From contig NZ_FZTC01000017.1 of NCBI RefSeq assembly GCF_900200035.1, positions 1-64,000 of the forward strand: a stretch of 64,000 bases of DNA, in the 5' to 3' direction. The translations under genes were made by a program, and so were the position numbers. The notes beneath the pieces were generated by a model. It had not been told where the DNA came from and searched no databases. It saw nothing but the letters and a program-made list of their open reading frames with translations. This document shows positions 1 to 64,000 of this stretch, in pieces (position 1 is the first letter of the stretch; the number at the start of each line of letters is the position of its first letter). This stretch comes from Klebsiella grimontii. Its GTDB lineage: Bacteria; Pseudomonadota; Gammaproteobacteria; Enterobacterales; Enterobacteriaceae.

Positions 1-1
1 G

Positions 2-154
2 GATAGCGACAGCGATTCTGATTCGGATAGTGACTCGGATTCCGACAGTGACTCCGATTCCGACAGCGATTCCGATTCGGATAGTGACTCGGACTCCGAC
101 AGCGATTCCGATTCTGACAGCGATTCGGATTCAGACAGCGACTCCGATAGCGAT
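2..154 (+). repeat. Perfect Asp-Ser (SD) dipeptide-coding repeat
   Basis: Fifty-one consecutive codons alternate Asp (GAT/GAC) and Ser without one exception, and the tract runs off the left edge. Ser codons vary (AGC, AGT, TCT, TCG, TCC, TCA), so the protein repeat is more regular than the DNA. It resembles the SD stalk of staphylococcal Clf/Sdr proteins. Confidence 0.95.
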
Positions 155-3103
155 ATCGAGGCTGTACCGGATAGCAACAGCCCGGATGTGGTGACTCAGG
201 ACGGAAACCTGAATAACGTCAGCGGCACCAGCGGTCAACTGGTTGGCCTGACGCTACTCAGCACCGTCGATGTCTCGCTGCTGTCGGGCAATAATCTGCG
301 CTTTAGCGTGGGTTCCGGAACCGTTGAGGATATGACGGTGTCGGTGAACGGCAACTCGCTGCTCACGGCGAGCGGATTGCTGACCACCATCGTCAACCTG
401 CTGGGGGCTGGAAACACCCTGAGCGCCGATCTGTCGGTGGTGAATACGGTCACCGGCGAAGTCGTGGCGATTGCGGAAAACAGCGTCTCTATCTCGGCGA
501 GCCTGCTTGGCGGGCTCACCTATAGCGGCACGGCGTCCTTTGCCAATCTGCCGGCGGGCGACTACACCATGATTATCTCTGCACCGGAAAGTAACGGCGC
601 CCTGGTATCGCTGATCAACGCGCTGGCGGAGGCTCAGGTAGCAAGCTTCGTCAACGTGGACGTGACGGACTCCGTTGGCTATAGCGTCGGCGCCATTGAA
701 GGAAACGTGCTGGACAACACCGCCAGCGGCGATATGCAGGACAGCGGCCAGGGCATCACGGTCACCAGCGCGGTATCGGACTCCGTTGACGGATCGACCG
801 CAGTGACCGTGACCAGCGCTGGCGTCAACGTCACGGGGGCCTATGGCGTACTGACCATTCACTCTGACGGCAGCTATAGCTACCAGTTGACCAAAGGCGG
901 AGCCGCTGTCGGTCAATCGGATGTCTTTAGCTACACCATTACCGATGCAGCGGGGAATACATCGACCACTTCTCTGACGATCAATATTGGAGGAAATATC
1001 GAACCGGCGCAGGCCAATCCGGATGCGCAGGAGACGGACCTGACCGCGACGTTCGATAATCTTAATGGCGAAAGCGGTACCGTCGGACAACTGGTCGGCG
1101 TCTCGTTACTCGGTAACGTCAATGTAGGTTTGCTTAACGGCAATAGTTTTGACTTTGACGTCGCCGCCGGCGCGAACGAAAAAGTGCTGCTCACTGTCTC
1201 GGGGAGCACTGGCCTGAGCCTGGGCGCGGCCTTGAGCACGTTGCTGAGCCTGCTGGGCGGGGCATCGTCCTTTACGGCGGATCTCTCAATCGTCGATAAG
1301 GCGACCGGCGAAGTGGTGCAGGTTCTGACCAACGCCGTCAATATTAATGTTGACGGACTCGGTCTCAGCCTGGGCTACAGCGGCGGCGGCTGGTCCTCAA
1401 TGTTACCTTCAGGATCGTACACGGCGGTGGTCTCTTCACCGAATACCGGCGGCCTGTTGGGCGCGTTGCTGGACCTGAACCTGGGCACCTTTATCAACGT
1501 GTCGGTCACCGACTCTGAGGGCTATCACACCGACAGCCTGACGGGGAACGTCCTGCAAAGCGATGGCGACGGCGACGTGGCGGACTCCGGGGTAAATATT
1601 AAGGTGACCAGCGTCACCGCCACCTCGGTTATCGACGCCGATCCGGTGGCGGTCACCAGCAGCGGAACGACGATAGCCGGTGCCTGGGGATCGCTGACCA
1701 TTCACAGCGACGGTAGCTATACCTATCAGCCTTATGGCGGAGTGAATAGCGTCGGCCAATCGGAGGTCTTTACCTACACCATAACCGACAGTCTGGGCCA
1801 CACGGCGAGCACGACGCTGACGTTCGATATCGACAGCCCGGCTTCGCTGGCGGTGAATGACGTGGTTGCGCTGAACGTGGCAACGGCGCTGGCAACGGTG
1901 AATGTTCCGGCGATTGACACCACGGGGCTGAACACAAGCGGTAAGTCGAGCGGGAGCGGAGTATCAGCGAGTAAGTTGATTAACTTTAGCGTGGGGGCCG
2001 ATCGCGAAATGGATACCCTCTCGGTGAATGTGAACTACACCGCGAGTGGCTCAGTGGTCAATACCGTCAGGATTGACAGCACGGTCAGCATTTATCACGT
2101 ACTCAGCGATGGCAGTAAGGTCCTGGTATGGCAAGGGACGCCGACAGAAAGCTTGACCACGATTATCGGCGCCACAGCTAGCGCTACGGATACGCTAACG
2201 CTAACGGGTGTGGCATTGAGCGAAGGAAATTACGAGATGGTCCTGGCTTCTAAAGCTACTGCCACTCTGGATAATTTCGTCACCACACCACCGAACTATA
2301 CGGTAGGCGCAACGATCGCCGGTACGACGATCGATACCGCAACGCATTATACGGTGGCAGGAACCAACGTCAGCGGGAATATCCAGAACGGAAACAACTC
2401 GGGCGGTACGGAAGATTTCCATGGCGTGCTGTATGCCTCATACACCGTCGCCGGACATACTTCCTCTGGCAGTGCCGAATCCTGGACCTTCCACAGCAAC
2501 GGCAGTATCACCACCAGCGACGGTAGTAGCATAAGCACAACCAGCGTCACAATTTACGGTGACTATGGCAACCTGACGATGGCGAATAATGGTTCTTATA
2601 CCTACAGTCTGAATGCAGGTCTGGATGTGTCGACAATCACCCATAAGGAGGTCTTTGCCTACACGGTGAACGACAGCAATGGCGGCTCTTCCGCGGCGAC
2701 GCTGACCATCGATCTGCATCCGCAGATTACCGGCAGCGTGAACGGCGACGATATTCACAGCACCGCTTATGACGATACCTTCACCCTGGGTATCGGGGCC
2801 GACACGGTGGTTTACAACCTGCTGGCTGATGACAATAGCGGCGGCAACGGCGGCGATACCTGGAAGGATTTCTCGGTTGCGCAAGGGGATCATATCGATG
2901 TGTCGGCGCTGCTGGTTGACTGGGATGGTAACAGCAGCAGCCTGGGCAACTATGTGACCCTGAGCTACGTTGGCAATAACACGGTGGTATCCATCGACCG
3001 CGACGGCGGGGCCGGAGACCATCAATCAACAACCTTAATTACGCTGGAAGGGGTGCATATCAATTCGCTCAACGAGCTGATTGATACGAATAACTCCAAC
3101 TAA
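2..3103 (+). CDS. Giant type I-secreted adhesin, C-terminal part (partial, 5' end outside window)
   Basis: The reading frame is open from base 2, so this is the last 1034 codons of a longer surface protein. It begins in a perfect Asp-Ser dipeptide repeat (51 residues), then carries two homologous Ig/VCBS-like modules of about 260 residues (nt 206-988 and 1052-1831), each closing on a '[10 protein letters not shown]...VGQS..F.YTITD' type strand. A third, more divergent module follows. The end (about nt 2730-3100) has the features of the VC_A0849-type type I secretion target domain: GxGADT, 'W.DF..GD.IDVSALL' and an acidic, aliphatic tail. There is no Cys. Immediately downstream lie TolC-, ABC- and HlyD-type genes in the order of Salmonella bapABCD, so it is very probably a Bap/Lap-type biofilm adhesin exported by that system. 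The N-terminal retention domain cannot be seen. The family assignment is firm; the ligand is unknown. Confidence 0.9.
206..1831 (+). repeat. Two tandem homologous adhesin modules
   Basis: Module A (about 206-988) and module B (about 1052-1831) encode the same sequence of features: NLN(N/G)xSGT.GQLVG, a Leu/Ser-rich beta region, '[11 protein letters not shown]', 'G(N)VL', '[10 protein letters not shown]' and 'TYTITD'. They are diverged at the DNA level. A third relative (about 2330-2720) retains only the final half. Confidence 0.75.
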
Positions 3104-3273
3104 CAGGCGTTATAACGCTGATGGCGCAGGGACGCGCCGTCGAGGTTATTTAATAGGGGAGGAATGAATCGGTCAGTGAACCGGGAGATAGCCGACTATC
3201 ATTTAATAAAAATAATGATGCGGAAATGATTATATCCGTTTTTTCAGTGCGTGTTTTCTGAAGGGTAAATTTG

Positions 3274-4710
3274 ATGCGTCTATTTAAACAAAAAAGGAAT
3301 GTCATAACCTGCGGCTATACAGCCCTCTTTATTTCTTTGAATCCGGCGTTTTTTGCTCATGCGGAAAATTCATATTTGATGCCGAATGATATTAGCAGCC
3401 AGCGCTTAACCGATAGCCAACAGGTGGCGGGGTATAACGAAGAGATTATTAATAGCCAAAGCCGAATATCCGGCCCGCTGGATATTAAAAAAGCGGTAAA
3501 AAATGCGGTGAACTGGCATCCATCTATAACCCAGGAGGTGAGTAAACTCCAGGAGATGGCGCAGAAAGTCGACGTAGCGAAAGCCAAATATTACCCGCAA
3601 GTTAGTGCGGGTATGAATAATGGTTATAGTAATACCTATTCTGATGCCGGATATACGCCATCGTTGGTCGTCTCGGTATCGCAAATGCTTTACGACTTCG
3701 GCAAAGTGTCCAGCTCGGTCAGAGCCGCCGACTCCGGCGTTGCCCAACAGCAGGCCACCGTCATGCTGAGCATCGATCAGGTCGCTCATGACACCGCGGC
3801 GGCGGTAGTCCAGGTTCAGGGCTATCAAAAGCTGGTGGACATCGCCAAAGCGCAGGTCGAGTCGCTCAAACAGATTGGCGATCTTATTCGCCAGCGCAAC
3901 GATGCGGGGGCGTCGTCTTTATCGGACGTCGTGCAGACCGACACCCGCGTGGAAGGCGCGCAATCCACGCTCCTGCAATATCAGGCGGCCCTTGAGCGCT
4001 GGAAAGCCACGCTCGCGACCTACATTGGCATCGGCGGAATCGCCACGGTAACGGATGACGTCCCGCAGGGGATGGATGCCGCCTGCGCGGTAGCCAAAAT
4101 CGATTACCGCTCAGTGCCTGCGGTATTAGCGGCGCTGGCCCAGGCCGGCCAGGCGCAGGCGCAGCTGGATAACGCCAACGCGCAAATGCTGCCGACGATT
4201 TCCCTTGAGCCGGAAGTTACCCACTACCTCAACGATAACTACGCCAACAGCGCGGTGCTCAATAAAACGCAATATTCCGCCTGGGTGAAAGTACAGATGC
4301 CTATCTATCAGGGCGGGGCGATGACCGCCTCCCGCGACGCCGCCCAGCAAAGCCTGGCGGCGGCGAATGCGGCGATCAAAACCGCCCAGTTGGACGCCAG
4401 CCAGAAGCTCAACGCCTCGCGCGATGAAGCGGTTAATCTGACTCAGTCGCTGGGTATTCAGAAGCGCCAGCAGGAGTTGGGCGAACAAACCCGGGCGCTG
4501 TATCAGGATCAGTACCTTCAGCTCGGTTCGCGGCCGCTGCTGGATCTGCTCAACGTCGATCAGGAAATTTACCAGGCCAGATTTAGCCAGGTCCTGACGG
4601 AATCGCAACTGCGCTCTCTGGAGCTGGACTGCCTGTTCAGCACCGGCAAGATGCGCACGGTGTTCGCGCTGGAAAAACAAAATATCCAGGGCGTGGAGAT
4701 CCGCCCATGA
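3274..4710 (+). CDS. TolC-family outer membrane channel of the adhesin secretion system
   Basis: 478 aa. A signal peptide (basic MRLFKQKRN, hydrophobic stretch, cleavage after AHA near residue 31) precedes a TolC/OEP duplication: long Ala/Gln-rich helices and two 'Y.P.VS' / 'Y.A.V.VQMPIYQGG' beta-strand regions around residues 110-135 and 330-350. A TTG three bases upstream also fits the frame, but ATG 3274 sits 8 nt after AAGGG and is preferred. Its stop overlaps the ABC gene by ATGA, indicating one operon. It should form the outer-membrane exit duct for the upstream adhesin, like Salmonella BapB or Pseudomonas LapE. The 170-bp gap before it contains a weak hairpin with six T residues near 3222-3246, possibly an attenuator between the huge adhesin mRNA and the transporter genes. 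Confidence 0.9.
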   Translation: MRLFKQKRNVITCGYTALFISLNPAFFAHAENSYLMPNDISSQRLTDSQQVAGYNEEIINSQSRISGPLDIKKAVKNAVNWHPSITQEVSKLQEMAQKVDVAKAKYYPQVSAGMNNGYSNTYSDAGYTPSLVVSVSQMLYDFGKVSSSVRAADSGVAQQQATVMLSIDQVAHDTAAAVVQVQGYQKLVDIAKAQVESLKQIGDLIRQRNDAGASSLSDVVQTDTRVEGAQSTLLQYQAALERWKATLATYIGIGGIATVTDDVPQGMDAACAVAKIDYRSVPAVLAALAQAGQAQAQLDNANAQMLPTISLEPEVTHYLNDNYANSAVLNKTQYSAWVKVQMPIYQGGAMTASRDAAQQSLAAANAAIKTAQLDASQKLNASRDEAVNLTQSLGIQKRQQELGEQTRALYQDQYLQLGSRPLLDLLNVDQEIYQARFSQVLTESQLRSLELDCLFSTGKMRTVFALEKQNIQGVEIRP

Positions 4711-6854
4711 CCCCACAAGATGAACGCGCCGGGATACCGCATCTGATCGACTGGTCCAATGCGATAGCCTTTATTGCCAACCACTATCGACAAAGTTTTT
4801 CGCCCGGAACGCTGCATGCCGCCGCCGAGTGGGCGACGCAGAAAACCCTGCCGGAGGCGCTTCGGCACCTGGCGCGCCACGCCGGGCTAAACTGCCAGTT
4901 TTTATCCGCCGCCGATCAGAAAATGTCGGCCTGGCGGCTACCGCTGGTCATCCAGCTGCGCGACGGCCAAATCGCCGTGGTTGAAAGCGTTGACGTCAAT
5001 AACGCCGTTGGGGTGCGGTTTGTGAAGGAGCTCGCGCTGCTCAGCTACTGCCCGCTGGAAACCCTGCTGCCGGAAATTGAAAAGACCATTGCTTTTCGCC
5101 CGGCGGCGCCGGAAAGGGATATTCGCACCGAGAGCTATCTGGCCCGCTTTCAGCCGGACTGGCTACGCAAAATTGTACTGAAAGATATTCGCCCCTATAT
5201 GCACGTGATGCTGGCGTCTTTCGCCATCAACGTTCTCGCGCTGAGCGGAATTCTGTTTTCGATGCAGGTTTACGATCGGGTGATCCCGGCGCAGTCTTAT
5301 CCCACGCTTTATGTTCTGTTCAGCGGCGTATTGCTGGCGGCGGTCTTTGCTTTTGTGCTGAAAATTATGCGCGGGCACGTCACGGATCTGCTCGGCAAAC
5401 GCGGGGATATTCGCGTTTCTGACCGGGTCTTCGGCCACGCGCTGCGCCTGAAAAACAGCGCGGTGCCGCGCTCGACGGGGAGCTTTATTTCGCAAATCCG
5501 CGAGCTGGAGCAGGTGCGAGAAATGATGACCTCGACGATGATGACCATCGTGGCGGATTTACCGTTCTTTCTCCTGTTTCAGGTGGTGCTGTTTATTGTC
5601 TCGCCGTGGCTAAGCTGGATTGCGCCGGTGGCGACGGTCCTGATGATCCTCCCCGGCCTGCTATTGCAGCGCAAGCTGGCGGCGCTGGCCAATAAAAACC
5701 AGCACGAAAATACCTTACGTAACGCCATCCTGGTGGAAAGCATCCAGGGATTGCAGGACATCAAAATGATGCAGGCGGAAAGCCGTTTCTTGCATCAGTG
5801 GAATAGCTATATCGCGATTACCGCCGAGTCGGGGGTCAAAACGCGCAGGCTCACCCACGGCCTGGTCAGCTGGGGAATGTCGGTGCAAAACCTGCTGTAC
5901 GCCACGGTGGTAGTGGTCGGCGCGCCGCTGGTGATTAATGGCGACATCACCACCGGGGCGATGGTGGCGGCATCGATGCTATCGACCCGCATGGTGGCGC
6001 CGATGACCGCGCTGTGCGGGGTACTTGCCCGCTGGCAGCAGGTGAAAACGGCGAAGGCCAGCCTCGATACGCTGATGGCGCTGCCGGTCGAAGGGGGGCA
6101 GGACGAACCCCGGGTTCACCGCGCCGTGCTGCACGGCAACTACGAGTTCCGCCAGGCGGAATTCCGCTACGGCCTTAACGACGCCGCCATCCCGCTGCGG
6201 ATTAATCAACTGTCGATAAAAGCCGGGGAGAGAATCGCTGTTCTTGGACGAATCGGCGCCGGTAAATCGACCTTGCTGCAGGCGATGATGGGCAACATCG
6301 AGCTGGTCTCCGGCGAGCTGCGGCTGGATGATTTAAGCCTGCCGCAGATCGACCTCGCCGATATTCGCCGCAACGCCACCTTGCTGACCCAGGAGGCGCG
6401 GCTGTTCCACGGCACCCTGCGCGAGAACCTGATCCTCGGGCGTCCGGCGGCGACGGATGATGAAATCTTCTCGGTGCTTACCCTGTGCGGCGCGCTGGAG
6501 TTCGTGCGCAAACTGCCTCTTGGTCTTGAACACGTCGTTATGGAAGGCGGGTTGGGGCTGTCAGGCGGCCAGCGGCAGTCGCTGCTGCTGGCCAGAACGC
6601 TGCTGCGCGATCCGAACATTATCCTGCTCGATGAGCCGACCTCGTTTTTCGACGAGCGAACGGAAAAAGCTTTTGTGGAACAGCTGGCGCAGTGGGCCGG
6701 TGAAAGAACGATGATTATCGCCACGCACAAAGCGGCGGTGCTCAATATCGTTGACCGGATCCTGGTTATCCAGGACGGGCAGCTGGCGCTGGATAAACCC
6801 AAAGCGACGGTCTTTGAACAAGAGAAAGCCCGCGGTCAGGTGGTGAATATATGA
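4707..6854 (+). CDS. Type I secretion ABC transporter, LapB/BapC-like permease-ATPase
   Basis: 715 aa, the usual length for LapB-type exporters. The N-terminal ~130 residues are a C39-peptidase-like domain without the catalytic Cys-His pair, the state normally used for docking large RTX or Bap substrates. Membrane helices run from about residue 165 to 430. The nucleotide-binding domain has Walker A GRIGAGKST (about 514-522), the ABC signature LSGGQRQ (about 618) and Walker B IILLDEP (about 638-644) followed by a D-loop. Start and stop both overlap the neighbours by four bases (ATGA at 4707 and 6851), so translation is coupled. Inferred role: energises export of the adhesin at the inner membrane. 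Confidence 0.93.
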   Translation: MTPQDERAGIPHLIDWSNAIAFIANHYRQSFSPGTLHAAAEWATQKTLPEALRHLARHAGLNCQFLSAADQKMSAWRLPLVIQLRDGQIAVVESVDVNNAVGVRFVKELALLSYCPLETLLPEIEKTIAFRPAAPERDIRTESYLARFQPDWLRKIVLKDIRPYMHVMLASFAINVLALSGILFSMQVYDRVIPAQSYPTLYVLFSGVLLAAVFAFVLKIMRGHVTDLLGKRGDIRVSDRVFGHALRLKNSAVPRSTGSFISQIRELEQVREMMTSTMMTIVADLPFFLLFQVVLFIVSPWLSWIAPVATVLMILPGLLLQRKLAALANKNQHENTLRNAILVESIQGLQDIKMMQAESRFLHQWNSYIAITAESGVKTRRLTHGLVSWGMSVQNLLYATVVVVGAPLVINGDITTGAMVAASMLSTRMVAPMTALCGVLARWQQVKTAKASLDTLMALPVEGGQDEPRVHRAVLHGNYEFRQAEFRYGLNDAAIPLRINQLSIKAGERIAVLGRIGAGKSTLLQAMMGNIELVSGELRLDDLSLPQIDLADIRRNATLLTQEARLFHGTLRENLILGRPAATDDEIFSVLTLCGALEFVRKLPLGLEHVVMEGGLGLSGGQRQSLLLARTLLRDPNIILLDEPTSFFDERTEKAFVEQLAQWAGERTMIIATHKAAVLNIVDRILVIQDGQLALDKPKATVFEQEKARGQVVNI

Positions 6855-8056
6855 GTAAATTTCCCTTACTGGCCGACAACGACCCGGTGGCGCTGCTTCC
6901 GGAGAGCGAACAAGACGAAGCGCAGATCGTAAAATCGCGGCGGCTGATTCTCCTGCTGGCCGTGATGCTGCTGGTGGGCGGCGTCTGGGCATGGTTCGCG
7001 GTGCTGGACGAAGTCTCAACGGGCACCGGGAAAGTGATCCCCAGCTCCCGGGAGCAGGTAATACAAACCCTCGACGGCGGTATTTTAACCGAGCTGAACG
7101 TTCGGGAAGGTAGCAAGGTACAAGCCGGACAGGTCGTGGCCCGCCTCGACCCCACCCGCAGCGAATCTAACGTCGGCGAAAGCCAGGCGAAATATCGCGC
7201 CTCGCTGGCGGCGAGCATTCGTTTAACTGCCGAGGTCAACAATCAGCCGCTGGCGTTTCCCGACTCCCTGAAAGCCTGGCCCGCGCTGCTGGCGGAAGAG
7301 ACTCGCCTCTACCATAGCCGCAAGGAGCAGTTGAGCAAATCGACGCGCCAGCTGGACGAGTCGCTAAAACTGGTCAATAGCGAACTGGCCATCACCGAAA
7401 GGCTGGCGAAAACCGGGGCGGCGAGCAACGTTGAAGTGCTGCGTCTTCGCCAGCAGGTCGCGGATATCAGTTTTAAAAAGATCGATCTTAATACCCGCTA
7501 TTTTGTTGACGCGCGTGAACAGCTGTCAAAAGCCAATGCCGACGTGGCCAGCCTGGCGGAAGTGATTAAAGGCCGCGCCGATTCGGTCACGCGCTTAACC
7601 GTTCGCTCGCCGGTGCAGGGGATCGTAAAAAATATCAAGGTCAACACCATTGGTGGGGTTATTGCGCCCAACGGTGAGCTGATGGAAATTGTTCCGGTAG
7701 ATGGCCGGTTATTAATCGAAGCGCGGATTTCACCGCGCGATATCGCTTTTATTCATCCTGACCAGCAGGCGCTGGTGAAAATTACCGCCTATGATTATGC
7801 CATCTATGGCGCGCTTAACGGCGTGGTGGAAACCATATCGCCGGATACAACCCAGGACGAAGCTAAACCCGATATTTACTACTACCGGGTGTTTATTCGA
7901 ACTGACTACGATTACCTGGAAAATAAAAGCGGCAAGCGCTTTTTAATCGGCCCGGGAATGATTGCCACCGTTGATATTAAGACCGGGGAAAAAACGGTCA
8001 TGGATTATCTGGTCAAACCGTTTAATCGGGCAAAAGAAGCATTAAGAGAACGTTAA
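6851..8056 (+). CDS. HlyD-family membrane fusion protein (LapC/BapD-like)
   Basis: 401 aa. A short cytoplasmic N-terminus is followed by a single membrane helix (about residues 34-54), a lipoyl/barrel-sandwich half (GGILTELNVREGSKV), a coiled-coil hairpin (about 115-255, rich in Glu/Gln/Leu), the second lipoyl half (LTVRSPVQGIVKNI) and a beta-barrel domain ending near residue 385. This is the periplasmic adaptor joining the ABC protein to the TolC-like channel. It overlaps the ABC gene by ATGA. Domain order and length match the type I secretion MFP family. Confidence 0.93.
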   Translation: MSKFPLLADNDPVALLPESEQDEAQIVKSRRLILLLAVMLLVGGVWAWFAVLDEVSTGTGKVIPSSREQVIQTLDGGILTELNVREGSKVQAGQVVARLDPTRSESNVGESQAKYRASLAASIRLTAEVNNQPLAFPDSLKAWPALLAEETRLYHSRKEQLSKSTRQLDESLKLVNSELAITERLAKTGAASNVEVLRLRQQVADISFKKIDLNTRYFVDAREQLSKANADVASLAEVIKGRADSVTRLTVRSPVQGIVKNIKVNTIGGVIAPNGELMEIVPVDGRLLIEARISPRDIAFIHPDQQALVKITAYDYAIYGALNGVVETISPDTTQDEAKPDIYYYRVFIRTDYDYLENKSGKRFLIGPGMIATVDIKTGEKTVMDYLVKPFNRAKEALRER

Positions 8057-8099
8057 TTCGATGGCTGACCTGTGCCGGGCTGATATATCGGCGCAGCGT

Positions 8100-8206
8100 C
8101 TTCCCCGGCTTGCGCTGCGCTGACCGGGCTACGTATTCACAGCCGTCTGCGGGCCGGTAGCCCGGACAAGGCGCGTTAAGCGCCGCCTCCGGGGAGTGTG
8201 CCGGGC
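8100..8206 (+). repeat. Two REP-like palindromes (BIME-type)
   Basis: The 235-bp gap between the HlyD and glycosyltransferase genes holds two GC-rich palindromes of the enterobacterial REP kind: CCGGCTTGCGCTGCGC...GACCGGGCTACG (8105-8133) and GTAGCCCGGACAAGGCGCG..CGCCGCCTCCGGGG (8157-8194). They could stabilise the 3' end of the transporter mRNA. They are the sign that the glycosyltransferase may have its own promoter. Confidence 0.7.
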
Positions 8207-8291
8207 AAAGACATAAGCGCAATTTCCAAAACGGGTTGAAATAATAATTTTTAAACATGCAACGCATTCTTGATTATACGGAGAGGGAAAG

Positions 8292-11200
8292 ATGGCGCTA
8301 AGTGACTTACTGCAACAAGCCTGCTTTCAGGCGAAAAAATTAAAATCCACCGAATTGCCCTCTGACTATCCGGCATGGGTCATCTTCTTCAGCGTCAGCG
8401 ATGGTAAGTCACGCGCGCATACTCATATCTCCAGCGGAACCAGCTTTGACCTCGCGTGGCTGGCGGGGGCCAGAGCGCTGCAGGAGTGGCGTAAAAAACA
8501 GGACAGCGAACCGCAGTGGCTGCGGATTGACATCGTGGACAGCGTGGAAAAGCTCAGCTGGCAATCCCTCAACGAAAAATTCATGGTCACCAAGCGTAAC
8601 TATTTTCGCTTTGGCCTCGCGTTTGATCCGCAGTTTAGCTGCGCGATGCTTGAGCAAGAAATTACCGGTAACGCGCTGCTCTATGACGGGGATAACGGCG
8701 TCGTGGCGCCGAATAGCGTCAATCTGGAAAACTACGCCCAGCGGCGGTTTAAGCAGACGCTGAGCTGGCCGCAAGATCCGCAGCAGCCGCTCTGGCGCTT
8801 TAAAACTCAGGGCGTCTTCTGCGATCGTTTTGGGGCAAAAGTGATTGAACACACCGGACGGGGTTCCGGCTATCGCGTCATCGGGGAAGAGTGGCAGGAC
8901 GAGTGCCTGGCCGAGGTGATTAAAAAAGGCACCGATTATCTGGCCCGCCAGGTAAAACAAGACGGCCTCTACCATTACGGCTGGTTTCCCTGTTTCGATC
9001 GCCCGGTCCGCTCCTATAACGCGCTGCGCCATGCCAGCTCGACCTATTCGCTGATCGAGGGCTGGGAGGCGACGCGTCAGCCGTCGGTTCGTCAGGCGAT
9101 AGACCGGGCGATTGCGTACCTGGTTAACACGCTGATTGAAGTGCGGACGCTGGACGATGGCCGCGAGGCGGCGTTTCTTTGCGATGTGGGCGATGAGATC
9201 AAGCTCGGCGGCAACGCCGTCAGCATCCTGGCGCTGGTGAAATACACCGAAACGACCGGAGACCGGCAATATCTGCCGCTGATGGCGCAGCTGGCGACCG
9301 GTATCGCCTGTATGCAGGATCCGCTCAGCGGCCAGTTTGTTCATGTATTAAATAGCCGCGATCTGTCGCTGAAAGCCAAATTCCGCATCATTTATTACGA
9401 TGGCGAAGCGGCTTTTGCCCTGATGCGCCTGTACGGCCTGACCAACGCGCCGCAGTGGCTGGAGATGGTGGAAAAAGCCTTCGCCTATTTCATTAAAAAT
9501 AAACACTGGCAGCATCACGACCACTGGCTGAGCTACTGCGTGAATGAATTGACCCGCTTCCGTCCGCAAGAGAAGTACTTTCGCTTTGGCCTGAATAACG
9601 TGCGCGATCATCTTGATTTCGTGCTGCATCGCGTCACCACCTATCCCACGCTGCTGGAATTAATGATGGCGGCGTCTGAAATGGTGACCCGGCTGGACGC
9701 CTCGCCCGAGCATCGTCATCTGCTGGCGGATTTTGACCAGCAGAAGTTCTGGCAGGCGCTGGAGGCCCGCGCCCGCTATCTGCTGAACGGCTTTTTCTGG
9801 CCCGAGCTGGCGATGTTCTTTAAAAATCCCGCGCGGATCGTTAACAGCTTCTTTATCCGCCACCACAGCTACCGCGTGCGTATCGATGATGTTGAGCACT
9901 ATCTTTCCGGCTTTATCGCCTACCAGAAATACCATTTAGCGGCAAAAAAGCCGCCGCTCCAACAGGACGACACGCAGCCGGCGAATAGCGCGACCCCCGT
10001 GTTTTTGCTGGAGACGCTGCGTGACGTCGGCAACGGTATTGAGGTGGCGGCCATGCGCCGGGCGAAACTGTTCACCGAACATCTGCGCACCGTACCCTGG
10101 CTGATTACCGCGACGTGGAATCCCGAACTCTCCACGGCGGTTAAGGCGCTGAAAGCCCGCGGCGCGCTGCCCGAAGAGGTGCCGGTTTATAACCTTTATG
10201 CCTGGCTAAGCGATTGTCTTGAGCTGAATGCGATCTCTGCGCTGGCGCCGCTGGTGGGCAATATTGAGCTCAGACATGCCGTGAATCCCACCGCGGATCT
10301 ACCGGTGGGTAAACACAACTTCCTGCTGCGTCCGCAGGGGAGAATCATCGAAGACTATATTGATCGCGCCGGCAATATTCTGCTGCGCAAAAGCTTTGAC
10401 GAAAAAAAGGGCAACGTGCAGCTAAGCCATCTTGAAATCGCTCTGCCGGGAAGGGACGTTAAACGCTTTGCTCAGGAAGAGGCGTTTTATGCGTGGATGC
10501 TGGAAACCCGGTTGGCGGAAAAAGGGCGCTGGCACTTTATCGTCGATAAAAATAAAATGTGGAAAAGCTTCGTTTGCTCACGGCCCGCCCAGCGTATGGC
10601 CTGCACGCTGAGCGCGATTATCCACTCCCATCATCAGTTGTCTAACGGGGCGCTGAAAAGCTCATACCGGCATATCCTGGAACAGCCGGAACTCGTAGAC
10701 CAGCTGATTGTCCTGACCGATGAACAGTGGCAGGACCTGCAGCAGGAGGGATTTCCGGCCGCTCGGATGGCGGTGATCCCCAACCATCTCGATAACGGCG
10801 CTATACCGGCGAACCCGCAGAAGACGCCTTCGCAAACGGTCATTTACCTGGCGCGCTACTCGGAAGAGAAGCAGCACGCTTTACTGCTGAGCGCGTTTCG
10901 TCAGGTGGTGAAGGCGATCCCCGACGCGCAGCTGCACACTTACGGGGTAGGGCCGCTGCGGCGCAGCTTAAGCGCGCAGGTGGCGGAGTGGGGGCTGGAG
11001 CAGGCTATCCATATCAACGGCTTCACCTCCGACATCGCGCAGGCGCATAAAACGGCCTGCTGCACGGTGCTTTGTTCGACTCAGGAGGGGCAGTCCATTT
11101 CCGCCGTCGAGGCGATGGCATACGGTACGCCGCTGATTAGCTTTGCCATTAAATATGGCCCGCGCGACATCCTGCAGGACCGGCAGGCGGGGATTCTGGT

Positions 11201-11435
11201 GCCCTGCGGCGATGAGGGCGCGCTGGCGGCGGCGATGATCAAGGTTATCTCCGACAAGACGCTACAGCAAAGTATGCAGCAGGCTGCGCTGCGCAACGCG
11301 CAACGCTACTACGCCAGCGCGATCGCCGGACGATGGGCGGCATGGCGGCAGGCAAGCGAACGTCAGCTGGATACCGGGACGGAGCTGGAGAGCAGGCCGG
11401 AAAAAAAGCGTCATCAGGCGGCTAACGTTGGATAA
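8292..11435 (+). CDS. Large glycosyltransferase with TagE/GtfA/SdgB-like GT4 domain
   Basis: 1047 aa. The C-terminal part (about 600-1020) is a GT-B fold of family 4: '[12 protein letters not shown]' near 635, '[11 protein letters not shown]' near 855, and the retaining EX7E motif (E932, E940) in [16 protein letters not shown], directly followed by '[12 protein letters not shown]'. The YGPRDI segment is characteristic of poly(glycerol-phosphate) glucosyltransferase TagE and its relatives GtfA (Srr glycosylation) and SdgA/SdgB (SD-repeat glycosylation). Residues 200-560 look all-helical and resemble an (alpha/alpha)6 toroid of the cellobiose-epimerase or GH type; the first 200 residues I do not recognise. 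No signal peptide, so cytoplasmic. GGAGAGGG-type ribosome site at 8280-8287. Position beside an SD-repeat adhesin suggests it glycosylates that protein before export; acceptor and sugar are inferred, not shown. Confidence 0.8.
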
Positions 11436-11477
11436 CCGTCAGCGCCTTTTCCCTTTGCCTGGCCCCCTGGCGCGGCG

Positions 11478-12410
11478 ATGAGGGGAGTCATCGCGCTACT
11501 GCTGGCGTCCTGCTGCAGTTCGCCGCTGCTGGCGCGCGATGTCGTGCAGGTTTCGCGCTGCGTTCCCGGCTCCCTGCTTCATGAGCATCGTCTGGAAAAA
11601 ACGCACGTGGTCGATGACTTTCATATTTACTACAGCCTGCAGGGCAAAGATGCCCTGCGATATCCGCAGGACAGTACCGGCGATGGCGTGCCGGACGTTA
11701 TAAAAGATATTGGTCGTCAGCTACAGGCGGCGCAATATCTCTACACGTCGCGGCTGGGCCTGCGCTCGCCTCTGCGGCAGAAGATTTATGCCCAGGCCCG
11801 ACAGATTAACCTCTATCTGCTGGCGCTTCCTAAAGGTCATGGCCTTGCCTTCGATCGCGTGGCGGCGGAAACGATGAGCGACGGAACGGCGCTGCCCTGC
11901 GGCTTAAAAATCGTGCTTAACGCCGGGCTGCAGCCCGCGCGCAACGTTACGCCAGCCCATGAATTATTCCATTTATACCAGTACGGTTACGCGGTTTTTA
12001 AACAGAGATGGTACCTGGAGGGAATGGCGCGTTGGATGGAAAATGCCTTCAGAGCCCCGGAGAAAAGAGTTTCGCCGCTGGCTGAGCCTTCCGGGTGTGA
12101 AAGTAATTTCTCGCGCGGCTATGGGGCGGCGAACTTCTGGGCCGGCTATGCGCAGCAGTATTTTGCGCCAACAAAACTGCCTGAAAAAGCGCTAACGTAC
12201 CGTTACGCTGACGGGAGTCCGGTGTTTAAAACTCTGGTTTTGCCCGGCGGTGCGATGCTGGCGCCTTTTTTTCAGCAGCTTGCGCTTACCAGCGAGGGGA
12301 TTTCCCGCGCAATGAAGCGGGCAAACGACCGCTGGAGTGAACAACAGCAGCGTGACGGACAATTCAATAGTCTGATTTGCCAGGCGCTGGCAAATGCCGC
12401 GCAGAGATAA
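11478..12410 (+). CDS. Secreted putative zinc metallopeptidase (HEXXH)
   Basis: 310 aa. An N-terminal signal sequence (MRGVIALLLASCCSSPLLA) targets it to the periplasm. HELFH at 161-165 with a downstream Glu181 in 'WYLEGMARW' fits a gluzincin-type zinc site (HEXXH plus Glu). Before it is 'DSTGDGVPDVIKDI' (about 70-83), a Ca-binding-like DxDxDG loop often preceding such domains in secreted proteases. The gene lies 42 bases after the glycosyltransferase stop, in the same frame, without a good ribosome site, so translational re-initiation is plausible. I do not recognise a named family. From context it may trim or release the adhesin; the Lap system uses a cysteine protease (LapG) for that job, so this would be a different solution. 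Confidence 0.65.
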   Translation: MRGVIALLLASCCSSPLLARDVVQVSRCVPGSLLHEHRLEKTHVVDDFHIYYSLQGKDALRYPQDSTGDGVPDVIKDIGRQLQAAQYLYTSRLGLRSPLRQKIYAQARQINLYLLALPKGHGLAFDRVAAETMSDGTALPCGLKIVLNAGLQPARNVTPAHELFHLYQYGYAVFKQRWYLEGMARWMENAFRAPEKRVSPLAEPSGCESNFSRGYGAANFWAGYAQQYFAPTKLPEKALTYRYADGSPVFKTLVLPGGAMLAPFFQQLALTSEGISRAMKRANDRWSEQQQRDGQFNSLICQALANAAQR

Positions 12411-12418
12411 AGGGCAAT

Positions 12419-12442
12419 AAAAAACCCGCAACGCGGGTTTTT
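12419..12442. terminator. Bidirectional rho-independent terminator
   Basis: A-tract, CCCGC (12425-12429), loop AAC, GCGGG (12433-12437), then TTTTT. A/T runs on both sides let it serve both the adhesin operon (+) and hspQ (-), which converge here. Confidence 0.9.
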
Positions 12443-12446
12443 GAGA

Positions 12447-12764
12447 TCAGTTACGCAATCTGGGTGCCTGCAGCTGCTGGCGAATGGTTCGCGCCAGTTC
12501 GTCCAGCGACGGTTGCTCCGGATGCTCATCGCTGGCTTCGCTGCTCAGCTGCGCTTCTGCAAGATAAGTGTGAATCGGCTGACCATCATCGTCCTCCATC
12601 ACCACGTGGTACCAGGGCGCAAGACGCAGTTCGTCGTTAGCGGCGATTTCGTCCTCCTCCGGCTCCGTGAGCGAGTACTCTGGATCGACATCGACGATCA
12701 CGCCCAGGTAGCCCAGAAGCGTGTGGCGAACTTGTTGGCCGATACCGAATTTGCTGGCTATCAT
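12447..12764 (-). CDS. hspQ: Heat shock protein HspQ
   Basis: 105 aa, the length of E. coli HspQ (YccV), beginning [14 protein letters not shown]. It is a small hemimethylated-DNA-binding-fold protein that acts as a Lon specificity factor. ATG 12764 follows GGAGG by five bases; the GTG six bases further upstream is not needed. Synteny with rlmI, acyP and tusE supports orthology. The C-terminal acidic tail ([16 protein letters not shown]) is typical. Confidence 0.96.
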
Positions 12765-12824
12765 AAGCACCTCCCGGGAGACATGATTACCTGCTATATG
12801 CGGGCCGATTCTCCATTTTTCAAG

Positions 12825-14027
12825 TTACATGATGCGGCAAGCAAACCCTTTCAGATACAGCCCCTCCGGGTAGGTTGCTATCACCGGATGATCGGCAGCC
12901 TGGCGGAACTGTTCTATAAATTGTACATCACGTCCGGCATCCAGGGCGGCATCGGCAACGATTTTCTGAAATAAATCGGTGGTCATCAGGCCGGAACAGG
13001 AGAAGGTCAGCAGGATGCCGCCGGGATTCAATAGCTGAATCGCCAGCATGTTGATGTCCTTATAGCCGCGGCAGGCGCCCATCAGCTGGCTTTTATTTTC
13101 CACAAACTTCGGCGGATCCATCACGATAACATCGAACTTTTCCCCGGCGTCACGATATTTACGCAGCAGCTTGAAGACGTCGTCGCGGATGAACTCCGCT
13201 TTTGACAGGTCCAGCTTGTTCAGCTCAACGTTCTGTCTGGCGACGTCCAGCGCCTCCTGGGAGGTATCAACGCTGACAACCTGGCGGCAGCCGCCCATTA
13301 GCGCGGAGATGGCAAAACCGCCGGTATAGGAGAAGCAGTTCAGCACGCGCTTATCGGCGACGTAGCGACGCGTCGCCAGACGGCTGTCGCGCTGGTCAAG
13401 GTAATAGCCGGTTTTATGGCCGCCCTGAATGTCTACCAGCAGCTGCATACCGTGCTCGGTAATCGGCAGCAGGGCAGGCGGCAGCTCGCCGACAACCGGA
13501 CCCTGCGCCAGCTCCAGCCCCTCTTTTTTACGTACCGCGACGTCGCTACGATCGTAGATAGCGCAGTTCGGGAACAGCGTTTGCAGCGCGCTGACAATCG
13601 CCGCGCGCTGGTATTCGGCACCGGCGCTCAGCAGCTGCAGAACAAAAAAGTCGCCAAAACGGTCGATGGTCACGCCCGGCAGGCCGTCGGATTCACCGGC
13701 TATCAGGCGATAGCTATCAAGCCCGTCGCGGGCTGCCAGCCACTCGCGCCAGGTTTGCGCCTGCTGAAGACGACGCTCGAAAAAGGCGTTATCAATGGCT
13801 TCATCGCGATCGAAGCTCCAGACGCGGGCGCGGATCTGCGAAGACGGTGAATAGGCGCCGCGGGCCAGCCATTTTCCCTGCGAATCAACGATATCGATGG
13901 TCTCACCTGAACGGGCTTTACCTTCCATTCGGGCGACGGCGCCGGAGAAAATCCACGGATGGCGACGCAGCAGGGATTTCTCGCGTCCTTTGGTTAACAC
14001 TAAGCGGGGGAAAATGGAGTCTGTCAT
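12825..14027 (-). CDS. rlmI: 23S rRNA m5C1962 methyltransferase RlmI
   Basis: 400 aa (E. coli RlmI is 396). An N-terminal PUA-like RNA-binding domain (about 1-75, [21 protein letters not shown]) is followed by a central strand region and a Rossmann methyltransferase domain: SAM-binding FSYTGGFA (about 226), motif IV DPPKF (about 306) and FSCSG (about 344) with the catalytic Cys. It methylates C1962 of 23S rRNA. It lies upstream of hspQ as in E. coli but is transcribed separately (60-bp gap). Confidence 0.96.
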
Positions 14028-14217
14028 GGGCTACCTTTAAGCAACGGGAATGTCGGCACCGAAAAAATGGCGCGTAGGTTAGCACAAGTGGCTGCGGCAA
14101 GCACCATTCCACCGGTATCGACAGGTGAGCGTTTCGGCACAAAACGCAGGCGCTTTGGCACAATAAAAATCACGCCGCGATCTTACAGTATTTCCTCACC
14201 TGACGGAGGAAAATACG

Positions 14218-14772
14218 ATGAAAACAGGATTGAAAGTCGCTGCCGCGATAATGGTCATGATAAGTGGAACGGCGATTGCCGCGCCGTTTAGCGTCAGCAG
14301 CGCGGATATGCGCGAAGGAGACGCTCTGGCGCAGAGGCATTGGTTTGGCGGCTTTGGCTGCACCGGCGGCAATATCTCACCGCAGATCGCCTGGCAAAAT
14401 GCCCCGGCGGGTACCCGCAGTTTCGCGGTGACCGCTTACGATCCTGATGCGCCAACCGGGAGCGGCTGGTGGCACTGGACGGTGGTGAATATTGCCCAAC
14501 AGGCGACAAGCTTAGCCGCTGGCGCCGGAGACAAAAATAACGCTAAACTGCCCGCCGGGGCGGTACAGGGGCGCAATGACTTTGGCTATGCCGGCTTTGG
14601 CGGCGCGTGTCCGCCCGCCGGCGATAAACCGCATCGCTACCGCTTTACGGTATGGGCGCTGGATATCCCGACGCTGCCCATTGACGGCGAGTCCAGCGGG
14701 GCGTTAGTCGGATTTATGTTACATAGCCACGCCATCGCCAGCGCGCAGATAACGGCGATGGCCGGAAGATAA
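14218..14772 (+). CDS. ybcL: Periplasmic YbhB/YbcL-family protein (PEBP fold)
   Basis: 184 aa with a clear signal peptide (MKTGLKVAAAIMVMISGTAIAA). The mature part has the phosphatidylethanolamine-binding-protein signatures: 'GGNISPQIAWQNAPAGTRSFAVTAYDPDAPTGSGWWHWTV' region (about 45-85, written here only as its DPDAP and GxxHW elements), and 'PHRYRFTVWALD' (about 140). It is the size of E. coli YbcL (183 aa), also periplasmic, rather than cytoplasmic YbhB. The next gene is an AraC regulator, as in the E. coli ybcL-ybcM pair. E. coli YbcL variants influence neutrophil migration; no function can be deduced here. The gene is absent between rlmI and acyP in E. coli K-12, so this is an insertion into the core block. 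Confidence 0.85.
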   Translation: MKTGLKVAAAIMVMISGTAIAAPFSVSSADMREGDALAQRHWFGGFGCTGGNISPQIAWQNAPAGTRSFAVTAYDPDAPTGSGWWHWTVVNIAQQATSLAAGAGDKNNAKLPAGAVQGRNDFGYAGFGGACPPAGDKPHRYRFTVWALDIPTLPIDGESSGALVGFMLHSHAIASAQITAMAGR

Positions 14773-14787
14773 AATAAGGGCAGCCTG

Positions 14788-15576
14788 ATGCGGAACATTA
14801 ATTTTCACCATAACGCGTTAACGGCGGCGGAAATTACCACCCGACGATTATGCAAACTGCACCGCGTCACGCTGTTCGCGCCTGCGATCTGCCGGGTAAA
14901 CCGCGGCAGCAAAGTGATTGTGCAGGGCGCCAGCGAGATGCTGGCAACGCCGCAGCAGCTGATCATTTTGCCCGCCGAGGTTGAGCTCGAGGTGATTAAT
15001 CAGCCGGAAAACGGGCTGTTTTGCTCCGATCTGCTCTCATTAACCCCGGAGCTGCTGGCGGATTTTAAGAATCGCTATATGAGCGAACCACAGGCTGGCC
15101 GTCTGACGTCGCTTTGCGCGCCGCTGGGGGCGGAACTGTCGTTTATGTGGCAAAGCGTCCTGCAGGCGGTACGGGAGGGGCTCAGCGGCGAACTGCAGCA
15201 TCATCAGGCGATGGGGCTGCTGCTGGCGCTGTATCAGGCCGGATACGCCGGGCCGCTGCTCAACGAACGGCGCGAGGATCTAACCGGCCAGGTCAGGCAA
15301 ATTATTATGCTGTCGCCTGGCGATGCGTGGAGCGTAGCGAAAGTGGCTAAAATGCTATTTCTGGGAGAGTCGACGCTGCGCCGCCGTTTGCAGCAGGAGT
15401 CCCGCAGTTTCCGCCAGATCGTGGAAGAGGTCCGTATGGCCTACGCGCTGGGGCAATTACAGTCGACGTCGCGGCCCATTGGCGAAATTGCGCAAAACAG
15501 CGGCTACCAGTGCGGATCGCGCTTTACCGCCCGTTTTCGTCAGCACTACGGCGTACTGCCAAAGCATGTACGCTGA
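14788..15576 (+). CDS. AraC-family transcriptional regulator, YbcM-like
   Basis: 262 aa. The C-terminal ~95 residues hold two AraC helix-turn-helix motifs: 'SVAKVAKMLFLGESTLRRRLQQ' region (about 183-204) and 'PIGEIAQNSGYQCGSRFTARF' region (about 230-250), with the terminal F..HYG.LP. The N-terminal half is a diverged cupin-type sensor. It starts 15 bp after the YbcL-like gene and is likely cotranscribed. Length and neighbour match YbcM (265 aa) of E. coli. Target genes are unknown; autoregulation of the pair is likely. Confidence 0.8.
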   Translation: MRNINFHHNALTAAEITTRRLCKLHRVTLFAPAICRVNRGSKVIVQGASEMLATPQQLIILPAEVELEVINQPENGLFCSDLLSLTPELLADFKNRYMSEPQAGRLTSLCAPLGAELSFMWQSVLQAVREGLSGELQHHQAMGLLLALYQAGYAGPLLNERREDLTGQVRQIIMLSPGDAWSVAKVAKMLFLGESTLRRRLQQESRSFRQIVEEVRMAYALGQLQSTSRPIGEIAQNSGYQCGSRFTARFRQHYGVLPKHVR

Positions 15577-15627
15577 AAGAATTTGCTATCCTCTGTAGTG
15601 AGTCATTGTCCGGAAAGGAGAGAGAAT

Positions 15628-15909
15628 ATGGCAACGGTTTGCACGATGGCGTGGGTCTACGGTTCCGTTCAGGGCGTCGGGTTTCGCTATTCGACCCAGC
15701 GCGAGGCGCTGCAGCTTGGATTAACCGGATACGCGCGCAACCTCGACGACGGCGGCGTGGAAGTGCTGGCCTGTGGAGAGGCTGAACAGGTGGAGAAGCT
15801 CATCGCCTGGCTGAAAGCCGGCGGGCCGCGCAGCGCGCGAGTTGACAGGGTTCTGACCGAGCCCCATCAGCCCACCAGAGAGTGGCAGAAATTCGCCATT
15901 TTGTATTAG
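15628..15909 (+). CDS. acyP: Acylphosphatase
   Basis: 93 aa. Hydrolyses the carboxyl-phosphate bond of acyl phosphates. The acylphosphatase signature [13 protein letters not shown] gives phosphate-binding Arg20, and Asn38 in GYARN is the second catalytic residue. ATG 15628 follows GGAAAGGAG by 7 bases, so the longer frame starting at 15583 is rejected. It converges with tusE, overlapping by four bases, as expected for yccX/yccK. Confidence 0.95.
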
Positions 15910-16235
15910 ATGCACTTTACCGGCTTGGGCAGACCGGCGATTTTCGTCGCCTGCTTAGCCGGGCCTTTCGGAAACAGGCGGTAGAGATAGCGGCTGTTGC
16001 CTTTCTCTTCGCCGAACTTGTTCGCCATCGCCTTTACCAGCATACGAATCGCCGGTGAGGTGTTGAATTCCAGATAAAAGTCGCGCACAAAGCGCACCAC
16101 TTCCCAGTGCTCAACGGAAAGGCTGATGCCCTCCTGCTCGGCGATAACGGCCGCCATCGCTTCGTTCCACTGGGTTGTGTCCTTCAGATAGCCTTCGCTA
16201 TCGGTTTCTATTTCATTACCGTTAAAGATAAACAT
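15906..16235 (-). CDS. tusE: Sulfurtransferase TusE
   Basis: 109 aa, identical in length to E. coli TusE (YccK, DsrC family). The penultimate residue Cys108 (PVKCI) is the sulfur-carrying cysteine that accepts persulfide from TusBCD and passes it to MnmA for 2-thiouridine synthesis at the tRNA wobble position. Core order acyP-tusE-yccA is conserved. Confidence 0.97.
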
Positions 16236-16274
16236 GATTCTTCACATACCGCTGAAAATGGCGGCAGTGTAGCA

Positions 16275-16302
16275 AAAAATAAGGCCCCGCATAAGCGGGG
16301 CC
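16275..16302 (-). terminator. Terminator downstream of yccA
   Basis: GGCCCCGC (16283-16290), loop, GCGGGGCC (16295-16302); read leftward the stem is followed by TTATTTTTT. An 8-bp GC stem with U-tract. Confidence 0.9.
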
Positions 16303-16324
16303 TCAGAACGACCGGGGGAGAGAA

Positions 16325-16984
16325 TTAGTCTCTGCTGGCGAACCCAAGGATGCTCAGCAGGCTGACGAAGATGTTGTACAGCGAGACGTACAGGCTAACG
16401 GTCGCGCGGATGTAGTTGGTTTCACCGCCGCGGATGATATTGCTGGTCTCAAACAGAATCGCGCCTGAAGAGATCAGGATAAACACCGCACTGATAGCCA
16501 GATGCAGGGCCGGCAGCTGCAGGAAAATGTTGGCGACCATACCGATTAGCACGACCACCACGCCCGCCATCAGCATGCCGCCGAGGAAGGACATATCTTT
16601 ACGGGTGGTCAGCACGTAGGCCGAGCAGCAGAAGAACACCAGCGCGGTACCGCCCAGCGCCAGGCCGATTAAGTCTCCCATGCCCGCAGACAGGTAGGCG
16701 TTAAGCATTGGCCCCAGGATGTAGCCCAGAAAACCGGTAAAGGCGAACGCGGAAATGATACCCGTTGGCTTATTCGCCGTTTTATAGGTCAGGAACATCA
16801 GGCCGTACATACCGACCAGCGTCAGAATCAGACCCGGAGAAGGCAGCATCAACACGGTGCTGGCCGTCGCCGTAATGGCCGAAAATGCCAGCGTCAGGCT
16901 AAGCAGGAAATAGGTGTTCCGCAGAACTTTGTGCGTGCTAAGCAGCGATGAACGGTCACGCGACGATGTAATGATACGATCCAT
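16325..16984 (-). CDS. yccA: Bax-inhibitor-1 family membrane protein YccA (FtsH modulator)
   Basis: 219 aa with seven hydrophobic segments between residues 22 and 215 and the BI-1 family pattern, including the central '[13 protein letters not shown]' region. E. coli YccA is 219 aa, a substrate and modulator of the FtsH protease that protects SecY under translocon jamming. Leftward transcription ends at the adjacent strong terminator. Position before serT is syntenic. Confidence 0.96.
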
Positions 16985-17251
16985 GAGTCACTCTCTTATG
17001 ACAGATGTAATTAATAACGAAGCATAAAAAAATCAAGGCCGAAGCCATAGTGCTTTTACCCATCTTTACTCAAGGCATGCGGGCTGAATGCAGCATTTTA
17101 TTCCAGAAAAATGAAAATGCGCGGTATGTTTATTTGTTCGCCTTCTGAAGCCAGATCGAAATCTGATAACTCACTGAAAAATATTGCGTTAATGCCATTC
17201 TGCGACTAACTCTGGAGAGGGTACAAACGAAGCGTAACAAAGGCAAGGGAT

Positions 17252-18880
17252 ATGAAATCACAAAAATATAATCACATCACACGCGTACTACTGGCCGTCG
17301 GCCTTTTCTCCATGGCTATTCCGGCGCTGGCCGCTCAGGTGCCGCCGGGAACGGTGCTGGCGGAGAAGCAGGAGCTGGTCAGAAATAACGGCAGCGAGCC
17401 GTCGTCGTTGGATCCGCATAAAGTGGAAAGCGACGTTGAAAACAACATTATCAGCGATCTTTTCGAAGGGCTGGTCAGCGTTTCGCCAGCAGGAGAAATT
17501 CAGCCCAGGCTGGCGGAGAAGTGGGAGAATAAAGACAACACCGTCTGGACGTTCCATCTGCGCCCCGGAGTGACCTGGTCCGACGGTACGGCGATTACGG
17601 CGCAGGATATCGTCTGGAGCTGGCAGCGTCTGGTGTCGCCGCTTACGGCGTCCCCTTACGCGAGCTATCCCGGCAATATGCATATCGTCAACGGCGCGGA
17701 GATAGCGCAGGGTCAAAAAGCGCCCGAGACGCTGGGCGTCAAGGCGCTGGATGATACCACCCTTGAGGTGACCTTAACTCAGCCGAATGCGGCGTTTTTG
17801 GCGATGCTGGCGCACCCGTCTCTGGTTCCGCTCGATAAAGTGCTGATATCGCGCTACGGCGACAAGTGGACCAAACCGGAGCATATGGTGACCAGCGGGC
17901 CCTATAAGCTGTCGCAGTGGGTGGTGAATGAGCGCATTGTGGCCGAGCGCAATCCGCGCTACTGGGATAACGCGCATACGGTCATCAATAAGGTGACCTA
18001 CCTGCCGATAAGTTCTGAAACCGCCGACGTCAACCGCTATAAGGCGGGGGAGATCGACATCGTCTATACGGTGCCGATTAATCAGTTTGCCCAGCTCAAA
18101 AAAACCATGGGCGATCAGCTGGATGTTTCGCCGCAGCTGGCCACCTACTATTACGAATTCAACACCACCCGGCCGCCGTTTAACGACCCCCGCGTGCGAC
18201 GGGCGCTCAATATGGCCCTCGATAAAGACATTATCGCGGAGAAGGTGATGGGGCAGGGGCAGCGTCCGGCCTGGCTTATCAGCCAGCCTGACATCGGCGG
18301 GGTGAAGCTGCACAATCCCGAGTACGCCAGCTGGCCGCGCGATAAGCGTATCGCCGAAGCGAAAAAGCTGCTGAGCGAGGCCGGGTATAACGAGTCCCAC
18401 CCGTTGGTCTTTAATTTGCTCTATAACACGTCGGAATCGCACCAGCGAATTGCCATCGCCGCCAGCTCGATGTGGAAAAAGAATCTTGGCGTGGAGGCGA
18501 AGCTGCAAAACCAGGAGTGGAAAACGATGCTCGACGCCATGCATACGCATAATTTTGACGCCGTGCGCTACGCGTGGATCGCTGACTATGACGATGCGGC
18601 GACGTTTCTCAACAACTTCCGCACCGGCGACAGTGAAAATACCAGCCAGTACAGCAACCCGGCCTATGATGAGGCGCTGCACAATGCGGCAAAAGCCGCT
18701 GATACGACGGCGCGGGGCAAGTTCTACCAGCAGGCGGAAGATCTGTTAGGGCAGGATGTCCCGGCCATTCCGGTCTATCACTATGTGCGCACCCATCTGG
18801 TCAAGCCATGGGTAGGCGGATTTACGCCGGATAAGCTGGGGTATTACTACAGCAAAGATATGTACATCAAAAAACATTAA
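17252..18880 (+). CDS. OppA-like periplasmic oligopeptide-binding protein (orphan paralogue)
   Basis: 542 aa, family SBP_bac_5. It has a signal peptide ending ALAA (about residue 28) and closely parallels E. coli OppA: 'AEKQELVRNNGSEPSSLDPHK' region at about 37, 'DLFEGL', 'WTFHLRPGV.WSDG', 'NERIV.ER.P.YW.NA.TVI..VTYLPI' and the C-terminal 'VKPWVGG......Y..DMYI.KH'. OppA, MppA and this protein belong to one group binding peptides for the OppBCDF permease; no permease genes are adjacent, so it probably borrows an Opp complex. It lies between yccA and serT, where E. coli has no such gene. Whether it prefers oligopeptides, murein peptides or another ligand cannot be read from sequence. Confidence 0.9.
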   Translation: MKSQKYNHITRVLLAVGLFSMAIPALAAQVPPGTVLAEKQELVRNNGSEPSSLDPHKVESDVENNIISDLFEGLVSVSPAGEIQPRLAEKWENKDNTVWTFHLRPGVTWSDGTAITAQDIVWSWQRLVSPLTASPYASYPGNMHIVNGAEIAQGQKAPETLGVKALDDTTLEVTLTQPNAAFLAMLAHPSLVPLDKVLISRYGDKWTKPEHMVTSGPYKLSQWVVNERIVAERNPRYWDNAHTVINKVTYLPISSETADVNRYKAGEIDIVYTVPINQFAQLKKTMGDQLDVSPQLATYYYEFNTTRPPFNDPRVRRALNMALDKDIIAEKVMGQGQRPAWLISQPDIGGVKLHNPEYASWPRDKRIAEAKKLLSEAGYNESHPLVFNLLYNTSESHQRIAIAASSMWKKNLGVEAKLQNQEWKTMLDAMHTHNFDAVRYAWIADYDDAATFLNNFRTGDSENTSQYSNPAYDEALHNAAKAADTTARGKFYQQAEDLLGQDVPAIPVYHYVRTHLVKPWVGGFTPDKLGYYYSKDMYIKKH

Positions 18881-18982
18881 CCCGCAAAGGACAGTTTGCG
18901 CTGAAAATCTGCGCAAACTGCCTGAATTTCAGACGAATAATGCGTTTTTGTTTAATTTTAAGGCAGTTGAATAAATTGGTGC

Positions 18983-19011
18983 TTTACAGCCAGAACAGAG
19001 GTGTTTATAGT
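18983..19011 (+). promoter_or_regulatory. Sigma70 promoter of serT
   Basis: TTTACA (18983-18988), exactly 17 bp, TATAGT (19006-19011), followed by a GC-rich discriminator GCGCCTC typical of stringently controlled stable-RNA promoters. Confidence 0.85.
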
Positions 19012-19021
19012 GCGCCTCATT

Positions 19022-19109
19022 GGAAGCGTGGCCGAGCGGTTGAAGGCACCGGTCTTGAAAACCGGCGACCCGAAAGGGTTCTAGAGTTCGAATCTCTACG
19101 CTTCCGCCA
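19022..19109 (+). tRNA. serT: tRNA-Ser (anticodon UGA)
   Basis: 88 nt. Acceptor GGAAGCG (19022-19028) pairs with CGCTTCC (19099-19105), then discriminator G and encoded CCA. Anticodon loop CTTGAAA gives UGA; a long variable arm (GACCCGAAAGGGTTC) is diagnostic of class II tRNA-Ser. Position after yccA matches E. coli serT. Confidence 0.98.
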
Positions 19110-19435
19110 AATTCTAAATAAAATCAATAGCTTGAAGAATGGTTTTGATTTTATAGTGCATAAAGTAGTACAAAAAAGCCCGTTTATACGGGCTTTTTTT
19201 ACATCTAAAGTCCGTCCTTTCTCACTAAAAATCCTTTCAGATACTCATCGTTCAGGTGAGGGCTAATGCATTTCGAAGTGGGCTCTGTAAAGACGTCAGT
19301 GAATAATCCTCCCGGCGTTGAGTCATTTAACACGCTCCGAGCAGATAAACAGGGGAGTATATAAATATACATCACTGCCAATAGAGTGTTACGTTACCCA
19401 TAATATAGACAAATATTGAGAAAAGGATAGGTTCC
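19110..19435. other. Gene-free gap after serT
   Basis: Holds the serT terminator (19172-19200) and then about 235 bp of AT-rich DNA leading to the ATP-grasp gene. No coding frame with a ribosome site and no copy of the tRNA 3' end (an attachment core) are visible. Confidence 0.6.
19172..19200 (+). terminator. serT terminator
   Basis: AAAAAAGCCCG, loop TTTATA, CGGGCTTTTTTT: perfect intrinsic terminator 63 bp after the tRNA. Confidence 0.93.
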
Positions 19436-20227
19436 ATGCAAATAATTTACCCAAGTGATTACTTTAATCTGAATAGAGTTGATGAAAATTATGAGGATGA
19501 ATTCAACTGTGCAAGTGATAACGGAGTAAAATGTGTTTTGCTATCATCACAGCATTTATTAGATAGCAAAATTAAACTTTCAGGGAACCTTGAGGCGCAT
19601 GCGCCAGTTATTTGGCGAGGCTGGATGCTTAAACAGAAAGAATATAAAACATTATACAATACTGTTAAAAGCCATAGTGCGGAAATGTTAGTTTCTCCTG
19701 ATGATTACGCTTCTTGCCACTATATTACGGGCTGGTACGGAACATGTAGTGATTATACACCTGAAACTATTTTACTTACTGAGAATGATGATTTCGAAAA
19801 AATTACATCCCGATTAAAATGGCCTTCATATTTTGTTAAAGACTATGTTAAATCACTTACGACATCGCGTGGTTCGATAGCGAAAAATGCCGAGGAAATA
19901 CAGGGGATTTTAGCCCATATTAAACAATATCGCGGAGAAATTGAGGGTGGTGTCGTGCTTAGAAAGGTTGAGGACCTAAAACCCGAAACAGAACGTAGAT
20001 ATTTTTCATTCTATGGAAATGTCTACTCTGCTGATGATGTTATCCCTGCTATTGTTCATGAAATAGCGAAGCATATAAGCTCCCCTTTTTTCTCAATAGA
20101 TATGGTTGAGACAGCTTCATCCAATCTTCGTTTGATCGAAATCGGCGATGGGCAAGTTTCAGATATTAAAGAATGGGACGTCCAAAAATTCGTTAAGATG
20201 ATTGTAAAGGCCAGCGTGTCTGGATGA
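19436..20227 (+). CDS. ATP-grasp domain protein (DUF4343-like)
   Basis: 263 aa, AT-rich and unlike the flanking genes in codon use. The segment from about 125 to 250 has the look of an ATP-grasp enzyme: 'WPSYFVKDYVKS' (Lys binding ATP), 'GGVVLRKVEDL', 'RRYFSFYGNV' and the metal/ATP-binding end 'FFSIDMVET....LRLIEIGDGQVSD'. ATP-grasp enzymes form amide or ester bonds through acyl phosphates; the substrate is unknown. ATG 19436 has an upstream AGGATAGG. No signal peptide. It is followed after 53 bp by an unknown gene of the same composition, which may be a partner. Confidence 0.65.
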   Translation: MQIIYPSDYFNLNRVDENYEDEFNCASDNGVKCVLLSSQHLLDSKIKLSGNLEAHAPVIWRGWMLKQKEYKTLYNTVKSHSAEMLVSPDDYASCHYITGWYGTCSDYTPETILLTENDDFEKITSRLKWPSYFVKDYVKSLTTSRGSIAKNAEEIQGILAHIKQYRGEIEGGVVLRKVEDLKPETERRYFSFYGNVYSADDVIPAIVHEIAKHISSPFFSIDMVETASSNLRLIEIGDGQVSDIKEWDVQKFVKMIVKASVSG

Positions 20228-20280
20228 GTATGTTTTAATATCAGCCTGGTTTTAAGTCTTCAGGATATGAGGCTCAAGGT

Positions 20281-20739
20281 ATGAATAAAGTTAACAATAT
20301 ATATGCTTGTTTTTTTAAATTGCTTGGTAAAAAAATTATCAAGTATGAAACGGCCGAGATTTATTTTGATGACTGGGAACCCTGGAATGATTTACCCATA
20401 AGAATCTACTTTGATGGTGGTGAGGTAATCTCTATTGCCTGGTCTAAATTTGATGAACTATGGTTAAGTAATGATCTAACACTTCCGTTTTCGATTGAGT
20501 ATAATCAAGTTCGCTGGGTGACAAATAGTCCAAAAGAAATCAGTGGATGTCTAAATAATAGGATATCATCGGTAAAACTTGGTGTGGATTATTTGGTTAT
20601 TGAAAATAATAAAATAGAAGTATTTACACATTTGTTGGTTTATACAACTAACGGAATTTTGGATGTGTTTAATAATCTGGATGAAAATGGTTATTCTTTG
20701 ACCTCAGGTTTTGATGACAAAACAATGGATATTGTATAG
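20281..20739 (+). CDS. Hypothetical protein, AT-rich islet
   Basis: 152 aa, family not recognised. Mixed alpha/beta, acidic, with several aromatic strands ('YFDDWEPWNDLPIRIYFDGGE', about 28-48). Length, solubility and lack of a signal peptide recall small immunity-type or SUKH-like proteins, but I see no motif that proves this. It sits 53 bp behind the ATP-grasp gene in the same direction and shares its low GC, so the two were probably acquired together. Confidence 0.5.
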   Translation: MNKVNNIYACFFKLLGKKIIKYETAEIYFDDWEPWNDLPIRIYFDGGEVISIAWSKFDELWLSNDLTLPFSIEYNQVRWVTNSPKEISGCLNNRISSVKLGVDYLVIENNKIEVFTHLLVYTTNGILDVFNNLDENGYSLTSGFDDKTMDIV

Positions 20740-20938
20740 AGTGCTTATGTCATAACTTGAATGTTGTTATTAAAGTTGCTGGATTTAATATGTTCATGCT
20801 TAAAAAGGAATGTTTGATTATACTGCGCAGTATTATGGTTTTTAATCCTTTAAAAGTATCAATGTAAGGCGTTATTATAAATAATGTACTATGACAAGGT
20901 CATGATCTTATATTTAAAGTAATTAATATCATTTCACT

Positions 20939-20972
20939 AGCAATGCCCCCGTTTCAAGTAAGAGGCATTGCT
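20939..20972 (-). terminator. Possible terminator after the HAD phosphatase gene
   Basis: AGCAATGCC (20939-20947) pairs with GGCATTGCT (20964-20972), a 9-bp stem 12 bp past the stop of the leftward gene. No U-tract follows, so termination is uncertain. Confidence 0.45.
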
Positions 20973-20984
20973 GTAAGTCGATAC

Positions 20985-22277
20985 CTATGGTAAAGATACT
21001 TCGTTATTAGTGCCCATCAGTATGCTACTTTGTGATGATAAAAATTCCCCTTTATTTTCATCTCTTCCTTGTAATAATATTTTTGCATCATCTTTATTAT
21101 AGTCACGAACGGCTTTAGCTGATAACTCACCGATAATAGTGTCAGATGCGCGTAGCCGATTGATAATAAGAACACACTTTGTGTCATTAAAGTCGGACAT
21201 CATGTTTTGATCTCCTTCGCTATCGCCAGCAACTAATATTGGCCCGGTATTTTTGTAATGTTGTTGTATAAATTTTTTTATGGTTTCGGTTTTACCTTTA
21301 CCTTGCGTCTGGGGATAGTATGGATCGAGGCTGTGAGTCAATCTACCTTCTTTATCATATAAGGGATGCATTGCATAGACATGAGACTCAGGAACAGAAA
21401 AACCATATTTTTCTGTAGTAACGATGCTTTTTATCACATCTAAAGCAGAAGCGGAAATGACATAAACATCAACTCCTGCCTGCTGTAGGTTTTTATATAA
21501 TGTCTGCATTTCTGGGACCAGCCTAAATCCATTTTTCCATGTTACTGATACGATACCAGCTCGGCCAGCCATATCTGCTGGGCTTACCCATGTCACCTTT
21601 TCGATAGGCTGGTTATTTTGCCACTCAATAGTATCGTGCACTAAATCAGCTACTTCTTTTTTGGACATGCCAGAAAAAAGATACGTCACCCATGGATAAG
21701 ATACCTCATGGTCGAATGACCCACCTATTGCATCATATAAATATCTCATTTTCACTATAAAATTCATATAATTAGAATCTTTCTTAATTTCATCAAGCGT
21801 TTTATTACCCGCAAATCCGCTGTAATTATTGTATAGCCATGTGTAGCTATCAATAATGTCTTGACCAATGAGGTTTATATTAACCGGTTGATGATTTTTA
21901 TTATTATAATCCGAGTTAAAGTCTGAAGGCGGTATATCTTTATAAATTATCTCTTTCAATGTCTCAGGTTTCATCGAAAATTTAAGGTTTTCTAGTTGAT
22001 ATATAAGCGTTGCCTCTTCGATATCCAGAAAAGCTGTTGTGTTGTCAAAATCAAAAACAGCATATAAAGAATGCGCTGGCTTCTGCTTTGCTTCTTGAAT
22101 GAGTCTGTCAATTTTTCTTGAGTTGAACTCGTCCCAATTGCCGATAACTATTTGCTTTTGTTGGGGAATTGCAGTTTCTAAATTTTGTGACACTTGATTT
22201 GTGTTACTGGCACTGGCCGTTGTTCCATATACTCCAAAAAATACGGATAGTAGTGCATATATTATTGTCATTTTCAT
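20985..22277 (-). CDS. Secreted HAD-superfamily phosphatase
   Basis: 430 aa. Signal peptide MKMTIIYALLSVFFGVYGTTASA. HAD motif I is 'VFDFDNT' (about residues 73-79; nucleophile and general-acid Asp), motif II is in 'VYVISAS' (about 272), and motif IV is 'VAGDSEGDQNMM' (about 347) with the Mg-binding Asp residues. The large cap between motifs I and II and the periplasmic location resemble Pseudomonas phosphorylcholine phosphatase and related acid phosphatases; that substrate is only a suggestion. The gene is AT-rich. ATG 22277 follows AAGGA by 7 bases. Flanked by the 11-bp repeat TATGACAAGGT (20890 and 22441). Confidence 0.75.
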   Translation of the reverse strand: MKMTIIYALLSVFFGVYGTTASASNTNQVSQNLETAIPQQKQIVIGNWDEFNSRKIDRLIQEAKQKPAHSLYAVFDFDNTTAFLDIEEATLIYQLENLKFSMKPETLKEIIYKDIPPSDFNSDYNNKNHQPVNINLIGQDIIDSYTWLYNNYSGFAGNKTLDEIKKDSNYMNFIVKMRYLYDAIGGSFDHEVSYPWVTYLFSGMSKKEVADLVHDTIEWQNNQPIEKVTWVSPADMAGRAGIVSVTWKNGFRLVPEMQTLYKNLQQAGVDVYVISASALDVIKSIVTTEKYGFSVPESHVYAMHPLYDKEGRLTHSLDPYYPQTQGKGKTETIKKFIQQHYKNTGPILVAGDSEGDQNMMSDFNDTKCVLIINRLRASDTIIGELSAKAVRDYNKDDAKILLQGRDENKGEFLSSQSSILMGTNNEVSLP

Positions 22278-22567
22278 GATTAATTCCTTTTTTAGGGTGC
22301 ATTACCATCTGTAGCAAAAAGTAAAAGCCAGCTATATCAAAAATTGGCACCCTGATCATGAATGTGATGGTTATCATATTTTATGAATATATGAAAATGG
22401 TGAGGGAGTAAGCCAGAATTATCTACAGAGAAATGTTTAGTATGACAAGGTAGCAGGTCAAAAACAGTTCGAACTATCTCCGAATGTTATTTTAATGTCA
22501 CTTATCTATCTACGGCTAGTCCTGATGGTTCTTTTGCTTTCTTCGGCATCGTGCAATCCTGTCATAC

Positions 22568-22601
22568 AAACCCCGAGCTATTTAATCGCTCGGGGTTTTT
22601 T
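22568..22601 (+). terminator. Orphan rho-independent terminator (possible sRNA 3' end)
   Basis: CCCCGAGC (22571-22578), 9-nt loop, GCTCGGGG (22588-22595), then TTTTTT. No + strand gene precedes it within 1.8 kb, so it may end a small RNA. Confidence 0.8.
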
Positions 22602-22689
22602 CTTATGTGCCGCTATTCAGTATGCCATTCGGTTGAGTAACCCGCTCTGGCCGTTTGAAGCTGACAGGTGCGGTTCCCTTCGCAAAGTC

Positions 22690-22713
22690 CCCCCTCATGC
22701 GCTGTTGAGGGGG
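22690..22713 (-). terminator. Hairpin downstream of the porin gene
   Basis: CCCCCTCA (22690-22697) pairs with TGAGGGGG (22706-22713), 8 bp past the end of the leftward operon. The following bases are only partly T-rich. Confidence 0.55.
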
Positions 22714-22720
22714 CGCGGAC

Positions 22721-24133
22721 TCAGAAGATATTGATGCTGTAGCCGACGATAAACTTCACGTCGTTACGATCGGTTTTATAGTTGCTGTCTGTCGCCCGGA
22801 AGAGCGCCGGGAGCAGGGTAAAGGAGAGGCCTTTCGCCATGCCGTCCGCCACCAGATAGCGAGCGGAAAGATCGAACGACACCATGCTCCCGTCGTACTT
22901 TCTCGCCGAACCGGTTTTACTGACATCGCTAACCACGTGCCAGCCGTAGGTTCCGGCACCGCCCAGGGTTAACTCCGGTAGATTCAGATCGGCAAAGTTA
23001 TAACTCACGCCAAAACGAACCGCGCGGGCGCCGGAAACGTTAAAGTCTTCCAGCTGCGACAGCGTCGGCTGATAATCACGCTTATCGGAGTTCGCCCACG
23101 GGGTTAAGCGGAAGTTGTAATCTCCGGTGTTCGGGGCGTAGTTCTGGCTATAACCAAGGGACCACACGGTGTTGTCGTGGCTCAGGTTAAAACCAACCCC
23201 CACATAATATTCCGTTGCAGGATCTTTTATTTTCGACAGATCTTCAATGTAGCGCGCGCCCTGGTAGAAGAGCTTACTCTGCAGGGAGACATCCTTTGTC
23301 AACGTATCGTGACGCTCTACCTGTGCCTGCCAGTTGCGACGGTAGCCTTTACCTTCGCCATAGCCCACGTCAAGCACGGTACTGCCAAAGTTATAGACTG
23401 CGCCCACCGTGTGAATGTAATCGATGATTGCACCGGCTTTAATGGTTTTGCCGTTGTCATCGAGTCCGGCGGCGTTGTTCTGGTGCCAGGCCGTGGTCAT
23501 CGGTTTAAAATCACGGCTCCAGTCGTTCTTGAAGCGGTCGGCCCAGGCGTAGGTCAGCCTCAGTTTGTCGAGGGTCAGGGCACTGTCAAACCCGCGAAAA
23601 GCGTGAGGGTTGAGGCCCCAACTGCTTTTTACGGTACCGGAGTTAATGGGGGTATAGCCCGCGGCCAGCTTGAAATTGGTGCCTGCATCGCCAAGGTTGA
23701 GCTTGAGTGCGGCAACCGACACGCTCATGTAGGACCTCTCGCACGGGCTGAACTTGCCCGGCTCGCCGCAATCGTAGTCGTAGTAAAGGATCTCCGACTG
23801 ACCGACGGTATGCCCGAGTTTAATGTTGGCGTTGCCCCAGAAATCAAAGCCAATAACGTCCTGGTAATAGCCTGAAATATAGCTAATCGCCACGTTACCG
23901 GTCTGGTTCTGGATCCCGGCTGGACCCAGTCCGTATTTACCGGTCGTGGAGTCTTTTACAGCACGATGACGAATATATAGTGAGGTATTGAGATTTAATT
24001 TGCCTTCATCATAAAACGCTTTCTCAAACTGAGAAGGCGCTTCATAATCCGTTTCTTCTTCCGCAAAGGCATCTGCGGCAATAAAAAGAAACAGCGGTGT
24101 ACACAGAGAAACTCTGAGTCTATGAGTTGTCAT
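22721..24133 (-). CDS. OprD-family outer membrane porin
   Basis: 470 aa. Signal peptide MTTHRLRVSLCTPLFLFIAADAFA, then an OprD/ChiP/YbfM-type barrel: 'LNLNTSLYIRHR', 'DVIGFDFWGNANIKLG', 'LAAGYTPINSGTVKSSWGLNPHAFRG', alternating aromatic strands and a terminal 'GYSINIF' ending in Phe, the Bam signal. OprD-type channels pass small sugars, chitosaccharides or acidic compounds. It is the last gene of the leftward PTS/GH88 operon, 50 bp after the second SIS gene, so it probably admits the oligosaccharide processed by the operon. Note it fills the slot that KdgM-type porins hold in pectin pathways. Confidence 0.88.
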   Translation of the reverse strand: MTTHRLRVSLCTPLFLFIAADAFAEEETDYEAPSQFEKAFYDEGKLNLNTSLYIRHRAVKDSTTGKYGLGPAGIQNQTGNVAISYISGYYQDVIGFDFWGNANIKLGHTVGQSEILYYDYDCGEPGKFSPCERSYMSVSVAALKLNLGDAGTNFKLAAGYTPINSGTVKSSWGLNPHAFRGFDSALTLDKLRLTYAWADRFKNDWSRDFKPMTTAWHQNNAAGLDDNGKTIKAGAIIDYIHTVGAVYNFGSTVLDVGYGEGKGYRRNWQAQVERHDTLTKDVSLQSKLFYQGARYIEDLSKIKDPATEYYVGVGFNLSHDNTVWSLGYSQNYAPNTGDYNFRLTPWANSDKRDYQPTLSQLEDFNVSGARAVRFGVSYNFADLNLPELTLGGAGTYGWHVVSDVSKTGSARKYDGSMVSFDLSARYLVADGMAKGLSFTLLPALFRATDSNYKTDRNDVKFIVGYSINIF

Positions 24134-24182
24134 TATTATATACCTTATAAAACCATGTATTATAGGGCGAGGGATGTACTGT

Positions 24183-24941
24183 TTATTTAAAACTCGTGTT
24201 ATTTATGAGCTCCGGGATTTGCGCACCGTATTTTTCGAGAAGATATTCATTATGTTTTGCGGAATTCGCAATGTTACCGCTCAAAAATACCGGCAGAGAT
24301 TTATTTTCACTCCCCAGGTTCGCTATGATTTCCGCGAACAGGGTATGCATAATAAACAGTCCGGTCATTGAGGAAACCGGCGCGAACGGCGTTGCATGCT
24401 CTGTAAGGGAAAGCACCGCATCACCGATTGGCACCTGGTTATCAATGGCGACATCCACGCAGTCCCGCAGCTTAAGGCCAGCCTTGTGCTTCGACGGCTG
24501 GGTCTCGGCATACAGAAAGCTGGTCAGCGCCAGGGTAAATGCCCCGTGCTGTTTTGCCCAGAGTGCTGCATCGACCGGAGCGGGGTTAATCCCGGAAGTT
24601 GAGATAACAATCAGCGCATCTTTACTGGTGATCGAGAATCTCTCCAGATGCTCAGCAATATAGTCATTCTGTTTTTCATAATATGATGAAGCCGCCGCCC
24701 CCTGATGTAACATTAAAGGTTCGATAAATATTGGCCGAACCGGGGCGATACCTCCGGCACGATAAAATACATCTTCAGCGAAAATATGTGAGTGGCCGCA
24801 GCCGAAAATATAAATTACACCTCCCTGGTTAATGATTTTTGCCAGTTCCACGGCGGTGGAAGTGATTTTATGGCTTTGCTGTTGAGTAATGTCGTTAAGT
24901 TTTTTCTGGACGATATCTAAATAGCTCTGAATCATTGTCAT
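24183..24941 (-). CDS. SIS-domain sugar-phosphate protein (second copy)
   Basis: 252 aa. One sugar isomerase (SIS) domain of the UPF0309 kind: 'GGVIYIFGCGHSHIFAEDVFYRAGG' region (about 42-66), 'ALIVISTSGINPAPVDAALWAK' region and 'GDAVLSL'. SIS folds bind phospho-sugars as isomerases, deaminases, etherases or sensors. ATG 24941 overlaps the GH88 stop by ATGA and has AGGA 8 bases upstream; the longer frame from 24959 is rejected. Paralogous to the gene at 26114. Suggested role: conversion of the amino-sugar phosphate or uronate released by the hydrolase. Confidence 0.75.
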   Translation of the reverse strand: MTMIQSYLDIVQKKLNDITQQQSHKITSTAVELAKIINQGGVIYIFGCGHSHIFAEDVFYRAGGIAPVRPIFIEPLMLHQGAAASSYYEKQNDYIAEHLERFSITSKDALIVISTSGINPAPVDAALWAKQHGAFTLALTSFLYAETQPSKHKAGLKLRDCVDVAIDNQVPIGDAVLSLTEHATPFAPVSSMTGLFIMHTLFAEIIANLGSENKSLPVFLSGNIANSAKHNEYLLEKYGAQIPELINNTSFK

Positions 24942-26104
24942 AACCAGTATCCTGACCATTGTGGTTGGTAGACTCGGTATAACGCTTCCATATAGAAGTA
25001 ATCTCCCCAGAGATTACATTCATCGATGCCTTTACCGAGGGCATAGGCGTAAACACCGTGTTTAAGTAAGCCTTCGCAGACATCATCCTCGCGGGCAGAC
25101 GCGCCGCGCATTAATGCCAGCAGACATTGACGCGCCAGTGTCTGGTAACCGGCATCCGGAAAGTGCTTATGCGCTTCCAGCAGGCCGCAGACCGCAATCG
25201 CCAGCGCGGAGCTGTCTTTCGGGGCGTCGGGATCTGCAGCCAGCAGCAGATCCCAGGCGGGAACGCCGTCCTCCGGCAGGTAGCGGAAGAAATACTCGCA
25301 GGCCTGCTGCCACCGTTCGTAGTGGTCGGTTTCGCCGGTGGCCGACCAGTGAAGCGGGATGCCGAGAATGGCCCACGCCTGGCCGCGGGCCCAGCAGGAG
25401 TTATCGCTGTAGCCCTGAAAGGTTTTCCCGTGCGAAGGCGCACCGCTTGTCTGGTCAAAATAGAAGGTATGGAAAGTGGAGCCGTCTTCGCGAAAAATGT
25501 TGTTGATGACCGCCGCATAGTGGCGTTCAGCCACTTCCCGATAACGTGATTCACCGCTGATCTTTGCTGCCACGTGGAGCAGGGGAAGGTTAATCAATGA
25601 ATCGATAATAAGCCGGTACTCCTGCGGGTCGTTAAGCATACCCCAGGCCTGGATAAAACCGGCGCTGTGGTGAAAACGGTTTACCAGCAGATCGGCCGCC
25701 GCCAGAATAAGCGGGGTTAGCGCTTCGCGCTCCGTCAGTTTCCAGTACGCGACTGCCGACAGGCTATAAAGGAAGCCGATATCGTGGTGATCGAGGACGT
25801 AGTGCGCCGCCAGGCGGGCTTTAAAACTCGCCACGTTGCGTTCAACGCCGTCCAGGTATGCGCGATCGCCGCTGAACTCCCAGGCCATTGCCTGCATCCC
25901 GGTCCAGAATCCGTTGGTCCAGTCGTTATTCTCTTTCAGAACGTAGCGATTATTGAGCGTGCAGGCTGAGGGGAATTTCTCGCCGTACAGACCCATGTTA
26001 CGTGCGATCCGCCGCGCGCACGCCGTCAGCTCATCCCGACAGGCGTCGGGCGTGAGGGCAGGAAAGGGCAGCGGTGTGAGGCGATTCGACAGACTCTCTT
26101 TCAT
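24938..26104 (-). CDS. ugl: Unsaturated glucuronyl hydrolase (GH88)
   Basis: 388 aa, the usual length of bacterial UGL, without a signal peptide, so cytoplasmic. It removes the 4,5-unsaturated uronic acid from lyase products of glycosaminoglycans (or gellan, xanthan) by hydrating the vinyl-ether. Catalytic Asp pair: Asp108 in DHHDIGF and Asp168 in RLIIDSLINLPLL, with the spacing of Asp88/Asp149 of Bacillus UGL. 'GYSDNSCWARGQAW' (about 226-240) is the family signature. Placed inside a mannose-family PTS operon, it should act on phosphorylated unsaturated disaccharides, as in streptococcal and lactobacillal hyaluronate/chondroitin clusters. Confidence 0.9.
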   Translation of the reverse strand: MKESLSNRLTPLPFPALTPDACRDELTACARRIARNMGLYGEKFPSACTLNNRYVLKENNDWTNGFWTGMQAMAWEFSGDRAYLDGVERNVASFKARLAAHYVLDHHDIGFLYSLSAVAYWKLTEREALTPLILAAADLLVNRFHHSAGFIQAWGMLNDPQEYRLIIDSLINLPLLHVAAKISGESRYREVAERHYAAVINNIFREDGSTFHTFYFDQTSGAPSHGKTFQGYSDNSCWARGQAWAILGIPLHWSATGETDHYERWQQACEYFFRYLPEDGVPAWDLLLAADPDAPKDSSALAIAVCGLLEAHKHFPDAGYQTLARQCLLALMRGASAREDDVCEGLLKHGVYAYALGKGIDECNLWGDYFYMEALYRVYQPQWSGYWL

Positions 26105-26113
26105 GATTTTTCC

Positions 26114-26818
26114 CTACAGCGTGAATACGCGCTCTTTGTACTGACTCATCAGCATGTCGTTGTATTCTTTACCGCCGGGCAGATTGATGCTGCGCATCAC
26201 CGGCGGCGCGATACCTTGTTCCAGCAGCATCTCGATGCAGCGGATCACCACGTTATTGATGATGAAGGCCGCAGACAGCGAGGACACCGGACCGGTCATG
26301 ATGTTGCCGTTATCCATACTTAGCGTGCAGTCACCGGACGGGCAGCCGTTATCGAGAATGACATCGGCATAGTCGCGGATGCTCTCGCTCGTTGGCGTCG
26401 ACTCACCGGCGTAGCGGGTGATAACCACCAGCTTCAGCCCCCTCTCTTTGACCTTGCGTGCCAGCTCAACGTGCAGCGGTTTAGTGCCGGAGTTGGAGAT
26501 AATCACAAAGCAGTCTGACTCGCGCAGATCGAGCAGCCCGGAGAAGATGTCGCCAATCCCTTTCAGCGAATCAAACCAGCCGGTTGGTCCATAGAACTGG
26601 TCAATGGCTTTGGTATTGACCAGGCCGCCTGCACGACCGGCCAGCTCAACCGCCGCGGCAAACGAGTGGCCGGAGCCAAAGCCGTGAATAATGCCGTTGG
26701 CTTTGACGCACTCGGCAAACAGCGCCGCCGCCTGCTCAACTTCAGCGCTCTGAGTAAGAAACACCTGATTCAGCGTTGCTAAAACATGCTGATAATACTG
26801 CTGCTGATGTGGTGACAT
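26114..26818 (-). CDS. SIS-domain sugar-phosphate protein (first copy)
   Basis: 234 aa, UPF0309-type SIS domain: 'NGIIHGFGSGHSFAAAVELAGRAGG' region (about 40-65) and 'DCFVIISNSGTKPLHVELARK' region (about 101-121), 'GPVSSLSAAFI'. It differs enough from the copy at 24183 that the two are not a recent duplication and probably do different steps. Starts 3 bp after the IIB stop. Candidate functions are hexosamine-6-phosphate isomerase/deaminase or phospho-sugar etherase; none is proven. Confidence 0.75.
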   Translation of the reverse strand: MSPHQQQYYQHVLATLNQVFLTQSAEVEQAAALFAECVKANGIIHGFGSGHSFAAAVELAGRAGGLVNTKAIDQFYGPTGWFDSLKGIGDIFSGLLDLRESDCFVIISNSGTKPLHVELARKVKERGLKLVVITRYAGESTPTSESIRDYADVILDNGCPSGDCTLSMDNGNIMTGPVSSLSAAFIINNVVIRCIEMLLEQGIAPPVMRSINLPGGKEYNDMLMSQYKERVFTL

Positions 26819-26821
26819 CCC

Positions 26822-27313
26822 TTATCCCTTATCGGCTTTTAAAAACGTGGTGATACAGGCGTTCGGCTCTTCCGGCGTCATCTGCGCCGTCACCGCCACG
26901 CCTTTTTCCAGCAGCGCGTTGATGGCCGCGATCTCAGCATCGTTGACGCTGACCGAGCGTTTGATCTGGCGGCGATCGTCTTTGTTGGACATATTGCCGA
27001 TATTGAGCTGGGGGAGGGCAATCCCGGCGTTCATCAGCTTCAGCGCCAGCTCCGGGGTCTTCAGCAGGATCAGTACGCGCTGACCGTCGTAGTTGCCGGC
27101 GAGGATATTGGCGCTGGCTTTCTCAAAAGAGAGAATAGAGGTGTTGCAGCCTTCCGGGGCTGCACTGCGCAGCAGCATTTTCTCTACATCGTTTGCAGCT
27201 ACGGCGTCGTCAATCACCATAATACGGTTGGCGTTGAAGTGGCTTACCCAGCGGGTGGCCACCTGGCCGTGGATCAGCCGGTCATCGACACGAATATGCA
27301 CAATACCTTTCAT
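26822..27313 (-). CDS. PTS mannose-family IIB component
   Basis: 163 aa. 'RVDDRLIHGQVATRW' places the phosphorylated His at residue 15, the hallmark of mannose/AgaB-type IIB subunits, which accept phosphate from IIA and pass it to the incoming sugar. The separate IIB gene (not fused to IIA as in ManX) resembles AgaB/GfrB systems. ATG 27313 follows AAGGA. Confidence 0.92.
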   Translation of the reverse strand: MKGIVHIRVDDRLIHGQVATRWVSHFNANRIMVIDDAVAANDVEKMLLRSAAPEGCNTSILSFEKASANILAGNYDGQRVLILLKTPELALKLMNAGIALPQLNIGNMSNKDDRRQIKRSVSVNDAEIAAINALLEKGVAVTAQMTPEEPNACITTFLKADKG

Positions 27314-27340
27314 GATAAATTCCTTAAATCAATGTGTTAC

Positions 27341-28120
27341 TTAACCGAGAATATTCAGGTTGTAGCCGATAATACCTAAAGCAATCAGGACAAAAATGAC
27401 GCGAGTCGAGTTCATCTTTTTGAGCCCCAGCAGCCAGTAGGTGAACCCCACAACCAGCAGCGGAATAAGCCCGGGCATAATCTGGTCGGCAATGCTCTGC
27501 AGCTTGAGCGACACTTCGCCGTAGCTGAATTCGAAATTAAGATTCGCCTTCACCACCGAGGGGATAAGCGCCCCGATAACCGTCAGCCCGAGAATATTGG
27601 CTGCGCGGGTAATTTTGTTGAGGCTATTGGTCAAAGACCCCAGCAGGTTGACCCCTTCCTGATACCCCGTGCTGATGCTAAAGCGCATAAACAGCATGCG
27701 AACCAGGGCGAACAGTAGCCAGAGGACAAGCCCCACCGGGTTGCCCTGCAGCGCGAGGTACGAAGCGACAGAACCGATAATGGTGGTCGGAATAACAAAG
27801 AACAGCGTATCTCCGATGCCCGCCAGCGGTCCCATCAGACCGGTTTTGATTCCGGCAACCGCATCTTTGCCCGCAAGCCCGGTCTGCTCTTCCAGGGCGA
27901 TGTTCACCCCGAGGATCCCCGGCGCCATGGTGTTGTTGGTGTTAAAGAACTGGCTGTGTACCTTCGCCGCATCCTTCAGCTCTTCGGGTTTTGCGTACTT
28001 TTTCTCAAGGAACGGATAGATGCTGTACAGATAGCCCAGACCCTGCATTTTTTCGTAGTTCCAGCCAGACTGACCGAACAGGAACCAGCGCCAGAACACG
28101 CGTTTTAGTACTTTATTCAT
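27341..28120 (-). CDS. PTS mannose-family IID component
   Basis: 259 aa from ATG 28120 (GGAG 9 bases upstream); a start at 28135 within the IIC gene is possible. It begins 'MNKVLKRVFWRWFLFGQSGWNYEKMQGLGYLYS', the standard IID opening, and contains 'GPLAGIGDTLF' (about 125) and a C-terminal membrane segment. With IIC it forms the translocation channel. Confidence 0.93.
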   Translation of the reverse strand: MNKVLKRVFWRWFLFGQSGWNYEKMQGLGYLYSIYPFLEKKYAKPEELKDAAKVHSQFFNTNNTMAPGILGVNIALEEQTGLAGKDAVAGIKTGLMGPLAGIGDTLFFVIPTTIIGSVASYLALQGNPVGLVLWLLFALVRMLFMRFSISTGYQEGVNLLGSLTNSLNKITRAANILGLTVIGALIPSVVKANLNFEFSYGEVSLKLQSIADQIMPGLIPLLVVGFTYWLLGLKKMNSTRVIFVLIALGIIGYNLNILG

Positions 28121-28895
28121 CGCCCATTGCTCCATTTGCCGGGGATTCGGTAGTTTGCGTTACCTGTTTTTCTGAGTTGAAGACGTAAAGCGCAATTGCC
28201 AGGCCCAGCAGCGCGGCGCCCAGCACCGGCACTTTCAGATAGGCCGCCAGGAAAAAGCCCAGAATAAGAAACGAGATGTTCTTCTTAATCGGTAAATAGC
28301 GCAGCAGGATGGAGATACCCAGCGCAGGCAGTAGGCCACCGGCGACTTTAAGACCGTTCATGATGGACGCGGGGATCCAGGTCACGACGTCATTAACGAA
28401 GGTTGCCCCGAGGATCAGCGCCAACAGCACCGGCAGCATACGCGAGAGCGAAATAGGCACCTGGCCCAGCAGGTTCATCCTGGCCGCCGCCTTCACCTGA
28501 CCCTCTTCAATCAGCCTGTCGGCCTTATGATGGATAAAGGTGTTGCTGAAGCGGGCGAGGATATCCAGCTGTACCATTAAGAGACCAATCGGCACCGCAA
28601 TGGTTGCGCCAAACGCCGCGCCCTGGCCGCTGATAATCGCGAAAGTGGTACCCAGCACCGCACCGGTCATGTAATCCGGGATCGACGCGCCGCCGAAGTT
28701 GCCCACGCCCAGTACCAGCAGGTTCAGGGTGCCGCCGACGATAAGCCCGGTGGTCATATCGCCCATAATGAGACCGGCAAAGAAGCCCGCCATGCTCGGT
28801 TTCACTAACCCAAGCGTCGTGTTGTTGCCGTCGTATATCGCCAGCCCTGAATAAAGCGTCAGTAACGCTATCTGCCAGACCGCAATGTGCTCCAT
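28113..28895 (-). CDS. PTS mannose-family IIC component
   Basis: 260 aa, about eight hydrophobic segments. 'PSMAGFFAGLIMGDMTTGLIVGGTLNLL' region (about 33-60) is characteristic of IIC of the Man/Aga/Sor family. It starts 3 bp after the IIA stop and overlaps the IID start, so the four PTS genes are translated as one block. Confidence 0.93.
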   Translation of the reverse strand: MEHIAVWQIALLTLYSGLAIYDGNNTTLGLVKPSMAGFFAGLIMGDMTTGLIVGGTLNLLVLGVGNFGGASIPDYMTGAVLGTTFAIISGQGAAFGATIAVPIGLLMVQLDILARFSNTFIHHKADRLIEEGQVKAAARMNLLGQVPISLSRMLPVLLALILGATFVNDVVTWIPASIMNGLKVAGGLLPALGISILLRYLPIKKNISFLILGFFLAAYLKVPVLGAALLGLAIALYVFNSEKQVTQTTESPANGAMGDE

Positions 28896-28898
28896 TTT

Positions 28899-29336
28899 TT
28901 ACTCGTCTCCGTCATCTGTGTGGGCGGCAAGCGCTGCCTGCTGTAAATGGTAAATACCATCACGCGCCGTAGTTATTATTTCATTCAGCGAGGCTGGCGA
29001 GTGACTTTCATCAATTGCCATCGCCATTTCCAGAATTAAGTTTAAATTCATCCCAGAGAGCAGGGTGATATTATTCCATAGGTTGTTAGTGACAATAATC
29101 TCCATTGCGGAGTTATATGGCGAACCACTTTTTAAATCAGAGAGGATAATAATTTTGGATTCTGCTGCGCTAAGGATGGTGATTTTATCGAGAAGTTCCT
29201 GTTTAAATACTGCTATCCCTTTCTCACCATCCAGTTCAACTACATGAAGGTTTGGCTGCGCTCCGAGTATTAATTCTGTGGCCTGTCTGGCACCGCTGGC
29301 GAAACCCCCATGAGAGATTAATAATAATTGGTTCAT
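28899..29336 (-). CDS. PTS mannose-family IIA component
   Basis: 145 aa. 'LLLISHGGFASG' gives the phosphorylated His9. A stand-alone EIIA-Man domain that takes phosphate from HPr. Overlaps the GntR stop by ATGA (29333-29336), so regulator and transporter are cotranscribed. Confidence 0.92.
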   Translation of the reverse strand: MNQLLLISHGGFASGARQATELILGAQPNLHVVELDGEKGIAVFKQELLDKITILSAAESKIIILSDLKSGSPYNSAMEIIVTNNLWNNITLLSGMNLNLILEMAMAIDESHSPASLNEIITTARDGIYHLQQAALAAHTDDGDE

Positions 29337-30064
29337 CCTGCCCCCTTATCTGGCGTTCTTATTTCAATATAAAATGATTCTAACCGTTTCCAGGTCTCAA
29401 TATATTCAATCACCTGACCTTGCTCGTCGTGGGTGTAGCGTTTCATCATGATAACGGGCTGGTGAGCCGTGAGCTCAAGGTGCTGCAGGACTTCTGGCGC
29501 AGCATCGGTCAGGGCACAGATGGTCTGCCGATAGGGCATGGTGTACATATCAAGACCATTGTTAACCTTAAAAGCCTCATAAATAGAGCTGAGTGCCGAA
29601 TTCTTAATCGTCAATTGACTGGCGAAGTAGCGGGCCGGAATATGCGAAATCTGTAATGCATAAGGTTTGTTATTATCAAACTTTAAGCGCGCAATATGAT
29701 AATATTTTTCATCATCATTTAACCCGAGTTTTTCTTTAATACACGGATCGTTTTCCAGTTCACAGGCGATAACTTTAACCGACTGCATGCCTTTTAAATC
29801 GTTATCTGATTCTGAGAAAACAATGTTCTCATTTCGTTTGGCTTTCGAAACAAAAGTGCCTTTACCCTGATAACGAATCAGGTAGCCTTCATTCACCATT
29901 TCGTGAATAGCGCGAATAACCGTGGCGGAACTGACGGAGTAACGCTCTTTTAATTCCGACTCACTGTAGAATTTTTCCCCGGGTTTAAAAGTACCGTTTC
30001 TTATTTCATCTAACAGTGCTGCCTTTATCACCTGGTATTTCGTTGACTGTGCCGTTGCTTTCAT
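29333..30064 (-). CDS. GntR/HutC-family regulator of the PTS-GH88 operon
   Basis: 243 aa. N-terminal winged helix ('FYSESELKERYSVSSATVIRAIHEMVNEGYLIRYQGKGTFV' region, about 32-72), then a UTRA effector-binding domain (about 95-235). HutC-type members bind phosphorylated sugars (for example NagR, DasR-like). First gene of its own operon, so autoregulated. An imperfect nested palindrome at 30149-30174 is the probable operator. Confidence 0.9.
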   Translation of the reverse strand: MKATAQSTKYQVIKAALLDEIRNGTFKPGEKFYSESELKERYSVSSATVIRAIHEMVNEGYLIRYQGKGTFVSKAKRNENIVFSESDNDLKGMQSVKVIACELENDPCIKEKLGLNDDEKYYHIARLKFDNNKPYALQISHIPARYFASQLTIKNSALSSIYEAFKVNNGLDMYTMPYRQTICALTDAAPEVLQHLELTAHQPVIMMKRYTHDEQGQVIEYIETWKRLESFYIEIRTPDKGAG

Positions 30065-30108
30065 TGTTTCGCCAGTTTCTGTTTACATTTATTTTATTTC
30101 GTAGGCTT

Positions 30109-30137
30109 ACGATACCCGTACCTGATTGTCCGATCAA
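30109..30137 (-). promoter_or_regulatory. Candidate sigma70 promoter of the PTS-GH88 operon
   Basis: Read leftward: TTGATC (30137-30132), 17 bp, TATCGT (30114-30109), about 45 bp before the GntR start. Confidence 0.5.
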
Positions 30138-30148
30138 CCTCTCAACTC

Positions 30149-30174
30149 AACTTAACCGGTTAACCTGTTAAGTT
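30149..30174. promoter_or_regulatory. Candidate GntR operator
   Basis: Inverted repeat AACTTAAC-N10-GTTAAGTT, with a second 12-bp palindrome TTAACCGGTTAA nested at 30152-30163. Located just upstream of the candidate -35 of the regulator's own operon. Confidence 0.6.
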
Positions 30175-30323
30175 ATTTCCTGGACTGTGATGCATTTCGC
30201 AATTTCGCCCCGACGGAGGGGGCAGGGGCGAGGAATTTTTGCCGCACCGGCCGGGCGTGAACGCAAACTGATTGCCGCGCTATTGCGCTGGCGAGCTGAG
30301 AAAACGGAGCGCCCGCATTCAAC

Positions 30324-30359
30324 AACCCCGGCCAGTACATCGCACGGGGTTTTCTTTTT
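30324..30359 (+). terminator. Orphan + strand terminator-like hairpin
   Basis: AACCCCG (30324-30330), 14-nt loop, CGGGGTT (30345-30351), then TTTCTTTTT. No annotated + strand gene precedes it. Confidence 0.5.
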
Positions 30360-30388
30360 ATAGGGCGCCATCGTGGTGCTTGCGTGCC

Positions 30389-31597
30389 CTAACGCAGCTG
30401 CGCGCAGGCCCCGGCAATCCGCTGGCAGGCCTGCGCCAGCAGCCCATCTTCTACCGCGTAGGCAATACGTAAATATCCCGGCATTCCGAACGCGGAACCG
30501 TGTAACACGGCCACCTGAGTGTGTTCTAGCAGCCAGTTCGCCAGCCCGCTGTCGTCGCGGAGGGTTTCGCCGCCAGGGGTCACCCGCCCAATGAGCTGCT
30601 GGCAGTTGGCAAAGACATAGAATGCGCCCTGGGGGATGCCCGCGCTCAGGCCCTCGGTGGCGGCAATCATCCCCAGCACCTGCTGGCGACGTTTATCCAG
30701 CGTCTGCAGCCAGCCGTCGAAGAAATCCGCCGAATGGTTAAGGGCCGCGACCGCCGCCGCCTGCGAAATGCTGCTGGGATTGGAGGTGCTTTGTGATTGC
30801 AGGATCTGCATGGCGGCAATCAGCCACTGCGGCCCACCCGCATAGCCCAGACGCCAGCCGGTCATGGCGTGGCTTTTGGAGACCCCGTTCACCGTCAGGG
30901 TGCGCGAAACCAGCTGCGGCGCGGCCTGAGCAAAAGTGATAAACGGGACATTGTCGTAACGCAGCGGCTCGTAAATGTCGTCGGCCATCACCAGCACCTG
31001 CGGGTAATCCGCCAGGACCTCTGCCAGCGCGCGCAGTTCCCGTTCGCTGTATATCGCCCCGGTCGGGTTGCCCGGCGAGTTGAGAACCAACCAGCGCGTT
31101 GACGAGGTGAGGGCGGCGGCCAGTTGTTCCGGCGTCAGCTTCCAGCCGTGTTGTTCATCACAGGGCACAATCACCGGTTCACCGTCGGCCAGAGAGACCA
31201 TATCCGGGTAGGAGACCCAGTAGGGGGCGGGAATAATCACCTGCTGCCCGGCGTCCAGGGTTGCCAGAAAGGCATTGAAAATGAGCTGCTTGGCGCCGCT
31301 CCCAGCGATGATCTCCTCCGCGCGGTAGTGCAGCTGGTTGTCGCGCGCGAACTTGGCGGCAATCGCCGACTTCAACGCTGCGGTGCCGGAAACGGCGGTA
31401 TACTTAGTCTGGTGAAGCACGATAGCTTCAATGCCCGCATAGCTAATATGGGCCGGGGTAGCAAAATCCAGTTCCCCTTCGCCCAGGTTGATAACCTGCT
31501 TGCCTGCGGCTTCCAGCGCCCGTACCCGGTCAGAAATGGCCGCCGTCGGTGAAGGGCGTACGGAAAGCATACGACGGGCGATTTGACTGTTATTCAT
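30389..31597 (-). CDS. PLP-dependent class I aminotransferase (AspAT Ib-like)
   Basis: 402 aa, fold type I. PLP Lys241 in 'NGVSKSHAMTGWRLGYAGG', Asp206 in 'MADDIYE', Asn178 in 'NSPGNPTG'; this subfamily includes Thermus-type aspartate/prephenate aminotransferases. Divergent from the amidotransferase-like gene, and the shared gap carries the 31-bp element also found before the amino-acid ABC operon, so I place it in that catabolic regulon. Its amino donor and acceptor are unknown. Confidence 0.88.
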   Translation of the reverse strand: MNNSQIARRMLSVRPSPTAAISDRVRALEAAGKQVINLGEGELDFATPAHISYAGIEAIVLHQTKYTAVSGTAALKSAIAAKFARDNQLHYRAEEIIAGSGAKQLIFNAFLATLDAGQQVIIPAPYWVSYPDMVSLADGEPVIVPCDEQHGWKLTPEQLAAALTSSTRWLVLNSPGNPTGAIYSERELRALAEVLADYPQVLVMADDIYEPLRYDNVPFITFAQAAPQLVSRTLTVNGVSKSHAMTGWRLGYAGGPQWLIAAMQILQSQSTSNPSSISQAAAVAALNHSADFFDGWLQTLDKRRQQVLGMIAATEGLSAGIPQGAFYVFANCQQLIGRVTPGGETLRDDSGLANWLLEHTQVAVLHGSAFGMPGYLRIAYAVEDGLLAQACQRIAGACAQLR

Positions 31598-31606
31598 AAA
31601 TCCTCT

Positions 31607-31637
31607 TTTGTATCTAATGAATCAATTAATACAATTG
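31607..31637. promoter_or_regulatory. 31-bp shared regulatory element, copy 1
   Basis: Matches 24 of 31 bases with 39451-39481, including TCAAT.AATACAATT (14 of 15). It also forms an inverted repeat TTGTAT...ATACAA. Lies between the divergent aminotransferase and amidotransferase genes. Confidence 0.55.
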
Positions 31638-31665
31638 GGTACCCAACATCAGCAGGAAACTCGCC

Positions 31666-32763
31666 GTGTCACCGATCTTTATTCTCGATAACAGCTCCGT
31701 CCCCGCCCGCTACGGTATCACCGCCAGCCTGTGGGCTAATCGTCTTGGGTTGCCCCTCTGGAGCCTTCGCCCCGACTTCGCCGGGGACGTTCCCGATAGT
31801 CATCAGCACGTCATTCGCGCAGGGTACTGCGTGACCAGCGGTCTCTGGCGCAGCGATACGCTGCGTGAAGAGGTGCGCGATATCGCCAGCCTGCCGCCAT
31901 CAGACGCCGTTATTGTGCTGTCGTCCTCGCAGGCGCCGCTCATCGCCGACCTGCCGGGCCAGCGGCTTTACAGCGATGACAGTAACCACCGCCTGACGCT
32001 CAGCGACGGGCAACACACGCTGTTAGCGCTCACCCCCGACCGCTATGGCCGCTGGGATGCCGGGAGACCGTCGTCCGCCAGGGCGTCCTTGCGCATCGCG
32101 CTGATTGGCCGCGAGGCGGACCACCGTCTGGTCTATCCCGCCACGCTCGGCTCACTGGGCGATGCCGCGGCGTCGCTGGGGCTGAACCTGGATGTCCATT
32201 TCTTCGCGCCAGTCAGTCTGTCCGCCGAGTTACACGAACTTCACCTCTTCCAGGGCGTGGTGCTGCCAGGCGGTTCCTCAATGGCGGCGGTCAATGGACA
32301 AATCCGCGTGGCGGAAGATACGCTTAACCGCGGGCAGCCAACGCTGGGGTTGTGCCTGGGAATGCAGAGCATGATGACTGCTGCCGTGCGCCGGAGTCCG
32401 GGTTTCGAATCGGCCATTCCCGCGGAAGTCGCTCCGCATGAGGCTCTGCACAGCTTTGTTCCCTTTGCCGATGGTCGTCATCGCTGCGGTGTATTCCCTT
32501 TTTCCTCGGGGCTGATCCCCGGCGATGTCCACGAAATGCACTACAACCATCGCTACTGCTTCAACACCGACTTATTGCCGGCGCTGTCCCCCGGCGGGGT
32601 CAGCGTGAGCGCGCAACGCGACGGTATCGTGGAGGCCGTTTCCCAGCCTGAGCTGCCGTTCTGGCACGGGGTTCAGGGGCATCCGGAACTGATGTCCCGC
32701 CCGGATGCGCCCCATCCGCTGTTCGTCGCGTTTCTAAAGGTGGCGCTTAACGCGCCAGCGTAA
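31666..32763 (+). CDS. Class I glutamine amidotransferase-like protein (CTP-synthase-type GATase)
   Basis: 365 aa from GTG 31666 (AGGA about 10 bases upstream). The C-terminal ~215 residues are a triad amidotransferase domain: Cys in 'GLCLGMQSM' (about 227), His and Glu in 'HGVQGHPEL' (about 337), closest in pattern to the CTP synthase glutaminase. The N-terminal ~145 residues are not the CTP-synthase kinase domain and I do not recognise them. With no synthetase partner nearby it may instead hydrolyse or form a gamma-glutamyl amide. Tail overlaps the convergent DHDPS-family gene by 17 bp. Confidence 0.75.
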   Translation: MSPIFILDNSSVPARYGITASLWANRLGLPLWSLRPDFAGDVPDSHQHVIRAGYCVTSGLWRSDTLREEVRDIASLPPSDAVIVLSSSQAPLIADLPGQRLYSDDSNHRLTLSDGQHTLLALTPDRYGRWDAGRPSSARASLRIALIGREADHRLVYPATLGSLGDAAASLGLNLDVHFFAPVSLSAELHELHLFQGVVLPGGSSMAAVNGQIRVAEDTLNRGQPTLGLCLGMQSMMTAAVRRSPGFESAIPAEVAPHEALHSFVPFADGRHRCGVFPFSSGLIPGDVHEMHYNHRYCFNTDLLPALSPGGVSVSAQRDGIVEAVSQPELPFWHGVQGHPELMSRPDAPHPLFVAFLKVALNAPA

Positions 32764-33670
32764 CCCCGCTGCGCTGGTCGCTGGCGAGCGCCTGCATGAC
32801 GCGGGTTAGCTCTGCCAGCGCCGCGTCGCCGATCGGTTTTAACGGTGCGCGTACGGTGCCGCCGTTAAAGCCGCGCAGCGCCATCGCCGCTTTCACCAGC
32901 TGCGGCTGCCCGTATTTGCGCGCCAGGGCTCGATACGCGTACCACAGCTGATGCAAATCGCGGGCAGTGGCGGCATCGCCCCGTTCCACGGCGCGGAACG
33001 TATTGACGATCAGCTCCGGCAGCGCGCCGCTGTTGGTCGTGCTGATGCCGTCAAACCCGGCCATCATCGGTCCGAGGAAAGCCAGATCGGAGGCGCAGAA
33101 CAGGCGCAGACGCCCGCGCAGGCGGTTGGCAATCTGGTCGATGGCGGTGGGGTTGAGATCGCCCTGTTTGATGCCGACCACATTCGGGATCTCTGCCAGC
33201 CGTTCCAGCAGCGTCGGGGAGAGGGTAATGCCGATGCCCGGCGCGTTGTACACCAGAATGCCGGTTTTGGATAACGGTGCCATCTCATTGAAGTAGCTGA
33301 TGATTTGTTCGTCAGTGATTTCGCTAACAAAGGGCGCGGTGACCATCGGCAGGCCGCCCAACTCGCTTGCCAGAACGGTCAGCTCGCGGGCGTCGCGCGT
33401 ATCGGAACTGGCGCTGCACAGCATTACCGCCACGCGGTCATCCACGCAGGCCATCACTTCATGAAACAATTCGCGGCGCTCTTCGACGGTCATTACCGGG
33501 AACTCGCCGTAGGTGCCGCCAATCAGCAGGCCATCATAGCCCAGACCAATCACGCGTTCGATGTTTTCACGCAACGCCGGGTAGTCGATCGCGCCGCTGG
33601 CGTCGAACGGGGTGACGGTGATGTTGAAAATACCGCGCAGGCGTTCACGACACTCATTGATATCTTTCAT
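32747..33670 (-). CDS. Dihydrodipicolinate synthase/N-acetylneuraminate lyase family protein
   Basis: 307 aa TIM barrel. 'GTYGEFPVMTVEER' (about 53-66), proton-relay Tyr in 'ILVYNAPG' and Schiff-base Lys in 'NVVGIKQGD' (about 168) are all present, so it should be an active class I aldolase/lyase or dehydratase. Not DapA by context: it stands in a catabolic operon with M24, enolase-type and M20 enzymes, where it probably cleaves or hydrates a 2-oxo acid. AAAGGAAAG precedes ATG 33670. Confidence 0.85.
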   Translation of the reverse strand: MKDINECRERLRGIFNITVTPFDASGAIDYPALRENIERVIGLGYDGLLIGGTYGEFPVMTVEERRELFHEVMACVDDRVAVMLCSASSDTRDARELTVLASELGGLPMVTAPFVSEITDEQIISYFNEMAPLSKTGILVYNAPGIGITLSPTLLERLAEIPNVVGIKQGDLNPTAIDQIANRLRGRLRLFCASDLAFLGPMMAGFDGISTTNSGALPELIVNTFRAVERGDAATARDLHQLWYAYRALARKYGQPQLVKAAMALRGFNGGTVRAPLKPIGDAALAELTRVMQALASDQRSGVTLAR

Positions 33671-33680
33671 CTTTCTTTCC

Positions 33681-34850
33681 TTACAGCAGTGTTAATGGGC
33701 GAGCCAGGGAACCCAGCTGGCGATATCCGGTTTCAGTCACCACCACGGTTTCGCTGACGCCGACGGTGAATTGACCGTAGATACGCAGGGCCGGTGGGAT
33801 GTGGAAAGTCATTCCTGGCTGCAGCTCGGTGGTGACGCCGCTGTAAAGGCTAAGGATACCGCCTTCGCCCCAGTCCGGCGCAAAGGCGATGCCGATGGAG
33901 TAACCGGTGCGTTTTTTGAAATTTTCAGTGAAACCGGCGCGGTCGATCACCTTCTGGCAGGCCAGGTGCGGCGCTTCGCAGGTAGCGCCCGGACGAATGG
34001 CGTCGAGGGAGGCCTGCAGGGCTTCCTGACAAACTTTTTCCATTTCGATGGCGATAGCGGGCGGGCGGCCTAGCCAGGCGGAGCGCATCATCGCGGCGTG
34101 GTAGCGATCGTGGGCGGCAGACATCTCCAGAAAAACCGGGTCGTTATCCTGCATCACCCGACGTCGCCATGTGCCGTGCGGCACGCCGCTTCGCGGACCG
34201 GTTGAGACCAGCGGTTCCATACCGACATACTCGGAACCGGCGGCAATGGCGGCCCCCATCATCGCCGAGACCAGCGCGTTTTCGTCTGCGCCGCTGCGAA
34301 TCGCCGCCATCCCGGCGCGCATACCCGCATCGACATAGCGGGCCGCGGCGGCGATTTTTTCCACCTCCGCGGCCGACTTCACCGCGCGCAGCGGTTCGAT
34401 GACGCCAGCCGTATCGGCAATCGCGCCGAGCTTAGACTGCAGGGCTTCATACACGGCAATCGGCAGGAACCAGCCGCGTTTATCCAGTCCTATGCGCTTA
34501 TTGAGCCAGCCGCGCTGTTGCAGCATAGCCACCAGAAAATCCACCGGGTTATCGCCATCCTGGTAAATAGCGGCATCTGAAATAAAGGTGTTGGCGATAA
34601 AGTTAAAGTATTCGAGCTGACGAATCACAAAGACCGGATCCCCTTCTACCGGCAGCAGCAGCGCCTGAAAGGTGTAATATCCCGGCGTTTGCTGACCGGT
34701 AAGCCAGAAAATGTTTTCTGGTCCGGTAACAATCATGACGTCCACGCCCGCGCTGCTTAAGCGTTCGCGGGTACGTCGAATGCGTTGCGCATATTCGTCA
34801 GCGCTAAAGGCGGACTCACTGCCCTGAATCACATTGTTAACATCTTGCAT
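33681..34850 (-). CDS. M24-family creatinase-like hydrolase (DoeA/EutD-like)
   Basis: 389 aa from ATG 34850, which has CAGGAG 7 bases upstream; 38 extra codons of open frame lie inside the upstream gene and are rejected. N-terminal creatinase domain then the pita-bread fold. Where aminopeptidase P has metal-binding Asp, this has 'FLEMSAAHDRYHAAMMR' (about 235) and 'GYSIGIAFAPDWGEGG' (about 300), a pattern like the metal-free creatinase and ectoine hydrolase DoeA. So it likely opens a C-N bond in a small cyclic or N-substituted amino acid rather than a peptide. Start overlaps the enolase gene by 14 bp. Confidence 0.8.
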   Translation of the reverse strand: MQDVNNVIQGSESAFSADEYAQRIRRTRERLSSAGVDVMIVTGPENIFWLTGQQTPGYYTFQALLLPVEGDPVFVIRQLEYFNFIANTFISDAAIYQDGDNPVDFLVAMLQQRGWLNKRIGLDKRGWFLPIAVYEALQSKLGAIADTAGVIEPLRAVKSAAEVEKIAAAARYVDAGMRAGMAAIRSGADENALVSAMMGAAIAAGSEYVGMEPLVSTGPRSGVPHGTWRRRVMQDNDPVFLEMSAAHDRYHAAMMRSAWLGRPPAIAIEMEKVCQEALQASLDAIRPGATCEAPHLACQKVIDRAGFTENFKKRTGYSIGIAFAPDWGEGGILSLYSGVTTELQPGMTFHIPPALRIYGQFTVGVSETVVVTETGYRQLGSLARPLTLL

Positions 34851-35937
34851 CGTTAAACTCCTGGAGTAAGTTGGCCTGCGCGGCATTGAACTGCACGCCC
34901 AGACCGGGAGAGTCGTTGACGGTGACCCGTCCATTGCGGTATTCCAGCCCGCTGACGGGATCATCCGTTAAGCCATCGGCGCCATACAGTTCGGCAAATG
35001 CCGGTTGCACCACCCGGCAAAGCTGGAGCGCGGCGGCGGTGGCGGCATGGCCTTCATTCATCTGACCAATCATGAACGGCACGTCGGCGCGCCGCAGACG
35101 GCGGGCGGCGGCAAGCGTCGGAGCGAGGCCGCCCAATTTCACCAGCTTGAGATGCCCCCACAGCGCGCCTTTGGCGGCGATCAGCCGGGTGATGGCTGCG
35201 TCGCTATTGAGACTTTCATCGAGCATGATCGGGATGCCGTAGCCGTACAGTTCGGCAAGCTGGCTGTCGTATACCGGGCTTAACGGCTGTTCGATATAGC
35301 TGAGATTCAGCGCTCGCAGAGAGGGGAACGCTGCGTGAGCCTGTGCCAGCGACCACTGGCCGTTCACGTCAATCGCCAGCGAAATCTGCTGGCCAAACCG
35401 CTGACGCAGCCTTTGCAGGCGGGCCAGGTCGGTGGCGAAATCCGCTACGCCCGTGCGTAACTTCAGCTCGGTGAAACCGCGATCGACATAGCGTTGCGCC
35501 TGCTCCAGCATCCGCGACTCGCTGCTCCAGAACAGGGTTTGATTGGTGCGCCAGGCGGGCAGGCCAGCTTGCGCCCCCAGCCAGGCGGCAACGCTTACCC
35601 CCTCCTGACGCGCCAGCAGATCGTGCAATGCCATATCCAGCACCATGCGTGACGGCGGCAGCAGCGTGGGGTCCTCATCATGCAGCGCGGCAAGTAGCGC
35701 CGCGGGCTGCCGGCGCCAGTCCCAACGGCTGAGGATTTGAAGCAGGTTGTTCAGCACCTGCTCTTCGCTATAGCCATGCAGGTAGCGAATATTGAGCCGC
35801 ACTTCGCCAATCCCCGTCACGCCCTGGTCTTCCAGACGCAGCCAGAGGGTGTCGAGCGCCGTCACCGGGCCGGAGGCGGCGGTATGCAGCATCACACCGG
35901 CATAATGCAGTTCTCCGCGAAAGAGCTGCGCTTTCAT
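34837..35937 (-). CDS. Enolase-superfamily enzyme (MLE/dipeptide-epimerase subgroup)
   Basis: 366 aa. Barrel motifs: 'ELKLRTG' (Lys of the KxK position; second basic residue is Arg), 'AIDVNGQW' (metal Asp), 'YIEQPL' (metal Glu), 'LDES' (metal Asp) and 'HLKLVKLGG' (second-base Lys). These fit the muconate-lactonising-enzyme subgroup, which racemises or epimerises N-acyl amino acids and dipeptides. Next to an M20 deacylase this suggests inversion of an N-acyl amino acid before deacylation. Start overlaps the M20 stop by ATGA. Confidence 0.82.
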   Translation of the reverse strand: MKAQLFRGELHYAGVMLHTAASGPVTALDTLWLRLEDQGVTGIGEVRLNIRYLHGYSEEQVLNNLLQILSRWDWRRQPAALLAALHDEDPTLLPPSRMVLDMALHDLLARQEGVSVAAWLGAQAGLPAWRTNQTLFWSSESRMLEQAQRYVDRGFTELKLRTGVADFATDLARLQRLRQRFGQQISLAIDVNGQWSLAQAHAAFPSLRALNLSYIEQPLSPVYDSQLAELYGYGIPIMLDESLNSDAAITRLIAAKGALWGHLKLVKLGGLAPTLAAARRLRRADVPFMIGQMNEGHAATAAALQLCRVVQPAFAELYGADGLTDDPVSGLEYRNGRVTVNDSPGLGVQFNAAQANLLQEFNDARC

Positions 35938-37109
35938 AAACCGGGCTCCGGCGGCAGCATGGCGAGCGCAATATCGAGATAGATATATGCCGCGGCGATA
36001 AATTCATCGACGGGGACGAATTCATCGGGCTTGTGCGCCACGGCCAGCGAGCCGGGGCCAATGACCACGCCCTTTGCGCCCAGCGAACGGAAATGCACCA
36101 GGTCGCAGCCGCCCTGAAAACCAAACGGGCCGGGCTCGCTCTGTCCGTGACGGCGGCAGGCGGCAAGGCTTTGCTCGACAATGGCTTCGCTGCTGTCGGT
36201 TTGCGTCGCGCCACCGGTGGTGGGCTGCCAGGCGATAATTTCGGCTTCCACGCCCGCATGAGCGTGCGCGTGGTCGAGCAGCTGTTGCAGTTCGGCCTTG
36301 ACGACCGCTTCGTCTTCACCCGGGACCATGCGGCGGTCAAGCAGCAGCTCACAGCTGTCGGGCACCACGTTGTCCGCATGGCCGCCGTGGATGCGGGTCA
36401 CCGTCAGGCTGGCGTTACCGACCAGATCGTGGCAGCGGCAACGCACCTGCTGGTGGTGGGCCTCTTCAATCAGCCCTAAAAGGCGCGCGGACTGGTAAAT
36501 CGCGTTAACCCCCAGCTCCGGCGTGCCGGAGTGCGCGGTGACGCCTTTTACCCGCACGCGAGGACGCAAGCTGCCTTTGTGAGCGGAGAAGGTCGCATTC
36601 GATGTCGGCTCGCCAATCACCGCGAAATCAATCGCCGGTGGGTTATCACGTACGTAGAATTTCGCCCCTTCGCTGGCGACCTCTTCATCGGCGGTGAACA
36701 CGCCCATCAGCGTGCCGGACCAGCGCTGACGATTGGCGGCCAGCAAACGCAGGGCTTCAACCATCGCCACCAGTGGGCCTTTGGCATCGCAGGCGCCGCG
36801 CCCGTACAGGCGCCCGCCGCGCTCGGCGAGCGTGAAGGGATCGCTGGTCCAGCCGCTGCCCGCCGGAACAGTGTCGATATGGGTGTTAAAGGCGAAGCAC
36901 GGCCCCGGTCCATTGTGCAGGACGGCGATAACGTTGGTCCGCCCCGGCGCGTATTCGCTAAAGGAGAGATCGAATCCGGCGGTCAGCAGCCAGCCTTCCA
37001 GACATTCGGCGGCTTCACGCTCATGGCCCGGCGGATTCTCCGTATTGATGGCAACCAGCGTCGCTAAGTCCTTTTTCATACGCGCGCTGTCAACCTGATA
37101 ACTGAACAT
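35934..37109 (-). CDS. M20-family deacylase (ArgE/DapE type)
   Basis: 391 aa. Di-zinc site: His77 and Asp79 in 'NTHIDTVP', bridging Asp108 in 'GACDAKGP', catalytic Glu142 and metal Glu143 in 'TADEEVASEG'. Members remove acetyl or succinyl groups from amino acids. It follows the ABC importer genes and leads into the enolase, M24 and lyase genes, so it probably hydrolyses the imported compound or a product of it. Confidence 0.87.
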   Translation of the reverse strand: MFSYQVDSARMKKDLATLVAINTENPPGHEREAAECLEGWLLTAGFDLSFSEYAPGRTNVIAVLHNGPGPCFAFNTHIDTVPAGSGWTSDPFTLAERGGRLYGRGACDAKGPLVAMVEALRLLAANRQRWSGTLMGVFTADEEVASEGAKFYVRDNPPAIDFAVIGEPTSNATFSAHKGSLRPRVRVKGVTAHSGTPELGVNAIYQSARLLGLIEEAHHQQVRCRCHDLVGNASLTVTRIHGGHADNVVPDSCELLLDRRMVPGEDEAVVKAELQQLLDHAHAHAGVEAEIIAWQPTTGGATQTDSSEAIVEQSLAACRRHGQSEPGPFGFQGGCDLVHFRSLGAKGVVIGPGSLAVAHKPDEFVPVDEFIAAAYIYLDIALAMLPPEPGL

Positions 37110-37122
37110 AGGAACTCCGTGA

Positions 37123-37863
37123 TTAATGTAATATTTGCGTCAGGAAGCGCTGCGCGCGCTCGCTGACGTTGCCGGCGAAGAAATCGCTGGTGCTGGCGCG
37201 ATCGATAATTTCGCCGTCTTCCATAAAAAGAATTTTGTTAGCGGCCCGGCGGGCGAAGCCCATTTCGTGGGTCACCACCATGCTGGTCATTCCTTCTGCG
37301 CTGAGCTCCGCCATCACTTCCAGCACCTCGCGGATCATCTCCGGGTCGAGGGCTGACGTGGGTTCGTCGTAGAGCATGAGCTCGGGCTTCATCGCCAGGG
37401 CTCGGGCAATCGCCACGCGCTGCTGCTGGCCGCCGGAGAGCTCGTCCGGAAAGTGGTCCGCGCGTTCGTTGATGCGCACCTTCGCCAACAGGTTGTCCGC
37501 CAGCGTACGGGCATCAGTGCGGTTCATCCCCAGCACCGTCATCGGGGCCAGCATGATGTTTTCCGCCGCCGTCAGGTGCGAGAACAGCTCGTAGTTCTGG
37601 AACACCATGCCAATACGCTGCCGCAGTTTGTGCACCGGCACTTCGCCCCGGCTGATGTGCTGGCTGGCGAAGAACACGTCGCCGCTGTCGGCAGGGGAGA
37701 GCATGTTGACGCAGCGCAGCAGGGTGGATTTCCCCGAGCCCGATGGCCCAATCAGGACCACGGTTTCCCCGCGCTGCACCTCAAGAGAGCAGTTCTTGAG
37801 CACGGTCTGGCGGCCAAAAGTCTTATCAATACCGATCATCTCCAGCAGCGGTTTCTCGCTCAT
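37123..37863 (-). CDS. Polar amino-acid ABC transporter ATPase (GlnQ/HisP type)
   Basis: 246 aa. Walker A GPSGSGKST (about 38-46), 'Q-loop' VFQNYELFSHL, signature LSGGQQQR (about 141), Walker B LMLYDEPTSALD, and the His switch in 'MVVTHEMGFA'. Couples ATP hydrolysis to amino-acid import. Overlaps the permease gene by ATGA. Confidence 0.94.
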   Translation of the reverse strand: MSEKPLLEMIGIDKTFGRQTVLKNCSLEVQRGETVVLIGPSGSGKSTLLRCVNMLSPADSGDVFFASQHISRGEVPVHKLRQRIGMVFQNYELFSHLTAAENIMLAPMTVLGMNRTDARTLADNLLAKVRINERADHFPDELSGGQQQRVAIARALAMKPELMLYDEPTSALDPEMIREVLEVMAELSAEGMTSMVVTHEMGFARRAANKILFMEDGEIIDRASTSDFFAGNVSERAQRFLTQILH

Positions 37864-38585
37864 GGTTCCTCCCGGGCGGGTTTTGGTAATTTAAACAGGC
37901 GGTTCAGCCGCTTCTGGCTTTTGCTGCGGCGCTGTTTGGGATCCAGCACGCTTTCCAGCCACGACTGGAAGACCATAAACAGGCTGGTGAGCAGCAGGTA
38001 ATAGATGCCTGCGGCGCATAGCGCTTCGAAGTAGCGGAAGCTGGCGCTGGCGGTCTGGTTGGCGACCAGCAGTAGTTCCTGAACGGCGATAACCGAGACC
38101 AGCGCGCTCGATTTCAGCATGCTGATCATCTGGTTACCCATCGGCGGCAGAACGATGCGTGCGGCCTGAGGCAGCACGATTTTTCGCATGATCTGCCCGC
38201 TGGTCATACCGAGCGCCATGCCGGCGGTGCGCTGGCCGCTTTTTACGGCCTGCAGGCCAGAGCGCAGAATTTCCGCCATGTAGGCGCCTTCATTAAGCGA
38301 AAGCGCCAGCACTGCGCAGGTAAATGCGGAGAAGCGTAAGCCGAAGCCTGGCAGCACGTTGTAGACAAAGATTATCTGGAACAGCACCGGCGTCCCGCGA
38401 AACAGCCACAGGTAGAAAAAGGCCAGCCCTTTCCCGGCGCGAAACGGCGCTTCCTGCAACAGCGCCAACACCAGGCCCAGCACCACGCCACACAACAGTG
38501 AGCAGAGGGTAATCAGTAGCGTCATCCAGGCACCCTGAACAAACTCGGGTGAGAGGAAGTACTGCCACATAAGTTCGATCGACAT
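37860..38585 (-). CDS. Polar amino-acid ABC transporter permease
   Basis: 241 aa, about five membrane helices, with the EAA loop 'EILRSGLQAVKSGQRTAGMALGMTSGQIMRKIVLPQA' region (about 105-141) typical of HisM/GlnP. One permease gene only, so the channel may be a homodimer. The C-terminus is unusually basic (KQRRSKSQKR). Confidence 0.93.
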   Translation of the reverse strand: MSIELMWQYFLSPEFVQGAWMTLLITLCSLLCGVVLGLVLALLQEAPFRAGKGLAFFYLWLFRGTPVLFQIIFVYNVLPGFGLRFSAFTCAVLALSLNEGAYMAEILRSGLQAVKSGQRTAGMALGMTSGQIMRKIVLPQAARIVLPPMGNQMISMLKSSALVSVIAVQELLLVANQTASASFRYFEALCAAGIYYLLLTSLFMVFQSWLESVLDPKQRRSKSQKRLNRLFKLPKPAREEP

Positions 38586-38613
38586 AGCGTTCTCCGGTTA
38601 ATGGCGAGACGGG

Positions 38614-39426
38614 TTAGAAAAGGGCAACGGAGTCAGGGAAGTTCCATTTCTTTATCAGTTGCTTGTAGGTGCCATTTTTGACGAGGCCCTGGAGACCTTT
38701 TTCCAGCAGAGCCTGGGTTTCGCTATCGCCTTTACGCACGGCAAACGCGATGTGGGTATCTGCTTCGAACTCATCGCCAACCGCTTCGAACATGCCCGCT
38801 TTTTCGGTTAGCAGGGCGACGGTTCCCGGCGTGGAGAGGAATTCGGCATCGGCGCGACCCTGGGAGACGGCAACGGCGGAGTCGGTAGCGGCGGGGAAGG
38901 TCATGACGTTAATGGCCGGTTTTTTGGCCTCCAGGCAGCGCTGGTTGTCTGCCCGGGCCTGGCTCTCTTCGATCCCGCCGAGCGTCACGGCGATATTTTT
39001 GCCGCAGAGGCTCAGGTCGCGTCCGGTGATTTTTGCCGGATTACCTTTGCTCACCACCACGCGGCTGCCGATCTTCAGGTAAGGCACGAAGTCGACCTGC
39101 GCGGCACGGGTCGGGTTGACGTACATGGCGGAGTTGATGATATCGAGACGTTTCCCCTGCAGCGCTGGGATAAGCCCTTTGAACTCCATCGGCATCGGCG
39201 CAGGCGTCAGCCGGATCTCTTTGCTTAGCGCGTTAATCAGGTCGATATCGAAGCCGGTGAGCTTGCCCTCTTTCACGAACTCAAAAGGCATAAACGTCGC
39301 CGCCGTGCCGTAGGTCAGCTTGCCCGGGGCGATGGTTTCCACCGCAGCATGGCCCACCAGCGGGAGTGCGGTCAGCGCGAACATCAAGGTACGCACGTGG
39401 CGAAACAATAAAGAATTGCTGGACAT
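38614..39426 (-). CDS. Periplasmic amino-acid-binding protein (family 3 SBP)
   Basis: 270 aa. Signal peptide with cleavage near GHA (about residue 27). Family 3 features: 'LTYGTAATFMPFEFVKEGKLTGFDIDL' region (about 37-63), 'AMYVNPTRAAQVDFVPYL', 'GLQGLVKNGTYKQLIKKW'. First gene of the leftward ABC-M20-enolase-M24-lyase operon, divergent from the GntR regulator. Ligand unknown. Confidence 0.92.
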   Translation of the reverse strand: MSSNSLLFRHVRTLMFALTALPLVGHAAVETIAPGKLTYGTAATFMPFEFVKEGKLTGFDIDLINALSKEIRLTPAPMPMEFKGLIPALQGKRLDIINSAMYVNPTRAAQVDFVPYLKIGSRVVVSKGNPAKITGRDLSLCGKNIAVTLGGIEESQARADNQRCLEAKKPAINVMTFPAATDSAVAVSQGRADAEFLSTPGTVALLTEKAGMFEAVGDEFEADTHIAFAVRKGDSETQALLEKGLQGLVKNGTYKQLIKKWNFPDSVALF

Positions 39427-39450
39427 AGTCGTCTCCTGGTTAAGGTCTAA

Positions 39451-39481
39451 ATTGAATTTAATGTGTCAATAAATACAATTA
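39451..39481. promoter_or_regulatory. 31-bp shared regulatory element, copy 2
   Basis: Counterpart of 31607-31637 (24 of 31 identical), 25 bp upstream of the binding-protein start. Probable binding site of the adjacent GntR protein. Confidence 0.55.
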
Positions 39482-39516
39482 TACGTGTGAAAAAAACGTC
39501 TCATTCTGGTGCGTAT

Positions 39517-39533
39517 TGCACGTTAATCGTGCA
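39517..39533. promoter_or_regulatory. Palindrome in the SBP/gntR divergent region
   Basis: TGCACG-TTAAT-CGTGCA, a perfect 6+6 inverted repeat about midway between the divergent starts at 39426 and 39618. A second candidate operator. Confidence 0.45.
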
Positions 39534-39617
39534 GTCCTTGCTTTGTTTTGCTGCGTTTTGTTGTGCGTGATATTGTATATATCGACCACAACAATGCATT
39601 CCAGGGAAGCGTTCTCC

Positions 39618-40514
39618 ATGCAGCCTGACTCCACTGCGAGCAGTCGCCGGATAGCCCGGCAAATACTCGACCTGATATCTGAAGCAAAATTCGATCCAGG
39701 TCATCATTTACGCGAGCAACATCTTGCCGATGCGCTGGGGGTTTCGCGTACGCCGGTGCGCGCCGGGTTAAAAGAGTTGACCCGAATGGGGGCGGTTGAA
39801 GCGCGTCCAAATCAGGGTTTTTTCCTGCTTAAACGCAGCAATGAGCTGGAGCTGCTGGAGATTGAGCAGTCCAAGAGCAATGACCAGAAGCTTTACGAAC
39901 AGCTGGTCCATGACCGTATTGCGGGCGTGCTGCCGGAATCGTTTACCCAGACTGAAATCAGTCAGCGCTATGAGGTCGATCGCGGGGTGCTGACCCGTAC
40001 GCTGGTGAAGCTATCGGAGGACGGCCTGATTGCGCGCAATGCGGGGCACGGCTGGCGCTTTCTGCAAACCCTCAACTCCGATGTCGCCCTGCGCAACAGC
40101 TACGGTTTTCGCCTGATGATTGAACCGACGGCGCTGCTGACACCCAACCTGCATGTGGACAGGCAGATGCTTAAACGCCTGCGCGCCCAGCATCTGCGCC
40201 TCATCACCCACCCGGACATTACGCAGGTTCCGGCAAAAGAGATTTTCGAAACCGACGCTTTATTTCATGAGTTGCTGGCGGAAGCCAGCGGCAATCTGTT
40301 TGTGGTACAGGCTATCCAGCAACAAAACCGGCTGCGCCGTCTGCTGGAATTTGGCAGCTATCACAATAAGCGCCGCGTAAAAGAGTGGTGCGAAGAGCAC
40401 GTTGCTATCATCGATGCCCTGCGAGAGAACAAGCAGGAACAGGCGGCGGAATTGATGAGAAAACACCTGCAATACGCGTTTGACCAGGTCAATGTTAAAA
40501 ACGGTCGCGCATAG
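39618..40514 (+). CDS. GntR-family regulator with two winged helices and FCD domain
   Basis: 298 aa from ATG 39618 (AGGGA upstream); a longer frame from 39516 crosses the promoter and begins with a spurious hydrophobic stretch. Residues about 8-70 form a GntR winged helix ('LREQHLADALGVSRTPVRAGLKELTRMGAV' region) and about 80-145 a second one ('FTQTEISQRYEVDRGVLTRTLVKLSEDGLI' region). The rest (about 150-290) is an FCD ligand domain with 'FHELLAEASGN' supplying metal-binding His. Divergent from the ABC operon and just upstream of the SDR gene. Confidence 0.85.
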   Translation: MQPDSTASSRRIARQILDLISEAKFDPGHHLREQHLADALGVSRTPVRAGLKELTRMGAVEARPNQGFFLLKRSNELELLEIEQSKSNDQKLYEQLVHDRIAGVLPESFTQTEISQRYEVDRGVLTRTLVKLSEDGLIARNAGHGWRFLQTLNSDVALRNSYGFRLMIEPTALLTPNLHVDRQMLKRLRAQHLRLITHPDITQVPAKEIFETDALFHELLAEASGNLFVVQAIQQQNRLRRLLEFGSYHNKRRVKEWCEEHVAIIDALRENKQEQAAELMRKHLQYAFDQVNVKNGRA

Positions 40515-40565
40515 CTGGCATCGCTCTTGCACATATTTCTTCTGAAAATACAATCAGGAGCATTT

Positions 40566-41351
40566 ATGGATTTGCAGATACAACAACGAGTGGCGCTGGT
40601 GTGCGGTGCCGGAAGCGGCCTTGGGCAGGCTATTGCCCTTTCGCTGGCGCAGGAGGGCGTGAGGGTGGCGGTCACCGGCCGCAATGCTGATAAACTGGCG
40701 CAAACGGTGGAGCGTATCACCCGGACGGGCGGTACTGCCCTCGCCTGGCCGTTGGATCTGGCGGCCCCGGAACGGTTTGATTCGGTGATTGCCGATATTC
40801 GCCAGCAGTGGGGCGATATCGATATTCTGGTCAACAACTCCGGTGGCCCGCGGCCCGCATCGGCGCAGGGGACAGATGGCGCAGTCTGGCAACAGCAGTT
40901 TTCAGTGATGGTCGCCTCGTTGATTCAGCTCACCGATAAACTCCTGCCCGCCATGCGCAGCCGCGGCTGGGGACGCATTATTACCACCACGTCATCCGGC
41001 GTAATTACCCCCATTCCTGGCCTCGCCCTCTCGAATGCGCTGCGCATGAGCCTGCTCGGCTGGTCGAAAACCCTCGCCAGTGAAGTGGCCGGCGACGGCG
41101 TGACGGTGAATGTGATGGTGCCAGGGCGCATCGCCACCGACCGCGTGGGGCAGCTGGACGCACTCAGGGCGCAACGGGAAAACAGCAGTGCGGAAGCGGT
41201 CGCCGAAAAGAGTCGTCTGAGCATTCCGGCCGGGCGCTACGGTGAACCGCAGGAGTACGGCGCCGCCGCGGCGTTTCTGGCAAGCCAGCCTGCCAGCTAC
41301 ATTACCGGTGCGGTGATTCGGGTTGATGGCGGATTGATCGGCGCGATTTAG
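40566..41351 (+). CDS. Atypical short-chain dehydrogenase/reductase
   Basis: 261 aa from ATG 40566 (CAGGAG five bases upstream). Rossmann 'CGAGSGLGQAIA' and 'NNSGGP' are intact, and Ser143-Ser144 are present, but the catalytic YxxxK is replaced by Leu-Ser-Asn-Ala-Leu-Arg (155-160). A group of FabG-annotated SDRs shows the same 'LSNxxR' change. Either the mechanism differs or another residue supplies the acid. Follows the GntR gene by 51 bp, so probably cotranscribed. Confidence 0.82.
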   Translation: MDLQIQQRVALVCGAGSGLGQAIALSLAQEGVRVAVTGRNADKLAQTVERITRTGGTALAWPLDLAAPERFDSVIADIRQQWGDIDILVNNSGGPRPASAQGTDGAVWQQQFSVMVASLIQLTDKLLPAMRSRGWGRIITTTSSGVITPIPGLALSNALRMSLLGWSKTLASEVAGDGVTVNVMVPGRIATDRVGQLDALRAQRENSSAEAVAEKSRLSIPAGRYGEPQEYGAAAAFLASQPASYITGAVIRVDGGLIGAI

Positions 41352-41364
41352 TCAGTGAGAATGC

Positions 41365-41400
41365 GTCATGTCGGTCGGCTTCGCAGCGGACCGGCATGAC
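41365..41400 (+). terminator. Long hairpin after the SDR gene
   Basis: GTCATG.CGGTC (41365-41376) pairs with GACCG.CATGAC (41389-41400) with one mismatch. No T-tract follows, so it may act as an mRNA-stabilising hairpin. Confidence 0.45.
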
Positions 41401-41515
41401 TGCCTAACAGCTGCTCCGAATGGTTTATTTTGCAGGCCACGAAGTCCATTTCTGCAAATTTAATCAGCAGGCTTTGGGATCGGGTCTGAAAGCGATAAAT
41501 TTTCTGATTAAACTT

Positions 41516-42952
41516 TTATTCTTCCTGCGTTGTTAAAACGGAATGATTTACCATAAAAAATGCGCAAAGCGCGAGCAGTACGGCCCCAGCGGTAAGTATC
41601 CATCCGGCGTGGTGAAAGGCGGTTAAGCTCCCATTAGTCGGAGCGAATCTAATGTAGCTCGCGGTAATCAATGCCGTTCCCGCCATCGCGCCAATACGCT
41701 GGAGGATGTTAAGAATAGGCGCGGCATCAGCGACATGACGGCTGCCAGCCATCGCCATGCCCGCTGCCATAGCGGGTACCGTCGCCAGGGCTAAACCGAA
41801 CCCTCTGACGGCGATTGCTCCACCCACAAGCGAATAGCGACTTTGCGCATCAATCATCCCCAGCGGCAGGGTGGCAAATGCCGCGAGTAAGCCGCCAACG
41901 ATCAGCACCGCGCGTGGCCCCAGCTTATCAGAAAAGTAGCCTGCCACCGGAAATCCTATCGCCGAACCGATTAACTGAGGCGTAAGCAGCAAGCCCACTT
42001 CAGCCAGCGTTTTATGGCAAACGTCGCGAAAATATAAAGGAAGCAGGAACTGCCCGCCAAAATTCACCGCGCCGCCGATAGTCATCAATACGGCAGATAA
42101 AGTGAAGCCCCGATGTTTGAAAAGTCCGAGATGAAGTAAGGGGGATTCGATGCGCAAAGAGCGATAAATAAACAAGCAGGTGAACAGGGCGCCCACGCTC
42201 AGCATGATGACGTTCCAGCCATATTTGCCGTTATTCAGGCTGAGCGCTTTCATGCCTTCCATCAGCATCGGCAGGCTGCAAAAGACCAGCGCCAGTCCCA
42301 GCCAGTCCAGCGAGAGGGGCCTGTCATTTTTTATTGCCGGACGGGGAAGCAACTTCCACCCGGTAAGATATGCACACAGGCAGAAGGGCACGGTGATCCA
42401 AAATAACCCTCGCCATCCGCAGCTTTCAACCAGGAGTGCGCCAAGCGATGTCCCCAATAAGGGGGCAATGACGATGGCGACGCCAATCGTGCCAATGACT
42501 CGCCCCAGGCGTTCGCGTCCGACGACCAGGCCAAGAATAGTTTGCCCCGCCGGTACGAGTAATCCCCCTGCCAGACCTTGCAACATTCTTGCGGCAAGCA
42601 GCACCTCGAAACGTGGGGAAAGGGCGCAAACTGCCGAGAAGATCGCAAATAAAATCAGCCCATAGAGCCAAAGCTGCGTAGCGCCAAAGCGTCTGACGGC
42701 CGAGGCGCTCAGCGGAACGCCTGCTGCAAGGGCCATAAGATACGCTGTTGCTATCCATTGTATTGCCGAGTCCAGTACCCCCAGGCCGATGGCCATGGCG
42801 GGCAGCGCAGCGCTGAGCATCGTTGATGAAAGCATGGTGGAAAAAGCTCCCAGCGTGATAATAGCTGCCTGCATCCACAACACTGGCGGTATGGCATTTG
42901 TCGGTCGCGGATGGGTTGTTTCCTTGACCAGCTTGCCTTGATGGATATTCAT
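41516..42952 (-). CDS. MFS drug exporter, 14-TM DHA2 (EmrB/QacA) family
   Basis: 478 aa from ATG 42952, which has AGGGGG six bases upstream; the longer frame from 43030 would cover the operators. About 14 hydrophobic helices. Motif A-like 'GVPLSASAVRRFG' and the DHA2 motif C 'GGLLVPAGQTILG..VG..RLGRVIG' region are visible. Divergent from a Tn10-TetR-like repressor gene with tetO-like sites in the gap. Tn10 TetA is a 12-TM pump, so this pairs the Tet switch with a different exporter class. Likely substrates are amphiphilic drugs. Confidence 0.87.
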   Translation of the reverse strand: MNIHQGKLVKETTHPRPTNAIPPVLWMQAAIITLGAFSTMLSSTMLSAALPAMAIGLGVLDSAIQWIATAYLMALAAGVPLSASAVRRFGATQLWLYGLILFAIFSAVCALSPRFEVLLAARMLQGLAGGLLVPAGQTILGLVVGRERLGRVIGTIGVAIVIAPLLGTSLGALLVESCGWRGLFWITVPFCLCAYLTGWKLLPRPAIKNDRPLSLDWLGLALVFCSLPMLMEGMKALSLNNGKYGWNVIMLSVGALFTCLFIYRSLRIESPLLHLGLFKHRGFTLSAVLMTIGGAVNFGGQFLLPLYFRDVCHKTLAEVGLLLTPQLIGSAIGFPVAGYFSDKLGPRAVLIVGGLLAAFATLPLGMIDAQSRYSLVGGAIAVRGFGLALATVPAMAAGMAMAGSRHVADAAPILNILQRIGAMAGTALITASYIRFAPTNGSLTAFHHAGWILTAGAVLLALCAFFMVNHSVLTTQEE

Positions 42953-42984
42953 AAAAAGCCCCCTAACAGACGATAAGTGAAGAA

Positions 42985-43019
42985 ATCTATCATTGATCAA
43001 TTTATCTATCATTGATAGA
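42985..43019. promoter_or_regulatory. Two tetO-like operators
   Basis: Site 2 (43005-43019) is TCTATCATTGATAGA, a perfect palindrome that corresponds, as I recall it, to the core of Tn10 tetO1. Site 1 (42986-43000) is TCTATCATTGATCAA, with one intact half. Centres are 19 bp apart, inside the divergent promoter region. Confidence 0.85.
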
Positions 43020-43119
43020 GTAATTTGCATTAAAGTTTCCGTCAGGCGCCGGGGTCAGACAAAATGTCTCTTCACAGGCCGCTGGCCCGGGTAAATGGAT
43101 TAACAACAGGATCAATATC

Positions 43120-43716
43120 ATGGCGAAAATTCAACGAGATCAGGTGATTGAGGCAGCATTAGCTCTCTTAGATGAAGTCGGTCTGGAAGCGTTGACGACC
43201 CGTAAACTGGCTCAAAAACTGGGCGTGGAATCCGCGACGTTGTACTGGCATTTCAAAAACAAGGCCAATTTGCTGGAAGAAATGGCTTCAGCTGTTTTAG
43301 CCAAACACCATGCGCTAGCTGTGCCCGAAGAAACTTCGGAATGGACAAGTTGGCTGGCGGATAACGCACGTAGTTTCCGCCGCGCTCTGCTCGCCCATCG
43401 GGACGGCGCTCTGTTACATGCAGGGACATCGCCGACCCGGGTGGGAGGAGAAACCTTTTATCCAAAACTGGTTTATCTTGTTCGAGCCGGTTTCACTGAG
43501 GCAGAAGCCGCAATGATATTACTCGCGATTAGCGAATACACTTTGGGGTGCGTATTAGAGGAACAGTCGCGAACGTACGGTAATGATAATAAAATGTTAT
43601 CAAAAATACCGGCAGAAATTGCCCATATCGAATCGTTGGTCAATCCACATCCGGATACCGCTTTTGAGTATGGTCTGTCTTTGATAATTAAAGGATTATC
43701 AATGCCATCAGCTTAA
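43120..43716 (+). CDS. TetR repressor, close relative of Tn10 TetR
   Basis: 198 aa. It aligns with Tn10 TetR without gaps through residue 150. DNA-contact residues Thr27, Arg28, Thr40, Tyr42, Trp43 and His44 are kept (Gln38 is Ser). Of the tetracycline/Mg pocket, His64, Asn82, Phe86, His100, Thr103, Pro105 and Glu147 are kept; Arg104 is Ser and Gln116 is Lys. So it should bind the tetO-like sites at 42985-43019 and may respond to tetracycline or a similar polyketide. AGGA lies 8 bases before ATG. It faces the DHA2 pump gene and is followed by a MarA-like activator. Confidence 0.92.
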   Translation: MAKIQRDQVIEAALALLDEVGLEALTTRKLAQKLGVESATLYWHFKNKANLLEEMASAVLAKHHALAVPEETSEWTSWLADNARSFRRALLAHRDGALLHAGTSPTRVGGETFYPKLVYLVRAGFTEAEAAMILLAISEYTLGCVLEEQSRTYGNDNKMLSKIPAEIAHIESLVNPHPDTAFEYGLSLIIKGLSMPSA

Positions 43717-43816
43717 TATTGTGCTTATTACAACACGAATAGCATCAGAGGCTTTAGCAAAAATTACCACAGAACCACCTTGATAATACCGGGAGAATGC
43801 ATAAGGAGGAGACCCC

Positions 43817-44161
43817 ATGTTTATTTCTGAATCCGTGATCGCCGTTATCATTGATTGGATCGACGATAACTTACATAAACCACTGCGTATAGAACAGATA
43901 GCTCATTATTCAGGTTATTCAAAATGGTATCTGCAGCGTTTGTTCCTGCAATATAAAGGAGAGAGTCTGGGGCGCTACATTCGTCATAAAAAGCTGGATT
44001 CAGCTGCCCGCGATTTACGCGAAACCGATGAGAATATTTACAGTATTGGCTTGCGCTACGGCTATGACTCGCAGCAAACCTTCACTCGATTATTTACCCG
44101 GCATTTCCATTTACCCCCCGGTGAATATCGCAAGAAAAACAAAACAGCGTATTTGTCCTGA
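43817..44161 (+). CDS. RamA/MarA/SoxS-type AraC activator
   Basis: 114 aa, no sensor domain: only the two helix-turn-helix motifs of the MarA class. 'IIDWIDDNLHKPLRIEQIAHYSGYSKWYLQRLF' region (about 11-43), 'QYKGESLGRYIR' and 'SQQTFTRLFTRHFHLPPGEYRK' region closely follow Klebsiella/Salmonella RamA (113 aa), but ramR and romA are not adjacent, so I read it as a paralogue, comparable in place to Tn10 TetD. Strong ribosome site AAGGAGGAG. It lies 100 bp behind tetR and may be cotranscribed. Expected to activate marbox genes such as acrAB and micF. Confidence 0.88.
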   Translation: MFISESVIAVIIDWIDDNLHKPLRIEQIAHYSGYSKWYLQRLFLQYKGESLGRYIRHKKLDSAARDLRETDENIYSIGLRYGYDSQQTFTRLFTRHFHLPPGEYRKKNKTAYLS

Positions 44162-44362
44162 ACGCGTCTCATCAATGAGCGTATGCCACCGGGGCGCTTG
44201 TGGTCTTCAAAAGCGCCGTAGTTGATTGATGAGAGTCGAGCCGAGATGACGCAGGCAAAAGCAGCCCTATAGCGGAAACGTCTTTCACCTATCCGGATAA
44301 GGCTGAATCGACTTCTTCTTTCCGTTAACACTATCAAGATATATTGCTGCCAACGTAGACCG

Positions 44363-45655
44363 TTAACGTTGCGCTTCCGATCCGAATTCGCCTTTTATAT
44401 TCGATAACGATACGTCCTGCGCGGGTTGCCCGGTAGCTCGCCGTACCTTACCGCTCAGCGCGAAGGCTGAAATAATGGTAAACAGCAACGCGGTGCAGCC
44501 AAGGATCAGATAAGAGGTTTTGAAACCGTAAGTGACGTACATCATCCCTGCCGCGTAGGACATGCCGATGGCTGACAGCTGCTTAAAGAAGCAAAACCCC
44601 CACAGATAAATCGATGCGGAGAGATTAACGTTAAACTGGGTGGTGATGTATTTGAAAATGCCTACCAGCAGAAACGGAACTTCAAACATATGCAGGGTCT
44701 TCAGGATAATCACCTCCGTCACAGAGTCGGCAAGGGAAGAACCGATGATCCGCGCCGACATGATCATACCGGCAATCAGTAGCGCATTTTTGCCGCCAAT
44801 GCGGTTAATGATCGGTGGGGCAAAAAACATAATAAAAGCGTTAAGAAATTCACCTAGCGTGGTGACATAGCCAAACGCCTGGGTACCGGTGTGTCGGTCG
44901 CGGAAAAAGGAGGTAAAGAAGTTAGCGAATTGCTGATCGAAGACGTCATACACGCACGCCACCCCGACGATATACATCACCAGACACCAGAATTTGCGCA
45001 TTTTTAACAATCCCAATGCCGCTTTAAGCTTTATGGGTTTTTGATTCAGCGCCAGGCCATCCGCTACCGCCAGAGTCGCGTTTTCTTCCGGTTTAAACAG
45101 ATACAGCAAACCGGCCAATACCAGCGAGAAACTCGACGCCAGCCAGAACGCGAACTGGTTATTAATAGTAAACATATAGCCGACAATGGAGGCGCAAATT
45201 GCCCAGCCAATACAGCCAAACAGGCGGGCGCGGCCATACTCAAACTGGCTGCGGCGGCTGACTTTCTCAATATAGGCCTCAATGGCTGGCGAGCCGCCGC
45301 TGCAGACCAGTCCAAGATAAATACCGCACAACAGAGCCCCCAGAAAAAAGTGGCTTTGCAGCAGCGGTGAGAACACGTAGATAAACAGAGGAGCCAGAAA
45401 CAGCAGCAGGAAGATAATCATCCACAGCAGGTGTTTCTTCAGACCAAACTTGTCTGTAACAAAGCCAAAAACTGGCTGGAATACCAGGGCAAACAGCGCC
45501 ATGCTGGCAAACACCAGTCCGGTTTGTCGCTGATCGAGCTGGTTGACATCATGCAACCATATCGGAAAAAACGGCAGTACCGCGCCCATGATAAAGAAAT
45601 AGAAAAAGCAAAAGGCACCGAAAATCCAAAAATTCCTGTTTTTTAAGTAAAACAT
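44363..45655 (-). CDS. LacY-family sugar:H+ symporter (MelY/RafB-like)
   Basis: 430 aa, 12 TM. Begins '[25 protein letters not shown]', the standard LacY opening. '[29 protein letters not shown]' region (about 46-74) contains the family's motif; '[14 protein letters not shown]' (about 141) holds Arg144-equivalent, and Glu126-equivalent is in 'AIEAYIEK'. 78 bp downstream of the GH4 gene. In Enterobacter cloacae a LacY-type MelY replaces MelB as the melibiose permease; this pairing fits that. Confidence 0.88.
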
Positions 45656-45733
45656 AGCTCACCTTCCTGTTGGTAACGGCGCGGAGAGCTCCGCGCCTTG
45701 TGAGTTATAAGGAGGTATCAGGTCAGTAGGCGA

Positions 45734-47041
45734 TTAATGGTAGGCTGGAAGCCAGTTGCCATGCGCTTCAATCAGTTCATCGCACAGCTTGCGGATGTCA
45801 TCGATCGACAGTTCGGCGGAAGTGTGCGGGTCGAGCAGCGCAGCATGGTAGATAGCTTCGCGCTTGCGCGTAACCGCCGCCTCGACGGTCAACAGCTGGG
45901 TATTGATGTTGGTACGGTTCAGCGCCGCCAGCTGCTCAGGCAAGTTGCCGACGTAGCATGGCGTAACGCCCTGTCCATCCACCAGACAAGGTACTTCGAC
46001 GCAGGCCTCGGAAGGTAAGTTGGCGATCAAACCGGTGTTGAGCACATTACCGCCAATTTTATAGGGCCGATCGGTTTCCATCGCTTCGATGATATAAGAC
46101 GCGTATTCATGGGTACGGCTGTGGGTCAGGCTGGTGTCATGGGTCAGCGCCACTTTCTGCTGCTGCCATTGTTCAATCTGCTCAATACACCGGCGCGGAT
46201 ATTCATCCAGCGGAATATTGAATCGCTCGATCAGCTCCGGGTAGTTGCGTTTGATCCAGTAAGGCATGTATTCGGCGTTGTGCTCTGACGATTCGGTAAC
46301 GTAATAGCCGAAAATTTTCATGATTTCATGGCGCACCATATCATCATGCTTGCCCTGCAGGGCGCTGGCCCGGCGCTTAATTTCCGGGTACAGATCCTCG
46401 CCGTGGCGGCGAATGTCCAGCAGCCAGGCCATGTGATTAATACCCGCGATATGAAATTGCACGTCGTCGGTTGGCATATCCACGCTTTTCAACAGCGTTT
46501 CAGCGCAGACCTGAACGCTGTGGCAAAGTCCGACCGTTTTCACCTCCGTATGACGCAGCATAGCGCCGGTTATCGTGGCCATAGGATTGGTGTAGTTGAG
46601 TAACCAGGCATTCGGGCAGACGGCTTCGATATCCCGTGCGAAATCAAACATTACGGGTATGGTGCGCAGCGCGCGGAAGATACCGCCAATCCCCAGGGTA
46701 TCGGCAATCGTCTGCCGGAGACCATATTTTCTCGCGATAGTGAAGTCGGTAATGGTGCAAGGGTCGTAGCCGCCGACCTGGATGGCGTTCACCACGTAAT
46801 GGGCGTTTTTCAATGCCGCACGGCGGTTCTCAACGCCAAGGTAAGCGGCGATCTTCGCTCTGCCCGCATTGGTATTGCTGTTGATATTGTTCAACATGGC
46901 GAGAGATTCATTGAGACGCGCGCCGTCGATGTCGTACAGCGCAATCTCCACCTCTTTCAGCGTCGGGGTCGCCATAATGTCCCCGAGTACGTTTCTGGCG
47001 AAAATGGTGCTGCCCGCGCCCATAAATGTCACTTTAATCAT
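45734..47041 (-). CDS. Alpha-galactosidase, GH4 (MelA-like)
   Basis: 435 aa. NAD-binding 'FMGAGSTIFARNVLGD' at the N-terminus; 'GLCHSVQ' (about 174), the metal/substrate motif specific to GH4 alpha-galactosidases, and 'AGINHMAWLL' with the metal His. Also 'YVTESSEHNAEYMPYW'. GH4 enzymes use NAD+ and Mn2+ with a redox-elimination mechanism. Homologous along its length to E. coli MelA (451 aa) but clearly not the same gene. Forms an operon with the permease; divergent from the AraC regulator. Confidence 0.9.
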   Translation of the reverse strand: MIKVTFMGAGSTIFARNVLGDIMATPTLKEVEIALYDIDGARLNESLAMLNNINSNTNAGRAKIAAYLGVENRRAALKNAHYVVNAIQVGGYDPCTITDFTIARKYGLRQTIADTLGIGGIFRALRTIPVMFDFARDIEAVCPNAWLLNYTNPMATITGAMLRHTEVKTVGLCHSVQVCAETLLKSVDMPTDDVQFHIAGINHMAWLLDIRRHGEDLYPEIKRRASALQGKHDDMVRHEIMKIFGYYVTESSEHNAEYMPYWIKRNYPELIERFNIPLDEYPRRCIEQIEQWQQQKVALTHDTSLTHSRTHEYASYIIEAMETDRPYKIGGNVLNTGLIANLPSEACVEVPCLVDGQGVTPCYVGNLPEQLAALNRTNINTQLLTVEAAVTRKREAIYHAALLDPHTSAELSIDDIRKLCDELIEAHGNWLPAYH

Positions 47042-47240
47042 GGTATTTCTCCGTTCCTGCTGTTTTGGTCAGGCAGAATGTACGCTGCGGCGTGACCCGG
47101 AAATATGGCTAAATGTGATATTGCTATGGCGAAAAATGATGTCGCAAAGAAAGTGTGAGCCAGCTCTGAATCTGACTGAACCGGGGGACTTTACTGGCGG
47201 TATCTCTGATAATGTGAGGGGAAAAAAGCGCGAGTTACTG

Positions 47241-48080
47241 ATGCACAAGACTTTTACCCTCAATCATACCGACAATATCGAATTGAACTTGTACCAGTAC
47301 GGCGAGGAGAGTTGTCATAAGGGGCACCGTTATGGCCCCGCTGTTCGCCAGCATTACCTATTTCATTATGTGATAAGTGGAACCGGCACCTTTTACAGTG
47401 AATCCGGCGCTTTTCCTGTCGTCGCGGGGGAGGGGTTTTTGATCCACCCCCATGATGTGACCACCTACTGCGCGGATAAAAAAGATCCGTGGCATTATAT
47501 GTGGCTTGAGGTCGATGGGCTGATCGCCGCCAGAATTTTCGCGGAGTGCCATCTGAGCCGGCAATCACCGATTTACCGGCCCAACCTGAATAAAGACAAC
47601 GTCAGCGCCCTCGGCTACCTGCGGCAAATTGTCGAACATGGCGATGAACACCGGCTGAAGGTGCAGGGGCTGTGCTATCTCTTCTTTTCGACCTTAATCA
47701 GCAATACGCATGATCAAAGGGCTCCTCTCCGTGATGACAAGACCAGGCACCTGCAAAAGGCGATCAAAAAAATTGAAAATCGCTACCACGAACCTCTGAG
47801 CGTTGAGAGCCTGGCCGCATACTGTAATATCAACCGCAGCTACCTTTGTCGGTTGTTCAAAAGCGCCTACGGTATAGGTCCCAAGGCGTATTTGCTCAAT
47901 TTCCGGATGAGCATCGCCGTCAGCCTTCTCAAAAACAGCAATACGGCGATTAAAGTGGTGGGCATTTCCGTAGGCTATGAAAATCAGCTGCATTTTTCTA
48001 AGGCTTTTAAGAAAATGCACGGCGTGTCTCCGGCTAAATGGCGGCAAAAATACCTTTCTGAACAGCAGGCGGCGAGGTGA
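47241..48080 (+). CDS. AraC-family regulator of the alpha-galactoside genes (MsmR-like)
   Basis: 279 aa from ATG 47241; a longer frame from 46869 overlaps the GH4 gene and is rejected. N-terminal cupin sensor (about 20-150, 'HYLFHYVISGTGTFYSESGAF' region) and C-terminal double HTH ('SVESLAAYCNINRSYLCRLFKSAYGIGPKAYL' region and 'VVGISVGYENQLHFSKAFKKMHGVSPAKWR' region). Likely activates GH4/permease transcription in response to melibiose or a related sugar. Confidence 0.88.
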   Translation: MHKTFTLNHTDNIELNLYQYGEESCHKGHRYGPAVRQHYLFHYVISGTGTFYSESGAFPVVAGEGFLIHPHDVTTYCADKKDPWHYMWLEVDGLIAARIFAECHLSRQSPIYRPNLNKDNVSALGYLRQIVEHGDEHRLKVQGLCYLFFSTLISNTHDQRAPLRDDKTRHLQKAIKKIENRYHEPLSVESLAAYCNINRSYLCRLFKSAYGIGPKAYLLNFRMSIAVSLLKNSNTAIKVVGISVGYENQLHFSKAFKKMHGVSPAKWRQKYLSEQQAAR

Positions 48081-48266
48081 TGTTTACCGCTTATTCAAAT
48101 CTGTGGTGTGGTTGAAATAAAGTTGTATCGGGGGGAGCCGATGCTTTTGTTGGCAGAGGATTTTGTCTGATACAATTTTGCACGACCTTGCATCAAGCGA
48201 AATTGTGGCTGAATGATAAAATGGTCACTATTTGTCAATCAAAGACCATCACGTTAAGCTAACAGA

Positions 48267-48881
48267 ATGACTAAGAATATGAACGTACCATCAGCACGTG
48301 GCCCACTCGATCACAGCGTCCGGGAGCAAATCGTCAACGCCGCATTTGAGCATTTCGGGCATTACGGCTACGAAAAAACCACCGTAGCGGAATTAGCTAA
48401 ATCTATCGGTTTTTCAAAGGCCTACATCTATAAGTTTTTCGATTCCAAACAGGCTATCGGCGAAGTTATTTGCGCTAACCGCCTGGAGACGATCATGACG
48501 GCGGTACTTGCAGCGGTGGCGGATGCGCCATCAGCCAGCGAAAAATTACGCCGCCTCTTTCGCGCGCTCACCGAAGCGGGAAGCGAACTGTTTTTCCACG
48601 ATCGTAAGCTCTACGACATTGCCGCCGTCGCCTCGCGGGATAAGTGGCCTTCAACGGAAAGGTATGCGGAACGCCTGTTAAAGCTGATTGAAAGCATCGT
48701 TGTCGAAGGCAGGCAGGCCGGCGAGTTTGAGAGGAAAACCCCTCTTGACGAGGCAACCTATGCGATATACATGGTGATGTGCCCCTTCATTAACCCTGTT
48801 CAGCTGCAGTTTAACCTCGAAACGGCGCCGACGGCGGCGGTCATTCTCTCCTCGTTGATTCTCAGAAGCCTGGCCCCCTGA
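48267..48881 (+). CDS. TetR/AcrR-family regulator, target unknown
   Basis: 204 aa. N-terminal HTH 'TTVAELAKSIGFSKAYIYKFFDSKQAIGEVI' region (about 39-69); C-terminal helical ligand domain. ATG 48267 is used, though ATG 48279 is also possible. No adjacent gene faces it closely: the leftward neighbour is convergent-independent and the AraC gene points the same way 186 bp upstream. Its regulon cannot be inferred. Confidence 0.82.
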   Translation: MTKNMNVPSARGPLDHSVREQIVNAAFEHFGHYGYEKTTVAELAKSIGFSKAYIYKFFDSKQAIGEVICANRLETIMTAVLAAVADAPSASEKLRRLFRALTEAGSELFFHDRKLYDIAAVASRDKWPSTERYAERLLKLIESIVVEGRQAGEFERKTPLDEATYAIYMVMCPFINPVQLQFNLETAPTAAVILSSLILRSLAP

Positions 48882-49028
48882 ATGATGACCGCTCTTTTTT
48901 TGGTCACGGGTCTGAGTATTCGGGAGCTGATTAAGGGTTTCCCATGCTCAGGCTTTTTGCCGTTTGTCGTCCGTACCGGGATTTGATGGCCCAGCTGAAG
49001 CATTTTTTACAGTCATGGCGATGCATAT

Positions 49029-50231
49029 CTACTCAAGAAAAGCGTAAATCATCAGTAGCCAGAGTAGGGCGCCGACGATAATTATCATTTTCAGAAGGAC
49101 ATTGCTGGCCGGGAAAATATATACCGGCGGTAGGGCGGAACGCCTGGCATTAATGAGTAAATAAGGCGGCAATAATATACTCCATAGCACCAGTGAAATG
49201 CCGGCAAAGGCCAGAGCAGATAAAAATCCTTGCGGGGCGAAAATACAGGCCAGGGCGGGAGGGAAATAGGTCAGAAATATTGCCAGCGGACGCGATCCCC
49301 GGCGGCTGATTTTATTCAGTATATCCTCAAGATAATCACTCAAGCCGATTGAGGCCGACATCAGTGAGGCTAAAACGGCAATACACCCAAAGGAGACCAG
49401 CGTCATACGGGTCGCCGAGGTGGTCTGGTGGATATTAAGGGCGGTAATAAAGGCCCCGATGTTCCCGCCCTGGTCGCTGACATGCTGGATCGCCTGAGGC
49501 GTGAGTGCGCCCATGGTCAGCGTCAGCCAGAAGGCGTAGACGATCAGCGAAACCGCAAAGCCGTAATAGAGAGAGCGGGTAACCGCGCGATGATTATCCC
49601 GTCTGTACATTCTGCTCAGGGAGGGCACGCTGCCATGAAAGCCAAAAGCGATAATACAGACCGGCACGATCGGCAGGTAATACCCGAGCGGCGTGCTGGC
49701 GGAGATGTCGAACAATCTGAGCGGCTTTACGCCACCCGCGGCACCGGCGAACAGCAGAAAAAACAGGGTGAACTTGGCGGCGATAAGGCCTGAAAGGATA
49801 TAGCCGGGTAATCTGCCGCCTGCCCACAGGATCGCCGAGGTCGTCAGCGACAGCAGAATTATCGGCAGCCAGCTGCGGTCCCTGGCAGCGGGCGGTAAGA
49901 GATCGCGTAATATTGACGCGGCGCCTGAGATGTACGCGTAGGTCAGTAGGTAGAGCACAAAGCAGAAGGCTATCCCGATGATAACGCTAGCGGCGGGGCC
50001 GAGCAGCGCGTTGGTGAAAGTATGAAAGCTGGCGCCGGGAGGAAATCGCATCGTGATGTCAACGAGGATTAGCCCCGTCATCAGCATCAATATGCCCGTC
50101 GCCGACAGGATCAGCAGGCCTTTTAAAAACCATACGTGGACGAACGCGATCGGCAACGCGAACATGCCGCCGCCGATAATGGTCGCCACCATGAGAGACG
50201 TTCCGCGCAGAGGGAACCCTGTTCCTTTCAT
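49029..50231 (-). CDS. HAAAP-family (aromatic/hydroxy) amino-acid permease
   Basis: 400 aa, 11 hydrophobic segments. 'GTSLMVATIIGGGMFALPIAF' (about 9-29) and 'GFHGSVPSLSRMYRRD' (about 197-212) are hallmarks of the Mtr/TnaB/TyrP/SdaC group. It is the last gene of the leftward AOS-exporter cluster, 50 bp after the synthase, so it may supply the amino acid used by that enzyme. Confidence 0.87.
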   Translation of the reverse strand: MKGTGFPLRGTSLMVATIIGGGMFALPIAFVHVWFLKGLLILSATGILMLMTGLILVDITMRFPPGASFHTFTNALLGPAASVIIGIAFCFVLYLLTYAYISGAASILRDLLPPAARDRSWLPIILLSLTTSAILWAGGRLPGYILSGLIAAKFTLFFLLFAGAAGGVKPLRLFDISASTPLGYYLPIVPVCIIAFGFHGSVPSLSRMYRRDNHRAVTRSLYYGFAVSLIVYAFWLTLTMGALTPQAIQHVSDQGGNIGAFITALNIHQTTSATRMTLVSFGCIAVLASLMSASIGLSDYLEDILNKISRRGSRPLAIFLTYFPPALACIFAPQGFLSALAFAGISLVLWSILLPPYLLINARRSALPPVYIFPASNVLLKMIIIVGALLWLLMIYAFLE

Positions 50232-50281
50232 ATGAATGAGTGTCCGTAAGCGGCCTGACGAAGCAGGCCGGCAGCAGCTAT

Positions 50282-51511
50282 TTATCTCGTGGCTTCAGCC
50301 AGTGACTCTCTGAAGTTTCGATAGAAGTCGTCGATTTGCCCGCTCTCGTGGAGAGCAGACAACGCGCAGCGCAAAATGGCGTGCCCTTCTTCAACGGTCG
50401 GATACATCGCCACGGTCGTCGCGAAGCCGCGATCGTGCAGCTTTTTGCACATCGTGATGGCGAGATCTTCGTTACCAATCAGGATCCCCCGAATCGGCAT
50501 CGTGGTGCCCCGGTTAACGATTTCGGTCTTGCCGAAAACTTCGTCAAAATAGCGAATAACGTTCTGTAGCTTCTCCTGGCGGGCGGCGACGGTGCCGTCC
50601 AGGTGGAGGTCGGCGGCGGCTACGCAGGCGGCAATCCCTGGTAATGACGGCGGTCCGCCAAAGGCGTAGGTTGTGCCGTAGGTCTTAATAAAATTGATGG
50701 TCTCTGCGGCGTGACAGGCGATAAATCCGCCGTGCGAGCCAAATGCTTTAGACAGCGATCCGGCGATAATAATACGCTCGTCAAGCCGATGGCCTAGGCA
50801 TGCCATCACATATCCCGAACCGTAGTCGCCGTAGATAGAGGTGCCATGCGCATCGTCTATATATGCGTAGCCGTCATACTGATGCGCCAGGCGGACAATC
50901 TGCGCGACCGGGGCGACTCCGCCCATGGAGCCTACGCTGTCTGATACCGAGATCGGCGTCAGTCCCTGGCTGGCGGCATAGCGAAAGGCCTCTTCGATCC
51001 GCGCCGTATCCTGGAAATCAATTCTGACGACGTCCCCGAACTGCTGTAAAAGACCACGGTTGATTTGCAGCGTCGCGTGGGCGGTCTTCTCCATAATAAA
51101 ATAGGGTTTTTTACTGAACGTAAAATGCGGCAGCGTTCCGGACGCCAGCAGCGGTAATACCGCGATATGGCAGGGCGTCACCGCGTTAAACGTCAGGGTA
51201 TGAGCTCCATGCATGATTTGGTTCAGTCGCGCTTCCAGCTGCGGGAACAGATCGACTTTTACCCGCGTTCTGGCGACGGAAACCTGCACGCCAAAACGCT
51301 CAATCGCGTCGATAACCGCTTTTTTCAGCGTCGGATGAGTCTCCAGCCCAAGATAGGAACATGAGACAAATTCCACCATTTTTCTGCCATCGTCGAGGGT
51401 AATGACCTTGCCATCCCTTTTGGCTACCACCAGTTCATTAATATGTTCAGAGAACACCCTGGTTTGATATTTTAGCGATCTATCTATTTTCCTTTTTTGC
51501 CAGTTTTCCAT
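50282..51511 (-). CDS. Alpha-oxoamine synthase-family PLP enzyme
   Basis: 409 aa. 'FVSCSYLGLETHP' (about 48), 'YIDDAHGTSIYGDYGSG' (about 217; Asp219, His222) and PLP Lys255 in 'AGSLSKAFGSHGG' define the AOS family (BioF, KBL, ALAS, SPT, CqsA), which condense an amino acid with an acyl thioester, losing CO2, to give an alpha-aminoketone. Not BioF or Kbl by context: no biotin or tdh genes, instead an amino-acid permease, two exporters and a diiron oxidase. In Vibrio, CqsA makes the CAI-1 signal by this chemistry. The start overlaps the upstream MFS gene by 28 bp and has AAGG 7 bases before it. Confidence 0.87.
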   Translation of the reverse strand: MENWQKRKIDRSLKYQTRVFSEHINELVVAKRDGKVITLDDGRKMVEFVSCSYLGLETHPTLKKAVIDAIERFGVQVSVARTRVKVDLFPQLEARLNQIMHGAHTLTFNAVTPCHIAVLPLLASGTLPHFTFSKKPYFIMEKTAHATLQINRGLLQQFGDVVRIDFQDTARIEEAFRYAASQGLTPISVSDSVGSMGGVAPVAQIVRLAHQYDGYAYIDDAHGTSIYGDYGSGYVMACLGHRLDERIIIAGSLSKAFGSHGGFIACHAAETINFIKTYGTTYAFGGPPSLPGIAACVAAADLHLDGTVAARQEKLQNVIRYFDEVFGKTEIVNRGTTMPIRGILIGNEDLAITMCKKLHDRGFATTVAMYPTVEEGHAILRCALSALHESGQIDDFYRNFRESLAEATR

Positions 51512-52623
51512 TGCGTTACCTTCATTGTCGTGACTACCAGAAGAGATAAAATTGCCAGCGTTAACGTGCTCGTGCCGAGGGTTCTGTCAAACCCCAGGCC
51601 GGTATCCGTGAGTTTTACAGCGAAATAGCTGATGGCGCCGGCGCAGACTGTTTGAATAAAACCGGTGACTGATGCCGCAATACCGGTTTTAGTACCTTTG
51701 ATTTGCAGTGCGATAAAGTTGGCGGTCGGGTAATAGGCGCCAAGGCTGAAATTAAAAATCATCGATCCAGCGATGCATAATATGAGTGAGTGGCAACCGA
51801 TAATAAATGGAGAGACCGCCAGCGCATTCATGATAAACAAAATCCAGGGATTATTTATGCGCTCAAATTTTGAGAACTGATTGCCAATAATAAAAAATAA
51901 AACGGAAGCGGAAAACAGCAGTGAGTAGTGCATTGTGCTCAGCCCAAGCTGCTGCATAAAAATGGCTGGCGACAGCGAGATATAGCAAAACAGCGAACTC
52001 AGGATCAGTGAAACCAGAAGTGTTCCCTGGATAAATGCCGGCGTGATAAACCCGGAAGAAGAGGGCGCCGCAGCGCTATCGCGATGCCCAAGGCGGCGCG
52101 GAGACAGCAGGAGGGTAACGACGCTAAACAGGGCCATAACGAGGAAGATATGGTTCCAGCTCAAATGGCCGAGGATCGCGGCGCCGGCCAGCGGTGCAAT
52201 AAGCGGAACCACCGCGCTGGCGGAAGAAATATCGGAAAGGGCGCGCTTGAGCGTCAGAGGAGAAAAAGTCTCTTTGGCGATGGCTTTAGACAGAACCGGT
52301 CCTGCCCCGGCGCCCACGGCCTGTAATGCCCTACCGGCCAACAGCATTGATAAACTATCGGAAATAAAACAGAGGAGGCTCCCTGCCAGGAAAAGCAAAA
52401 AGCTGGCCGTCAGCACGCGTAATTTACCCAGTTTTTCGCCGATAAACCCTGATAATAATTGGCTACAGGCGTATATCACCAGAAAACCGCTAATGGTTAA
52501 CTGAATAGATGAATAATCGCTGTGGAACGCTTTTTGTAACAGGGGCAGCGCCGGCACGATCATATCTGTTGCCAGCGCGGAAACCGATGCGGCGAGAATA
52601 AGGTATAAGTATATCCTGAGCAT
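51484..52623 (-). CDS. Bcr/CflA-type MFS exporter
   Basis: 379 aa, 12 TM, slightly short. 'ATDMIVPALPLLQKAFHSDYSSIQLTISGFL' region (about 18-48) is the typical Bcr/CflA opening, and 'GRALQAVGAGAGPVLSKAIAKE' region (about 97-118) the motif C zone. Between the DMT exporter and the synthase, so probably exports the cluster's product or confers self-protection. Confidence 0.88.
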   Translation of the reverse strand: MLRIYLYLILAASVSALATDMIVPALPLLQKAFHSDYSSIQLTISGFLVIYACSQLLSGFIGEKLGKLRVLTASFLLFLAGSLLCFISDSLSMLLAGRALQAVGAGAGPVLSKAIAKETFSPLTLKRALSDISSASAVVPLIAPLAGAAILGHLSWNHIFLVMALFSVVTLLLSPRRLGHRDSAAAPSSSGFITPAFIQGTLLVSLILSSLFCYISLSPAIFMQQLGLSTMHYSLLFSASVLFFIIGNQFSKFERINNPWILFIMNALAVSPFIIGCHSLILCIAGSMIFNFSLGAYYPTANFIALQIKGTKTGIAASVTGFIQTVCAGAISYFAVKLTDTGLGFDRTLGTSTLTLAILSLLVVTTMKVTQWKTGKKGK

Positions 52624-52670
52624 GTTAAACTCTTCGGTTAATATGGATTACAATGTGGCGTTATTATTAA

Positions 52671-53570
52671 TTAATGCGCCGCTGTTTTTTTAGCGAGTGA
52701 ACAAATCGCGATCCCGGTCAAAATTAGCAGCGTGCTCAGTAAGTGATAGAGGTGCGGCTGGGTGTGTAAAAACAGAATGCTTAATATGCCGCCAGACAGC
52801 GGAATAATATGGGTATAAATTTCCCCGCGAGTGGCGCCAATGGCCGCGATGCCTTTATTCCAGAATAAGTAGGCCAGCCACGAGGGGAAAATAACCAGGT
52901 ACGCCAGTCCGGTCAGGAAAGAGATATCGTGGTACGAAGCGAATGAGGTAGCGGGGTGCCGCCACAGCCAGAAAATCACCACCGGAAGCAGAATAAGGGC
53001 GCCGAGAAGCGAACTGACGGCGACGAAAGCGTTGGCGGGGATACGACGATCTTTGTTACGTAACAGAGAGCAATATACCGCCCAGCTTAGTGCGGACCCC
53101 ATTGCCCACAGATCTCCCTGGCTGAAGCCTTTTAGCCCCTCTGCGCTGGTCAGGTTGCCGTGCAGAAGCAGCAGCAGGACGCCTGCGGTGCTAAAGAGCA
53201 CTCCCCACCAGTTACGCGCCGACACCCGGTCACGGAAAATCAGCCGATTAATAATAAGCACCATGCAGGGGGTCGCAGACATGTAAATCGCTGCGTTCAG
53301 CGCCGAAGTCGACTGCAGGCCAATATAGAGAGTTAAGGGAAAACTTACCTGCCCGCACAGCGTTAAGATCAGCAGCGTTGGCGCATTTTGGCGAAACAGC
53401 AGCCGACTGTCGCGGATTTGCCGCTGATAGAGCAATACCAACAGTATCGCGGTCAACGCCCATCTCGCTTCGGTCATCAGGATCGGGTCCGCGCCCTGAA
53501 CGAGAATATGCCCTACGACATAATTCCCTCCCCAAAACAGGGCCGCCAGCGTGAGTAACAGGTAAGGCAT
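52671..53570 (-). CDS. EamA/DMT-family transporter
   Basis: 299 aa from ATG 53570 (AAGGA six bases upstream; 53585 is an alternative). Ten helices in two EamA repeats (about 5-135 and 150-295), with 'ALFWGGNYVVGHILV' and 'TLLILTGIAI'. DMT exporters such as RhtA, YdcZ-like or PecM-like proteins release amino acids and metabolites. First gene of the leftward group; divergent from the diiron oxidase across 213 bp of very AT-rich DNA. Confidence 0.88.
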   Translation of the reverse strand: MPYLLLTLAALFWGGNYVVGHILVQGADPILMTEARWALTAILLVLLYQRQIRDSRLLFRQNAPTLLILTLCGQVSFPLTLYIGLQSTSALNAAIYMSATPCMVLIINRLIFRDRVSARNWWGVLFSTAGVLLLLLHGNLTSAEGLKGFSQGDLWAMGSALSWAVYCSLLRNKDRRIPANAFVAVSSLLGALILLPVVIFWLWRHPATSFASYHDISFLTGLAYLVIFPSWLAYLFWNKGIAAIGATRGEIYTHIIPLSGGILSILFLHTQPHLYHLLSTLLILTGIAICSLAKKTAAH

Positions 53571-53783
53571 GCTGATTCCTTGCATCGCTTCGAACTGTAC
53601 TAAATGGTAACTTTATTTTTTTTAATATATCAATTAAATTTTATTGTTATTTTGGGTTTTTGCTATTTTTTATTTAAAAAACAAATAATTAAAACTTTGT
53701 TACGCATGTGCAAAAAATCTGATTGCAGCATATATATCTGTACGATAACGTATCTATACCATGCTTTATACAGGGATAAATCG

Positions 53784-54875
53784 ATGCGTAAGACAGAAAA
53801 TGGTTTCACCGGGAACGAACCGCATTCCGCAATGGCCAGGCTCTCTCTGGATGACATGATTGATCAGCTTCTCCACAGCAACGCGCTTTCACTAAAACTT
53901 ACGGCTAATCCGCTACTGGCCGACAGAGTCTGGTACCTGACTGAAAACACCTGCATCAAGGCTTTTACCGCCAACGACCCGCAGGCTAAAAAGCGTGCCC
54001 ACGGCGCGCTGTTTAAACTGTACCAGGCTTGGCTGGCGGAGCCGCTATCGGCGGCGGCAAAAAACCAGTTCCATCCCTTGCTCTGCGGGATCAGAAGCTA
54101 CATCGAGACAGAATGGCTTCGGGTGGAAAAAAAACGGTTCGCTTTCCCGGCACCTGCGCTTAACGCCGGCAATATCGTTGAGGAACTTCGTGACCTCTGT
54201 CAGAAACACCCGGCCTCGCACCATCCTCTGTTTGATTTTCTCGCTTCTTCCGCTTCCGCTACGCAAATCGACTATTTCTTCAAAAGCGATAGCGCGCTGA
54301 ATCTGCTGTTTTTCGATCTGGTGGCAATGGGGCTGGTCGGTTCTCTGCCGGAAACGCGCGCAGAGATTGCCCAGAATCTCTGGGATGAAATAGGCCAGGG
54401 CAGCCAGGAGATCACGCACGTTAATCTGTATAAGGATTTACTGAAGCGAAGGGATATTGCGTTGCCTGAAAATCATTTCGCCCATCTGTACGACTGGCAG
54501 GGACTCGCTGGCTACAATGCGTTTATGTTGGGCGGCGTTAACCGTCAGCATTACTACAAATCGCTTGGCGTCATGGCGATGACGGAACTGTTGGATCCGC
54601 CGCAGTACCAGAAGCTGGTGACAGGTTGCCGCCGTATTGGGCTATCGGATCGCGACGTCCATTATTACTCAGAGCATATCGAGGTTGATATCGGCCACGC
54701 GGATGGATGGCTGAATAACGTTATCGTGCCGATCGGCAATAAAAATCCGGCTGCGCTGGAAGAGGTCTACTCTGGCGCAGCGCTGCGTCTTCAGACTTGC
54801 TGCGATTATTACGATTGTCTGCTGGAGGCGTTACGCACGCTCGCTGACCGCGAATCAGAGAGTACCGCCCTCTGA
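53784..54875 (+). CDS. Haem-oxygenase-like diiron oxidase (HDO / iron-containing redox enzyme)
   Basis: 363 aa from ATG 53784, with CAGGGA 7 bases upstream; the longer frame from 53604 is unsupported. The C-terminal ~200 residues carry the HDO ligand set: Glu202 (LWDEIGQG), His212 (EITHVNL), Glu268 (MAMTELLDPP), then His298, Asp302 and His305 (SEHIEVDIGHADG). HDO relatives include UndA, BesC and SznF, which perform oxidative C-C cleavage or N-oxygenation on fatty acids and amino-acid derivatives. Divergent from the exporter/synthase genes and convergent with the TetR, it likely modifies the synthase substrate or product. Confidence 0.85.
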   Translation: MRKTENGFTGNEPHSAMARLSLDDMIDQLLHSNALSLKLTANPLLADRVWYLTENTCIKAFTANDPQAKKRAHGALFKLYQAWLAEPLSAAAKNQFHPLLCGIRSYIETEWLRVEKKRFAFPAPALNAGNIVEELRDLCQKHPASHHPLFDFLASSASATQIDYFFKSDSALNLLFFDLVAMGLVGSLPETRAEIAQNLWDEIGQGSQEITHVNLYKDLLKRRDIALPENHFAHLYDWQGLAGYNAFMLGGVNRQHYYKSLGVMAMTELLDPPQYQKLVTGCRRIGLSDRDVHYYSEHIEVDIGHADGWLNNVIVPIGNKNPAALEEVYSGAALRLQTCCDYYDCLLEALRTLADRESESTAL

Positions 54876-55433
54876 ATAAATAAGCGCTTTTGCCGCGCTC
54901 CAGGCCGTTATACCGGGAGGGATCTCCCGGCATTCCGATGACTCGGCCTGTTGGGCGGCAATCGCGCCATCAATCAGCATAAGCATCATCATCGCCACCC
55001 GTTCCGCAGGCTCTGGTTTTAATAGTCCGATGAGGATGTCGCGGAAAAACTTGTAGAGGCGCGATTTAAACTGTGAACATATCGTCCGGATAGCGGGAGA
55101 CGAGGTCCCGTATTCAAACAGGGCGCGGGTGAACATGCAGCCGTGAAAATCCGCACAGGTGAACCAGTTATTGTAGTATTCAAAGACGGCAAACAGCTTT
55201 TCACGCCCCGTGGGTTTATCCGCGGTAATGTCCTGCAGCGCCTGCATAAAATCACACTCTTTCTGCTGTAAAATATCAAGAATGAGCGCCTCTTTATCCG
55301 GATAGTAGCGGTAGAACGTCATTTTGGAGATGCCCGCATTCTCCGAAATCCGGTCAATACTCGGCGACTGATACCCCTCTTTGTTAAACAGGGACATAGA
55401 ATGGCGGATAATTTCCGCTTGTTTTGGCTTCAT
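54855..55433 (-). CDS. TetR-family regulator of the AOS-HDO cluster
   Basis: 192 aa from ATG 55433 (GGGAAAC upstream); the 47 extra upstream codons lack TetR character. HTH 'SIDRISENAGISKMTFYRYYPDKEALILDIL' region (about 24-54), then a ligand domain with 'FHGCMFTRALFEYG', a pattern of fatty-acid/small-acid sensing TetR proteins. Its 3' end overlaps the oxidase gene by 21 bp, convergent. Confidence 0.83.
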   Translation of the reverse strand: MKPKQAEIIRHSMSLFNKEGYQSPSIDRISENAGISKMTFYRYYPDKEALILDILQQKECDFMQALQDITADKPTGREKLFAVFEYYNNWFTCADFHGCMFTRALFEYGTSSPAIRTICSQFKSRLYKFFRDILIGLLKPEPAERVAMMMLMLIDGAIAAQQAESSECREIPPGITAWSAAKALIYSEGGTL

Positions 55434-55867
55434 ACTGTTTCCCGTTGAATGCAGTAATACAGGGGGGCTCTGGTAGATAGCAGTCATCATTTGATATGGC
55501 GGGCGGGTATCGCAACGATGCAGGCGCAATGTTATCCCGATAGCCAATATCCATGCCCCTGCGGTGGGCGGCATGAGTGAACGCGTTGACCCATCAAAAA
55601 CGTTCGTCGATTCTTACATCCGGCCTCGAAAAAAGCAAAAATCCTCAGACCATCTCAGTTGAGCATGAAGCAGAAATGCGCAGGCGTCGCTATTTCATGC
55701 CCCTTATGCCCTTCACGTTGCGCTCGGGACGGATAAAGAGATACCGGGGAGAAGCTAGCATCCCCCCCGAACAGGGGGTGATGTTTTTGTGATGCAAGTC
55801 ATAAAATAACGCTCGGTTATTGTGATGTTATTTGCAGTCAATGGATTTGCACTTGAATCGACCCGCG
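55434..55867. other. Intergenic region without a supported gene
   Basis: Contains the leader of the TetR gene, a C/G hairpin (about 55758-55782) and the orphan + strand terminator. A 71-codon frame at 55577 has no ribosome site and a composition unlike protein. Confidence 0.6.
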
Positions 55868-55888
55868 CTATCTCTGCGGGTTTTTTTT
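55862..55888 (+). terminator. Orphan terminator overlapping the class IV aminotransferase end
   Basis: CCCGC (55862-55866), 9-nt loop, GCGGG (55876-55880), TTTTTTTT. Faces right, yet no + strand gene leads into it; the last six codons of the leftward gene are made from this sequence. Confidence 0.8.
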
Positions 55889-56836
55889 CGTCCAGCGATT
55901 GTCGGCGGGCGGCGACTCCTCCTGCTGTAAATAGTCCTGATACCAGCCGCTGATGCGTTGGGTCACGGGATTTTCGTTGAGGTCGAAGCGCCTGCCGTCG
56001 AGCCTGCTTACCGGGGTAATACCTGCCAGCGTTCCGGTGACAAAAGCTTCGTCCGCAGTGAATGCTTCGGCAAGGGTAAAGGATCTTTCCTGTACGCCGA
56101 GGCCCTGCTGGCGCGCCAGTGACAAGATCGTGCGGCGGGTAATACCGTTAAAGCAGTACAGGCCGTTTGAGGTCCACAGCTCGCCCTGGCGTATGATAAA
56201 AAAGTTGGTGGAATTGCAACTGGCGACAAAACCATGAGGGTCCAGCATCAGCGCTTCATCTGCGCCGGCATCCAGCGCCTGCAATAGCGCCTGAATCAAA
56301 TTCAGGCGGCTGTGGGAATTAAGACGCAAATCGAAAACATCCGGCGCGCTGGTACGATAGGTCGAGGTGAACAGGGCAAGGCCGCGCCGTTTGGCTTGTT
56401 CATCAACAACCTTATATTCCGCCACGCAGACGATAGTGGCGCCGCCGAGGATAAAGCGCGGGTCCTGATTTGGCGTGCGCTTTTTGCCGCGGGTGATCAT
56501 GAGCCGCAGATGGGCGCCGTCCGTCATACCGTTGATCTTCAGCGTGTTGTACATAATATCGGTTAGCTCCTCAGGACTATGGCCGATATTGAGCTGGATA
56601 GCGGCTGCCCCGGCAAACAGGCGATCGAGATGCGCCTGAAGGGCGATCAGCTTGCCGTTTACCAGCCGCAGCCCCTCCCAGACCCCGTCGCCGCAGACGT
56701 AGCCGGAATCGAAAACGGAAACCGTGGCGCGATCGCGATGAACGAATTCGCCGTTGACGTACACTTGCACATTGTCGTTGCGCGTATCCTGCAGGTACGC
56801 CTGACTGCTTTGACCGGAGAGAGCTAAACTCATCAT
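55868..56836 (-). CDS. Class IV aminotransferase-fold protein with altered PLP site
   Basis: 322 aa. Fold type IV features: 'VFDSGYVCGDGVWEGLRLVNGK' region (about 41-62) and 'GADEALMLDPHGFV' (about 191-204), as in IlvE, Dat and PabC. By anchoring on the 'RLN' after it, the PLP lysine position is Asn173, with Arg177 the only nearby basic residue, and the usual Glu before 'sNfF' is Ser206. Activity as an aminotransferase is therefore in doubt. Cotranscribed 12 bp after the ABC ATPase gene. The C-terminus runs into a terminator sequence and may be shifted. Confidence 0.8.
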   Translation of the reverse strand: MMSLALSGQSSQAYLQDTRNDNVQVYVNGEFVHRDRATVSVFDSGYVCGDGVWEGLRLVNGKLIALQAHLDRLFAGAAAIQLNIGHSPEELTDIMYNTLKINGMTDGAHLRLMITRGKKRTPNQDPRFILGGATIVCVAEYKVVDEQAKRRGLALFTSTYRTSAPDVFDLRLNSHSRLNLIQALLQALDAGADEALMLDPHGFVASCNSTNFFIIRQGELWTSNGLYCFNGITRRTILSLARQQGLGVQERSFTLAEAFTADEAFVTGTLAGITPVSRLDGRRFDLNENPVTQRISGWYQDYLQQEESPPADNRWTKKNPQR

Positions 56837-56848
56837 GTTTCCTTGCGG

Positions 56849-57628
56849 TTAAAATGCCCGTTCAGCGAAACGGGAAAGGAAGGCCTGGGTGCGCGGTTGG
56901 CGCGGATGGCGCAGCACCTCTTCCGCGGTGCCCATTTCATGAATCACGCCGTTTTCGATAAAAATCACCCGATCGGCGAAATGCCAGGCAAAGCCCAGCT
57001 CATGAGTGACCAGCAGCAGCGTCCGTCCCTCATCTGCCAGTTCACGGATGGTATGCAGGACTTCCCCCACGAGTTCAGGGTCGAGGGACGAGGTGGGCTC
57101 ATCGAACAATATTATCTCTGGCGTCATTGCCAGGGCGCGAGCAATCGCGACGCGCTGCTGTTGACCGCCGGACAGGCTGCCGGGCCAGGCCTGATGCTTA
57201 TGGCCGAGCCCCACTTTTTCCAGCTGCGCGCGGGCAATGCGCATCGCCTCTTCGCGACGCATCTTTTTCACCGATATCAGGGCTTCGCTGACATTTTGCA
57301 GTACCGTCAGATGCGGGAAGAGATTAAATTGCTGAAACACCATCCCCACGCGCTGGCGAACATCGCTCAGCTGTTTTTCGCTATAGCGCCGCTGACCGCG
57401 GCTGTCGATTTTACCGAGGGTAACGCCGTCCAGTTCTACGGTGCCAGCGCTGGGTATTTCCATAAAGTTCAGACAGCGCAGCAGGGTGCTCTTACCCGAG
57501 CCGCTGCCGCCAATGATGGCGATTTTCTCACCGGCATAGATATCTAAATCGATGCCCTGTAACACGCTTTGCGCACCAAAGCGTTTGTACAGGGCGCGTA
57601 TCCGCATGACGACTTTTTTCTCTGACAT
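56849..57628 (-). CDS. Polar amino-acid ABC transporter ATPase (second system)
   Basis: 259 aa from ATG 57628; ATG 57640 is an alternative. Walker A GGSGSGKST (about 36), signature LSGGQQQR (about 146), Walker B IILFDEPTSSLDPE, His switch 'LLVTHELGFA'. GlnQ family. Works with the two following permeases. Confidence 0.93.
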   Translation of the reverse strand: MSEKKVVMRIRALYKRFGAQSVLQGIDLDIYAGEKIAIIGGSGSGKSTLLRCLNFMEIPSAGTVELDGVTLGKIDSRGQRRYSEKQLSDVRQRVGMVFQQFNLFPHLTVLQNVSEALISVKKMRREEAMRIARAQLEKVGLGHKHQAWPGSLSGGQQQRVAIARALAMTPEIILFDEPTSSLDPELVGEVLHTIRELADEGRTLLLVTHELGFAWHFADRVIFIENGVIHEMGTAEEVLRHPRQPRTQAFLSRFAERAF

Positions 57629-57644
57629 GGCCTTTCTCATCAAA

Positions 57645-58310
57645 TTAAGGATGTGGACGGTAGCGGCGCTCCAGTCGTGCCGCCAGGTAACTTCCGGGCC
57701 AGATCAGCACAAAATAGAGCAGGGCGACGACGGTGAAAATCTCCACCGGGCGATACCAGGTACTGCTTAGCAGCCTGCCCTGATACATCAGTTCATTAAC
57801 CGTGAGAATCGAGGCCAGGGAGGTCACCTTCGCCAGTTCAATCATGCGGTTTGTCAGGGCTGGCAGCATACGGCGAAATACCTGCGGCAGGATGATGCGC
57901 CGTAGCATCACGCCCGGCGGCATGCCTAAGGCTTTTGCCCCTTCCCACTGTCCGCGTTCGATGGACTGTAGCCCGGCGCGAAAAATTTCGGTGCTGTAGG
58001 CGGCGGTGTATAGGGTTAACGCCAGCGCGGCGGCGCCAAAAGTGGAAAACTGAATGCCCACCAGCACCGGAAAGGCATAGTAGAACCAGATGAGCTGGAT
58101 AAGCACCGGCGTATTGCGGAACACCTCGACAAAGGCGCTGGTAAGGGGATAAAAAAAGCGCGGCCCGCGGGCACGGACGACGCCAACGGCAAGTCCGAGC
58201 AGCGTGCCGACAATTCCCGCCAGCAGCCATAGCTCCAGCGTAACGCCCAGTCCCTTCAGCAGTACCGGCAAGTTTTGCCAGACAAGGGAAAAGTCCCACT
58301 GATAATGCAT
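57645..58310 (-). CDS. Amino-acid ABC permease (second system, B)
   Basis: 221 aa from ATG 58310. Begins MHYQWDFSLVW, almost the same as its neighbour's MSYQWDFAAIW, showing origin by duplication. EAA loop 'IFRAGLQSIERGQWEGAKALGMPPGVMLRRIILPQVFR' region. HisM/GltJ type. Confidence 0.92.
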   Translation of the reverse strand: MHYQWDFSLVWQNLPVLLKGLGVTLELWLLAGIVGTLLGLAVGVVRARGPRFFYPLTSAFVEVFRNTPVLIQLIWFYYAFPVLVGIQFSTFGAAALALTLYTAAYSTEIFRAGLQSIERGQWEGAKALGMPPGVMLRRIILPQVFRRMLPALTNRMIELAKVTSLASILTVNELMYQGRLLSSTWYRPVEIFTVVALLYFVLIWPGSYLAARLERRYRPHP

Positions 58311-58323
58311 GGTTGTTCTCTCG

Positions 58324-58995
58324 TTAACGTGTGTCGGAGACGGCAAGGCGTCGTTCAAGCAGCCGGCTGCCCTGGCTGATAATCAGCAGCAGGGTGAAGT
58401 ACATCACCGCGATGAGCGAATACACTTCCAGGGGCCGGTAAGTCTGACTGTTGATTTGCATCGCCTGATACAGCAGCTCGCTGTATGCCAGAGACGAAGC
58501 AAGGGCGGTGGATTTGAGCAGTTCGAAAGAACGCTCAAGGAAAGGAGGAATCATGCTGCGCAGCGCCTGAGGGAAAATAACCCGTCGGAGCGCGGTGGCG
58601 CGCGACATGCCCAACGCCTTCGCCCCTTCCCATTGTCCGGCGCCGATCGACTGGATGCCGCCGCGGTAAACTTCGGCATAAAACGCGGCCGACTGGGCGG
58701 AGAGCGCCAGTACAGCGGCAGCGAACGGCGAGAGCGTCAGCGGGCTGACGATTGGCAGAGCGTAGTAGATCCAGAAGAAGTGGACAATCGCGGGAGTATT
58801 ACGATAAAAGCCGATCAGTATCAGCGCCGGCATACGGAAGAGCGTTAGCGGCGAGGCCTTCATCAACGCCAGCGCAATGCCGGCCAGCATGCCGAATAAA
58901 ATACTGGTGACGCCGATCTGAATGGTACCCCACAGCCCCTCCAGCAACAGCATGCGATATGGCCAGATGGCGGCAAAATCCCATTGATACGACAT
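58324..58995 (-). CDS. Amino-acid ABC permease (second system, A)
   Basis: 223 aa, about five helices, EAA loop 'VYRGGIQSIGAGQWEGAKALGMSRATALRRVIFPQALR' region. Paralogue of the next gene; a heterodimeric GltJK-like channel is expected. First gene of the leftward unit, divergent from the MmgE/PrpD gene. Confidence 0.92.
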   Translation of the reverse strand: MSYQWDFAAIWPYRMLLLEGLWGTIQIGVTSILFGMLAGIALALMKASPLTLFRMPALILIGFYRNTPAIVHFFWIYYALPIVSPLTLSPFAAAVLALSAQSAAFYAEVYRGGIQSIGAGQWEGAKALGMSRATALRRVIFPQALRSMIPPFLERSFELLKSTALASSLAYSELLYQAMQINSQTYRPLEVYSLIAVMYFTLLLIISQGSRLLERRLAVSDTR

Positions 58996-59137
58996 AGTTC
59001 TGGAACCCCTGAAAAACGCAAAACGATGGTGATGGTTTTAGAACGACATCATCTTAGCAGTAGCGAAATGTGATAATTAAATAATAAAAACCATTGCTAT
59101 TATCTCTTTTGGTTATAAATATTTACGCGAGAAAGCA

Positions 59138-60547
59138 ATGCCAAACTTTGATTCTTTAACCGCTACGCTGGCGCGTTTTGCCGGCGAACTCACTCCGGCT
59201 GCGATACCGGCGTCGGTGAAAGCCAGGATCGCTCTGCATTTTATCGATAGCCTGGGCTGCGGCATTGCCGGCGGCGAAGACAGCGTGCTGCGTAAAAGCG
59301 CGCGGGTTATTCGGAGCCAGTACGCGACGGGCAGAAGCGTGGCGCTTGACGGTGGAACTCCGCTCTCCGCCAGCGGCGCCGCGTTCCTTAACGCCGCTGC
59401 GATAAACGCGCTGGATTATGACGATGGTTTTGAAGTCGCCGGGCGGGGGATGGGGCATCCCGGCGCCACGCTGGTGGCCGGGGCGCTGGCCGCGGTGGGC
59501 CAGGGTGGGCCGGTCAGCGGCGGGGCGTTGCTGACCTCTCTGGTGGCGGCCTGGGAAATCAACAGCCGCGTGATTATCTCTCAGCAGCCGAGTCCTGAAA
59601 GGTTTCAACAAGTGTATGGCGTGTGCCAGCACGAATCGCTGGGGGCGGCGGTGGCGTATGGTTTACTGCGCGGCTGCGATGCCGCGGGGCTGGAAAATAG
59701 CCTGGGACTGGCCGCCTCGTTAACCCCTTTGCCCACGTTGCATAAGTACAACTGGCAGGCGCGTCCACTGGTTTCGTTTAAGGATTACAATGCGCCGGCG
59801 GCAGAGGCCGGCGTACGCGCGGTGGAGCTACACCTCGCGGGAATAGTGGGGCCGCGCGCGATACTCGATGGCGAACAGGGGTTCTGGCGGATGTCAGGCT
59901 CCGACCGCTTTCAGCCAGAACGGCTGACAGAGAATCTGGCGACGCACTGGCAGCTCAGGCACGCCAGTTTCAAAGACTATCCGGTATGCCGTTGGATGCA
60001 TACGGCGCTGGCGTCGTTTGAGCATCTGCTGGAGCGTATTCCGTCGGCAGAGTCGATTGAGCGGATACGCGTCTATGGGAGTTTCACCCTGGCGCGTTTT
60101 TTCGCCGACGCGCGTCCCGTCAGCAATACCGATGCGCAGTTCAGTCTGCTGCTGGCGATAGCCTGCCTGGCTTTTAAAATCGCGCGTCATCAGTGGAGCA
60201 GCGATCGGACGCGCGGCGCGGCGCCACTCCTTGCCTTTGCTGACCGGGTTGAAATTATCGCCGATGAGACCTTTGAACAGCTGATGCTGCAGCATCGCCG
60301 TCCCGCCGCGCGCGTGGAAATTGTGCTAAAGGGAAGGACGATCGCCGGAGAGCGTATCGACTTCCCGCCGGGGTGCGCAGAAAATCCGCTGCCGGAACAG
60401 CGGATCGTTGATAAATGCGTGGCCAACCTGTCATCACGCCTCAGCGCTCCGCGGGCAGCGCGGCTGATTGACGCTCTGCTGGATATGGAACGCTGCGCGG
60501 ACATTGGCGCGGCAATCGCGCCGCTTCTGCCCGCGCCAGGAGATTAA
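59138..60547 (+). CDS. MmgE/PrpD-family protein
   Basis: 469 aa. All-helical N-terminal domain with 'LHFIDSLGCGIAGGEDS' (about 29-45) and 'NALDYDDGFE' (about 88-97), and 'GHPGATLVAGALA'; C-terminal lid from about 280. The family includes 2-methylcitrate dehydratase PrpD, cis-aconitate decarboxylase and iminodisuccinate epimerase-like enzymes. No prp genes are present; in an amino-acid importer locus, an epimerase or hydro-lyase acting on an amino/dicarboxylic acid is more likely. Set between the permeases and the binding protein, convergent with the latter (4-bp gap). Confidence 0.87.
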   Translation: MPNFDSLTATLARFAGELTPAAIPASVKARIALHFIDSLGCGIAGGEDSVLRKSARVIRSQYATGRSVALDGGTPLSASGAAFLNAAAINALDYDDGFEVAGRGMGHPGATLVAGALAAVGQGGPVSGGALLTSLVAAWEINSRVIISQQPSPERFQQVYGVCQHESLGAAVAYGLLRGCDAAGLENSLGLAASLTPLPTLHKYNWQARPLVSFKDYNAPAAEAGVRAVELHLAGIVGPRAILDGEQGFWRMSGSDRFQPERLTENLATHWQLRHASFKDYPVCRWMHTALASFEHLLERIPSAESIERIRVYGSFTLARFFADARPVSNTDAQFSLLLAIACLAFKIARHQWSSDRTRGAAPLLAFADRVEIIADETFEQLMLQHRRPAARVEIVLKGRTIAGERIDFPPGCAENPLPEQRIVDKCVANLSSRLSAPRAARLIDALLDMERCADIGAAIAPLLPAPGD

Positions 60548-60551
60548 TCGC

Positions 60552-61376
60552 TCATTTCCACTCTTCTTTAATCACCGAGGGCACTTTGCTGATATCCACA
60601 CCGCGTAGCTTAAGGGCGTCTTCATAAAACTGTTTGCTCTGTCCCGACTGGTAAATTTTGGCAAACTCTTCATTCAGAAAGTTGCGGAAGCGGGGATCGC
60701 TCTCTTTGCGCAGCGCGCCGCCGGTGCTGATGGCAATAATCGGTTTTGGCAGAATCAGGTTGCCTTTGTGCACTTTTGCCTGCTGCAGCGCCAGCGCCGG
60801 GTGAACGTACGAGAGGGCGTCGACGCGTCCGGCGTAGAAGGCTGCGACGCCTTCATCCATATTGGTAAAGCGCACCAGCTGCACTTTGGGTAATTTTTTG
60901 GTCAGTATCAGGTCCGGGCTGCTGCCGAGCGTGACGCCAATCTTAATATCCGGGCGATTGAGATCTTCCCAGCTCTCGGCCTTCACGCCGTCGCGGATCA
61001 GGACCCCCTGCGCATACCAGAGGAAGGGCTGGTCGGAAAAGTCGGCGGCTTTGCGGCGTTCATCGGTGGGGTCCAGCACCAGCATGGTATCAATCTGTCC
61101 GGCCTGCAGCGCGGCGACCGCATTTCCCCAGGTGGTTTCCACCGGCACCAGTTTTACGCCTAAATCTTTTGCCAGTACTTTACCCACGTTATAGCCAATG
61201 CCGTTCCACTGACCGGTGGCTGGATCTTTAAAATACCACGGTTCCCCCTGCGCGACGCCGACGCGTAATTCGCCCGATTGCTTAATATGATCCCAGGTGG
61301 ACTCTTCGGCATGGCTGAAAAAAGGCGCGGCGGCGATCGCCAGCGACAATAGCAATCTATGAATTTTTCTTGGCAT
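60552..61376 (-). CDS. Periplasmic amino-acid-binding protein (second system)
   Basis: 274 aa, family 3 SBP. Signal peptide ends SHA (about residue 23). 'GELRVGVAQGEPWYFKDPATGQWNGIGYNVGKVLAKDLGV' region and 'GNAVAALQAGQIDTML' are typical. Transcribed alone; it very likely serves the permease/ATPase genes at 56849-58995, from which it is split by the MmgE/PrpD gene. Confidence 0.9.
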   Translation of the reverse strand: MPRKIHRLLLSLAIAAAPFFSHAEESTWDHIKQSGELRVGVAQGEPWYFKDPATGQWNGIGYNVGKVLAKDLGVKLVPVETTWGNAVAALQAGQIDTMLVLDPTDERRKAADFSDQPFLWYAQGVLIRDGVKAESWEDLNRPDIKIGVTLGSSPDLILTKKLPKVQLVRFTNMDEGVAAFYAGRVDALSYVHPALALQQAKVHKGNLILPKPIIAISTGGALRKESDPRFRNFLNEEFAKIYQSGQSKQFYEDALKLRGVDISKVPSVIKEEWK

Positions 61377-61799
61377 ATTTTTACCCTGATGAGAAAGTCA
61401 TTTCTGAAAAACAACGTATTACGCGAACACGATAACGGAGTTTGTTATCAGTGCATTATTATTTTTTGGTTTAACTCATGCCTGAATGTTATTTACTGAT
61501 ACCTAAGCTGTTTACTTAAATCATGGCGTGTTGCACATATTATTCATAACTTAATGCGCTATTGTTATAAGGTGTTTTATTTCCGTCGCCGAATTTAAAA
61601 ATTTCGACCTGGTGGGAGTCATAGTTTGCGGGGGCGTTAAAATGGGGCAAGCTCGTTAAACAAGGTGGGGAAGATGAATTTCGTTGATTCAAATAGTGAA
61701 ATAAAGACGCATTGTGATTTGGTCAGGAATTTCATCAGCGGCAGCCAATACAATAACCATCGGTTTTAACCCGCGGGATCCGTTGCCTCGCGACACAAC
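61377..61799. other. Gene-free, AT-rich upstream region
   Basis: About 420 bp between the binding-protein start and the csp terminator. It should carry the leftward promoter; I see no coding frame or strong hairpin. Confidence 0.55.
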
Positions 61800-61831
61800 G
61801 AAAAAACCCCGACATGATGTCAGGGTTTTTG
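61800..61831 (-). terminator. Terminator of the CspG-like gene
   Basis: Read leftward: CCCTGACATCATGTCGGGG flanked by A5 and T6, about 65 bp past the stop. Confidence 0.9.
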
Positions 61832-61894
61832 AACTGGCGTGAGTCCATCATCAGCAGCGAAGCTGAAATCTACCGCCAGTGAATAAAGCGCAGC

Positions 61895-62107
61895 TTAGAT
61901 GGCGTAGACGTTACCCGCTGAAGGGCCTTTCTGGCCATCTTCAATGGTGAATTCGACTTTCTGGCCTTCGTTCAGGGTCTTAAAACCGCCGCTCTGGATA
62001 GCAGAAAAATGTACAAACACATCTTTGCTACCGTTGTCCGGGGTGATGAAACCAAAGCCTTTCGACTCATTAAACCATTTTACTAAACCAGTCATTTTAT
62101 TAGACAT
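61895..62107 (-). CDS. Cold-shock protein, CspA/CspG type
   Basis: 70 aa. A single cold-shock domain beginning [12 protein letters not shown], with RNP1 KGFGFI and RNP2 VFVHF both intact. It melts RNA secondary structure in the cold. The N-terminus matches E. coli CspG/CspB/CspI, and E. coli cspG also maps downstream of serT, so it may be the positional counterpart. A cspA-type leader precedes it. Confidence 0.94.
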
Positions 62108-62270
62108 TGATAATACCTCAACATATCTGAGCCTTACGGCGAAAAAAGGTTTCGCACAGAATCTAATTAATAACGATAAGGAGACTCAAAAGGAAGAATT
62201 ATCAACGGATAACACTTGAGATGAGGACTGCTTTACTAAACCGCTTTATTATGTCTGTGTACTTAACCGA
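62108..62270 (-). ncRNA. cspA-type 5' leader (cold-shock thermosensor)
   Basis: About 160 nt upstream of the start, the length of cspA/cspG leaders. Reading leftward it has a cold-box-like GGTTAAGTACACAGACAT (62268-62251), then AAAGCGGTTTAGTAAAGCAG and GTTATCCGTTGATA in the same order as in E. coli cspA. These elements let the mRNA refold at low temperature. Confidence 0.8.
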
Positions 62271-62774
62271 CCAATCATTAGTCACATACTTCACCGCGGA
62301 TAGCAAGACTTATTTCAATTGATATTGCCGGGACGGAGACTAATACGGAAAGAGGGGGGAGTGATTCGCCAGCGCCTTGTTGATGGTTTAATGATAATAA
62401 AATCCATTATTTCATTGGGTTAGCCAAGGTTTTGGCTATGGTGACGTGGATAAATCTGGAGGGATGTTCTTTTATTTTTCCGAACAGGCTCACGCGGCGG
62501 TGAAGCTATATCATGAGTCGCAGCGCAATAAATTTAAGGCCATTTCTCATTATTTTATCCCCAGCGGGGCATCTGGACGGCTAAAATTTCATTTGCTTAT
62601 TAATGGTATTTATGCATTAATGAAATTATTAATCCGAAAAAACGCATGAGCTTAAAAATTTTACCGGCCCGTTCTCATTACCAGGCGCTATCGCTGATAC
62701 CCCCTTTCTTTTGAGTCCATACGTTTAATCCGACACGTTTTCTGTCAATTACCTGATGTGCAACTGGAGTCAGT
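62271..62774. other. Region between divergent csp genes
   Basis: About 500 bp. It should hold the promoters of both csp genes. A 67-codon frame from GTG 62446 lacks a placed ribosome site and is not annotated. Nothing else recognised. Confidence 0.5.
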
Positions 62775-62996
62775 ATGTCCTCAAGAATTAAAGGTCTGGT
62801 CAAGTGGTATAATGAGTCAAAGGGATTTGGTTTCATTTCACCTCTCGATGGCAGTAAAGATATCTCGGTCCATTGCTCGGCGCTTCGTGGTGATAATTTT
62901 AATACCCTGTTTGAAGGCCAGAAAGTTGAATATGCCATACTCCATAGAGATGACAAGGGCCCTGCTGCCACCCACGTCACCCTGTGCGATAAATAA
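62775..62996 (+). CDS. Cold-shock-domain protein with altered RNP2
   Basis: 73 aa from ATG 62775 (GGAG upstream). RNP1 'SKGFGFISP' is normal, but RNP2, VFVHF in CspA, reads ISVHC: two of three stacking aromatics (Phe31, Phe34 of CspA) are Ser and Cys. The C-terminal strand is also unusual (ILHRDDKG). E. coli CspF and CspH likewise lose RNP2 aromatics. Divergent from the CspG-like gene; no cspA-type leader is seen, so it may not be cold-induced. Confidence 0.88.
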
Positions 62997-63230
62997 CGAT
63001 TTATAGCGTTACGGCCGCGATAGCGAAAGCCGTGCTGGCGATATCGCGACGGCCTGCCCCTGGATTATTCCTGCCTTATTCCATGCCCTGTCCCTGAGCA
63101 TAACGATCGTCGCGTCGCGTACGGTTTTTCTTATCCGGCGATGCGGCAGAAATGCGTTCAACGGATTCTGGAAGCGAGTACAATTCACCTGTTTTTAGTC
63201 TGTGTTTAAATCCGATGACAGGGGATGGTG

Positions 63231-63491
63231 ATGGTCAGACGCTTTTTGGTGTGTTTCTTCATGCTGTGCGCATGCTCAGCCTATGCCGCTAACGGCGGTA
63301 ATGGCGGCGACGGCGGGAATGGGGATAACTCGGATGGGGGCAATGGCTCTGATGGCAGCGCGACCGCGTCTGGGCGCGATGGTTGCCCCGGCGGAACGCA
63401 GCCTGACTCGTCCGGAAAATTTTATCTTCCGGATACAAAAGAGCCGTGCAATCCGGGCAGGCAGGATGCCATGAAAAGCGCGGGCCATTAG
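63231..63491 (+). CDS. Small secreted Gly/Asn/Asp-rich protein
   Basis: 86 aa from ATG 63231 (AGGGG six bases upstream; ATG 63225 is also possible). Signal peptide with cleavage at AYAA (about residue 20). Mature part starts with NGGNGGDGGNGD-type repeats, then a Cys pair ('DGCPGG' and 'EPCNPG') that may form a disulfide. Function unknown. The low-complexity tract makes database matches uninformative, but signal, ribosome site and stop all look real. Confidence 0.65.
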   Translation: MVRRFLVCFFMLCACSAYAANGGNGGDGGNGDNSDGGNGSDGSATASGRDGCPGGTQPDSSGKFYLPDTKEPCNPGRQDAMKSAGH

Positions 63492-63582
63492 CCAGCCGCT
63501 GTTTAGCGACTGGCTAATGAATGACGACAAGACCGCCGAACGAGTGAGGCAAGTCAGTTTCTTGTAAAATAAGGATATCGGT

Positions 63583-63960
63583 ATGAGTCAGATAGTACGA
63601 AAAAATTACCCTGAACTGGGCGAGGTCAAGGCTCCCTACGTTCATTCGGTTAAGCACGGAAACACGCTTTATATTTCTGGGCTCACCGCGTTCGGTACCC
63701 GAGCGCAGCACGACGGTATTGCCGCCCAGGCGGAGGAGATTTTTACCCAGATACGAACCGTTGCCCAGGCCGAAGGCATCGATTTTTCGTCTCTTATCAA
63801 AGTCACGATCTTTATCACTTCTTTTGATGAGCTCGACGAGCTGCGCAAAGTGCTTTACCGGAACTACGGCGATTGCTTACCCGCCAGCTCGCTCGTTGAA
63901 GTCAGCCGCCTGTTTTCTGCGGATCTCAAAATTGAAATTGAGGCGATATTCGGCCTGTGA
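63583..63960 (+). CDS. Rid-family (YjgF/YER057c) protein lacking the deaminase Arg
   Basis: 125 aa, the usual length. 'VKHGNTLYISGLTA' and 'LIKVTIFITSFDELDELRKVLY' regions fit the Rid fold. RidA needs Arg105 in the 'PARxxV' motif for 2-iminoacid hydrolysis; here it reads PASSLVEV (Ser102), so it belongs to the Rid subgroups without that activity. Ribosome site AAGGA. No clear operon partner before the window ends. Confidence 0.88.
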   Translation: MSQIVRKNYPELGEVKAPYVHSVKHGNTLYISGLTAFGTRAQHDGIAAQAEEIFTQIRTVAQAEGIDFSSLIKVTIFITSFDELDELRKVLYRNYGDCLPASSLVEVSRLFSADLKIEIEAIFGL

Positions 63961-64000
63961 GCCCGTGTTTATCGCCCGGGCCGCGGTCTGTGGCGTCGCG

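What the first reader, a model, noticed from the sequence alone, without database searches (positions are those of the whole stretch)
49029..55433. Compact AOS-HDO cluster: probable undescribed metabolite or signal pathway
An alpha-oxoamine synthase (Lys255 intact) and a diiron HDO (full E/H/E/H/D/H ligand set) are combined with an amino-acid permease, MFS and DMT exporters and a TetR. AOS chemistry gives alpha-aminoketones (as CqsA makes CAI-1); HDOs oxidise amino-acid or fatty-acid derivatives. Every transport and control function for a self-contained small-molecule pathway is present, and I know of no such cluster in Enterobacteriaceae.
Basis: partly seen in the sequence, partly recalled or inferred. 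Interest (0 to 1): 0.85.

Follow-up and report, generated by a model that had tools for sequence, protein, structure and literature searches.

The report
Two small-molecule make-and-export gene units
What looked like one pathway is two separable gene units standing side by side in a Klebsiella-type genome, each an enzyme that probably makes an unusual amino-acid-like compound plus a pump, and one of them also travels on small plasmids, some of which keep only the pump, as if it were an immunity gene.

Summary
In detail: six genes at 49029-55433 encode a permease, an intact alpha-oxoamine synthase (AOS), an MFS pump, a DMT pump, a diiron HDO and a TetR. A single AOS-to-HDO pathway is poorly supported. 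Comparison splits the block into TetR-HDO-DMT and MFS-AOS-(permease), each found without the other. In four sampled Klebsiella-type loci without adjacent HDO, DMT is decayed. Where AOS was lost, MFS stayed open in 4-5 events and decayed in one; I found no intact AOS of this clade without MFS. E. coli carries MFS-AOS on a 6.7-kb plasmid; 5.7-kb and 3.8-kb plasmids keep MFS with AOS deleted, an orphan-immunity pattern. The AOS is not KBL, BioF or CqsA-type: it falls in the curated subfamily PRK07505 with Alb29, an L-glutamate-using AOS, and shares three arginines missing from KBL and BioF. The HDO's nearest solved relative is the lysine N-oxygenase HrmI. Best reading: two secreted amino-acid-like antimetabolite units, the AOS one like a tiny chemical colicin. 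Substrates, products, toxicity and targets are inferred, not shown. Refuted if AOS does not use L-glutamate, or AOS-MFS in E. coli K-12 inhibits nothing.

The parts
49029..50231 (-). PERM: aromatic/hydroxy amino-acid permease family (PF03222), last gene of the AOS operon
   Evidence: TIGR00837 278 bits vs cut-off 350, so not a clear Mtr/TnaB/TyrP orthologue; absent from the E. coli-type plasmid version
50282..51511 (-). AOS: PLP alpha-oxoamine synthase of subfamily NF005697/PRK07505 (Alb29 group), K255; predicted to use L-glutamate
   Evidence: third AOS of the genome besides KBL and BioF
51484..52623 (-). MFS: Bcr/CflA-like pump overlapping AOS by 28 bp; proposed exporter/self-protection for the AOS product
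   Evidence: open where AOS is lost in G008, G018, Brenneria and small E. coli/Salmonella plasmids
52671..53585 (-). DMT (EamA) exporter, partner of the HDO; first gene of the minus-strand operon
   Evidence: relatives beside other HDOs; decayed in four sampled AOS loci without adjacent HDO
53586..53783 (.). Divergent AT-rich promoter region between DMT and HDO
   Evidence: its DMT-side part is kept upstream of MFS-AOS on Klebsiella plasmids; no operator shared with the TetR promoter found
53784..54875 (+). HDO: heme-oxygenase-like diiron enzyme, HrmI/BelK-like; probable start 53784 (listed ORF starts 53604)
54855..55433 (-). TetR regulator convergent with HDO; relatives (33-47% identity) stand next to four more distant HDOs

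Best explanation
Two neighbouring make-and-export units. Unit A (MFS-AOS, with a permease in Klebsiella and Winslowiella): the AOS condenses an acidic amino acid, most likely L-glutamate, with an acyl-CoA, losing CO2, to give a 4-amino-5-oxo acid; the MFS pump exports it and protects the producer; outside, it acts as an antimetabolite on competitors. [quoted passage not shown] Shown by sequence: the genes, intact catalytic residues, subfamily membership, separability, coupled retention and loss, purifying selection. Inferred: substrates, products, direction of transport, toxicity, regulation.
For: Separability: DMT-HDO-TetR without AOS in G013, G015, G019 and CP125156, HDO-DMT on Salmonella and Rahnella plasmids; MFS-AOS without HDO beside it on Klebsiella and E. 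coli plasmids. Coupling: of 34 plasmid records of this clade whose AOS is covered over 95% or more (33) or split at the record start (1), 34 also hold MFS (reading frames not checked one by one). AOS is lost with MFS open in G008, G018, Brenneria and E. coli/Salmonella 5654- and 3838-bp plasmids; DMT is decayed in four sampled AOS loci without adjacent HDO. MFS dN/dS 0.15-0.16 between AOS-bearing and AOS-less relatives. A 6676-bp plasmid holds MFS-AOS, a replication gene, mobQ and one hypothetical gene. Chemistry: the Alb29 fragment scores 445 on NF005697 (cut-off 342), the window AOS 478; R81, R83 and R341 are in 8 of 8 aligned members and Alb29, absent in own KBL and BioF; Alb29 is reported to use L-Glu (passages, PMC10230504, PMC11906848). 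HDO: HrmI E 1e-34, next BesC 1e-6; fold Z 22.9-23.8 against 18.3 for the next family. Precedent: the aminoketone alpha-methyl-KAPA is a BioA inhibitor active on E. coli (passages, PMC13336041).
Against: No assay. Orphan pumps can be kept for other drugs. On plasmid CP048109 MFS and AOS are both decayed. All 4 genus genomes with intact AOS have an HDO (one only 53% identical), against 6 of 16 others, one of these broken (by hand p about 0.04, ignoring relatedness), which hints at some tie, and in the window AOS shares an operon with DMT. The E. coli and Winslowiella loci show no trace of DMT, so an ancestral DMT-MFS-AOS operon is shown only for the Klebsiella/Brenneria part. HrmI is only 29% identical over 290 aligned residues, so lysine is a guess. 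The AOS model was poor (pLDDT 60): the arginines could not be placed, and by fold Alb29 ties with BioF enzymes (Z 31.7 against 31.9). No TetR sits beside the HDO in the Salmonella, Rahnella and G001 loci. The p5654 and p3838 deletions share a junction region and may be one event or two.
Confidence: 0.5

Rival explanations
1. One pathway: the AOS makes an alpha-aminoketone whose amine the HDO then oxidises, and the pumps export it.
For: AOS and HDO adjacent in 3 of 20 genus genomes and within about 25 kb in G001 and on CP044049; DMT-MFS-AOS-PERM operon layout; HrmI-type N-oxygenases act on amines (PMC13108848, section 8).
Against: Each enzyme is kept with its own pump without the other in many places; DMT is decayed where HDO is not adjacent although AOS persists.
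Confidence: 0.15
2. A cell-cell signal of the CAI-1 or pyrazine kind made by the AOS.
For: AOS chemistry gives alpha-aminoketones; aminoketone-derived signals are known (recalled; PMC11480411 on Klebsiella pyrazines seen as a search listing only).
Against: No receptor or sensor kinase gene travels with the unit in the loci listed; CqsA-type model 58 vs 428 bits; small plasmids and pump-only derivatives fit immunity better than signalling.
Confidence: 0.08
3. HDO is a BesC-like C-C lyase (lysine to an allylglycine-type amino acid), not an N-oxygenase.
For: BesC is the second-best sequence match (1.1e-6); plasmid relatives pair the HDO with a putative Fe/2OG halogenase and LysE, recalling the BesD-BesC pair (recalled).
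Against: HrmI is far closer over full length (1e-34; Z 23.8 vs 14.1); BesC model NF042919 32 bits vs cut-off 500.
Confidence: 0.15
4. The AOS product is a private metabolite (for example metal binding or nutrient related) and MFS is a general drug pump kept for its own sake.
For: MFS is Bcr/CflA-like; efflux pumps are often retained.
Against: In the plasmid and E. coli searches MFS of this clade was found only beside AOS or AOS remnants.
Confidence: 0.2

Closest known systems
Alb29, alpha-oxoamine synthase of albogrisin biosynthesis (Streptomyces albogriseolus; PDB 8XHA, 8I7U)
   Same: Nearest solved sequence (5e-34); same curated subfamily NF005697; shared R81/R83/R341 pattern.
   Different: 22-25% identical in the fold alignment; Alb29 is reported from the albogrisin pathway (PMC11906848, passage), here there are one or two partner genes.
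HrmI/BelK L-lysine N-oxygenases (hormaomycin, belactosin; PDB 9N1X)
   Same: Nearest by sequence and fold over nearly the full length, six ligands aligned; HrmI is described as 3H/3C (PMC13108848, section 4).
   Different: 29% identity; none of the six genes of the block is a BelL/HrmJ-type cyclopropanase, NRPS or ATP-grasp ligase.
Historical amino-acid microcins of gut Enterobacteriaceae (microcin 15m and others)
   Same: Small secreted amino-acid-like inhibitors of enterobacteria (passages, PMC6795089, PMC12162799).
   Different: Microcin 15m is described as a methionine-pathway (homoserine trans-succinylase) inhibitor; a glutamate-derived ketone would not obviously mimic methionine; the passages I read name no genes, so a link is only a lead.
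alpha-methyl-KAPA (mkp cluster, Streptomyces)
   Same: Aminoketone of the BioF product type acting as an antimetabolite (passages, PMC13336041).
   Different: Made by a cluster mkpA-G with fatty-acid-type enzymes; targets BioA.

Membership tests
alpha-oxoamine synthase superfamily | Catalytic Lys, D-D-A-H motif, PLP-stacking His, carboxylate Arg (roles recalled) | tested here: met
   K255, D219-D220-A221-H222 and H145 invariant in 10 of 10; R381 aligned in 11 of 11 including own KBL, own BioF and Alb29
NF005697/PRK07505 (Alb29 group) | Score above the curated cut-off of 342 bits | tested here: met
   478 bits; Alb29 fragment of 357 aa 445
NF005697/PRK07505 (Alb29 group) | Use of L-glutamate plus acyl-CoA (reported for Alb29) | not testable with these tools
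   inferred from subfamily and R81/R83/R341
KBL / BioF | Curated equivalog cut-offs | tested here: not met
   TIGR01822 118 vs 493, NF005394 145 vs 460, TIGR00858 174 vs 426
CqsA-type autoinducer synthase | NF005526 cut-off 428 bits | tested here: not met
   58 bits
HDO superfamily (3H/3C) | Six ligands E/H/E/H/D/H on a heme-oxygenase-like fold | tested here: met
HrmI/BelK lysine N-oxygenase | Nearest solved relative by sequence and fold | tested here: met
   HrmI is also nearest for relatives L036 and L057
HrmI/BelK lysine N-oxygenase | Oxidises the lysine side-chain amine to nitro | not testable with these tools
   needs assay
BesC | NF042919 cut-off 500 bits | tested here: not met
   32 bits
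Bcr/CflA efflux pump | TIGR00710 cut-off 200.9 bits | tested here: not met
   129 bits window, 177 bits E. coli plasmid copy
Bacteriocin-like producer/immunity pair | Producer found with its partner in the records examined; partner-only derivatives circulate | tested here: met
   one plasmid has both decayed
Bacteriocin-like producer/immunity pair | Growth inhibition and protection | not testable with these tools
   needs a plate test

The most novel reading that the evidence does not exclude
MFS-AOS is a two-gene chemical colicin of gut enterobacteria: one PLP enzyme turns L-glutamate and acetyl-CoA (or another acyl-CoA) into a 4-amino-5-oxo acid, a ketone mimic of glutamate-1-semialdehyde that could block haem synthesis at HemL, and one pump gives immunity; plasmids that have shed the enzyme and kept only the pump circulate as orphan immunity in E. 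coli and Salmonella. It could be the genetic basis of one of the old non-ribosomal amino-acid microcins.
Probability: 0.25. Interest if true: 0.88.

Novelty: new variant of a known kind. Interest (0 to 1): 0.68.

Why it matters
If right, a single enzyme plus a single pump is enough to arm a bacterium with a diffusible amino-acid-like weapon, small enough to ride on a 6.7-kb plasmid in E. coli. It would assign a role in enterobacteria to a curated family still called hypothetical protein (PRK07505), give a possible genetic handle on the historical amino-acid microcins, and supply a natural experiment (pump-only plasmids) for competition without ribosomal bacteriocins. The HDO unit would add a lysine-type N-oxygenase with a pump as a minimal exported nitro or hydroxylamino amino-acid pathway. 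Both are directly testable in E. coli K-12.

Tried and rejected
One AOS-HDO pathway: tested by synteny and by which genes decay together; not favoured. KBL, BioF, CqsA-type identity of the AOS: tested, not met. Anti-phage defence: AOS, HDO and MFS have no PADLOC match. TetR operator: no palindrome or stretch shared between the DMT-HDO gap and the TetR promoter in six genomes, apart from one A-rich 9-mer in G012. Foreign composition: GC of the block (0.48-0.57) does not differ clearly from its flanks. Phage carriage: one distant AOS (32%) in IMG/VR. Paraburkholderia 2OG enzyme near its HDO as a BelL: rejected, it is TqaL-like (3.5e-98). The window cluster has no megablast match in the 20,395 E. 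coli records. Literature: among the rows listed by searches I saw no paper on this AOS, HDO or cluster in Enterobacteriaceae; several lists were cut at 20 rows and only open-access papers are held, so this is weak evidence of absence. Of papers I saw outlines or passages, plus sections 4 and 8 of PMC13108848 and sections 5 and 7 of PMC13185094; Zhang et al. 2024 on Alb29 I saw only as a reference in PMC11906848.

Rows set aside before counting: AOS hits at 26-27% identity in genus genomes (two such hits in the window genome are its KBL and BioF); 128 of 162 plasmid AOS records, those below 60% identity (the call's counts are led by Rhizobium, Sinorhizobium and Agrobacterium), of which I looked at three; of 45 plasmid HDO records I looked at eight. 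Of 162 and 45 records only 40 and 30 rows were listed.
Full report
OBSERVATION. The six genes are real, in the order PERM-AOS-MFS-DMT (minus strand), HDO (plus), TetR (minus). MFS and AOS overlap by 28 bp, AOS-PERM and DMT-MFS gaps are 50 and 47 bp, so DMT-MFS-AOS-PERM looks like one operon; HDO is divergent from DMT across an AT-rich gap and converges on TetR. The HDO and TetR ORFs as listed are probably too long at their 5' ends; conserved starts are near 53784 and 55433. Pairwise dN/dS is 0.05-0.14 for all six genes wherever dS was not saturated.

WHERE IT OCCURS. The window genome shares its genus with genomes whose contig lengths equal those of Klebsiella michiganensis DSM 25444 and Raoultella terrigena NBRC 14941. 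In 20 genus genomes full-length AOS of this clade is in 4 and HDO in 10, one of these in two broken pieces. AOS and HDO stand together in 3: G000, G009 and G012, the last with most of the permease missing. Outside the genus they are rare: in 394 genomes of the order, AOS in 1 (the window's own) and HDO in 2 (own and G415); the curated AOS family is over its cut-off in 3 of 274 genomes of the class, own included, and in 0 of 14 control genomes.

TWO UNITS. Unit B (DMT-HDO-TetR) stands without AOS in G013, G015, G019 and a K. pneumoniae record. HDO-DMT pairs occur on Salmonella and Rahnella plasmids. A TetR relative (33-47% identity) sits next to the HDO in K. aerogenes, K. variicola, Paraburkholderia and G415, but not in the Salmonella, Rahnella and G001 loci. 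Unit A (MFS-AOS-PERM) stands without adjacent HDO on Klebsiella plasmids at about 95% AOS identity, in G001 and in Winslowiella; MFS-AOS without permease is on E. coli plasmids at 76%. Among the rows listed (40 of 162 AOS and 30 of 45 HDO plasmid records) one record holds both enzymes, about 18 kb apart (CP044049); in G001 they are about 24 kb apart, with a 53%-identical HDO.

WHICH GENES STAY TOGETHER. On three sampled Klebsiella-type plasmids and in G001 the promoter and 5' part of DMT remain upstream of MFS, but the rest of DMT is decayed, and HDO is not adjacent (L022, L061, L054, L034). Brenneria keeps 137 bp of it. So those MFS-AOS loci probably descend from a DMT-MFS-AOS operon, and DMT decayed where its HDO was gone. 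The E. coli and Winslowiella loci show no DMT trace. Conversely AOS has been lost with MFS still open in G008 (a 1.36-kb gap relative to R. terrigena), G018 (AOS residues 6-86 left), Brenneria (AOS residues 1-38 left) and E. coli/Salmonella small plasmids. MFS dN/dS across AOS-bearing and AOS-less relatives is 0.15-0.16, but these branches include time before the loss. On K. michiganensis plasmid CP048109 both are decayed. Of 34 plasmid records of this clade whose AOS is covered over 95% or more (33) or split at the record start (1), 34 hold MFS too. In the records and genomes examined I found no intact AOS of the clade without MFS; the more distant AOSs (44% identity and below) that I looked at have no such MFS beside them.

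THE SMALL PLASMIDS. In 5426 complete E. coli genomes the E. coli-type MFS is in 12, all on plasmids; 9 have the whole pair and 3 are 5654-bp plasmids, of which the one I compared has an internal AOS deletion. A 6676-bp plasmid carries a replication gene, MFS, AOS, mobQ and one hypothetical gene. A 3838-bp plasmid is listed for two E. coli and one Salmonella record; the two I opened carry rep, rop and MFS only. Its MFS is closer to the intact pair's MFS (1072 of 1119 bases) than to that of the 5654-bp plasmid (1048 of 1119), so the two deletions may be separate, although their junctions lie in nearly the same place. On the three larger plasmids with the E. coli-type pair that I opened it lies beside colicin K genes. 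This is the anatomy of a producer/immunity pair with orphan immunity. That the product inhibits growth is inferred.

THE AOS. It scores 478 bits on NF005697 (cut-off 342) and fails the curated cut-offs of BioF, KBL, ALAS, SPT and the CqsA type. The genome has true KBL and BioF elsewhere. Its nearest solved sequence is Alb29 (5e-34; the E. coli plasmid copy likewise), and the Alb29 fragment itself scores 445 bits on NF005697. Alb29 is reported to work with L-glutamate as its one amino acid and several acyl-CoAs, giving seven aminoketones (passages, PMC10230504, PMC11906848). Three arginines, R81, R83 and R341, are in all 8 aligned subfamily members and Alb29 but not in own KBL or BioF; R81 and R83 lie two and four residues after the position (ThAOS Val79, matched here through KBL, BioF and Alb29) that a recent paper links to amino-acid choice (PMC11906848, passages). 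I infer that they hold the side-chain carboxylate of glutamate. With acetyl-CoA the product would be 4-amino-5-oxohexanoate, a methyl-ketone analogue of glutamate-1-semialdehyde; HemL as target is a guess from chemistry. The AOS model was poor (pLDDT 60), and in the fold comparison Alb29 (Z 31.7) ties with BioF (31.9) and other AOS families.

THE HDO. All six ligands are kept. HrmI is the nearest solved protein by sequence (1e-34; BesC 1e-6) and by fold (Z 22.9-23.8, rmsd 4.8-5.2 over 308-317 residues; FlcD 18.3; RohS 14.3; BesC 14.1; model pLDDT 75). It is also nearest for the relatives in K. aerogenes and Paraburkholderia. HrmI and BelK oxidise the lysine side-chain amine to nitro, HrmI through N6-hydroxylysine (PMC13108848, section 8). 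Partner genes of relatives fit amino-acid chemistry: LysE-type and DMT pumps, and on Klebsiella plasmids a putative Fe/2OG halogenase. Identity to HrmI is 29%, so lysine is the first guess and not a result.

VERDICT. Observation confirmed; the single-pathway reading is weakened, not excluded; the AOS is an enterobacterial member of the Alb29 group, and MFS-AOS is best read as a mobile antimetabolite producer/immunity pair. Nothing here has been assayed.

Noticed in passing
L036 7971-10710 and L039/L054 (K. aerogenes pC9_001, K. variicola CP044049): TetR-HDO-(303-aa protein)-LysE: the K. aerogenes 303-aa protein, annotated hypothetical, matches the Fe/2OG halogenases BtnX (4e-78) and CurA (8e-23) with an H-x-G motif aligned (meaning of the motif recalled). 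A possible halogenated amino-acid pathway on conjugative plasmids of clinical isolates.
   Followed up: partly
L073 6627-10882 (G415): TetR-HDO followed by a 2-aminoethylphosphonate-aminotransferase-like enzyme (267 bits, cut-off 361) and an NTP-transferase-like protein: a phosphonate-like context for an HDO 47% identical to the window's.
   Followed up: partly
L058, L059 (Leptolyngbya and Nostoc plasmids): More distant HDO relatives (28-30% identity) each directly follow an annotated NACHT NTPase gene.
   Followed up: no
L024, L060 (Enterobacter ludwigii and E. coli IMI-2 plasmids): A 44%-identical AOS sits beside an asparagine-synthase gene; on the second plasmid the asparagine synthase is annotated as a C-terminal piece and the AOS ORF is shortened.
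   Followed up: no
L054 8054-12299 (K. variicola CP044049): A cluster with an L-tyrosine/L-tryptophan isonitrile synthase lies between the HDO and AOS units.
   Followed up: no
window 55868-60547: Class-IV aminotransferase, then genes that look like an ABC amino-acid transporter and an MmgE/PrpD-type enzyme (labels recalled, not scanned); found beside the K. michiganensis cluster, where the aminotransferase matches only over residues 252-322, but not beside the R. terrigena cluster.
   Followed up: no
CP125156.1 (PLSDB): A 5.37-Mb record listed as a plasmid appears to be a chromosome.
   Followed up: no
L070 1820-4892, L071 1174-3274 (G534, G508): Distant members of the AOS family stand beside CitE/RipC-like lyase genes (below those models' cut-offs) in two genomes of other families of the class.
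   Followed up: no
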